From contig JAICSS010000025.1 of the NCBI GenBank assembly GCA_025936755.1, forward strand, positions 1 to 33,595: a stretch of DNA of 33,595 bases. Direction: 5' to 3'. This DNA comes from Solirubrobacterales bacterium. GTDB lineage: Bacteria; Actinomycetota; Thermoleophilia; Solirubrobacterales; 70-9. The notes below the pieces were generated by a model, which did no database searches, was not told the origin of the DNA, and was given only the letters and a program-made list of their open reading frames with translations. The position numbers were made by a program, and so were the translations under genes. Shown piece after piece: positions 1 to 33,595 of the stretch. The stretch's first letter is position 1; each line of letters begins with the position of its first letter.

Positions 1-1524
<1,524 letters not shown>

Positions 1525-1558
1525 AACCAAGTCCACTTTCTGTAGTTAGTCCCCAATC

Positions 1559-1586
1559 AGGATAGCGCCGTTGGTTTCCGCGTCAA
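1559..1586 (-). promoter_or_regulatory. Probable housekeeping promoter of lon
   Basis: On the minus strand, TTGACG (1581-1586) is followed after 16 bp by TATCCT (1559-1564), close to the TTGACA/TANNNT consensus. It would give a leader of roughly 30 nt before the lon ATG at 1524. This is inferred from sequence only. Confidence 0.6.
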
Positions 1587-1601
1587 GTGCTTCGGCCGCG
1601 A

Positions 1602-1607
1602 TACGGT
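1602..1607 (+). promoter_or_regulatory. -10 box (TACGGT) of a probable leaderless transcript
   Basis: TACGGT ends 6 nt before the GTG at 1614, so transcription would begin at or next to the start codon. No Shine-Dalgarno sequence is present and no clear -35 box is visible. Confidence 0.5.
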
Positions 1608-1613
1608 CCTCGT

Positions 1614-2249
1614 GTGGGCAAGGTCAAGTGCCAGATCTCGATCTCAGCCGACGGCTACCTCGCCGGGCCGAACCAGAGCGAGGAGCACCCGCTCGGCGAA
1701 GGCGGCGAGGCGCTGCACGAGTGGGCGTTCAGGACCCGGTTCTTCCAGGAGATGCACGGGCGCGAGGGCGGCGAAGGCGGGGTCAGCGACGCCGTCGTCC
1801 GCGAGGCCGCGGCCGGCAGCGGCGCCGTCGTCATGGGCCGCAACATGTTCGGCCCGGTCCGCGGTTCCTGGACCGAGCCGCTCTGGGACGGCTGGTGGGG
1901 CGACGACCCGCCCTTCCGGGTTCCCGTCTTCGTCCTCACCCACCACGAGCGCGAGCCGCTGACCCTGGGCGAGACCACCTTCCACTTCGTCACCGACGGC
2001 ATCGAGCGGGCGGTCGAGCTCGCCCGCGAGGCCGCCGGCGACGGCCACGTCTCGATCGGCGGCGGCGGCGAGGCGATCCAGGAGACGATCCGCGCCGGCC
2101 TCCTCGACGAGATCCTCGTCAACCAGGTGCCGGTGATCCTCGGCGGCGGCACCCGCCTCCTCGACGGGATCCCGCCGAGCGTGAAGCTGGAGCAGACGCG
2201 CGTCGTCGAGGCCCCCGGCGTCGCCCACCTCTTCTACTCGCTGTCATGA
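1614..2249 (+). CDS. Dihydrofolate reductase / RibD C-terminal family reductase
   Basis: A 211-residue protein beginning V-G-K-V-K-C-Q-I-S-I-S-A-D-G-Y-L-A-G-P, the typical first strand and 'S.DG..AG' turn of the RibD_C/DHFR-like fold. A later glycine-rich segment, S-I-G-G-G-G-E, matches the NADPH-binding loop. Such proteins are NAD(P)H-dependent reductases, often of unknown substrate; a true folate role is not implied. GTG 1614 is preferred over GTG 1587 because it opens directly on the conserved first strand and lies 6 nt after a TACGGT box. The stop overlaps the start of the decarboxylase gene by 4 bp (ATGA), so the two are probably translated in a coupled fashion. Why a reductase is tied to glutamate decarboxylase is not clear. 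Confidence 0.85.
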   Translation: MGKVKCQISISADGYLAGPNQSEEHPLGEGGEALHEWAFRTRFFQEMHGREGGEGGVSDAVVREAAAGSGAVVMGRNMFGPVRGSWTEPLWDGWWGDDPPFRVPVFVLTHHEREPLTLGETTFHFVTDGIERAVELAREAAGDGHVSIGGGGEAIQETIRAGLLDEILVNQVPVILGGGTRLLDGIPPSVKLEQTRVVEAPGVAHLFYSLS

Positions 2250-3622
2250 GCCGCCGGACCGACGCCGAACGCCAGGCCCTCCTCTACGGCGGCCGCTTCC
2301 TCACCGAAGACGCGCCGCAGAGGGAGTTCCCCGCCGCCGGCATGCCGGCGCTCGACGCGATGCGGCTGGTCGACGAGGAACTGGTGCTGGAGGGGGACCC
2401 CTGGCGCAACCTCGCCACCTTCGTCACCACCTGGATGGAGCCGGAGGCGCAGCGGATCGTCAGCGAGAACTTGCACCGCAACTTCATCGACCACGCCGAG
2501 TACCCGATCTCGGCCGAGATCGAGCAGCGCTGCATCCGCATGCTCGCCGACCTCTACAACGCGCCGGGGGAGACGACCGGATGCCGCACCCAGGGCTCCT
2601 CGGAGGCGATCATGCTCGGCGCGCTCTCGCTGAAGTGGAAGTGGAAGCAGCGGCGCGAAGCGGCGGGGAAGGGGACCGAGAAGCCGAACCTCGTCTTCGG
2701 CGGCGACGTCCACGTCGTCTGGGAAAAGTTCTGCCGCTACTTCGACGTCGAACCGCGGATCGTCCGCCTGCGCGAGGACAAGTACGTGATCGGGCCCGCG
2801 GACGTCGAGCCCCACGTCGACGAGAACACGATCGGCGTCGCCGCCGTCCTCGGCACCACCTTCACCGGTCACGCCGACGACATCCAGGGGATCAACGACC
2901 TGCTGCTGCGGGTCAAGGAGGAGCGCGGGCTCGACGTCCCGCTGCACGTCGACGCCGCCAGCGGCGGCTTCGTCTGGCCCTTCCTCTACCCCGGCTCCGA
3001 GTGGGACTTCCGGCTCGAGCAGGTGCGCTCGATCAACGTCTCCGGCCACAAGTTCGGGCTCGTCTACCCGGGGATCGGCTGGCTCGTCTTCCGCGAGAAG
3101 AGCGACCTGGCCGAGGACCTCGTCTTCTACGAGAACTACCTGGGCAAGACCGACGCGACCTTCACCCTCAACTTCTCCACCGGCGCCTCGATGGTGCTGG
3201 CCCAGTACTACAACTTCGTCCGCCTCGGGCGCGAGGGCTACGCCCACGTGATGGGGGCGATGGAGCAGAACGCGAAGGCGCTGGCGCAGAGGCTCGAGGA
3301 CAACGGCAACTTCGAGCTGATCGGCGCCGACAGGGAGCAGCTGCCGCTCGTCGCCTTCAAGCTCGCCGGCGAGCACGACTACGACGAGTTCGACGTCTCC
3401 TGGCAGCTCTCGGCCGAGCGCGGCTGGATGCTCCCCGCCTACACGATGCCGCCCGACGCCCAGGAGGTGAAGGTGATGCGGGCGCTGGTCAAGGAGACGC
3501 TGGGCCGCTCCCAGGTCGACCGGCTCGCCGACGACATCGCCGAAGCCTGCACGACGCTGGAGGAGAAGGGCGGCGCCCACCCGCACGAGCGCAAGCAGGC
3601 GAAACGCAGCCCGGGTTACTGA
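2246..3622 (+). CDS. gadB: Glutamate decarboxylase (PLP-dependent)
   Basis: A 458-residue protein, near the usual length for bacterial GadA/GadB (about 466). It converts glutamate to GABA and CO2, consuming a cytoplasmic proton. Visible landmarks are the substrate-region motif T-G-C-R-T-Q-G-S-S-E-A near residues 110-120, the cofactor Asp in H-V-D-A-A-S-G-G-F (D236), and the Schiff-base lysine in S-I-N-V-S-G-H-K-F-G (K269). The ATG overlaps the preceding stop as ATGA. No glutamate/GABA antiporter (GadC) follows, so a role in acid resistance is not supported by the immediate context; GABA production or a GABA shunt is equally possible. The C-terminus ends in a basic H-E-R-K-Q-A-K-R tail. Confidence 0.95.
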   Translation: MSRRTDAERQALLYGGRFLTEDAPQREFPAAGMPALDAMRLVDEELVLEGDPWRNLATFVTTWMEPEAQRIVSENLHRNFIDHAEYPISAEIEQRCIRMLADLYNAPGETTGCRTQGSSEAIMLGALSLKWKWKQRREAAGKGTEKPNLVFGGDVHVVWEKFCRYFDVEPRIVRLREDKYVIGPADVEPHVDENTIGVAAVLGTTFTGHADDIQGINDLLLRVKEERGLDVPLHVDAASGGFVWPFLYPGSEWDFRLEQVRSINVSGHKFGLVYPGIGWLVFREKSDLAEDLVFYENYLGKTDATFTLNFSTGASMVLAQYYNFVRLGREGYAHVMGAMEQNAKALAQRLEDNGNFELIGADREQLPLVAFKLAGEHDYDEFDVSWQLSAERGWMLPAYTMPPDAQEVKVMRALVKETLGRSQVDRLADDIAEACTTLEEKGGAHPHERKQAKRSPGY

Positions 3623-3705
3623 GGCGGCGCTCGATCGAGGGCCGGACCGCCCCGATCCGCCGGCCGGCTGATTCGGTTCGGGACAACCGGGTAGGCATGT
3701 GCCAC

Positions 3706-4137
3706 ATGGGATTGAAGCCGCTGTTCGCCGCTGCCCTGGTCGCCCTCTCCCTCGGCCTTGTCGCTTGCGGGAACAGCGGCTCCGATTCCACCTCGGAAGC
3801 CGAAACCGCTGCCACGCAGGAATCCGGCGGGGAAGCCGAAGCCGAAACGACCGAAAGCGAACCGGCCCCGAGCGGCGAGGCGGCGAAGTCCGAAAAGGTC
3901 GAAATCGTCGAATTCGCCTACCAGCCGGACCCGGTCGTGGTCCAGGTCGGCGGCAAGGTGATCTGGCAGAACCAGGACACCGCCCCGCACACGGCGACCG
4001 CCGACGACGGCAGCTTCGACACCGGAACGATCGAGAAAGGCAAGCTCGGCTCGGCGACGTTCAAGGAAGCCGGCACCTTCACCTACCACTGCGAAATCCA
4101 CCCGACGATGCACGGCACCGTCGAAGTGGTCGAATAG
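3706..4137 (+). CDS. Cupredoxin (plastocyanin/amicyanin-like) lipoprotein
   Basis: A 143-residue protein with a lipoprotein signal: M-G-L-K-P-L-F, a hydrophobic stretch and lipobox L-V-A-C with Cys21. A Ser/Glu/Ala-rich linker (about 22-68) follows, then a single cupredoxin domain. The type 1 copper ligands are all present: H95 in A-P-H-T-A, then C129, H132 and M135 in H-C-E-I-H-P-T-M-H-G. It should be a membrane-anchored, copper-binding electron carrier outside the cytoplasm. ATG 3697 is an alternative start that would add Met-Cys-His; 3706 gives the more normal signal peptide. Nearly every glutamate codon is GAA, unlike the neighbouring cytoplasmic genes, which use GAG. The redox partner is unknown; a second cupredoxin and a multicopper oxidase lie at 15747-17952. 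Confidence 0.85.
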   Translation: MGLKPLFAAALVALSLGLVACGNSGSDSTSEAETAATQESGGEAEAETTESEPAPSGEAAKSEKVEIVEFAYQPDPVVVQVGGKVIWQNQDTAPHTATADDGSFDTGTIEKGKLGSATFKEAGTFTYHCEIHPTMHGTVEVVE

Positions 4138-4150
4138 GCAACCGGCTGAC

Positions 4151-4396
4151 ATGCCCTTCTGGCTGGCGAGGAAGGCGGCGCCCCACCTCTGGAAGCGGGT
4201 GCCGTGGGCAAAAGTCTGGGTGGTCTCGCTCTGGCTCCTGAAGAAAGGGAGGGACCGGATCGAGGAGAACCTGACCCAGCGCGAGCAGACCGAGTTCTGG
4301 AACCTGCTGAAGAAGTCGAAGGGCCGGCCCGAAAACCTCGGCCAGCGGGAAAGGACCCGGCTGAAGCACATCGCCGGCAAGGCGATCCGCGGCTGA
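4151..4396 (+). CDS. Small basic protein of unknown function
   Basis: An 81-residue protein starting at an ATG 13 bp after the cupredoxin stop. It is rich in Lys, Arg and Trp. A short hydrophobic/aromatic stretch (A-K-V-W-V-V-S-L-W-L-L, about 20-30) precedes a charged helical half that looks like a helical hairpin, with an internal echo between N-L-T-Q-R-E-Q-T-E-F and N-L-G-Q-R-E-R-T-R-L. I do not recognise the family. Codon use (GAG, GC-rich third positions) fits a real gene. Placed between the cupredoxin and the carboxylase, it may be cotranscribed with the cupredoxin. Confidence 0.6.
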   Translation: MPFWLARKAAPHLWKRVPWAKVWVVSLWLLKKGRDRIEENLTQREQTEFWNLLKKSKGRPENLGQRERTRLKHIAGKAIRG

Positions 4397-4400
4397 GTCA

Positions 4401-4406
4401 TAAAGT
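4401..4406 (+). promoter_or_regulatory. -10 box (TAAAGT) of a probable leaderless transcript
   Basis: TAAAGT ends exactly 6 nt before the GTG at 4413, with only GC-rich sequence between and no Shine-Dalgarno. It is the same spacing as at 1614, 7564, 7598 and 8715. Confidence 0.5.
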
Positions 4407-4412
4407 GCCCCC

Positions 4413-5975
4413 GTGAGCGAGGGGGAGCGAGAGGACCTGGCGGAGCTGCTGGCACGTCGGGGGCTGACCGAGGACGCGGCGCGGCCCGAGGCGGTGGAGA
4501 AGCGGCACGCGGCCGGCGGGCGGACGGCGCGGGAGAACCTCGCGGACCTCGTCGACCCCGGTTCCTTCGTCGAGTACGGGCGCTACGCGATCGCCGCCCA
4601 GCGGGGGCGGCGCGAGCTCGACGACCTGATCGCCCGCACCCCCGCCGACGGCCTGATCGGCGGCACCGCCCGGGTCAACGGCGACCTCTTCGGGGCCGAG
4701 CGCGCCGCCTGCGCGGTGCTCTCCTACGACTACACGGTGCTGGCCGGCACCCAGGGCGCCCTCGGCCACCGCAAGAAGGACCGCCTCTTCGAGCTGATCG
4801 AGCGGATGCGGCTGCCCGTCGTCTTCTACGCCGAGGGCGGGGGCGGGCGGCCCGGCGACACCGACTACCCCGTCGTCTCCGCGCTGGACACCCGCGCCTT
4901 CGCGCTCTGGGCGAAGCTCTCCGGGCTGGTGCCGCGGATCGCGATCGTCCACGGCCGCTGCTTCGCCGGCAACGCCGTGATCGCCGGCTGCGCCGACCTG
5001 ATCGTCGCCACCGAGGGCTCCTCGCTGGGGATGGGCGGGCCGGCGATGATCGCCGGCGGCGGCCTCGGCAACGTCCACCCCGACGAGGTCGGGCCGATCG
5101 AGACCCAGACCGCGAACGGCGTCGTCGACCTCGCCGTCGCCGACGAGGCCGAGGCGACCGCGGTGACGAAGAAGCTCCTCGCCTACTTCCAGGGCGCGAC
5201 CGCGCCCGGCCCCGAACCCGACCAGGCGCGCCTGCGCGGGCTCGTCCCCGAGCGCAGGCGCCGCGCCTACGACCCGCGGCCGATCGCCGAGACCATCTGC
5301 GACGAGGGCAGCGTCACCTTCCTGCGCGAGCGCTTCGCGCCGGAGATGGTGACGGCGCTGGCCCGGATCGAGGGCCGGCCGCTGGGGATCGTCGCCAACG
5401 ACACCCGCCACATGGCCGGCGCCGTCACCAGCGAGGCCGCGGACAAGGCGGCGCGGCTGCTGCAGCTCTGCGACGCCTTCGGCCTCCCGGTCGTCTCCCT
5501 CGTCGACACCCCCGGCTACATGGTCGGCCCCGAGGCCGAGGCGACCGGCCTGGTCCGCCACGCCTCGCGCCTGCTCGTCGCCGGGGCGGCGCTGCGGGTG
5601 CCGCTGGTCGCCGTCGTCCTGCGCCGCGGCTACGGCCTCGGCGCCCAGGCGATGGTCGGCGGCAGCCTGCACGAGCCGCTGCTGACGGTCGCCTGGCCGA
5701 GCGCGCACCTGGGGCCGATGGGCCTCGAGGGGGCGGTGCGGCTGGCGCTGCGCAAGGAGCTGGAGGCGATTCCCGCCGAGGCCGAGCGCGAGCAGCGCGT
5801 GCGCGACCTCACCGCCGCCGCCGAAGAGAACGCGAAGGCGCTGAACGCGGCGGCGCTGTTCGAGCTTGACGACGTCGTCGACCCGGCGGAGACTCGGGGC
5901 CTGATCGCCTCCACCCTGACCGCCGCCGCCGGCTCGACCCCGCCCGGCGCCCACCGCTTCGTCGACACCTGGTGA
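4413..5975 (+). CDS. Acyl-CoA carboxylase, carboxyltransferase (beta) subunit
   Basis: A 520-residue protein of the acetyl/propionyl-CoA carboxylase beta family, about the standard length and carrying both crotonase-like halves. The N-half has the entry motif K-R-H-A-A-G-G-R-T-A-R-E-N (usual form 'K.~.~GK.TARERI') and the oxyanion-hole region G-R-C-F-A-G-N-A-V. The C-half has D-T-P-G-Y-M-V-G and R-R-G-Y-G-L-G-A-Q-A-M. It transfers CO2 from biotin to an acyl-CoA to make malonyl- or methylmalonyl-CoA. No biotin carboxylase/BCCP alpha subunit is next to it, so that partner must be encoded elsewhere; substrate specificity cannot be read from context. Its start is GTG, 6 nt after a TAAAGT box. Confidence 0.9.
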   Translation: MSEGEREDLAELLARRGLTEDAARPEAVEKRHAAGGRTARENLADLVDPGSFVEYGRYAIAAQRGRRELDDLIARTPADGLIGGTARVNGDLFGAERAACAVLSYDYTVLAGTQGALGHRKKDRLFELIERMRLPVVFYAEGGGGRPGDTDYPVVSALDTRAFALWAKLSGLVPRIAIVHGRCFAGNAVIAGCADLIVATEGSSLGMGGPAMIAGGGLGNVHPDEVGPIETQTANGVVDLAVADEAEATAVTKKLLAYFQGATAPGPEPDQARLRGLVPERRRRAYDPRPIAETICDEGSVTFLRERFAPEMVTALARIEGRPLGIVANDTRHMAGAVTSEAADKAARLLQLCDAFGLPVVSLVDTPGYMVGPEAEATGLVRHASRLLVAGAALRVPLVAVVLRRGYGLGAQAMVGGSLHEPLLTVAWPSAHLGPMGLEGAVRLALRKELEAIPAEAEREQRVRDLTAAAEENAKALNAAALFELDDVVDPAETRGLIASTLTAAAGSTPPGAHRFVDTW

Positions 5976-6016
5976 TCCGCCGGGCGCCGGCCGACCGAAA
6001 GGAAGACACGACCGAC

Positions 6017-6730
6017 ATGCCCCAGACCGACTACTCCGACCTCAGGGCGCTCTTCGTCAACTGCACGCTGAAGCGCAGCCCCGAGACCTCGAACACGCAG
6101 GGGCTGATGGACAAGTCGATCGCGGTGATGCGGGCGCAGGGGGTCGAGGTCGACACGATCCGGGCGATCGACCACGAGATCGCGATCGGCGTCTGGCCCG
6201 ACATGACCGAGCACGGCTGGGAGCGCGACGAGTGGCCGGCGATCTACGAGCGGGTGATGGCGGCCGACATCCTCGTCATCGGGATGCCGATCTGGCTGGG
6301 GGAGAAGTCCTCGGTCGCGACCCACGTGATCGAGCGCCTCTACGGCAACTCCCATCTGCTGAACGAGAGAGGCCAGTGGGCCTACTACGGACGCGTCGGC
6401 GGCTGCATCGTCACCGGCAACGAGGACGGGATCAAGCACTGCGCGATGAACGTCCTCTACTCGCTGCAGCACCTCGGCTACACGATTCCGCCCCAGGCCG
6501 ATTCCGGCTGGATCGGCGAGGCCGGCCCCGGCCCCTCCTACCTCGACGAGGGCTCCGGCGGCCCCGACAACGACTTCACCAACCGCAACACCGTCTTCGC
6601 CGCCTGGAACCTGATGCACATGGCGCGCATCCTCAAGGACGCCGGCGGCATCCCCGCCCACGGCAACCAGCCCGAGGAGTGGAAAGCCGGCTGCCACTTC
6701 GACCTGCCGAACCCCGAGCACCGGGTCTGA
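6017..6730 (+). CDS. Flavodoxin-like NAD(P)H-dependent FMN oxidoreductase
   Basis: A 237-residue protein beginning with a beta strand and phosphate loop L-F-V-N-C-T-L-K-R-S-P-E-T-S-N-T, the FMN phosphate-binding pattern of the NADPH-dependent FMN reductase/flavodoxin_2 group. It also has A-D-I-L-V-I-G-M-P-I-W-L-G, the second conserved strand and FMN-contact loop. It probably reduces flavin or quinone-like compounds in the cytoplasm; the substrate is not predictable. ATG 6017 is chosen because a purine-rich AAAGGAAG sits just upstream. It lies 41 bp after the carboxylase stop. Transcription would run into the 15-bp hairpin at 6735-6780. Confidence 0.8.
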   Translation: MPQTDYSDLRALFVNCTLKRSPETSNTQGLMDKSIAVMRAQGVEVDTIRAIDHEIAIGVWPDMTEHGWERDEWPAIYERVMAADILVIGMPIWLGEKSSVATHVIERLYGNSHLLNERGQWAYYGRVGGCIVTGNEDGIKHCAMNVLYSLQHLGYTIPPQADSGWIGEAGPGPSYLDEGSGGPDNDFTNRNTVFAAWNLMHMARILKDAGGIPAHGNQPEEWKAGCHFDLPNPEHRV

Positions 6731-6734
6731 TCGG

Positions 6735-6780
6735 CGCATCCGGTTCTCGACACAGCGGGGTGGGGCGAGAACCGGATGCG
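6735..6780. terminator. Bidirectional hairpin terminator between convergent genes
   Basis: Perfect 15-bp arms (6735-6749 and 6766-6780; CGCATCCGGTTCTCG and its complement) surround a 16-nt G-rich loop. It fills the gap between the convergent stops at 6730 (+) and 6782 (-). There is no T-tract, as is common in GC-rich actinobacteria. Confidence 0.7.
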
Positions 6781-6781
6781 G

Positions 6782-7564
6782 CTACCAGAGCGCGTCGTGC
6801 TCCTCCATCACGCCGAGGCCCTCGGCCAGGGCGATCCCGCCGAGGGAGCCGGCGAAGCTGCCGAAGCGGTGGCGGTAGCGGGAGCGGATCAGGAGGTAGT
6901 CGTCGTCGTGGGTGTGTTCGGACTCGCCGGCGAAGCGGAGGGCCTCGCCGTCGCCGAGGGCGATCTCGTCGGGGACGCCGAAGCTGACCGGCGGCGGCTC
7001 GGCCGGCTCGCCGTCGATCCAGATCGCCCGCTCGCTGCCGCGCGCCGGGTCGTTGATCCCGGTGACGAGGTTCCAGGCGACGGGGCGGCCGTCGGTCGCG
7101 GTGCCGACCCCGGCCGACCAGTTCCAGCTCGTCCGGCGCTGGTGGTGGCCGGCGGATTCGTCGTCGACTCCGCGGCCGGTGACCTCCCAGCGCCGGCCCG
7201 GCATCTCGACCGTCCCCTCGACCGGCATCCCCACCCGCTTGCGGGTCCAGGCGCCGGCACGGCCGCTGGGGCAGGTGACCTCGATCGGCGCGACCTCGCC
7301 GAGGCGCAGGAAGGCGCGCAGGCCCGGCCCGTCGATCTCCAGCCGCGGTCCCTCCATCGTCACCTCCCTGCTGCCGGGCCGCAGGGCGGTATGGCGCCAT
7401 TGCTGCCCGCTGCGGCGGTCGAGCAGCACCCAGAACGACTGCCTCAGCGGCCCCACCTCCGCCCGCGCCGCGCACAGCATCAGCTCGTCTGCGAAGAGGC
7501 CGACGTAGCGCCAGCGCTTGCGCAACTGGCGCTGCTCGAAGAGGGGGAGGGAGGCCGGGCCCAC
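6782..7564 (-). CDS. DUF2804 family protein
   Basis: A 260-residue protein with the DUF2804 pattern: an aromatic/basic opening (K-R-W-R-Y-V-G-L-F), an S-F-W-V-L-L-D strand, then H-Q-R-R-T-S-W-N-W-S-A-G-V-G, and W-N-L-V-T-G-I-N-D near the C-terminal third. The fold resembles a lipocalin-like beta barrel; the function is unknown. The frame is open further upstream (TTG 7585 possible). I chose GTG 7564 because it sits exactly 6 nt after a minus-strand TACGGT box. It is divergent from the small membrane protein at 7598 with only 33 bp between starts, so the two promoters overlap. Confidence 0.75.
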   Translation of the reverse strand: MGPASLPLFEQRQLRKRWRYVGLFADELMLCAARAEVGPLRQSFWVLLDRRSGQQWRHTALRPGSREVTMEGPRLEIDGPGLRAFLRLGEVAPIEVTCPSGRAGAWTRKRVGMPVEGTVEMPGRRWEVTGRGVDDESAGHHQRRTSWNWSAGVGTATDGRPVAWNLVTGINDPARGSERAIWIDGEPAEPPPVSFGVPDEIALGDGEALRFAGESEHTHDDDYLLIRSRYRHRFGSFAGSLGGIALAEGLGVMEEHDALW

Positions 7565-7570
7565 GGGGCG

Positions 7571-7576
7571 ACCGTA
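7571..7576 (-). promoter_or_regulatory. -10 box (TACGGT) for the DUF2804 gene
   Basis: On the minus strand TACGGT is followed by 6 nt and GTG at 7564, supporting a leaderless start. It faces the divergent box at 7586-7591. Confidence 0.45.
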
Positions 7577-7585
7577 CTCGCTCAA

Positions 7586-7591
7586 TAGGCT
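7586..7591 (+). promoter_or_regulatory. -10 box (TAGGCT) for the small membrane protein
   Basis: TAGGCT is followed by 6 nt and the GTG at 7598. There is no Shine-Dalgarno. The box is divergent from the minus-strand box 10 bp away. Confidence 0.45.
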
Positions 7592-7597
7592 CGCGCC

Positions 7598-7855
7598 GTG
7601 GACCAGTTGATCCAGGTCGTCGGCGCGCTGCTGATCCTCGCCGCTTTCGCCGCGGTCCAGTTCGACCGCATGCGCCCCGACTCGCGCCTCTACCTCGCGC
7701 TCAACCTCGCCGGCTCGGCGATCCTCGCTGTGCTCGCGGTCGCCGCCGCCCAGTGGGGCTTCGTCCTGCTCGAGGGCGTCTGGGCAATCGTCTCCGCCTG
7801 GGGTCTCGTGTCGCTTTATTCCTCCCCGTCGGGGAGGAAAGCGCCACGCGCCTAG
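7598..7855 (+). CDS. Small integral membrane protein (CBU_0592-like)
   Basis: An 85-residue, strongly hydrophobic protein with about three membrane segments: near 5-20, near 33-50 and near 52-73. The segment L-Y-L-A-L-N-L-A-G-S-A-I-L-A-V and the later W-G-F-V-L-L-E-G-V-W-A-I-V-S match the CBU_0592-type small membrane domain as I remember it; its function is unknown. Start GTG 7598 lies 6 nt after TAGGCT. The stop TAG overlaps the stop of the convergent exonuclease gene, the two stops sharing the palindrome CTAG. Confidence 0.75.
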   Translation: MDQLIQVVGALLILAAFAAVQFDRMRPDSRLYLALNLAGSAILAVLAVAAAQWGFVLLEGVWAIVSAWGLVSLYSSPSGRKAPRA

Positions 7856-8715
7856 GCCGCGTTCGCCTCCAACCGCTCCGCGAGTTTTCTCATCCCCCGC
7901 GCCCGCGCCGCCTCGGCGGCGCCGTGCCAGTCCGTCGGCCGATCCGGCGGCCGCTCGACGCCGGCGTCGCGCAGCGTCGCGATGTCCTTGAAGACGAGCA
8001 GGTCCTCCTTGCCCTCGATCAGGGCCCCGCGCAGCGCCGGCCGCCGCTCGCGAATCGCGTTGCCGAGGATCGCCTCCAGCGAGCCGTGCGTCCGCAGCAG
8101 CTCCGCCGCGGTCTTCGGCCCGACGCCCTTGGCGCCGGGCAGCCCGTCGGAGGGGTCGCCGCGGAGGGCGATGAAGTCGGGCACCAGCTCGGGGTCGATC
8201 CCGTAACGCTCGCGCACCTCCGCCGGCCCCACCTCTTCCGCGCCTTTGCCGCCGGTGCGGACGTAGAGCACGGTCACGTCCTCGCTCGCGCACTGGTACA
8301 TGTCGCGGTCGCCGGTCAGCAGCAGCGCCCGGCCGCCGGCCGCGGCCTCGAGCTTGGCGTAGGTCCCGAGCAGGTCGTCGGCCTCGAGGTCCTCGCCGAC
8401 CGCCACCGTCCAGCCGAAGGCCTCGAAGAACTCGCGCGAGTCGGCGAACTGGTGCGGCAGCTGCTCGGGCATCGCCGCCTCCCGCTCGGCGTGGTAGGCG
8501 GGGTAGAGCTCGGTCCGGTAGGCGGCGGCGTCGGGCCCGAAGCAGAGCACCACCGCCCGCGGCTCGTGCAGCTCCACCTCGCGCAGGACCATGTTCGCCG
8601 TCCCCAGCAGCGCGTTCACCGGCCGCCCGTCCGGTCCCGTGATCTTGCTCGGCAGCGCGTAGAAGGCGCGGAACAGCAGCGAGGGCGCATCGACGACGAG
8701 CAGCGGCGCGGGCAC
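7852..8715 (-). CDS. 5'-3' exonuclease (DNA polymerase I N-terminal-like, stand-alone)
   Basis: A 287-residue protein equivalent to the 5'-nuclease domain of PolA without the polymerase. Metal-site acidic clusters are visible: V-D-A-P-S-L-L-F-R-A-F-Y (D9), D-L-E-A-D-D-L-L-G (about 118-126) and L-L-T-G-D-R-D-M-Y-Q (about 145-154). The helix-3-turn-helix DNA-binding motif G-D-P-S-D-G-L-P-G-A-K-G-V-G-P-K-T-A sits near 188-206. It should cleave flaps or 5' ends during replication and repair. Start GTG 8715 lies 6 nt after a minus-strand TAGGCT. It is divergent from the ABC transporter at 8748. Confidence 0.9.
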   Translation of the reverse strand: MPAPLLVVDAPSLLFRAFYALPSKITGPDGRPVNALLGTANMVLREVELHEPRAVVLCFGPDAAAYRTELYPAYHAEREAAMPEQLPHQFADSREFFEAFGWTVAVGEDLEADDLLGTYAKLEAAAGGRALLLTGDRDMYQCASEDVTVLYVRTGGKGAEEVGPAEVRERYGIDPELVPDFIALRGDPSDGLPGAKGVGPKTAAELLRTHGSLEAILGNAIRERRPALRGALIEGKEDLLVFKDIATLRDAGVERPPDRPTDWHGAAEAARARGMRKLAERLEANAA

Positions 8716-8721
8716 GAGGGC

Positions 8722-8727
8722 AGCCTA
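8722..8727 (-). promoter_or_regulatory. -10 box (TAGGCT) for the exonuclease gene
   Basis: On the minus strand TAGGCT is followed by 6 nt and GTG at 8715: the same arrangement as at 7598 on the plus strand. Confidence 0.45.
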
Positions 8728-8731
8728 CGGC

Positions 8732-8737
8732 TAAAGT
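8732..8737 (+). promoter_or_regulatory. -10 box (TAAAGT) for the ABC transporter operon
   Basis: TAAAGT lies 10 nt before the ATG at 8748, with no Shine-Dalgarno between. This is a possible near-leaderless start. Confidence 0.4.
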
Positions 8738-8747
8738 CGGCCCTCGC

Positions 8748-9521
8748 ATGAAGGCTCTCGACATCCAGCAGCTGGAGAAGCGCTACCCGAACGGGGTGGA
8801 GGCGCTGCGCGGCGTCTCGGTGGAGATCGCGGAGGGGGAGTTCTTCGGCCTGCTCGGTCCCAACGGCGCCGGCAAGTCGACGCTGATCCACTGCACGACC
8901 GGGCTCGCGCAGCCGACCGGCGGCTCGATCGAGATCTTCGGCAGCGACGCGATCGACCACTACGCCGATGCCCGGCAGGCGGTCGGTCTGGCGCCGCAGG
9001 AGCCGAACATCGACTGGTTTCTGACCGTCGCCGAGACGCTCGACTACCACGCCGGCTACTTCGGGATGCCGCGCAAGGAGCGGCGCCGGCGGACCGCGGA
9101 GCTGCTCGAGACCTTCTCCCTGACCGAGAAGCGCGACGAGCGGACCCGCACCCTCTCGGGCGGGATGAAACGGCGGCTGATCCTGGCCCGGGCGATGATG
9201 CACCGGCCGCGCCTGCTGATCCTCGACGAGCCGACCGCCGGGGTCGACGTCGAGCTGCGGCTGGAGCTCTGGCACTACGTCCAGAAAATCAACCAGGAGG
9301 GGACGACGATCCTCCTCACCACCCACTACCTGGAGGAGGCCGAGCAGCTCTGCGACCGGATCGCCTTCATCGCCGAGGGGCAGATCGTCGCCGAGGGGAC
9401 GAGCGAGGACCTCGCCGCCCGCTTCGACGTGGCGAACCTCGAGGACGCCTACCTGGCGCTGGTCGGCCGCAAGGAGCTCTCGCGCTCGCACATCGAGCTG
9501 GCGCCCGGGGTGGAGGCGTGA
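8748..9521 (+). CDS. ABC transporter ATP-binding protein (ABC-2 export type)
   Basis: A 257-residue nucleotide-binding subunit with Walker A G-P-N-G-A-G-K-S (37-44), signature L-S-G-G-M-K-R-R (136-143), Walker B L-L-I-L-D-E-P-T (D160, E161) and the switch histidine in L-T-T-H-Y-L-E-E-A-E. The sequence style (DrrA/CcmA/YadG-like) indicates an exporter. It powers the permease encoded by the overlapping next gene (GTGA, 4 bp). The substrate is unknown; lipids, drugs or polysaccharides are all seen in this family. ATG 8748 is the natural start, since the conserved domain begins within the first ten residues. Confidence 0.93.
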   Translation: MKALDIQQLEKRYPNGVEALRGVSVEIAEGEFFGLLGPNGAGKSTLIHCTTGLAQPTGGSIEIFGSDAIDHYADARQAVGLAPQEPNIDWFLTVAETLDYHAGYFGMPRKERRRRTAELLETFSLTEKRDERTRTLSGGMKRRLILARAMMHRPRLLILDEPTAGVDVELRLELWHYVQKINQEGTTILLTTHYLEEAEQLCDRIAFIAEGQIVAEGTSEDLAARFDVANLEDAYLALVGRKELSRSHIELAPGVEA

Positions 9522-10285
9522 GCGCCGCCCAGATCCGCTTCGCGACGCTCTGGCGCCGCGAGGTCAACCGCTTCATGAAGATCAAGAAGCAGACGATCGG
9601 CGCGCCGCTGCTGGAAACCTTCCTCTACATCTCGGTCTTCGGCGCCGCCCTCGGCTCGCGGATCGACAAGCTGCACGGGATCGACTACGTCGTCTTCGTC
9701 ATCCCCGGCCTGATCATGATGGCCTTTGCGACCAACTCCTTCTCCAACAACTCCTCCTCGATCCTCCAGCAGAAGTTCCAGGGGGCGATCCAGGACCAGC
9801 TCTCCTCCCCCGCCTCGCCGGCCGAGCTGCTGCTCGCCTTCTCGCTCGGCGGCTTCATGCGCGGCCTGATCGTGGCGGTCCTCACCTTCCTCGTCTCGGT
9901 CGTCCTCGTCGGCCTCCCGGTCGACCACGTCCTCGTCCTGATCCCCTCCCTCTTCCTGGTCGGGTTCTTCTTCTCCCAGCTCGGCGTCCTGATCGGCGTC
10001 CGGGCCGAACAGTTCGACGACGTCGCCTTCGCCCAGACCTTCGTGCTGACGCCGCTGATCTTCCTCGGCGGCGTCTTCTACTCGGCGGCGCTGCTGCCGC
10101 AGCCCTACGAGACGCTGACCCACTTCAACCCGATCTACTACATGATCAACCTCGTCCGCTACGGCTTCGTCGGCTTCACGGAAGTGAGCATCGGCCTCTC
10201 GCTGCTGGCCCTGACCGCGGCGACCGCGGCCCTCTTCCTCGTCAACCTCCGCCTCTTCAGCCGCGGCTACCGCCTGCGGGCATAA
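9518..10285 (+). CDS. ABC-2 type transporter permease
   Basis: A 255-residue membrane protein with about six hydrophobic segments (roughly 30-50, 56-75, 107-130, 138-160, 170-190, 222-245) and an amphipathic N-terminus, as in YadH/DrrB-type permeases. The conserved ABC-2 stretch F-V-L-T-P-L-I-F-L-G-G-V-F-Y is near 175-190 and H-F-N-P-I-Y-Y-M-I-N follows. Its GTG overlaps the stop of the ATPase gene, so the two form one transporter, presumably a heterotetramer in the cytoplasmic membrane. It ends 9 bp from the convergent amt stop, with no separate terminator visible. Confidence 0.92.
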   Translation: MSAAQIRFATLWRREVNRFMKIKKQTIGAPLLETFLYISVFGAALGSRIDKLHGIDYVVFVIPGLIMMAFATNSFSNNSSSILQQKFQGAIQDQLSSPASPAELLLAFSLGGFMRGLIVAVLTFLVSVVLVGLPVDHVLVLIPSLFLVGFFFSQLGVLIGVRAEQFDDVAFAQTFVLTPLIFLGGVFYSAALLPQPYETLTHFNPIYYMINLVRYGFVGFTEVSIGLSLLALTAATAALFLVNLRLFSRGYRLRA

Positions 10286-10294
10286 GCACCCGAC

Positions 10295-11571
<1,277 letters not shown>

Positions 11572-11575
<4 letters not shown>

Positions 11576-11925
11576 TTGCTCACCGGCGTCACGGCGCCCT
11601 CGTCGCTGTCGCCGGTGCGGATCCGCACCGCGTGGTCGAGCGGCAAGACGAAGATCTTGCCGTCGCCGACTTCGCCGGTGCGGCCGCCTTCGCAGAGCGC
11701 CTGCACGGTCTGGTCGACGAAGTTGTCGGAGACGGCGACCTCGAACCTGACCTTCTCCGAGAGCCCCATCTGCACGGTCGTCCCGCGGTAGGTCTCGACC
11801 CTGTCCATCTCGCCGCCGTGCCCCTGCACGCGACTGATCGAGAAGCCGCGGACCTCGGCCCGGTGCAGCGCCTCGAGGACCTGGTTCGCCTGCTCGGGGC
11901 GAACGATCCCGATTACGAGTTTCAC
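11572..11925 (-). CDS. glnB: PII nitrogen regulatory protein lacking Tyr51
   Basis: A 117-residue PII protein that aligns without gaps to E. coli GlnB. Residues kept include Y46, K58, the nucleotide loop G-D-G-K (K90), R101 and R103. Changed residues are position 51 (Tyr in GlnB, Val here), the site uridylylated or adenylylated in proteobacteria and actinobacteria, and position 39 (Gln in GlnB, Glu here), which helps bind Mg-ATP and 2-oxoglutarate. It therefore probably senses ATP/ADP but cannot be modified at Tyr51. It precedes and overlaps amt. Start GTG 11925 is supported by a clear GGAGG 4 nt upstream; a minus-strand TAGGCT at 11966-11971 is the likely -10. Confidence 0.93.
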
Positions 11926-11965
11926 TTTGCCTCCATCTCCCTTGAACGAGAACCTGCCGCGCGCG

Positions 11966-11971
11966 AGCCTA
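11966..11971 (-). promoter_or_regulatory. Probable -10 box of the glnB-amt operon
   Basis: Minus-strand TAGGCT lies about 40 nt before the glnB GTG, giving a conventional leader with a GGAGG ribosome-binding site at 11930-11934. No convincing -35 box or activator site was recognised. Confidence 0.35.
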
Positions 11972-12031
11972 TCGGGACGGCAAGCGGGATTGCGCCCCCG
12001 GTCGCCGCGGCGGCCGGGGGCGACGGCTCCC

Positions 12032-12037
12032 TACAAT
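12032..12037 (+). promoter_or_regulatory. -10 box (TACAAT) of the penicillin-binding protein gene
   Basis: TACAAT, a near-consensus -10, ends 9 nt before the ATG at 12047. There is no Shine-Dalgarno between them, so the transcript is probably leaderless or nearly so. Confidence 0.5.
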
Positions 12038-12046
12038 CAGCAGCGA

Positions 12047-14176
12047 ATGGCCACGCGGGTCCGCAGGCGGCGTCGCAAGCCGCACCATCCCATCTGGCAC
12101 AAGGTCGCGATCCCGCTGGGAATCATCGCCGCGCTTGTGCTGGTCGCCGGCGGGATCGCCGCGGCCTGGGCGATCAACATCTACAACTCGGCGCCGCCGC
12201 TATCGAGCCTGAAACCGGTGCAGAAGGGCCGCTCCTCGGCGATCTACGCCGCCGACGGCAGCCTGATCGGGTTCATCCGCTCCGAAAACGTGCGCCAGCC
12301 GCTGCCGGAAAAGTCGCAGCCGCAGGTGCTGCGCGACGCGACGATCGCGATCGAGGACAAGAACTTCTTCCACCACGGCGCCCTCGACTACGAAGGCATC
12401 GCCCGCGCCGCCTGGAAGGACCTGCAGGCCGGCGCCGCCGTCCAGGGCGCCTCGACGATCACCCAGCAGCTGGTCCGCAACCTCTACATCCACAACCCCG
12501 AAAACACGCTGAAGCGAAAGCTGATCGAAGCCTCGCTCGCGGTCGAGCTCGAGGAAGCCCACGACAAGGACTGGATCCTCACCCAGTACCTCAACAGCGC
12601 CCCCTACGGGACGGTCGAAGGCCAGACCGCGGTCGGCGCCGAGGCCGCCTCGCAGACCTACTTCTCCAAGCCCGCCAAGGACCTCACCCTGACCGAGGCG
12701 GCGCTGCTGGCCGGGCTGCCGCAGGCGCCCTCCGAATACAACCCCTTCCTCGACCCGAAAGCGGCGCTGAAGCGGCGCAACGAGGTGCTGCAGGTGATGA
12801 ACGAACAGGGTTACATCACCGGCGACGAATACCGCAACGCGCGCACCCACGGCCTCGGGCTCCACCCCGGCGACAAGTACCAGGTGATCAAGGACCCGTT
12901 CCTCTTCGACCTCGTCCAGAACGAACTGATCGACAAGTACGGGATCAACACCGTCCGCAAAGGCGGGCTGAAGGCCTACACGACGATCGAACCCGACCTG
13001 CAGTCGAAGGCCGAATACGCGGTCGAAAACTACTGTTCCGTCTGCTACCCCGAAGGCGGACCGGTGGCCGGCCTCGCCTCGGTCAACCCGAGCAACGGCG
13101 CGATCGTCGCCCTCGCCTCGACCGAAGGCTTCGCCGACGAAAGCCAGTTCAACTACGCCTGGCAGGCGCGGCGGCAGCCCGGGTCCTCGTTCAAGACCTT
13201 CGTCCTCACCACCGCGGTCAAGGAGGGGATCGACCCCGGCAGCACCTACTACGACGGCACCTCGCCGAAGACGCTGGAAATCCCCGGCGGCGGCACCTGG
13301 ACGGTCAACAACTCCGAGGGCGATGGAGGCGGGACCTACAACCTGGAAAGCGCAACCTGGGACTCGGTCAACGTCGTCTTCGCCCAGCTCGACCTCGACG
13401 TCGGCCCGGAATCCGTGACCGAAACGGCGCAGCAGATGGGGATCGAATCGCCGCTGCAGTCGGTTCCGGCGGAGGGGATCGGCGGTCTCGGGGTCGGCGT
13501 CACGCCGCTGGAAATGGCCGACGCCTACGCGACCCTCGCCAGCGGCGGCATCCACCACGACCCGACCGCGGTCAGCAAGGTCGAGTTCCCCAACGGCAAG
13601 GTCGACGACTTCGAGAAGGACTCCGGCAAGCGCGTCCTCACCCAGGGCCAGGCCTACGAAGTCACCCGCATCCTCGAGGGCGTGATCACCCAGGGCACCG
13701 GCGCCGGCTACACCTCGACGGGCTGCTCGAGCGCCGCCGGCAAGACCGGCACCTCGGAGGGTCTCTCCGACGCCTGGTTCGTCGGCTTCACCCCGCTCTT
13801 CTCGACCGCGGTCTGGGTCGGCCACCCGACCAACCGCGAATACACCGGCTTCGGCGGCCCCACCGCCGGCCCGATCTGGGCCAACTACATGACGGAAGCG
13901 ATCGAAGGCGAATGCCCCGAATTCGAAACCGGGACGGCACCCGACCTCGAAGGCCTCGACAGCGAACACACCTCTTCCAGCGGCTACAGCGGCTACGAAG
14001 AAGAAGAAACCTACGAAGGCACCGAAGAAGAATCCGAAGAACCGGAAGGCAAGGGCAAGGGCGGCGAAAACGGCGGCGAAGAAAACACCCCCGACCCCGA
14101 ACCCGCGCCGACGCCCGAACCCACGCCGACCCCGCCGCCGTCACCTCCGTCCGGCGGCGGCGTCAGCCCCGGCTGA
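12047..14176 (+). CDS. Bifunctional class A penicillin-binding protein (transglycosylase/transpeptidase)
   Basis: A 709-residue type II membrane protein: basic N-terminus (R-R-R-R-R-K), one membrane helix (about 16-42), then a GT51 glycosyltransferase domain with the catalytic Glu in I-E-D-K-N-F-F (E103) and Q-G-A-S-T-I-T-Q-Q near 140. The penicillin-binding transpeptidase domain has S-S-F-K (nucleophile S380, K383), S-V-N (440-442) and K-T-G-T (K566). It polymerises and cross-links peptidoglycan outside the membrane. The last 70 or so residues are a low-complexity tail, first Glu/Ser/Tyr/Gly-rich, then Pro/Thr/Glu repeats. Glu codons are mostly GAA. Start ATG 12047 follows a TACAAT box; the frame is open upstream but encodes no sensible extension. 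Confidence 0.95.
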   Translation: MATRVRRRRRKPHHPIWHKVAIPLGIIAALVLVAGGIAAAWAINIYNSAPPLSSLKPVQKGRSSAIYAADGSLIGFIRSENVRQPLPEKSQPQVLRDATIAIEDKNFFHHGALDYEGIARAAWKDLQAGAAVQGASTITQQLVRNLYIHNPENTLKRKLIEASLAVELEEAHDKDWILTQYLNSAPYGTVEGQTAVGAEAASQTYFSKPAKDLTLTEAALLAGLPQAPSEYNPFLDPKAALKRRNEVLQVMNEQGYITGDEYRNARTHGLGLHPGDKYQVIKDPFLFDLVQNELIDKYGINTVRKGGLKAYTTIEPDLQSKAEYAVENYCSVCYPEGGPVAGLASVNPSNGAIVALASTEGFADESQFNYAWQARRQPGSSFKTFVLTTAVKEGIDPGSTYYDGTSPKTLEIPGGGTWTVNNSEGDGGGTYNLESATWDSVNVVFAQLDLDVGPESVTETAQQMGIESPLQSVPAEGIGGLGVGVTPLEMADAYATLASGGIHHDPTAVSKVEFPNGKVDDFEKDSGKRVLTQGQAYEVTRILEGVITQGTGAGYTSTGCSSAAGKTGTSEGLSDAWFVGFTPLFSTAVWVGHPTNREYTGFGGPTAGPIWANYMTEAIEGECPEFETGTAPDLEGLDSEHTSSSGYSGYEEEETYEGTEEESEEPEGKGKGGENGGEENTPDPEPAPTPEPTPTPPPSPPSGGGVSPG

Positions 14177-14224
14177 TCACCGACTCCGAGGTTAGGACCC
14201 CGATAGGGGACCAAATCTCGGTGA
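14177..14224. terminator. Possible terminator between convergent genes
   Basis: Outer arms TCACCGA (14177-14183) and TCGGTGA (14218-14224) enclose a smaller CCCC-GATA-GGGG hairpin. It occupies the gap between the PBP stop (14176) and the convergent small gene (14227). No T-tract is present. Confidence 0.4.
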
Positions 14225-14226
14225 CG

Positions 14227-14508
14227 TCACTTGCCCCGAATCTGCTCGGCAGGCGCGTCGAATCTGGCCTGTTCGCGACGGGCCCACGCGTCCCACAAGA
14301 TCCAGATCACCGACGCTCCCAGCAGCCCTACGGTGCCGACCCAGAACATTCCGATCAAGAGGGAGACACACCCGAGTCCAGCAAGCCCCCACACGGCGAC
14401 TTTGAAAGCTCGCCATTTGCGCTTTGCAGTGCGTGCTTCCTCGGCAGCCCTCGGATCAAGGTTCGAAGGGGTCGATTGATGTCCCTGCGAGTCGCCGGTT
14501 AGCTTCAC
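14227..14508 (-). CDS. Small membrane protein of unknown function
   Basis: A 93-residue protein with a polar N-terminal third, a basic stretch (A-R-T-A-K-R-K-W-R) and two adjacent hydrophobic segments (about 33-53 and 55-70), then a charged C-terminus. GTG 14508 is chosen because it overlaps the stop of the upstream gene as GTGA, the coupling seen in other operons here. ATG 14541 is an alternative start giving 104 residues. The family is not recognised. It probably works with the protein encoded at 14505-14921. Base composition here is visibly less GC-rich than in the flanking genes, consistent with a more recently acquired patch. Confidence 0.6.
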   Translation of the reverse strand: MKLTGDSQGHQSTPSNLDPRAAEEARTAKRKWRAFKVAVWGLAGLGCVSLLIGMFWVGTVGLLGASVIWILWDAWARREQARFDAPAEQIRGK

Positions 14509-14921
14509 GTCGCGGTTGACCGGTCGTGAGGTGGTTGGCATCTCGAGGCGACCAGTGCTGCGTCCTCGCCATGGAAGGGAATCGGGAAGTACCGCTTGCC
14601 GCCGACACGAAAGCTGCCGCCGGTCCACTCGATGGTGGGTGCGGGTAAAAAAGTTTCACTCTCGATGTACGCGATCGTGGCGCGAAAGATCGCAGGGCGC
14701 TTCAGCCCGAGCACCAGCAACTTGTCGTCGGCGACCACCAGGACAAACTCCCTCCGGAAGAGGACAAGCGGATTGAGGCTCGACCAGGGGAAGATGCGTC
14801 GCTTCTCGGTGGCTACGAAAAACGGGCCGATGTGAGCTGGGGCGAGATGTTCGGGAACTGCTTTTTCCAGGGCAGACTGCCGGAGGCCCCCCTTCTTCCA
14901 AGCGTCGAAGCCTGCTCCCAT
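14505..14921 (-). CDS. Unrecognised soluble protein, possibly PH-like fold
   Basis: A 138-residue protein starting M-G-A-G-F-D-A-W-K-K. After a short helical N-terminus (about 1-30) comes a run of alternating beta-like segments: G-P-F-F-V-A-T-E-K-R, F-V-L-V-V-A-D-D-K-L-L-V-L, A-T-I-A-Y-I-E-S-E and S-F-R-V-G-G-K-R-Y-F-P-I-P-F. That pattern is reminiscent of bacterial PH-like domains, but I cannot confirm it. ATG 14921 is favoured over upstream starts because a minus-strand TAGCAT box ends 7 nt before it. It overlaps the next gene by 4 bp (GTGA), giving a two-gene unit. Codon use is less GC-biased than that of the neighbours. Confidence 0.6.
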   Translation of the reverse strand: MGAGFDAWKKGGLRQSALEKAVPEHLAPAHIGPFFVATEKRRIFPWSSLNPLVLFRREFVLVVADDKLLVLGLKRPAIFRATIAYIESETFLPAPTIEWTGGSFRVGGKRYFPIPFHGEDAALVASRCQPPHDRSTAT

Positions 14922-14928
14922 TCGAAAA

Positions 14929-14934
14929 ATGCTA
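14929..14934 (-). promoter_or_regulatory. -10 box (TAGCAT) of the two-gene unit at 14227-14921
   Basis: On the minus strand TAGCAT is followed by 7 nt and the ATG at 14921, again with no Shine-Dalgarno. Confidence 0.4.
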
Positions 14935-15072
14935 CCCCGGTGGTCGTCAAGGTCGCGCGTTGCCCGGGGGGGAACCAGGCGCTTCATCTGCTTCGGCAAA
15001 CGCGGTGAGAGGACGCCCGCGTGGGCCTGTCCGTTCGGCACCGCCGGGCGTCCGTGCAGGGCGACTTCGACG

Positions 15073-15207
15073 ATGATCGTGGCCGTCCTCGTAGCGGAAG
15101 ATTGGATCGGCGAGGCGACCGTGGAATGGCGAGATGGAAAGACCCGCTATGGCGATGGCAATAAAATTCCGCTTGACGAGCTCATCGACGTCCTCGAAGA
15201 CCTTTAG
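15073..15207 (+). CDS. Short ORF, possibly a small acidic protein or gene remnant
   Basis: An ATG at 15073 opens 44 codons ending in an acidic helical segment (P-L-D-E-L-I-D-V-L-E-D-L). The composition looks protein-like, with W-I-G-E-A-T-V-E-W-R-D-G-K-T as a possible beta hairpin. There is no Shine-Dalgarno and no TANNNT box at the usual spacing. The frame stays open upstream to 14929, but that part reads like non-coding sequence. It could be a real short gene or the surviving end of a longer one. The rest of 14935-15210 shows nothing else I can support. Confidence 0.3.
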   Translation: MIVAVLVAEDWIGEATVEWRDGKTRYGDGNKIPLDELIDVLEDL

Positions 15208-15210
15208 GGA

Positions 15211-15591
15211 TCAGCCGGCCTCAACTAGCTCGACTCTGTAGCCGTCGGGATCCCTGACGAAGGCGATGCGGTGGCCCTCGGTGCGGCCGCCGGGGCGGTA
15301 GGGGGGCTTCTCGGGCTCGATGCCGAGGTCGGCGAGGCGGGCCAGGGTTCCGTCGAGGTCCTCGACGCCGAGGGCGATGTGGTTGTAGCCGGTGCCGTGG
15401 TCGTACTCGGTGACGCCGTGGTTGTAGGTGAGCTCGAGGCGGGGGTCCTCGCCGGGCATCGCCAGGAAGACGTTGATCGCCTCCTCGCCGATCGGCATCC
15501 GCCGCACCTCCTCGAAGCCGAGCTTCTCGTAGAAGGCGACCGAGCGATCGATGTCGCCGATCCGGTAGCAGGTATGGAGAAAAGTAGGCAC
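15211..15591 (-). CDS. Glyoxalase I-like / VOC superfamily protein
   Basis: A 126-residue VOC-fold protein with both beta-alpha-beta-beta-beta halves. The four metal-ligand positions of glyoxalase I are present: H6 (F-L-H-T-C-Y), E53 (L-E-L-T-Y-N), H71 (Y-N-H-I-A-L-G-V) and E121 (Y-R-V-E-L-V). The R-D-P-D-G-Y motif near the end is typical. It would isomerise the hemithioacetal of methylglyoxal and a thiol to a lactoyl-thiol in the cytoplasm; in an actinobacterium the thiol would be mycothiol or another substitute rather than glutathione (inference). Start GTG 15591 gives the canonical N-terminus. It stands alone, convergent with the short ORF at 15073. Confidence 0.88.
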   Translation of the reverse strand: MPTFLHTCYRIGDIDRSVAFYEKLGFEEVRRMPIGEEAINVFLAMPGEDPRLELTYNHGVTEYDHGTGYNHIALGVEDLDGTLARLADLGIEPEKPPYRPGGRTEGHRIAFVRDPDGYRVELVEAG

Positions 15592-15655
15592 AGGCGGAGA
15601 TCGAGGTTACCGGGGGTGGAATTCGCCCAAAAGCAGGTAGAAGCTTCTTCTCCTG

Positions 15656-15684
15656 TTGAACTCGCCCGACCGGAGTACTAGCGT
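15656..15684 (+). promoter_or_regulatory. Possible promoter of the secreted cupredoxin gene
   Basis: TTGAAC (15656-15661) is separated by 17 bp from TAGCGT (15679-15684). The resulting leader would be about 55 nt and contains GAAAGG ahead of the TTG start at 15747. The inference rests on consensus similarity only. Confidence 0.35.
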
Positions 15685-15746
15685 GACGGATCGGTCGCGG
15701 GGCCGACCCCGGCCGTTTCGAATCCTCATCAGAGAAAGGCAGCACT

Positions 15747-16349
15747 TTGCACAGCAAGCTTTCCCGCCGCGCCCGGATGCGGGCACTGGTTCTCGCGGTC
15801 TCGGCGGCCGCCCTCACCCTCGCCTTCGTCGGCACCGCCGCCGCGGCGACCCCGACCGGCGTCACCGACCAGATCTCGATCGAGCTGACCAAAGGCAAGC
15901 TGAAGTTCGTCGGACCGGAAACGGTCACCGTCGGCGACCAGCTCGAAATCGTCAACAAGACGAACCCGCGTCAGGTCGGTCCCCACACCTTCTCGCTGGT
16001 CACCAAGGGCTCTCAGCCGAAGACCCCGAAGGCGCGCAAGAGGTGCTTCACCCCGAAGCACATCTGCCTGGCGATCGCGCTCTGGCACGGCTTCAACCCG
16101 AAAACCGAACAGATCACGAAGAACCCGGCCAAGGCCGGCCCCGCCGGCTGGAGCACGGCAGGGAACGCCACCGGCAAGAAGGGCGACTCGTGGTTCAGCG
16201 GTGAAAAGAAGGGCGGCCACATCTCCCAGGAAGTCACCGCCGAAGCGGGCACGACGCTCTACTACATGTGCGCCGTCCACCCGTGGATGCAGGGCAAGGT
16301 GACCGTCGTCGCTCCGGTGGTCCCGCCGCTGCCCACTCCGACCAGCTAG
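15747..16349 (+). CDS. Secreted cupredoxin-domain protein
   Basis: A 200-residue protein with a Sec signal peptide (basic start, hydrophobic A-L-V-L-A-V-S-A-A-A-L-T-L-A-F-V-G-T, cleavage likely near A-A-A-A-T at about 34). The cupredoxin domain carries type 1 copper ligands H80 (V-G-P-H-T-F) and C175, H178, M181 (M-C-A-V-H-P-W-M-Q-G). Between the first His and the Cys lies an unusually long, Lys-rich insertion of about 60 residues with two extra cysteines (C100, C107) that may form a disulfide. The start is TTG 15747, with GAAAGG upstream; ATG 15777 is possible and would keep the signal. Glu codons are mostly GAA. It directly precedes a multicopper oxidase and may donate electrons to it. Confidence 0.82.
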   Translation: MHSKLSRRARMRALVLAVSAAALTLAFVGTAAAATPTGVTDQISIELTKGKLKFVGPETVTVGDQLEIVNKTNPRQVGPHTFSLVTKGSQPKTPKARKRCFTPKHICLAIALWHGFNPKTEQITKNPAKAGPAGWSTAGNATGKKGDSWFSGEKKGGHISQEVTAEAGTTLYYMCAVHPWMQGKVTVVAPVVPPLPTPTS

Positions 16350-16476
16350 CAACACGGCTGGGCAGTCCTCAGCACCGCACCGCCGCTTCGGGCGCCGAAC
16401 TTTCCTCGGCGCCCTCGGCGGCGGTGCGCTCGCCGTCCTCCTTCCCCTGCGGGGGAGGAGCGGCGGCCCGCTGCCG

Positions 16477-17952
16477 TTGAGCGCGGAGCCGCCGCCGGCG
16501 CTGGCGGCGGCCCCCTTCCGCTCGCGGCTGCCGATCCCGCCGGTCCTCCGCGACGACCACATCCGGATCCCGATCCGCGAGGCCGAGCAGCAGATCCTCC
16601 CCGGCCCCAAGACCAGGCTCTGGACCTTCGGGGGCAGCTTCCCCGGGCCGACGATCCGCCGCCGCGCCGGCCAGCGCACCCGCGTCACCTTCCACCACGA
16701 GCTGGGGGAGAAGGCCGGTGAGCTCTCGGTCCACCTCCACGGCGGCCACAACCGAACCCAGTTCGACGGCTACCCGGGCGGGCTGACCAAGCGCCAGCCG
16801 CTCTCCGCCTTCTGCCGCATCCCGCGGGGGCTCTCCGCCCGCGAGTCCGGCAACGAGTTCCTGCTCGAGCCGGGCGGGAACAGAACCTACGTCTACGACC
16901 TGATGGAGGACGGGCGGCCCGAACGCGCCGCGTTCCAGTGGTACCACGACCACCGCCTCGACCGCACCGCTCTCCACAGCTGGAAGGGGCTGGCCGGGAT
17001 GTGGATCGTCGACGACGCCTTCGAGGAGGCGCTGGCGCTGCCCGAGGGCGACCGCGACCTGCCGCTGATGATCTGCGACCGCACCTTCGACCGCCGCAAC
17101 CAGCTCACCGACCCCTTCCAGGGCCAGCGGCCGCCCGCCGACGGGATCCTCGGCGAGGCCGTCCTCGTCAACGGCGCCTACCTGCCGCACCACCGCGTCG
17201 ACGCCTGCCGCTACCGGCTGCGGATCCTCAACGTCTCCTCCTTCCGCAGCTACAACCTGCGGCTCTCCAACGGGGCGCCGATGCTGCAGATCGCAACCGA
17301 CAGCGGGCTGATGCCGAAACCGGTGCGCCGCCGCGAGATCCTCCTCGGCCCGGCCGAGCGGGTCGAGGTGATCGTCGACTTCGCCGCCGCCCGCGGCGAG
17401 ACCGTCGAGCTGCGCAGCAGCAAACGGCACGGCGGCCGCAACCCCCTTGGCGCCCATACCTACGGCGGCACCCTGATGCAGTTCCGCGTCGGCGCCGGCC
17501 GCGTTACCGACCGGACCCACGTCCCCCGGCGCCTGCGGCCGCTGCCCCACTGGACGCGCAAGGCGACCCGCAAACCGGACAAGCGCTGGGAGATCACGAT
17601 CGGCGGCTTCTTCAAAACCACCTGGCGGATCAACGGCCGCACCTTCAACCCCGCCCACGTCGAGGCCTTCCCGAAGCTGAACACGACCGAGACCTGGGAG
17701 ATCGTCAACAAGACCAACGTCGCCCACGTGATGCACCTGCACCACACCGACTGGTACCTGCTCGAGCGCAACGGCAGGAAGCCGCCCAGCTACGAAGACT
17801 GCTTGAAGGAGACCTTCTTCGTCTATCCGAACGAAAAGATCCTCCTCGCCGGCCACTTCTCCGACTACACCGGCAAGTTCGTCGTCCACTGCCACATGCT
17901 CGACCACGAGGACCATGGCCTGATGAGCCAGTTCCAGGTGGTCCGGGCCTAA
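16477..17952 (+). CDS. Multicopper oxidase (CotA/bilirubin oxidase-like); true N-terminus probably upstream with a Tat signal
   Basis: From TTG 16477 the frame gives 491 residues with three cupredoxin domains and all copper-binding clusters: H-L-H-G-G (86-90), W-Y-H-D-H (H157, H159), H-V-M-H-L-H (H417, H420, H422) and H-C-H-M-L-D-H-E-D-H-G-L-M (471-483; axial M483). It should oxidise phenolics, metal ions or a cupredoxin with reduction of O2 to water, outside the membrane. The same frame continues upstream into a convincing Tat signal (R-R-T-F-L-G-A-L-G-G-G-A-L-A-V-L-L, about 16396-16446), yet no ATG, GTG or TTG occurs between the in-frame stop at 16300 and 16477. The TTG start would remove the Tat signal, so the annotated start is doubtful. 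Glu codons are mainly GAG. Confidence 0.88.
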   Translation: MSAEPPPALAAAPFRSRLPIPPVLRDDHIRIPIREAEQQILPGPKTRLWTFGGSFPGPTIRRRAGQRTRVTFHHELGEKAGELSVHLHGGHNRTQFDGYPGGLTKRQPLSAFCRIPRGLSARESGNEFLLEPGGNRTYVYDLMEDGRPERAAFQWYHDHRLDRTALHSWKGLAGMWIVDDAFEEALALPEGDRDLPLMICDRTFDRRNQLTDPFQGQRPPADGILGEAVLVNGAYLPHHRVDACRYRLRILNVSSFRSYNLRLSNGAPMLQIATDSGLMPKPVRRREILLGPAERVEVIVDFAAARGETVELRSSKRHGGRNPLGAHTYGGTLMQFRVGAGRVTDRTHVPRRLRPLPHWTRKATRKPDKRWEITIGGFFKTTWRINGRTFNPAHVEAFPKLNTTETWEIVNKTNVAHVMHLHHTDWYLLERNGRKPPSYEDCLKETFFVYPNEKILLAGHFSDYTGKFVVHCHMLDHEDHGLMSQFQVVRA

Positions 17953-17984
17953 AGTAAACATTTGCGTTTGCCGATGTCCCCGGC

Positions 17985-19361
17985 ATGGGGACCTCCCAAA
18001 ATCGGGTAAGCCTTCGGCCGGCCTCCCGGACCAGGGCGCGGGCCACGGCGGCGCTCCTCGTCACCGGCGCCGCCCTCGTCGCGATCTCCCTCCTCCTGCC
18101 GCACCCGGTCGGCGCCGACGAAACGGCGCTGGTCCTCACCGCCCTGGCGATGGCGGTCGCCGGCGGCATCGTCTGGGCGCTCGCCGCCAGGGTCGCCGGC
18201 TGGGGCGCGCACGCGATCCTCGCCGCGGTCGTGGCGGTCACCTCCCTGCTGATCTACGAGAGCGGGATCGCCGTCGGCCAGTACGGGACGATCTTCGTCT
18301 GGGCGACCCTGGTCAGCTCGATCTACTTCCCGCGCCGGGTCGCCATCGTCCACCTCGGCTGGCTCCTCCTCACCTACGGCGCCGTCCTCCTCCTGGTCGA
18401 AAACACCGCCGGGTACTCGCCGCTGACCCGCTGGCTCTTCACCCTGATCTCCCTCAGCGTGGTGGTGCTGCTGATCACCGGCATCGTCGCCCGCCGGGCC
18501 CGCGCCGACGAGCGCGCCCGCCACTTCTTCGACCTCTCCCGCGACATGCTCTGCACCGCCAACATGGACGGCTACTTCGTCGAGCTGAACGGCGCCTGGA
18601 CCGCGGCGCTCGGCTACGACCTCGAGGAGCTGCGCGCCGTCCCATTCGTCGAGCGGGTCCACCCCGACGACCGCGAGCGCACCGAAGCCGAGGCCGCCGG
18701 CCTCTTCGAAGGGGCCGAAACCCTCAGCTTCGAGAACCGCTACCGGGCCAAGGACGGGACCTGGCACTGGCTGCGCTGGAGCTCGCAGCTCTCGCCCGAC
18801 GAGTCGCTGGTCTACGCCCGCGCCGCCGACGTCACCGAGCTCAAGCGGATCGAGGCCGAACGCGAGGAGCTGTTCGACCAGGTCCGCGAGATGGCCCGGT
18901 GCGACGCCCTCACCGGGCTGCCGAACCGGCGGGCGCTGGAGGAGCAGCTGCCGCAGGCGATGGCGCGGGCGCGGCGCCGGCGCTCCTCGCTCGTCGTCGC
19001 CATCCTCGACATCGACCACTTCAAGGCCTATAACGACACATACGGCCACCTCGCCGGCGACGAAGTGCTCCGCGCCTGCGCCAGGGCCTGGGACTCGACC
19101 CTGCGGGCAGAGGACACGATCGCCCGCTTCGGCGGCGAGGAGTTCCTCGTCCTGCTCCCCGACATGGAGCCGGCGGAGGCGGCCGATATCGTCGAGCGGC
19201 TGCGGGAGCGGACGCCGATGAACCAGAGCTGCTCGGCCGGCCTCGCTCACTGGGATTTCGCCGAGTCGATCGACGAGCTGCTCGGCCGCGCCGACCAGGC
19301 GCTGTACCTGGCGAAGGCGGGCGGGCGCGACCGGATAGCGGAGGCTCCGCTCGCCGAGTAA
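17985..19361 (+). CDS. Membrane-bound PAS-GGDEF diguanylate cyclase
   Basis: A 458-residue protein with about six N-terminal membrane segments (about 20-175), a PAS sensor domain (about 180-290, including H-P-D-D-R-E-R and W-H-W-L-R-W), a short coiled linker, and a GGDEF domain (about 300-455). The active-site signature is G-G-E-E-F (383-387), with the metal-binding I-L-D-I-D-H-F upstream. An allosteric I-site R-A-E-D (374-377) lies exactly five residues before it. It should make cyclic-di-GMP and be product-inhibited. The membrane part suggests it senses a membrane or extracellular signal. It starts 32 bp after the oxidase stop and ends 10 bp before the methyltransferase gene. Confidence 0.92.
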   Translation: MGTSQNRVSLRPASRTRARATAALLVTGAALVAISLLLPHPVGADETALVLTALAMAVAGGIVWALAARVAGWGAHAILAAVVAVTSLLIYESGIAVGQYGTIFVWATLVSSIYFPRRVAIVHLGWLLLTYGAVLLLVENTAGYSPLTRWLFTLISLSVVVLLITGIVARRARADERARHFFDLSRDMLCTANMDGYFVELNGAWTAALGYDLEELRAVPFVERVHPDDRERTEAEAAGLFEGAETLSFENRYRAKDGTWHWLRWSSQLSPDESLVYARAADVTELKRIEAEREELFDQVREMARCDALTGLPNRRALEEQLPQAMARARRRRSSLVVAILDIDHFKAYNDTYGHLAGDEVLRACARAWDSTLRAEDTIARFGGEEFLVLLPDMEPAEAADIVERLRERTPMNQSCSAGLAHWDFAESIDELLGRADQALYLAKAGGRDRIAEAPLAE

Positions 19362-19371
19362 TGATTCGCGG

Positions 19372-20145
19372 ATGGGCCGCGACGAGCACGAACGCGCCGT
19401 TCGCTTCCGCACCGCCCGCCGCGACCCCGAGCTGACCGTCGTCGAGGGCTTCCACGCGCTCAAGCACGCGCTGCGGTTCGGGGCCGAGCTGCTCGAGGCG
19501 GTGGCGACCGATCCGGCGGCGCTGGAGGCGATGGCGGCGGAGCTGGCGCCGGACCTGGAGGGGCGGATCGGCGACCGAATCGAGGCGGTCGACAAGCAGG
19601 CCCTGGCGGACCTGGTGCCGCTGGTCCCGCACACCGGCGTCGCCGCGATCGCGCGCCGGCCGCGGGTCGATCCCGCGGCTGCTCTGGCCGACCCCGCCTC
19701 CGATCCCGCGGTGCTGCTGGAGGACCCGCGGAACATGGGCAACATCGGCGCCTGCATCCGGGTCGCGGCGGCGGCCGGCGCGGCCGGCGTCTTCACGACC
19801 GGCAAGAACGACCCCTGGCACCCCGACGCCGTCCGCGGCGCCGCCGGCCTGCAGTTCGCGCTTCCCGTCGCCAAGGTCGAGTCGTTGCCGGAAAGCGACC
19901 GGCCGCTGCTGGCGATCGACCCGGAAGGGGAGGAGATGGCCCCGGAGGACCTGCCTCCCCGCGCCGTCCTCGCCTTCGGCACCGAGCGCCACGGCCTCAG
20001 CGGCGAGGTCTTCGAGCGCGCCGACGAGCGGGTCTCGATCCCGATGCGGGAGGGGGTCTCCAGTCTCAACCTCGCCACCTCGGTCGCGATCGTGCTCTTC
20101 GCGATCAAACTGGCCGGAAGGGATGGCGAAGCAGCTACCGAATAG
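19372..20145 (+). CDS. TrmH/SpoU family RNA 2'-O-methyltransferase
   Basis: A 257-residue protein with an N-terminal RNA-binding-like region (about 1-100) and a C-terminal SPOUT domain. Motif 1 is N-M-G-N-I-G-A-C-I-R (from N121), motif 2 is L-A-F-G-T-E-R-H-G-L-S and motif 3 is S-I-P-M-R-E-G-V-S-S-L-N-L-A-T-S-V, which together form the trefoil-knot S-adenosylmethionine site. It methylates ribose 2'-OH in tRNA or rRNA; the target nucleotide cannot be assigned. ATG 19372 follows the cyclase stop by 10 bp, and the next gene begins 6 bp after its stop. Confidence 0.9.
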   Translation: MGRDEHERAVRFRTARRDPELTVVEGFHALKHALRFGAELLEAVATDPAALEAMAAELAPDLEGRIGDRIEAVDKQALADLVPLVPHTGVAAIARRPRVDPAAALADPASDPAVLLEDPRNMGNIGACIRVAAAAGAAGVFTTGKNDPWHPDAVRGAAGLQFALPVAKVESLPESDRPLLAIDPEGEEMAPEDLPPRAVLAFGTERHGLSGEVFERADERVSIPMREGVSSLNLATSVAIVLFAIKLAGRDGEAATE

Positions 20146-20151
20146 GGATTC

Positions 20152-20550
20152 ATGCCTATTCCAGTCGCAGACATCAGCTTCGGTGAAATCCTCCTGATCG
20201 CCCTCGAGGTCTTCTTCTTCGTGGTCTGGATCTGGATCCTGATCACGATCCTCAACGACCTCTTCCGCGACCACGAGCTCTCCGGCGGGGCGAAGGCCGC
20301 CTGGGTCCTCTTCCTCGTCGTCGTCCCCTTCCTCGCCTCGCTGATCTACCTCGTCGCCCGCGGCGGCGGCATGCGCGACCGCACGATCAAAGCCCAGGCC
20401 GACGCGAAAAAGCACTTCGACGAATACGTCCGCGAGCAGGCCCACACCGGCTCCGCGGCCGACGAGCTGCACACGCTCGCCGGGCTGAAAGACAGAGGCG
20501 CCCTCTCCCAGGAGGAGTTCGACCGCGCCAAGGCCAAACTGCTGGCCTGA
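20152..20550 (+). CDS. PLDc_N / SHOCT-domain membrane protein
   Basis: A 132-residue protein with two membrane helices: about 11-34 (aromatic-rich, F-F-F-V-V-W-I-W-I-L-I) and about 48-68. The acidic loop between them (N-D-L-F-R-D) resembles the phospholipase-D N-terminal membrane module. The last 30 residues are a typical SHOCT domain, D-E-L-H-T-L-A-G-L-K-D-R-G-A-L-S, then E-E-F-D-R-A-K-A-K-L-L. Such proteins are common in actinobacteria. The function is unknown; SHOCT probably mediates oligomerisation. It ends the run of genes that began with the cyclase, and a strong inverted repeat follows 12 bp downstream. Confidence 0.82.
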   Translation: MPIPVADISFGEILLIALEVFFFVVWIWILITILNDLFRDHELSGGAKAAWVLFLVVVPFLASLIYLVARGGGMRDRTIKAQADAKKHFDEYVREQAHTGSAADELHTLAGLKDRGALSQEEFDRAKAKLLA

Positions 20551-20561
20551 GCGCAGCGCGG

Positions 20562-20594
20562 GCGGCAAGTTCCGGTCATTCCGAAACTTGCCGC
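20562..20594. repeat. 14-bp inverted repeat (left boundary element of the HTH/NTase cassette; may act as terminator)
   Basis: GCGGCAAGTTCCGG (20562-20575) pairs with CCGAAACTTGCCGC (20581-20594) with one mismatch, around the 5-nt loop TCATT. It can terminate the SHOCT gene. It also shares GCAAGTTCC and CTTG-(CCG)-CAAATTG with the complement of the element at 21914-21944, so it may mark a cassette boundary or be an operator. Confidence 0.7.
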
Positions 20595-20624
20595 AAATTG
20601 TCATTTAGCGAAAGTTTGATGCGC

Positions 20625-20630
20625 TACAAT
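20625..20630 (+). promoter_or_regulatory. -10 box (TACAAT) of the HTH/NTase operon
   Basis: TACAAT lies 11 nt before the ATG at 20642, inside a locally AT-rich stretch (20595-20640). The nearest -35-like TTGTCA (20598-20603) is 21 bp away, longer than ideal. No Shine-Dalgarno is seen. Confidence 0.5.
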
Positions 20631-20641
20631 GGCGACTTGGT

Positions 20642-21331
20642 ATGGGTCCGAAAGATCGCGAGAGAATCCTTGGAAACGTCGCGCGGTTGAGACGGGCTGA
20701 GAAGGAGAATCCCAGCCCCGATGTCGCCGCCGTTCGCGAAGACCTGGAATCGCAACTGGGCGGAACCGTCTCGCGAAGCATGTCCGCACGGTTGCTTGGC
20801 GTAAGTCATACGGCGCTCAACAACTGGATCGTCGCCGGTGACATACCGACGGTGATCACCAAGAGCGGACGTAAGGAGATTCCCGTCCAGGTGCTGTGCG
20901 ATCTCCGGGAACGGGTCGAGCAGCAGCGCCGAAGCGGCCACCGTCGATTGCATCTGCTGGAGCCGGTGATGGCCGAGGGGCGGCGCCGGGCGGACCGGAT
21001 GCGCTCGCCGCTCCCCGTTGTCGGGGCGGACGACGCCGATTCGCATCGCAAGGCCGAGCTTCGGGGCCTCGCCTATCACCGGGCCCTGGCGCCACGACTG
21101 CGACGGCCGATGGTCGAGGAGGCCGGGCGAAAGCTCGAGCGGTGGAAGCGGGAAGGGAAGGTCGATCCACGCCATGCAGAAGCTTGGGAGGCGGTCTTCG
21201 CCCTCTCGATGCCGCAGATTCGAAAGGCGATCGGCGCTGAGGACAGCCGCGGCCGCGACCTTCGCCAGAACTCTCCGCTCGCCGGTCTGCTGAGTGAGCC
21301 GGAGCGGCGCAGGATCCTGGCAAAGGTCTAG
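20642..21331 (+). CDS. Helix-turn-helix protein, putative antitoxin/regulator of a two-gene cassette
   Basis: A 229-residue protein. Residues about 44-80 form a MerR/excisionase-like helix-turn-helix: S-A-R-L-L-G-V-S-H-T-A-L-N-N-W, then I-P-T-V-I-T-K-S-G-R-K-E-I-P with a winged-helix look. The remaining 140 residues are Arg/Glu-rich, helical and not recognised; they include R-P-M-V-E-E-A-G-R-K-L-E-R-W. Five bp separate its stop from the nucleotidyltransferase gene, so the two are cotranscribed. A DNA-binding protein directly ahead of a small nucleotidyltransferase resembles the AbiEi/AbiEii and related toxin-antitoxin layouts; an antitoxin or autorepressor role is inferred from that layout, not shown. 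Base composition is less GC-rich than the surroundings. Confidence 0.7.
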   Translation: MGPKDRERILGNVARLRRAEKENPSPDVAAVREDLESQLGGTVSRSMSARLLGVSHTALNNWIVAGDIPTVITKSGRKEIPVQVLCDLRERVEQQRRSGHRRLHLLEPVMAEGRRRADRMRSPLPVVGADDADSHRKAELRGLAYHRALAPRLRRPMVEEAGRKLERWKREGKVDPRHAEAWEAVFALSMPQIRKAIGAEDSRGRDLRQNSPLAGLLSEPERRRILAKV

Positions 21332-21336
21332 CGGCG

Positions 21337-21903
21337 ATGAGGCGGGAGGAGTTCGAGCATGTGATCGCCGCGGCGGCGATCGTGTCGGGCGAGCCTGAGA
21401 TCGTCGTGATCGGCAGCCAGGCCATCCATGGAAGCGTTTCCAGTCCCCCCGAAGGAATGCTCTTCTCGATGGAGGTGGACGTCTATCCGCTCAACGCTCC
21501 CGAGAAGGCGGAGGAGATCGACGGCAGCCTCGGGGACGGCTCTCAATTCCACGGCACCTTTGGCTACTACGCCCACGGCGTCGGCCCGGAGACCGCGGTT
21601 GCTCCGGCGGGATGGGAGGGGCGATTGGCGAGGGTGGAGATTCCCGCGCGCGTGGGGCAGGCGGTGAAGCCTGTTGCGCTCTGCCTCGAGGCCCATGATC
21701 TGGTCCTGGCGAAGTGCGTAGCGGGGCGTGAGCGTGATTGGGACTTCGCCTCCGAAGCGGTCGCGGCGAGGCTCGTGGATTCCGAGGAGCTCTTGCGTCG
21801 GGTCGGTGACCTGCCCGAGCCGCCCGCGGATGGGGGTCAGGTCCGGAAGATGCTCGAAAACATCCTGACGCGGGTCTTGCGCCGCAACGACGGGAGCGGA
21901 TGA
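21337..21903 (+). CDS. Small nucleotidyltransferase (DUF6036-like), putative toxin/defence effector
   Basis: A 188-residue protein with the minimal nucleotidyltransferase signature: G-S-Q-A-I-H-G (26-32) followed by M-E-V-D-V-Y-P (E46 and D48, the paired metal ligands). A mid-region basic/aromatic part follows, then A-H-D-L-V-L-A-K-C-V-A-G-R-E-R-D-W-D-F (about 118-136), which matches the 'DL...K..A.R.KD' segment of DUF6036/AbiEii-like proteins. Such enzymes transfer nucleotides to RNA or protein and act as toxins or toxin modulators in several systems. AAAGG precedes the ATG. No HEPN partner is present; the HTH protein is the only companion. An ordinary metabolic role cannot be excluded. Confidence 0.7.
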   Translation: MRREEFEHVIAAAAIVSGEPEIVVIGSQAIHGSVSSPPEGMLFSMEVDVYPLNAPEKAEEIDGSLGDGSQFHGTFGYYAHGVGPETAVAPAGWEGRLARVEIPARVGQAVKPVALCLEAHDLVLAKCVAGRERDWDFASEAVAARLVDSEELLRRVGDLPEPPADGGQVRKMLENILTRVLRRNDGSG

Positions 21904-21913
21904 ACTCCTTCAA

Positions 21914-21944
21914 AACCCGCAATTTGCAAGGGAACTTGCGGGTT
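21914..21944. repeat. 9-bp inverted repeat (right boundary element of the HTH/NTase cassette; may act as terminator)
   Basis: Perfect arms AACCCGCAA (21914-21922) and TTGCGGGTT (21936-21944) surround a 13-nt loop, 10 nt after the nucleotidyltransferase stop. Read on the minus strand it contains GCAAGTTCC followed by CTTGCAAATTG, closely matching the left element at 20562-20603 in opposite orientation. Confidence 0.65.
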
Positions 21945-21978
21945 ATCGACCACTTCCCAAGCGCTTAGACGCCTTCGC

Positions 21979-21984
21979 TAGCCT
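21979..21984 (+). promoter_or_regulatory. -10 box (TAGCCT) of the wall-hydrolase gene
   Basis: TAGCCT ends 8 nt before the GTG at 21993; no Shine-Dalgarno is present. This is consistent with leaderless transcription. Confidence 0.4.
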
Positions 21985-21992
21985 GCGCCGTC

Positions 21993-23228
21993 GTGCTGTT
22001 CAGCTCCTCTACGAGCACGGCTCGGCGCCGTGCCCTGGTTCTTGCCGCGCTGCTTCTGGCGGCTCTGTGCGTCCTGGCCGGGTCCGGGGCGAGCAGCGCG
22101 CCTGCCGATCCGCAGGAAAAGCTGGAAGCGACGCGGGACAAGCTCGAAGGCGTCCGCAGCCAGCAGGAAGACCTGGCGGCCTCGATCGCCGAACAGAACG
22201 CGGCGATCGACGCGAAGCTGGGCGAAGTCTCCGACCTGCGCTCCGAACAGGAAGCGGTCGAGGCCGAACTGGCCGAAAAGCAGGCCGAACTGGACCGGGC
22301 GACGGCAGCTCTGGAAGCCGAAGAAGACCACCTGGAGCGGGTGCGGGCAAAGCTGCACCGGGCGCTCGGGGTCTTGAGCGAGCGGCTGGTCGCGATCTAC
22401 GAGTCGGGCTCGCCGGACATGCTGAACGCGATCCTCGAATCCCAGAACTGGGACGAGATGGCGGCCCAGACCGAATACCTGAGGCAGATCCAGGAATACG
22501 ACGACGCGGTCGTCGGCCGGGTGAAGACGCTGCGCAACCAGGTGCGCGGGGCGGTCGAACGGCTCGACGAACAGCGGGCCGAAATCGAAGAAGTGCGCGA
22601 CGCCGTCGCCGCCAAGGAGCGGGAAGTCGCCGCCCGCCGCGCCGAAGCCGCCGCCAGCTTCCACGAACTGAAGGCCGAACAGGCGGCGCGGCAGGAAGCG
22701 CTGGACGAACTGCAGTCGCGCGAAGCGGCGCTCAGCGACAACCTCTCGGTGATCTCCGAACAGATCGCCTCCGAAGGCGGCGACGCGACCGAAGGGCAGA
22801 TGCCGGCGCCGCTCAACCCGGGCCAGGAAGCCCAGGTGATCAGCGAAAGCGAAGCCAGCGCCCCGGCCTCGGCGCCGCAGGCGGTGAAGGACGCGATCGC
22901 GGCCGGCAACGCGATCGCCACCACCCCCTACATCTGGGGCGGCGGCCACGGCTCCTTCGAATCCGAAGGCTACGACTGCTCCGGCGCCGTCAGCTACGCC
23001 CTGCACGGCGGCGGCCTGCTGGAAAGCCCGCTCGACTCGACCGGCCTCGAGACCTGGGGCGAACCGGGCCCCGGCCGCTGGATCACGGTCTACGCCAACT
23101 CCGGCCACGCCTGGATGGTCATCGCCGGCATCGCCTTCGACACGGTCGGCGGCCCCGGCCCCCGCTGGCACGACCCCTGGGTCGACTCCCCCGAAGGTTT
23201 CATCGCGCGTCACCCCGCGGGCCTCTGA
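21993..23228 (+). CDS. Secreted coiled-coil NlpC/P60-like peptidoglycan hydrolase
   Basis: A 411-residue protein with a signal peptide (R-R-R-A-L-V-L-A-A-L-L-L-A-A-L, cleavage near 35), two long coiled-coil stretches (about 40-125 and 165-265), a Pro/Ala linker, and a C-terminal NlpC/P60-type domain. The catalytic Cys is in G-Y-D-C-S-G-A-V-S (C329) and the His in N-S-G-H-A-W-M (H372). The catalytic third is degenerate compared with RipA-type enzymes, so the third polar residue is unclear. The architecture resembles PcsB/RipC-like hydrolases whose coiled coil is controlled by FtsEX, but no ftsEX is nearby. It should cut peptide cross-bridges in the wall. Glu codons are overwhelmingly GAA. Start GTG 21993 follows a TAGCCT box. 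Confidence 0.87.
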   Translation: MLFSSSTSTARRRALVLAALLLAALCVLAGSGASSAPADPQEKLEATRDKLEGVRSQQEDLAASIAEQNAAIDAKLGEVSDLRSEQEAVEAELAEKQAELDRATAALEAEEDHLERVRAKLHRALGVLSERLVAIYESGSPDMLNAILESQNWDEMAAQTEYLRQIQEYDDAVVGRVKTLRNQVRGAVERLDEQRAEIEEVRDAVAAKEREVAARRAEAAASFHELKAEQAARQEALDELQSREAALSDNLSVISEQIASEGGDATEGQMPAPLNPGQEAQVISESEASAPASAPQAVKDAIAAGNAIATTPYIWGGGHGSFESEGYDCSGAVSYALHGGGLLESPLDSTGLETWGEPGPGRWITVYANSGHAWMVIAGIAFDTVGGPGPRWHDPWVDSPEGFIARHPAGL

Positions 23229-23234
23229 GCTTGG

Positions 23235-23261
23235 TTGACATGACGTTTTCCCGGGTATCTG
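23235..23261 (+). promoter_or_regulatory. Probable promoter of the acetate operon
   Basis: A perfect -35 TTGACA (23235-23240) is followed after 15 bp by TATCTG (23256-23261). A conventional leader ends with AGAGGAG ahead of the ATG at 23307. The spacing is slightly short. Confidence 0.5.
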
Positions 23262-23306
23262 AAACTGCCTAGGGAGAGGTCCGGGGCTTCGAGAAGAGGA
23301 GCCATC

Positions 23307-23996
23307 ATGGAGTCTGCATCCGTTCCGCGGCGCCAGGTGCCGCCGCGCGATCCGCCCGGCCGCGCGCCGCGCAGCGAACCCGCCTCCGAAGGCCCGGTCG
23401 GCTGGAAACCGGCCGACCCCGGCCCGCTCGGGCTGGGTGCGTTCGCCCTCACCACCTTCGTCCTCAGCATGTTCAACGCCAACCTGGTCAGCCACGCCGG
23501 CGAGCCGGTGGTGCTGGGGCTGGCGCTCGCCTACGGCGGGATCGCCCAGCTGCTCGCGGGGATGTGGGAGTTCCGCACCGGCAACACCTTCGGCGCCGTG
23601 GCCTTCAGCTCGTTCGGGGCCTTCTGGATCTCGTTCTGGGTCCTGGTGACCTTCTTCGCCGACAAAATCCCGGCCGAACACCTCGGTGCATCGCTCGGGC
23701 TCTACCTGATCGCCTGGGGGATCTTCACCACCTACATGTTCGTCGCCTCGCTGCGGACGACGGCGGCGGTCGCGGCCGTTTTCCTGCTCCTGGCGGCGAC
23801 CTTCTTCCTGCTCGGGATCGGCAACGCCAACGAAAGCGAAGGCCTGGTCGAACTCGGCGGCTGGTTCGGGATTGCCACGGCTGCCGCTGCTTGGTATGCA
23901 TCCTTTGCAGCGGTCGTCAACTCGACCTTCGGGCGGACGGTGATGCCGGTCAAGCCGCTGAACGCGCCAAGGGCGACGGAACCGGCAGGGGACTAG
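23307..23996 (+). CDS. satP: Acetate uptake transporter (GPR1/FUN34/YaaH family)
   Basis: A 229-residue membrane protein with about six helices after a polar 38-residue N-terminus. The family signature near the first helix, normally N-P-A-P-L-G-L, appears as D-P-G-P-L-G-L-G-A-F-A-L-T-T-F. The conserved Y-G-G-I-A-Q-L-L-A-G-M-W-E-F segment and the G-N-T-F-G-A-V-A-F-S-S-F-G-A-F-W pore region are clear. It takes up acetate or succinate with protons. RBS AGAGGAG precedes the ATG. The acetyl-CoA synthetase gene starts 16 bp after its stop, so uptake and activation of acetate are encoded together. Confidence 0.92.
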   Translation: MESASVPRRQVPPRDPPGRAPRSEPASEGPVGWKPADPGPLGLGAFALTTFVLSMFNANLVSHAGEPVVLGLALAYGGIAQLLAGMWEFRTGNTFGAVAFSSFGAFWISFWVLVTFFADKIPAEHLGASLGLYLIAWGIFTTYMFVASLRTTAAVAAVFLLLAATFFLLGIGNANESEGLVELGGWFGIATAAAAWYASFAAVVNSTFGRTVMPVKPLNAPRATEPAGD

Positions 23997-24012
23997 CGGG
24001 AGGAGCGGCTGG

Positions 24013-26001
<1,989 letters not shown>

Positions 26002-26025
26002 CGATAGGCATCGGTCGCCCCAGGA

Positions 26026-26067
26026 AACGACAAGACCCGCCGCGAGGCGGGTCGAGTCTGTGTCGTT
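26026..26067. terminator. Bidirectional two-tier hairpin terminator
   Basis: The inner stem GACCCGCC/GGCGGGTC (26034-26041, 26046-26053) has a GCGA tetraloop. An outer stem AACGACA/TGTCGTT lies at 26026-26032 and 26061-26067. It lies between the convergent acs and MFS genes (stops at 26001 and 26084) and would serve both. Confidence 0.8.
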
Positions 26068-26083
26068 CGCTCCAGACCGTGAC

Positions 26084-27526
26084 TTAAGAGCTGGATTCCA
26101 TCGCTGGCTCCGCCCCCAGCTCGACGTGCGCCCTGCTGTCGGCGTTGCGGATCAGGAGGAGGGTGGCGAGGAGGCCGAGGATCGCGAAGCCGGCGCCGAC
26201 GAGGAAGGCGGAGGAGAAGCCGTCGGTGAGGACGACGGGGTCGTGCGAGTTGCCGATCTGGGAGTTGGCAATCGCGGCGAGGACGGCGAGGCCGAGGGCG
26301 CCGCCGACCTGCTGGGAGGTGTTGATGAGGCCGCTGGCCAGGCCCTGCTCGCGGTCCTCGACCCCGGAGACGGCGGCGATAGTGACCGGGACGAAGGCGA
26401 AGCCGAGGCCGACGGCGGCGAACAGCGAGGGGCCGAGGATGTCGGCGAGGAAGCTGCCGTCGGGACTGATCCGGGAGAACCAGAGGAGGCCGATCGCGAT
26501 CAGGACCATGCCCGCGGCGAGGATCGGCTTGAAGCCGACCTTGGTCACCAGGCTGGAGGCGATGCCTGCCGAGAGGATGATCGAGACCGCCAGCGGCAGG
26601 TAGGAGAGCCCGGCCTTGATCGCGCTGTAGCCGAGCACCTGCTGCATGTAGAGCGAGATGAAGAAGAACATCGAGAAGAGCGAGGCGCCGACGAGGATGC
26701 CGACGACGTTGGCGCCGGTGATCGTGCGGATGCGGAAGACCGAGAAGGGGACGAGCGGAGCGCGGGAGCGCCGCTCGATCGCGACGAAGGCGACCAGCAG
26801 GACGGCGGCGGCGGCGAGGACGCCGATCGTCTGCGCCGAGCCCCAGCCGGCGTCTTCGGCGTCGAGCAGGGCGAAGACCAGGGCCGAGAGGCCGAGGGTG
26901 ATCGTGGTCGCGCCGGCGACGTCGAAGTGGCGCACCTCCTGCTCGGCGCGGGATTCGGCGATCAGCCTCGGCGCCAGCGCCGCCGCCGCGATCCCGATCG
27001 GGACGTTCACCCAGAGCACCCATTCCCAGCCGAGGTATTCGGTGAGGACGCCGCCGAGGAGGACGCCGGCGGCGCCGCCCGAGCCCGCCACCGCGCCCCA
27101 GATCCCCAGCGCCTTGTTGCGCTCGGCGCCGTCGCGGAAGGTGGTGGCGACGATCGAGAGGGCGGCGGGGGAGAGGATCGCGGCCCCCAGCCCCTGGACG
27201 GCGCGGGCGGCGATCAGCTGACCGGAGCTGCTCGCCAGCCCGCCGGCCAGCGAGGCGAGCGCGAAGAGGACGAGGCCGAACATGAACACGCGGCGGCGGC
27301 CGAGCAGGTCGGCCAGCCGGCCGCCGAGCAGGAGGAAGCCGCCGAAGGTGAGGACGTAGGCGTTGACTACCCAGGGCAGGCTGCTCTCGCTGAAATCCAG
27401 CGCTTCGCCGATCGTCGGCAGGGCGACGTTGACGATCGAGGCGTCGAGCACGACCACGAACTGGGCCGAGCAGAGCAGGATCAGCGCGATCCAGCGTTTG
27501 TCGCGAGCCTCGGCGGCGTCGGTCAC
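26084..27526 (-). CDS. MFS multidrug exporter, DHA2 (14-helix, EmrB/QacA-like)
   Basis: A 480-residue transporter with about 14 membrane helices. DHA2 landmarks: W-I-A-L-I-L-L-C-S-A-Q-F-V-V-V-L-D-A-S-I-V-N-V-A-L-P (motif D1, D-A-S-I-V-N-V-A-L-P) in helix 1, motif A G-G-R-L-A-D-L-L-G-R-R-R in loop 2-3, and motif C-like G-A-A-G-V-L-L-G-G-V-L-T in helix 5. It is a proton-coupled exporter; the substrate is unknown. GTG 27526 is chosen because the first helix begins about ten residues later and upstream sequence is not protein-like. It lies 19 bp after the hydrolase stop, as the last gene of the oxidoreductase-hydrolase-exporter operon (29647 to 26084). Confidence 0.9.
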   Translation of the reverse strand: MTDAAEARDKRWIALILLCSAQFVVVLDASIVNVALPTIGEALDFSESSLPWVVNAYVLTFGGFLLLGGRLADLLGRRRVFMFGLVLFALASLAGGLASSSGQLIAARAVQGLGAAILSPAALSIVATTFRDGAERNKALGIWGAVAGSGGAAGVLLGGVLTEYLGWEWVLWVNVPIGIAAAALAPRLIAESRAEQEVRHFDVAGATTITLGLSALVFALLDAEDAGWGSAQTIGVLAAAAVLLVAFVAIERRSRAPLVPFSVFRIRTITGANVVGILVGASLFSMFFFISLYMQQVLGYSAIKAGLSYLPLAVSIILSAGIASSLVTKVGFKPILAAGMVLIAIGLLWFSRISPDGSFLADILGPSLFAAVGLGFAFVPVTIAAVSGVEDREQGLASGLINTSQQVGGALGLAVLAAIANSQIGNSHDPVVLTDGFSSAFLVGAGFAILGLLATLLLIRNADSRAHVELGAEPAMESSS

Positions 27527-27545
27527 GCGGCGGAGGATGTCACAG

Positions 27546-28391
27546 CTAGGTGCTCGGCTTCGTGAGAAATTCCCTGAAGATGCGCTCCACCGTGTCAGGT
27601 GCGTCGGCGAAAGGCCAGTGTCCGCTGACGGGGAGCACGTGGACCTCGGCGGAGGGAAACGCCTCGCGCTGTCGCACCGCATAGCCGGACGGGAGGTAGG
27701 CGTCGTGCTCGCCCCAGATCACCAGCGCCGGTATGTCGCGTCCCGCGAACAGCTCGACCAGCGCCTCCGACATCCCAGCGGGATCGTCGGTCGCCCGGTA
27801 GAGCTCGAGCACCGCCCTGCGGGTCCGGCGGTCGTAGTGGTCGTACATCGCATCGACGAACTCGCGCGGCAGCCCGCGCGGCTCGTTGCGGTTGAGCAGG
27901 AAGCGGAAGGCGGGACGGGTCGTGGTGGCCTGCAGGAGCTCGCCGAGCCCCCGCGTGCGCCAGATCCGGGCGAGGCTGTGCCAGCGGTAGCCCGGAAGCA
28001 CGCCGGTGTCGATCAGGGTGAGCCCGGCAAGCGCGTCGGGATGCGCCGCCGCCCAGGCGAGCCCGATCGGGCCGCCGAAGTCGTGCATGACCAGATGCGC
28101 GCGCTCGACCCCCAGCTCCGCCAGCGCCCGGTCGAGGAAGCCGGCGTAGCTGGGGACGCTGTGCTCGAAGCCGTCCGGGGCGACCGTCTCGCCGAAGTCC
28201 GGCAGGTCGAAGGCGAGGGCGCGCTCGCCCGCGTCCGCGGCGGCGCCGACCAGACCCGCCCAGTCGTCGGCCGAGCCGGGATTGCCGTGCACGAAGACCA
28301 CGGCCTCGCTCGCCTCGGGCGGACCCGCCTGCACGAGACGGGCCCGGGTGCCGCCGACGAGAAGGCTGCTGCGCTCGACCGCCGCGCTCAT
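27546..28391 (-). CDS. Alpha/beta hydrolase with Asp nucleophile (haloalkane dehalogenase/epoxide hydrolase-like)
   Basis: A 281-residue alpha/beta hydrolase. The oxyanion motif is V-H-G-N-P-G-S (HGNP 35-38). The nucleophile elbow reads H-L-V-M-H-D-F-G-G-P-I-G, with Asp104 instead of Ser, as in haloalkane dehalogenases, fluoroacetate dehalogenases and epoxide hydrolases. Downstream are the acid in V-I-W-G-E-H-D (D230) and the base in V-S-G-H-W-P-F (H258). H-G-N-P and W-G-E-H-D/P are dehalogenase-like. The start overlaps the oxidoreductase stop (ATGA), so the oxygenase-type flavoprotein and hydrolase are translated together and probably act on the same compound, for example epoxide or halide formation and opening (inference). 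Confidence 0.85.
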   Translation of the reverse strand: MSAAVERSSLLVGGTRARLVQAGPPEASEAVVFVHGNPGSADDWAGLVGAAADAGERALAFDLPDFGETVAPDGFEHSVPSYAGFLDRALAELGVERAHLVMHDFGGPIGLAWAAAHPDALAGLTLIDTGVLPGYRWHSLARIWRTRGLGELLQATTTRPAFRFLLNRNEPRGLPREFVDAMYDHYDRRTRRAVLELYRATDDPAGMSEALVELFAGRDIPALVIWGEHDAYLPSGYAVRQREAFPSAEVHVLPVSGHWPFADAPDTVERIFREFLTKPST

Positions 28392-29647
28392 CGCGCCAGC
28401 GCGTGGCGGGCGTTGACGGCGATCGCCCGGGGCAGCAGGCGCGGCAGCATCTGCTGAGGCCTGATCTGCCGCGTCCCGAAGGCCTCCATGATCTCGGCCG
28501 CCTTCGGGTCGCGCGCCGCCGCCGAGAACATCAACCGTTCCGACGGGTTCATCCGGCGGCCCGTCGCGTAGTCGTGGATGAAGAAGGCATGGCCGCGGAG
28601 CTGATGCGCGTGGCGGCGGCGGTAGCGCTCCAGCCCCTGCTCCAGGGGCTCCCTTCCCTGCAGCGCCGGCGCCACGCTCTCCACCAGCCACTCGGCCGAC
28701 TGGAACGCCCAGCCGCAGCCGACTCCGAAGAGCGGGTCGGTGGCGAGGGCCGCGTCGCCGATCAGGGCCAGCCCGTCTGCCGTCGGTTTGCGCATCCGGT
28801 TGGTCATGTCGATCTTGCCCATCACCGGTTCGGTGAGGCGGGACTCGCGGATCGGCGGCGCCTCGGGCACGTCGGCGAGGAACCGGACCAGCGCCGCCCC
28901 CGGGTCCTCCTTGAACTCCGGCAGCCGCTCCTTGGTCGGCATCGCGGCGTAGAACGTGAGGTCGCCGTCGGTCGGGAAGGCGGCCGCCCAGTGCGGGTCG
29001 AGGAACCAGAGGCTCGCGTCGGGTGAGTGTTCGGGGGCCGGGCCTTCGAAATAGCCGCCGTAGGCGATGCGGTTGTGGGGGTAGGTCTTGACCGGGACCT
29101 CGGAGAGCTCGGCGATGCGGGAGTCGCGGCCGTCGGCGCCGACGGTGAGCCGGCCGCGGAGCTCGCGCTCCTCGCCCTCGCGGTTGCGGGCGACGACGCC
29201 GGCGAAGGCGCCGCCGTCGCGCAGGAGCCGCTCGGCGCTCCAGCCGAGCATCATCTCGACGTTCGGCGTCTCCGCCGCGGTCGTGCGGACCATCGGGTCG
29301 AGGACCTCGCGCCGCAGGTTGACCCCGCGAGCCGCCCGCTCCGGCGGCGCTTCGATCCAGCCCCACCTGGTCCACATGTGCATGCGAGATCGTCGCGCGC
29401 CGGCCGCTTCCATCGGCTCGAGCAGGCCGAGCCGCTCCAGCGCCGGCACCGCCGAGGCCTGGATGAAGTGCGAGCAGATCCGCTTGTAGGCGCTGGGATC
29501 GGGTTGCTTCTCGACGACCGCGACCCGCAGCCCGGCACGGCCTAGCTGAATCGCGGTAGCGCAGCCTGCGAGGCTGGCGCCGACGACGACCGCGTCGTAC
29601 GCCGAGCCGTCGCCGATGATGGGGGAGGGGGAATCGCTGCTGGGCAT
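28388..29647 (-). CDS. FAD-dependent oxidoreductase/monooxygenase, paralog A
   Basis: A 419-residue group A flavoprotein. The N-terminal dinucleotide fold has G-A-S-L-A-G (23-28; Ser replaces the middle Gly of GxGxxG) and E-K-Q-P-D-P. The second FAD motif is V-G-A-D-G-R-D-S, the third is A-L-I-G-D-A-A-L-A-T-D-P-L-F-G-V-G. The segment A-Y-K-R-I-C-S-H-F-I-Q-A-S-A-V-P is shared with the paralog at 30250-31479. Likely a hydroxylase, epoxidase or reductase of a small hydrophobic molecule; the substrate is unknown. It starts an operon with the Asp-hydrolase and an MFS exporter and is divergent from a PadR repressor 56 bp away. A GGAGG lies 7 nt before the ATG. Confidence 0.85.
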   Translation of the reverse strand: MPSSDSPSPIIGDGSAYDAVVVGASLAGCATAIQLGRAGLRVAVVEKQPDPSAYKRICSHFIQASAVPALERLGLLEPMEAAGARRSRMHMWTRWGWIEAPPERAARGVNLRREVLDPMVRTTAAETPNVEMMLGWSAERLLRDGGAFAGVVARNREGEERELRGRLTVGADGRDSRIAELSEVPVKTYPHNRIAYGGYFEGPAPEHSPDASLWFLDPHWAAAFPTDGDLTFYAAMPTKERLPEFKEDPGAALVRFLADVPEAPPIRESRLTEPVMGKIDMTNRMRKPTADGLALIGDAALATDPLFGVGCGWAFQSAEWLVESVAPALQGREPLEQGLERYRRRHAHQLRGHAFFIHDYATGRRMNPSERLMFSAAARDPKAAEIMEAFGTRQIRPQQMLPRLLPRAIAVNARHALAR

Positions 29648-29679
29648 CTCGAGCCTCCAACCTGTTGCCTATACCGTTC

Positions 29680-29696
29680 GTCGCGTACTATACGAC
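29680..29696. promoter_or_regulatory. Imperfect dyad in the padR/oxidoreductase intergenic region, candidate PadR operator
   Basis: A 17-bp imperfect palindrome with GTCG/CGAC ends and a TA/TA core covers a likely -10 (TACTAT, 29686-29691) for padR. CTATAC also occurs twice (from 29670 and from 29688). The site lies between the divergent starts at 29647 and 29704. Assignment to PadR is by position only. Confidence 0.35.
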
Positions 29697-29703
29697 TCGA
29701 ATC

Positions 29704-30249
29704 ATGAAAAGCAAGCCCAAACCGATCAAGCTGACCGGCAACTCCTACGCCGTGCTGGCGCTGCTCTCGGAGTTCGGCGAGTCGACCTCCTACGAGATAA
29801 AGCAGGCGCTCGAAAAATCGATCGAGAACTTCTGGCCCGTGCCGCACACGACCGCCTACGAGGAGCCCGCCCGCCTCGCCGCCGCCGGTTACCTCGTGGC
29901 GCGACAGGAGGAAGCGGGCCGCCGCCGCCGCGTCTACTCGCTGACCGACCTCGGGCGCGGGGCGCTGGCGAACTGGACCTCCGAGCCGGCGGCGGCGCCG
30001 CCGCAGCTGCGCGACGAGGTGATGCTGAAAATCTTCGCGGGGGCGGATCCCGGCGCGCTGGTCGCGGGCCGGGTCGAGTGGCACCGCCGGAAGCTGGAGG
30101 AGCTGCGGGCCTACCTGAAGGAGGTGGAGGCGGCCGAGGGGTACCCCGGATCGTTCCGCACCCTGCTGGCCGGCGTCGCCTACCACGAGAAGATGCTGGA
30201 GCTGATCGACCAGCTCGGCGCGGCCGCGGCGGGAGCCTCCGCCGACTGA
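29704..30249 (+). CDS. PadR family transcriptional regulator
   Basis: A 181-residue PadR protein. The N-terminal winged helix (about 8-85) has the typical S-Y-A-V-L-A-L-L-S-E, T-S-Y-E-I-K-Q-A-L, W-P-V-P-H-T-T-A-Y-E-E-P-A-R-L and R-R-R-V-Y-S-L-T-D-L-G-R; a C-terminal helical dimerisation region follows (about 95-175, Vir_act_alpha_C-like). It probably represses the divergent operon (oxidoreductase A, hydrolase, exporter) and itself, released by a phenolic or drug-like ligand. ATG 29704 is preferred over TTG 29665. Its stop abuts the stop of the convergent paralog B gene with no gap. Confidence 0.9.
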   Translation: MKSKPKPIKLTGNSYAVLALLSEFGESTSYEIKQALEKSIENFWPVPHTTAYEEPARLAAAGYLVARQEEAGRRRRVYSLTDLGRGALANWTSEPAAAPPQLRDEVMLKIFAGADPGALVAGRVEWHRRKLEELRAYLKEVEAAEGYPGSFRTLLAGVAYHEKMLELIDQLGAAAAGASAD

Positions 30250-31479
30250 CTAGGCCCGGGCGAGGCGCCGGGCGCTGGTGACGGCGATGCGCCCGGCGAT
30301 CGGCAGGAGCAGACGCGGCGGCGTCGTCCGCCGCGTCCCCATCGCCTCGAACAGCGCCGCCGCCTGCGGGTCGCGGACCGCGGTCGACATGATCGCCTGC
30401 TCGAAGGGGTCGAACCTGCGGCCGGTCGCGTAGTCGTGGATCAGGCGGGCGTGCATGCCGAGCGCTCGGCGGTGGCGCTTGCGGTAGCGGCGCAGGCAGT
30501 TGTCGAGCGACTCGACGCCGCGCAGCGCGGGGGAGACGCTGTCGGCCAGCCATTCGCCCGACTGGAAGGCGAAGCCGCAGCCGACCCCGAAGATCGGGTC
30601 GGTGGCGAGGGCGGCGTCGCCGATCAGCGCCAGCCCGGGGGCGATCGGGCCGCGGATCCGGTTGGGCATGTCGATCTTGCCGATCACCGGGGCGACGCAC
30701 CTGCTCTCGCGGATCGGCGGCGGTTCGGGGACGCCGGCGACGTGCTCGACCAGCGCCCGCTCCGGGTCCGCCTTGAACTCCGGGGCGCGGTCCTTGTGGG
30801 TCATCGCGATGTAGAAGACCTGGCCGCCGTCGGTGGGGAAGGCGGCGGCCATGTCGGGATCGAGCAGCCAGACGGCGCCGTCGGGCCAGAACCGCGGCTT
30901 CGGCCCCTCGAAGTAGCCGCCGTAGGCGAGCCGGTTGTGGGGCAGGGTCTTCTGCTTCACCTGGGCCAGCTCGGCGACCAGGGAGTCGCGGCCGTCGGCG
31001 CCGACGACGAGCCGCGCTCCGATCTCCCGCTCCTCGCCCTCGCGGTCGCGGAAGCCGACCCCGGTGACGGCGTCGCCCTCGCGAACGAGCCGCTCGGCGC
31101 TCTGCCCCAGCATCAGCTCGACGTTCGGCTGCGCGGCCGCAGCCTCCCGCAGCATCGGGTCGAGCAGGGAGCGGCGCAGGTTGAGGCAGAAGGCCTCCCG
31201 CGTCTCGGTCGGTTCGATCCAGCCCCACGGCGTGTGGGAGTGGAAGCGGGAACGCAACCCGCCCGCCGCGAGGATCGGCTCGTAGAGCCCGAGCCTTTCG
31301 ATCGTCGGCACCGCCGAGGCCTGGATGAAGTGCGAGCAGATCCGCTTGTAGGCCTTCGGGTCGGGGCGCTTCTCGATCAGGGCGACCCTGGCGCCGGCGC
31401 GGCCGAGCAGAATCGCCGCGGTGCAGCCGGAGAGGCTGGCGCCGACGATCGCCACGTCGTACTCGGCTCTTGCCGCCAC
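30250..31479 (-). CDS. FAD-dependent oxidoreductase/monooxygenase, paralog B
   Basis: A 409-residue flavoprotein clearly homologous along its whole length to paralog A (28388-29647). It shares K-R-I-C-S-H-F-I-Q-A-S-A-V-P, V-G-A-D-G-R-D-S, A-Y-G-G-Y-F-E-G-P, G-D-A-A-L-A-T-D-P and I-H-D-Y-A-T-G-R-R. The nucleotide motif is again G-A-S-L-S-G (13-18) with Ser for the middle Gly. The cofactor is FAD; the substrate is unknown. It is divergent from marR (start 31544) across a 64-bp gap holding a perfect palindrome, so it is probably MarR-repressed. Start GTG 31479 has GGAG just upstream. The two copies look like a local duplication placed under different repressors. Confidence 0.85.
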   Translation of the reverse strand: MAARAEYDVAIVGASLSGCTAAILLGRAGARVALIEKRPDPKAYKRICSHFIQASAVPTIERLGLYEPILAAGGLRSRFHSHTPWGWIEPTETREAFCLNLRRSLLDPMLREAAAAQPNVELMLGQSAERLVREGDAVTGVGFRDREGEEREIGARLVVGADGRDSLVAELAQVKQKTLPHNRLAYGGYFEGPKPRFWPDGAVWLLDPDMAAAFPTDGGQVFYIAMTHKDRAPEFKADPERALVEHVAGVPEPPPIRESRCVAPVIGKIDMPNRIRGPIAPGLALIGDAALATDPIFGVGCGFAFQSGEWLADSVSPALRGVESLDNCLRRYRKRHRRALGMHARLIHDYATGRRFDPFEQAIMSTAVRDPQAAALFEAMGTRRTTPPRLLLPIAGRIAVTSARRLARA

Positions 31480-31512
31480 CGCTCCAGGCTAGCTCGCTCG
31501 CGTCCGGGAAGA

Positions 31513-31527
31513 TAGTTTGCTAAACTA
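31513..31527. promoter_or_regulatory. Perfect palindrome, probable MarR operator
   Basis: TAGTTTGCTAAACTA: 6-bp arms around a 3-nt centre, in an AT-rich patch between the divergent marR (31544) and oxidoreductase (31479) starts. It sits between a minus-strand TTGATA and TATCTT, suited to blocking transcription of the oxidoreductase. Size and position match typical MarR sites. Confidence 0.65.
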
Positions 31528-31543
31528 ATTATCAACGCTAATC

Positions 31544-31999
31544 ATGCTGACGGACCAGACCGACATCCCCCTCGCCGAGCGCGCCGCCCACCTGCGCACC
31601 GCGATCGTCCGCACCGCCCGGCGCCTGCGCCAGGAGGCGGCGGCGGAGGCCAGCGGCCTCACCCCGACCTCGGTCGCGGCGCTGGCGACGATCGAGCGAC
31701 ACGGTCCGCTGACCCCGAGCGAGATCGCCGCGATCGAGCGGGTGAAACGGCCGACGATCACCCGCACCCTCCGCTGCCTGGAGCGGGAGGGGCTGATCGA
31801 CCGCGCCCCGGACCCGGAGGACGGGCGCAGCGCCCTGGTCAGCGTCAACGGCGCCGGCCGCGAGCGGCTGCGGCGCCTGCGTGGCCGCAAGAACGCCTAC
31901 CTCGCCCGGCGGATGAAGGACCTCACGGCCGCGGAAGTGGAGACGCTCGGGCGCGCGGCCGAGATCCTGGAGCGGATCCGGGAGGGTGACCGAGGGTGA
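31544..31999 (+). CDS. MarR family transcriptional regulator
   Basis: A 151-residue MarR protein. A helical N-terminus (about 8-35) precedes the winged helix-turn-helix: L-T-P-S-E-I-A-A-I-E-R-V-K-R-P-T-I-T-R-T-L (about 60-82) as the recognition region and D-P-E-D-G-R-S-A-L-V-S-V (about 98-110) as the wing, with the canonical D-x-R. A C-terminal dimerisation helix follows. It should repress the divergent flavoprotein gene and its own operon through the palindrome at 31513-31527, releasing DNA on binding a phenolic or drug-like effector. The stop overlaps the start of the MFS gene (GTGA), so regulator and exporter are coupled. Confidence 0.92.
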   Translation: MLTDQTDIPLAERAAHLRTAIVRTARRLRQEAAAEASGLTPTSVAALATIERHGPLTPSEIAAIERVKRPTITRTLRCLEREGLIDRAPDPEDGRSALVSVNGAGRERLRRLRGRKNAYLARRMKDLTAAEVETLGRAAEILERIREGDRG

Positions 32000-33285
32000 G
32001 CGCCGCCCTCCGTCGCTCGTTCAACTCGCTGGAGGTCCCCAACTACCGCCGCTACTTCGCCGGCCAGCTGATCTCCCTCTCCGGCACCTGGATGCAGACC
32101 GTCGCGGCGGTCTGGGTCATCCTCACCCTCACCGGCAGCGGCGTCGCCGTCGGCCTCACCACCGCCCTGCAGTTCCTGCCGATGCTGCTGATCGGCGCCT
32201 GGGGCGGCCTCCTCGCCGACCGGATCCCGAAGCGGCAGCTGCTGATGACGACGCAGGCGCTGATGACGATCCCGGCGCTGGGCCTCTTCGCCGTCACCGC
32301 GACCGGCGTCGTCGCGCCCTGGATGGTCTACCTCGCCGTCTTCGCCTTCGGTTCGCTGAACGCGATCGACAACCCGACCCGCCAGAGCTTCGTCTACGAG
32401 ATGGTCGGCCCCGACCGGCTCGTCAACGCGGTCAGCCTCAACAGCGTCATCGTCCAGGCGGCGCGGATCGTCGGCCCCGCCGTGGCCGGCGTACTGATCG
32501 CCACCGTCGGCGTCGTCCCCTGCTTCGGCCTCAACGCCCTCACCTTCGTGGCGATGATCCTGGCGCTGTCGGGGATGGACTCGAGCCGCCTGCAGGCGGC
32601 GCCGGTCGCCGAGCGCGAGCCGGGCGCGATCCGCGCCGGCCTCCGCTACGTCCTCGCTACCCCGGAGCTGATGGTGCCGCTGGCGCTGATGGCGCTGGTC
32701 GGGACGCTCGGCTTCAACTTCCAGGTGGTGCTGCCGCTGCTCGCCAAGTTCAGCTTCGAGTCCGGGGCGATGACCTACGCCGGCCTCGTCTCGGCGATGG
32801 CGGTCGGCTCGATCGCCGGCGCCCTCGTCAACGGCCACCGCGGCCGCACCGGCCCGCGCCTGATCGCCGGCGGCGCCCTCGCCTTCGGCCTCTCGGCCCT
32901 GCTCGCTGCGGCGATGCCGAGCCTGGCCCTGGAGGTGGTGATGCTGGCCCTCCTCGGCGCTGCCGCCGTCACCTTCGCCGCGACGATCAACTCCACCCTC
33001 CAGCTCGCCGTCACCGCGGAGATGCGCGGCCGCGTGATGGCCCTCTACTCCGTCGTCTTCCTCGGCTCGACCCCGATCGGCGCCCCCCTGACGGGCTGGC
33101 TGGCGGAGAGCTACGACCCGCGTGTAGCCCTCACGCTTGCCGGCCTCTCTGGCCTCTCGGCTGCCTGGGCGGCGCATGTCTGCTTCGCCCGCATCGACGA
33201 CGGGAGGTTCGGCGAGGGGGAATCGGCGGATCCTCCCCGCCGTTGCCCGTCGAGTCCCCCTCGCCGGACCCTCACTGCGAATTAG
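31996..33285 (+). CDS. MFS exporter, DHA3-like (EntS/MFS_3 type)
   Basis: A 429-residue transporter with about 12 membrane helices. Typical MFS_3 features: N-Y-R-R-Y-F-A-G-Q-L-I-S-L-S-G-T-W-M-Q in helix 1, G-G-L-L-A-D-R-I-P-K-R as motif A, and D-N-P-T-R-Q-S-F-V near helix 4. It probably exports a hydrophobic compound or siderophore-like molecule by proton exchange. Its GTG overlaps the marR stop, and it is likely the pump of the MarR/paralog B module. The C-terminal 30 residues are Pro/Arg-rich and hydrophilic. The gene runs 14 bp past the stop of the convergent binding-protein gene. Confidence 0.9.
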   Translation: MSAALRRSFNSLEVPNYRRYFAGQLISLSGTWMQTVAAVWVILTLTGSGVAVGLTTALQFLPMLLIGAWGGLLADRIPKRQLLMTTQALMTIPALGLFAVTATGVVAPWMVYLAVFAFGSLNAIDNPTRQSFVYEMVGPDRLVNAVSLNSVIVQAARIVGPAVAGVLIATVGVVPCFGLNALTFVAMILALSGMDSSRLQAAPVAEREPGAIRAGLRYVLATPELMVPLALMALVGTLGFNFQVVLPLLAKFSFESGAMTYAGLVSAMAVGSIAGALVNGHRGRTGPRLIAGGALAFGLSALLAAAMPSLALEVVMLALLGAAAVTFAATINSTLQLAVTAEMRGRVMALYSVVFLGSTPIGAPLTGWLAESYDPRVALTLAGLSGLSAAWAAHVCFARIDDGRFGEGESADPPRRCPSSPPRRTLTAN

Positions 33286-33595
33286 CGACGTACCCCGCGG
33301 ATTCGAGGTAGGCCCGAGCGGCCTCTTTCGGCGTTTCCTTTTCGAGTTCGACCCGGGCGTTGAGCTCCTGCATCACCTTCAGGGTCAGCCCTTCCTGCAC
33401 GGCCTGGATCGTCAGTTCGTAACCGGACCCCGCTTTCCACGCCGTGCTCCGTCTGGTCACGAAGATCACGTTGCCGGCCGGGAAGACGTGCTTGTCGTCT
33501 TCGAGGATGACGAACTTGTCGCTCTCGGCGGAGAGCTGCGGGTCGGTGGTGAAGAGGATCGAGAGATCGGCCTGACCCTTTTCCAGCACCGTGTA
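33272..33595 (-). CDS. Glycine betaine/osmoprotectant ABC transporter substrate-binding protein (C-terminal part, cut by window edge)
   Basis: The frame enters at the window edge and ends at TGA 33272; 107 C-terminal residues are seen. They match the last lobe of OpuAC/ProX/YehZ-type binding proteins: G-Q-A-D-L-S-I-L-F-T-T-D-P-Q-L, then V-I-L-E-D-D-K-H-V-F-P-A-G-N-V-I-F-V, Q-E-G-L-T-L-K-V-M-Q-E-L-N, and a final helix (A-A-R-A-Y-L-E-S-A-G-Y-V). Such proteins deliver betaine, choline or carnitine to an ABC importer and sit outside the membrane, often as lipoproteins. The transporter genes would lie beyond the window. It overlaps the convergent MFS gene by 14 bp. Confidence 0.85.
   Translation of the reverse strand, partial: YTVLEKGQADLSILFTTDPQLSAESDKFVILEDDKHVFPAGNVIFVTRRSTAWKAGSGYELTIQAVQEGLTLKVMQELNARVELEKETPKEAARAYLESAGYVANSQ

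What the first reader, a model, noticed from the sequence alone, without database searches (positions are those of the whole stretch)
16375..16476. Tat signal in frame with the multicopper oxidase but no start codon
Upstream of the first canonical start (TTG 16477) the same frame encodes R-R-F-G-R-R-T-F-L-G-A-L-G-G-G-A-L-A-V-L-L, a textbook Tat signal expected for a copper oxidase folded before export. Between the in-frame stop at 16300-16302 and 16477 there is no ATG, GTG or TTG. Options are a rare start codon (for example ACG 16354), a base error or true frameshift upstream, or coupling to the preceding cupredoxin gene, which ends at 16349.
Basis: seen in the sequence. Interest (0 to 1): 0.55.

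Follow-up and report, generated by a model that had tools for sequence, protein, structure and literature searches.

The report
Conserved ACG start for copper oxidase
A copper-oxidase gene in a group of uncultured bacteria has no normal start codon in front of its export signal; its close relatives share the gap and nearly all keep an ACG codon just after the previous gene's stop, so it is probably started there by ribosomes that have just finished the upstream copper-protein gene.

Summary
The multicopper-oxidase (MCO) frame has no ATG, GTG, TTG, CTG or ATN codon between the stop at 16300 and the Tat motif; the only near-cognate codon is ACG 16354, 4 nt after the cupredoxin stop TAG. Nine close relatives with the same gene pair were compared. 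With the window they make 10 genomes; in-frame ACG stands 2-4 nt after the cupredoxin stop in 9 of 10, although the two genes lie in all three relative frames, which argues against a frameshift fusion. Most distant relatives use ATG. The Tat codons also hold a 9-10 bp perfect inverted repeat, present in 10 of 10 and under extra synonymous constraint. The same 10 cupredoxins end in a proline-rich tail that 7 of 7 outgroups lack. Best reading: a real Tat-exported laccase started at ACG by termination-coupled reinitiation, perhaps tuned by hairpin and tail in a way that resembles CutF-CutO of Rhodobacter. The ACG start rests on comparison, not on protein data. The roles of hairpin and tail are inference; no pair covaries, so a DNA operator is not excluded.

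The parts
15747..16349 (+). Exported cupredoxin (200 aa, TTG start, TAG stop), the upstream partner gene
   Evidence: ORF; weak amicyanin match at residues 163-187; signal-peptide-like N-terminus by eye; cupredoxin match in 18 of 18 loci searched, junction read in 17 of them
16308..16346 (+). Proline-rich C-terminal tail of the cupredoxin (VAPVVPPLPTPTS), beyond the cupredoxin domain
   Evidence: at least 2 prolines in the tail in 10 of 10 ACG-clade genomes, 0 of 7 outgroups; domain match ends at residue 187
16347..16349 (+). Cupredoxin stop codon TAG
16354..16356 (+). Proposed start codon ACG of the multicopper oxidase
   Evidence: Only near-cognate codon in frame before the Tat motif; ACG in 9 of 10 genomes at 2-4 nt after the stop
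16357..16383 (+). Variable n-region linker of the Tat signal
   Evidence: Mean pairwise difference about 0.5 at all three codon positions
16384..16449 (+). Tat signal core (RFGRRTFLGALGGGALAVLLPL)
   Evidence: conserved in all 10 genomes
16390..16414 (+). Perfect inverted repeat GGGCGCCGA-N7-TCGGCGCCC inside the Tat codons; predicted hairpin (with outer stem about 16377-16425)
   Evidence: 8 of 9 fourfold sites invariant in codon columns 10-21 against 26 of 116 in the mature part
16354..17952 (+). Three-domain multicopper oxidase (laccase/CueO-like), 532 aa counted from ACG
   Evidence: Pfam Cu-oxidase_2 and _3; copper-ligand motifs in 8 of 8 aligned rows; PDB matches to CotA, bilirubin oxidase
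16477..16479 (+). First canonical in-frame start (TTG), probably not the real start
   Evidence: Would remove the conserved Tat signal; no canonical start conserved at this place in relatives

Best explanation
The gene is a working, Tat-exported three-domain multicopper oxidase that is translated from the non-canonical codon ACG 16354. A ribosome ends the cupredoxin at TAG 16347, stays on the message and reinitiates 4 nt downstream at ACG with initiator tRNA, without a Shine-Dalgarno site. Shown here: no canonical start, conserved Tat signal, conserved in-frame ACG at a nearly fixed place although the gene frames shift, conserved inverted repeat with extra synonymous constraint, clade-specific proline-rich tail. 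Inferred: that ACG is decoded as Met; that reinitiation rather than fresh initiation does it; that the hairpin, starting about 33-36 nt after the A of ACG, holds or gates the ribosome; and that the proline-rich tail slows termination, perhaps in response to copper or export, as in CutF-CutO.
For: No ATN or NTG start in the window frame before the Tat motif. ACG in 9 of 10 clade genomes, 2, 3 or 4 nt after the stop, always in frame with the Tat signal; of the 27 linker columns the three of ACG are kept in 9, 9 and 10 of 10, and no other run of three columns in columns 3-22 reaches 9 of 10. Spacing ACG to the first conserved Tat arginine is 9 codons in 8 genomes and 10 in the window. Relative gene frames +1, +2 and 0. 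Tat and mature parts show third-position excess as coding DNA does (0.163/0.114/0.274 and 0.192/0.164/0.305), the linker hardly does. The clade is one branch, support 100/99, 9 rows. IF3 is present in 11 of 12 genus genomes, and in the nine loci read its frame has a conserved GTG near its N-terminus, so the initiation machinery looks ordinary. Reinitiation near stops is called frequent in prokaryotes, and coupled reinitiation in caliciviruses is described as insensitive to the start codon (PMC5972666, section 19 and passages).
Against: No protein, ribosome or RNA data. G007 has CAG where the others have ACG and only CTG at -11 as a near-cognate. G003 (TTG +18), G046 (TTG -14) and G004 (ATG +28) could start canonically. 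The 10 genomes are one clade, so shared descent counts for part of the conservation. None of the nine ACG sites has a Shine-Dalgarno-like tetramer, whereas the bacterial reinitiation work summarised in PMC5972666 section 19 stresses that motif; the ATG-starting relatives lack it too. ACG is, as I recall from Hecht et al. 2017 (not held), a very weak start in E. coli. In the predicted fold of the window ACG is itself paired. No pair of the hairpin covaries.
Confidence: 0.66

Rival explanations
1. Start-codon-independent or differently placed non-canonical initiation: post-termination ribosomes restart near the stop at whatever codon is there, and ACG is kept for another reason.
For: G007 lacks ACG; G048's MCO has CTG overlapping the cupredoxin TGA (CTGA); a PotD-like Tat gene in G008 and G011 has the same CTGA junction and no canonical start.
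Against: ACG is the one kept codon in an otherwise variable linker, 9 of 10.
Confidence: 0.15
2. Frameshift or stop readthrough makes a cupredoxin-MCO fusion, so no start is needed.
For: The MCO frame is open across the junction in the window from -44 nt.
Against: Frame relation differs between species (+1, +2, 0), in G003 the TAG lies in the MCO frame itself; cupredoxin C-termini are unrelated in detail; a Tat signal inside a Sec-exported fusion makes little sense.
Confidence: 0.03
3. The real start is downstream (TTG 16477) and the Tat-like stretch is untranslated.
For: TTG is a canonical start.
Against: Tat residues are conserved in 10 genomes with a coding pattern of differences; no canonical start is conserved at that place; Tat export is common for laccases (recalled).
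Confidence: 0.03
4. Sequencing or assembly error removed an ATG.
For: The repeat is GC-rich and contigs of G002 and G004 end close to it.
Against: The same absence in separately assembled genomes, with ACG in the same place.
Confidence: 0.01
5. About the inverted repeat only: it is a DNA operator or a transcription attenuator inside the gene and has nothing to do with the ACG start.
For: Arms are nearly invariant, spacer varies; no covariation; outgroups carry other strong intergenic stems, as attenuators might.
Against: One copy only in G000 by exact-arm pattern and in the window with up to 3 mismatches, so no second site at the cupredoxin promoter; outgroup stems have different sequence but a similar place.
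Confidence: 0.4

Closest known systems
cutF-cutO of Rhodobacter capsulatus (PMC9973294: abstract and passages read)
   Same: Upstream exported copper-binding protein with a proline-rich C-terminus, stem-loop close to the downstream start, Tat-exported multicopper oxidase downstream.
   Different: Upstream protein is a 200-aa cupredoxin, not a short DUF2946 protein with CxxxC; the stem lies inside the Tat codons and shields no Shine-Dalgarno site; start codon is ACG; copper response untested.
Termination-coupled reinitiation (review PMC5972666: section 19 and passages read)
   Same: Start within a few nt of the upstream stop; a relaxed start codon is documented for calicivirus reinitiation.
   Different: Bacterial cases summarised there depend on a Shine-Dalgarno motif, which is absent here.
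CueO / CotA / bilirubin oxidase-type laccases
   Same: Three-domain MCO with the four copper motifs.
   Different: Scores below the NCBIfam cut-offs for the CueO, PhsA, FtsP and CopA models; the residue at the T1 axial place is Leu by the usual count (HCHxxxHEDHGL).

Membership tests
Multicopper oxidase (three-domain laccase-like) | Pfam Cu-oxidase domains over the gathering score | tested here: met
   PF07731 69.5 bits (cut-off 20.4), PF07732 51.1 (21)
Multicopper oxidase (three-domain laccase-like) | Copper-ligand motifs HxHG, HxH, HxxHxH, HCHxxxH | tested here: met
   8 of 8 aligned rows, (motifs recalled); my stricter pattern with Met at the axial place failed in 8 of 8
CueO equivalog (NCBIfam PRK10965.1) | Score over curated cut-off | tested here: not met
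   204.3 against 525 bits
CutF-type copper sensor system | Upstream DUF2946/CutF-like protein under 150 aa with CxxxC | tested here: not met
   0 Pfam families for the cupredoxin; 200 aa and no CxxxC in the translation
CutF-type copper sensor system | Proline-rich motif in the last 15 residues | tested here: met
   Window tail has PP; literal PP in 6 of 10 clade genomes, at least 2 prolines in 10 of 10, 0 of 7 outgroups
CutF-type copper sensor system | Stem-loop that shields the downstream Shine-Dalgarno site | tested here: not met
   Stem present but downstream of the start, and no Shine-Dalgarno tetramer upstream of ACG
CutF-type copper sensor system | Copper-dependent production of the oxidase | not testable with these tools
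   needs an expression assay
Tat substrate | Twin-arginine motif followed by a hydrophobic stretch at the N-terminus | tested here: met
   By eye; in the genus-wide TIGR01409 scan the MCO place is not among the listed rows at E <= 1, so no profile support
Non-canonical (near-cognate) start | N-terminal peptide or initiation footprint at the codon | not testable with these tools
   sequence comparison only

The most novel reading that the evidence does not exclude
In this lineage ribosomes that end one gene can restart at near-cognate codons (ACG, CTG) right at the junction, a class of starts that gene callers miss; at the cupredoxin-MCO junction this is made into a copper switch, in which the nascent cupredoxin's proline-rich tail sets how long the ribosome pauses and a conserved hairpin in the Tat codons gates the ACG start.
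Probability: 0.2. Interest if true: 0.85.

Novelty: new variant of a known kind. Interest (0 to 1): 0.62.

Why it matters
A naturally conserved ACG start in a bacterial protein gene would show that start-codon choice can be relaxed when translation is coupled, and that automatic annotation can cut off real signal peptides at such junctions. If the hairpin and tail take part, it would be a second, independently built translational link between an exported copper protein and a laccase.

Tried and rejected
Whole-genome frequency of start-less genes: not obtained. A comparison of all window frames with syntenic pieces of G002, G047, G003 and G005 (23 conserved frames) was muddied by shadow frames; Pfam on ten flagged frames and reading two of them gave no second clear case in the window, but this is not a clean control.

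Loss of IF3 as a cause of relaxed start choice: rejected, found in 11 of 12 genus genomes.

Inverted repeat as a dispersed element: rejected for G000 (one place). Extra copies in G006 and G007 lie elsewhere; their reading frames were printed but the genes were not identified.

RNA covariation: none. In one search the anchors for G004, G048 and G035 were wrong; G004 and G048 were corrected and G035 was left out of the junction table, so 17 of 18 loci are counted there.

Paper searches for bacterial ACG starts: no listed title showed a bacterial gene with a natural ACG start; for these only the listings were read, and the library lacks most subscription papers. A search for this MCO with Solirubrobacter and Tat terms led to the CutF paper. 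Structure prediction was not run.

Full report
The observation. The MCO frame opens after a stop at 16300-16302 and runs to TAA 17950-17952. Before the Tat motif it has no ATG, GTG, TTG, CTG, ATT, ATC or ATA; the one near-cognate codon is ACG 16354. The cupredoxin gene ends with TAG 16347-16349, so 4 nt lie between stop and ACG. The protein looks like a real MCO: Pfam Cu-oxidase_2 and _3, copper-ligand motifs in 8 of 8 aligned rows, PDB relatives CotA and bilirubin oxidase.

Relatives. The protein was searched in the genus (10 of 12 genomes with any match), the family (40 of 50) and the order (27 of 232 at E <= 1e-60), and in a GTDB contig scan (16 loci, largely the same records). I compared 18 loci, G000 included; all have a cupredoxin match and the junction was read in 17. 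Ten of these form one group with the window: G000, G002, G003, G004, G005, G007, G008, G009, G046, G047. Nine have enough mature sequence for a tree and form one branch, support 100/99; G004 holds only the first part of the gene because its contig ends.

The start. In 9 of the 10, ACG stands 2, 3 or 4 nt after the cupredoxin stop and in frame with the Tat signal. Only G007 has CAG there. In the 27 linker columns the three of ACG are kept in 9, 9 and 10 genomes; no other run of three columns among columns 3-22 reaches 9. The distance from ACG to the first conserved arginine is nine codons in eight genomes and ten in the window. The frame relation between the genes is +1 in most, +2 in G005 and 0 in G003, so a common frameshift or readthrough does not explain the absence of a start. 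Three of the ten have a canonical alternative: TTG +18 in G003, TTG -14 in G046, ATG +28 in G004. Outgroups G069, G067, G072, G207 and G036 have ATG, and G037 a TTG, before the Tat signal; G048 has no canonical start nearby but a CTG that overlaps the cupredoxin stop as CTGA.

Inverted repeat. GGGCGCCGA-N7-TCGGCGCCC lies in the Tat codons at 16390-16414; the ten genomes all have 9-10 bp perfect arms. Backgrounds for a perfect stem of 9 bp or more in 100 nt were 1.7% in the window (817 segments), 3.4% in 15 loci (1083 segments) and 5.9% after stops of long frames (376 segments). The eight-column stretch RGRRFLGA is the strongest of 54 windows for codon identity beyond amino-acid identity (z 4.5, 8 genomes). 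Fourfold sites are invariant in 8 of 9 there and 26 of 116 in the mature part, Fisher p 1e-4. Against synonymous shuffles the local fold has z -1.8 to -4.3 in 8 of 8 genomes; for the window itself 5.5% of shuffles fold as well. No pair covaries, so an RNA hairpin and a DNA palindrome cannot be told apart. Four of seven outgroups have perfect stems of 9-13 bp with other sequences between the cupredoxin stop and their ATG; three of the four are one genus.

The cupredoxin tail. The amicyanin-like match ends at residue 187 of 200. In the ten genomes the tail beyond the domain has two to five prolines; in the seven outgroups none or one. This is one clade, so it is one event or few.

Mechanism. A ribosome that ends the cupredoxin is within a few nucleotides of ACG. 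Reinitiation near stops is described as frequent in prokaryotes, and calicivirus reinitiation tolerates changed start codons (PMC5972666, section 19 and passages). The same review recalls Kozak's finding that a stem placed downstream raises use of poor starts in eukaryotes. Here the stem begins 33 nt after the A of ACG (36 nt in the window), outside the usual footprint of an initiating ribosome (recalled), with the outer stem a few nucleotides nearer, so a clamp role is only possible. The gene order and parts recall CutF-CutO, where a nascent exported copper protein with a proline-rich end controls a stem-loop before a Tat MCO (PMC9973294, abstract and passages). It is not a member: no DUF2946, no CxxxC, no shielded Shine-Dalgarno site.

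Controls. Of 30 Tat-profile loci returned for the genus, 28 have an ATG, GTG or TTG in frame before the arginines and 2 do not; some of the 28 are spurious matches. The two are orthologs (G008, G011) of a PotD-like lipoprotein (name by recall from the sequence) whose CTG overlaps the upstream stop as CTGA. IF3 is present in 11 of 12 genomes.

Verdict. ACG start by coupled reinitiation: likely (about two in three). Hairpin and tail as parts of a switch: possible, untested.

Noticed in passing
L076:1417-1510 (G008) and L090 (G011): PotD-like Tat lipoprotein orthologs without ATG/GTG/TTG before the twin arginines; CTG overlaps the upstream TGA stop (CTGA) in both. Only 4 of 50 family genomes have a relative at E <= 1e-80.
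   Followed up: partly
L022:1600-1603 (G048): MCO ortholog with CTG overlapping the cupredoxin TGA stop and no canonical start nearby.
   Followed up: partly
L049, L050, L051, L052 junctions: ATG-starting relatives carry strong perfect stems of different sequence (9-13 bp) between cupredoxin stop and MCO start.
   Followed up: partly
window 17880-17952: The T1 axial place reads Leu (HCHMLDHEDHGLM) in 8 of 8 aligned MCOs; by recall a non-Met axial residue goes with high-potential laccases.
   Followed up: no
window about 3697-4137: A second small cupredoxin-like, lipoprotein-like gene in the same window.
   Followed up: no
G002:C14 start, G002:C12 start, G004:C124 end: Contigs of relatives end within the first part of the MCO near the GC-rich inverted repeat, perhaps an assembly effect.
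   Followed up: no
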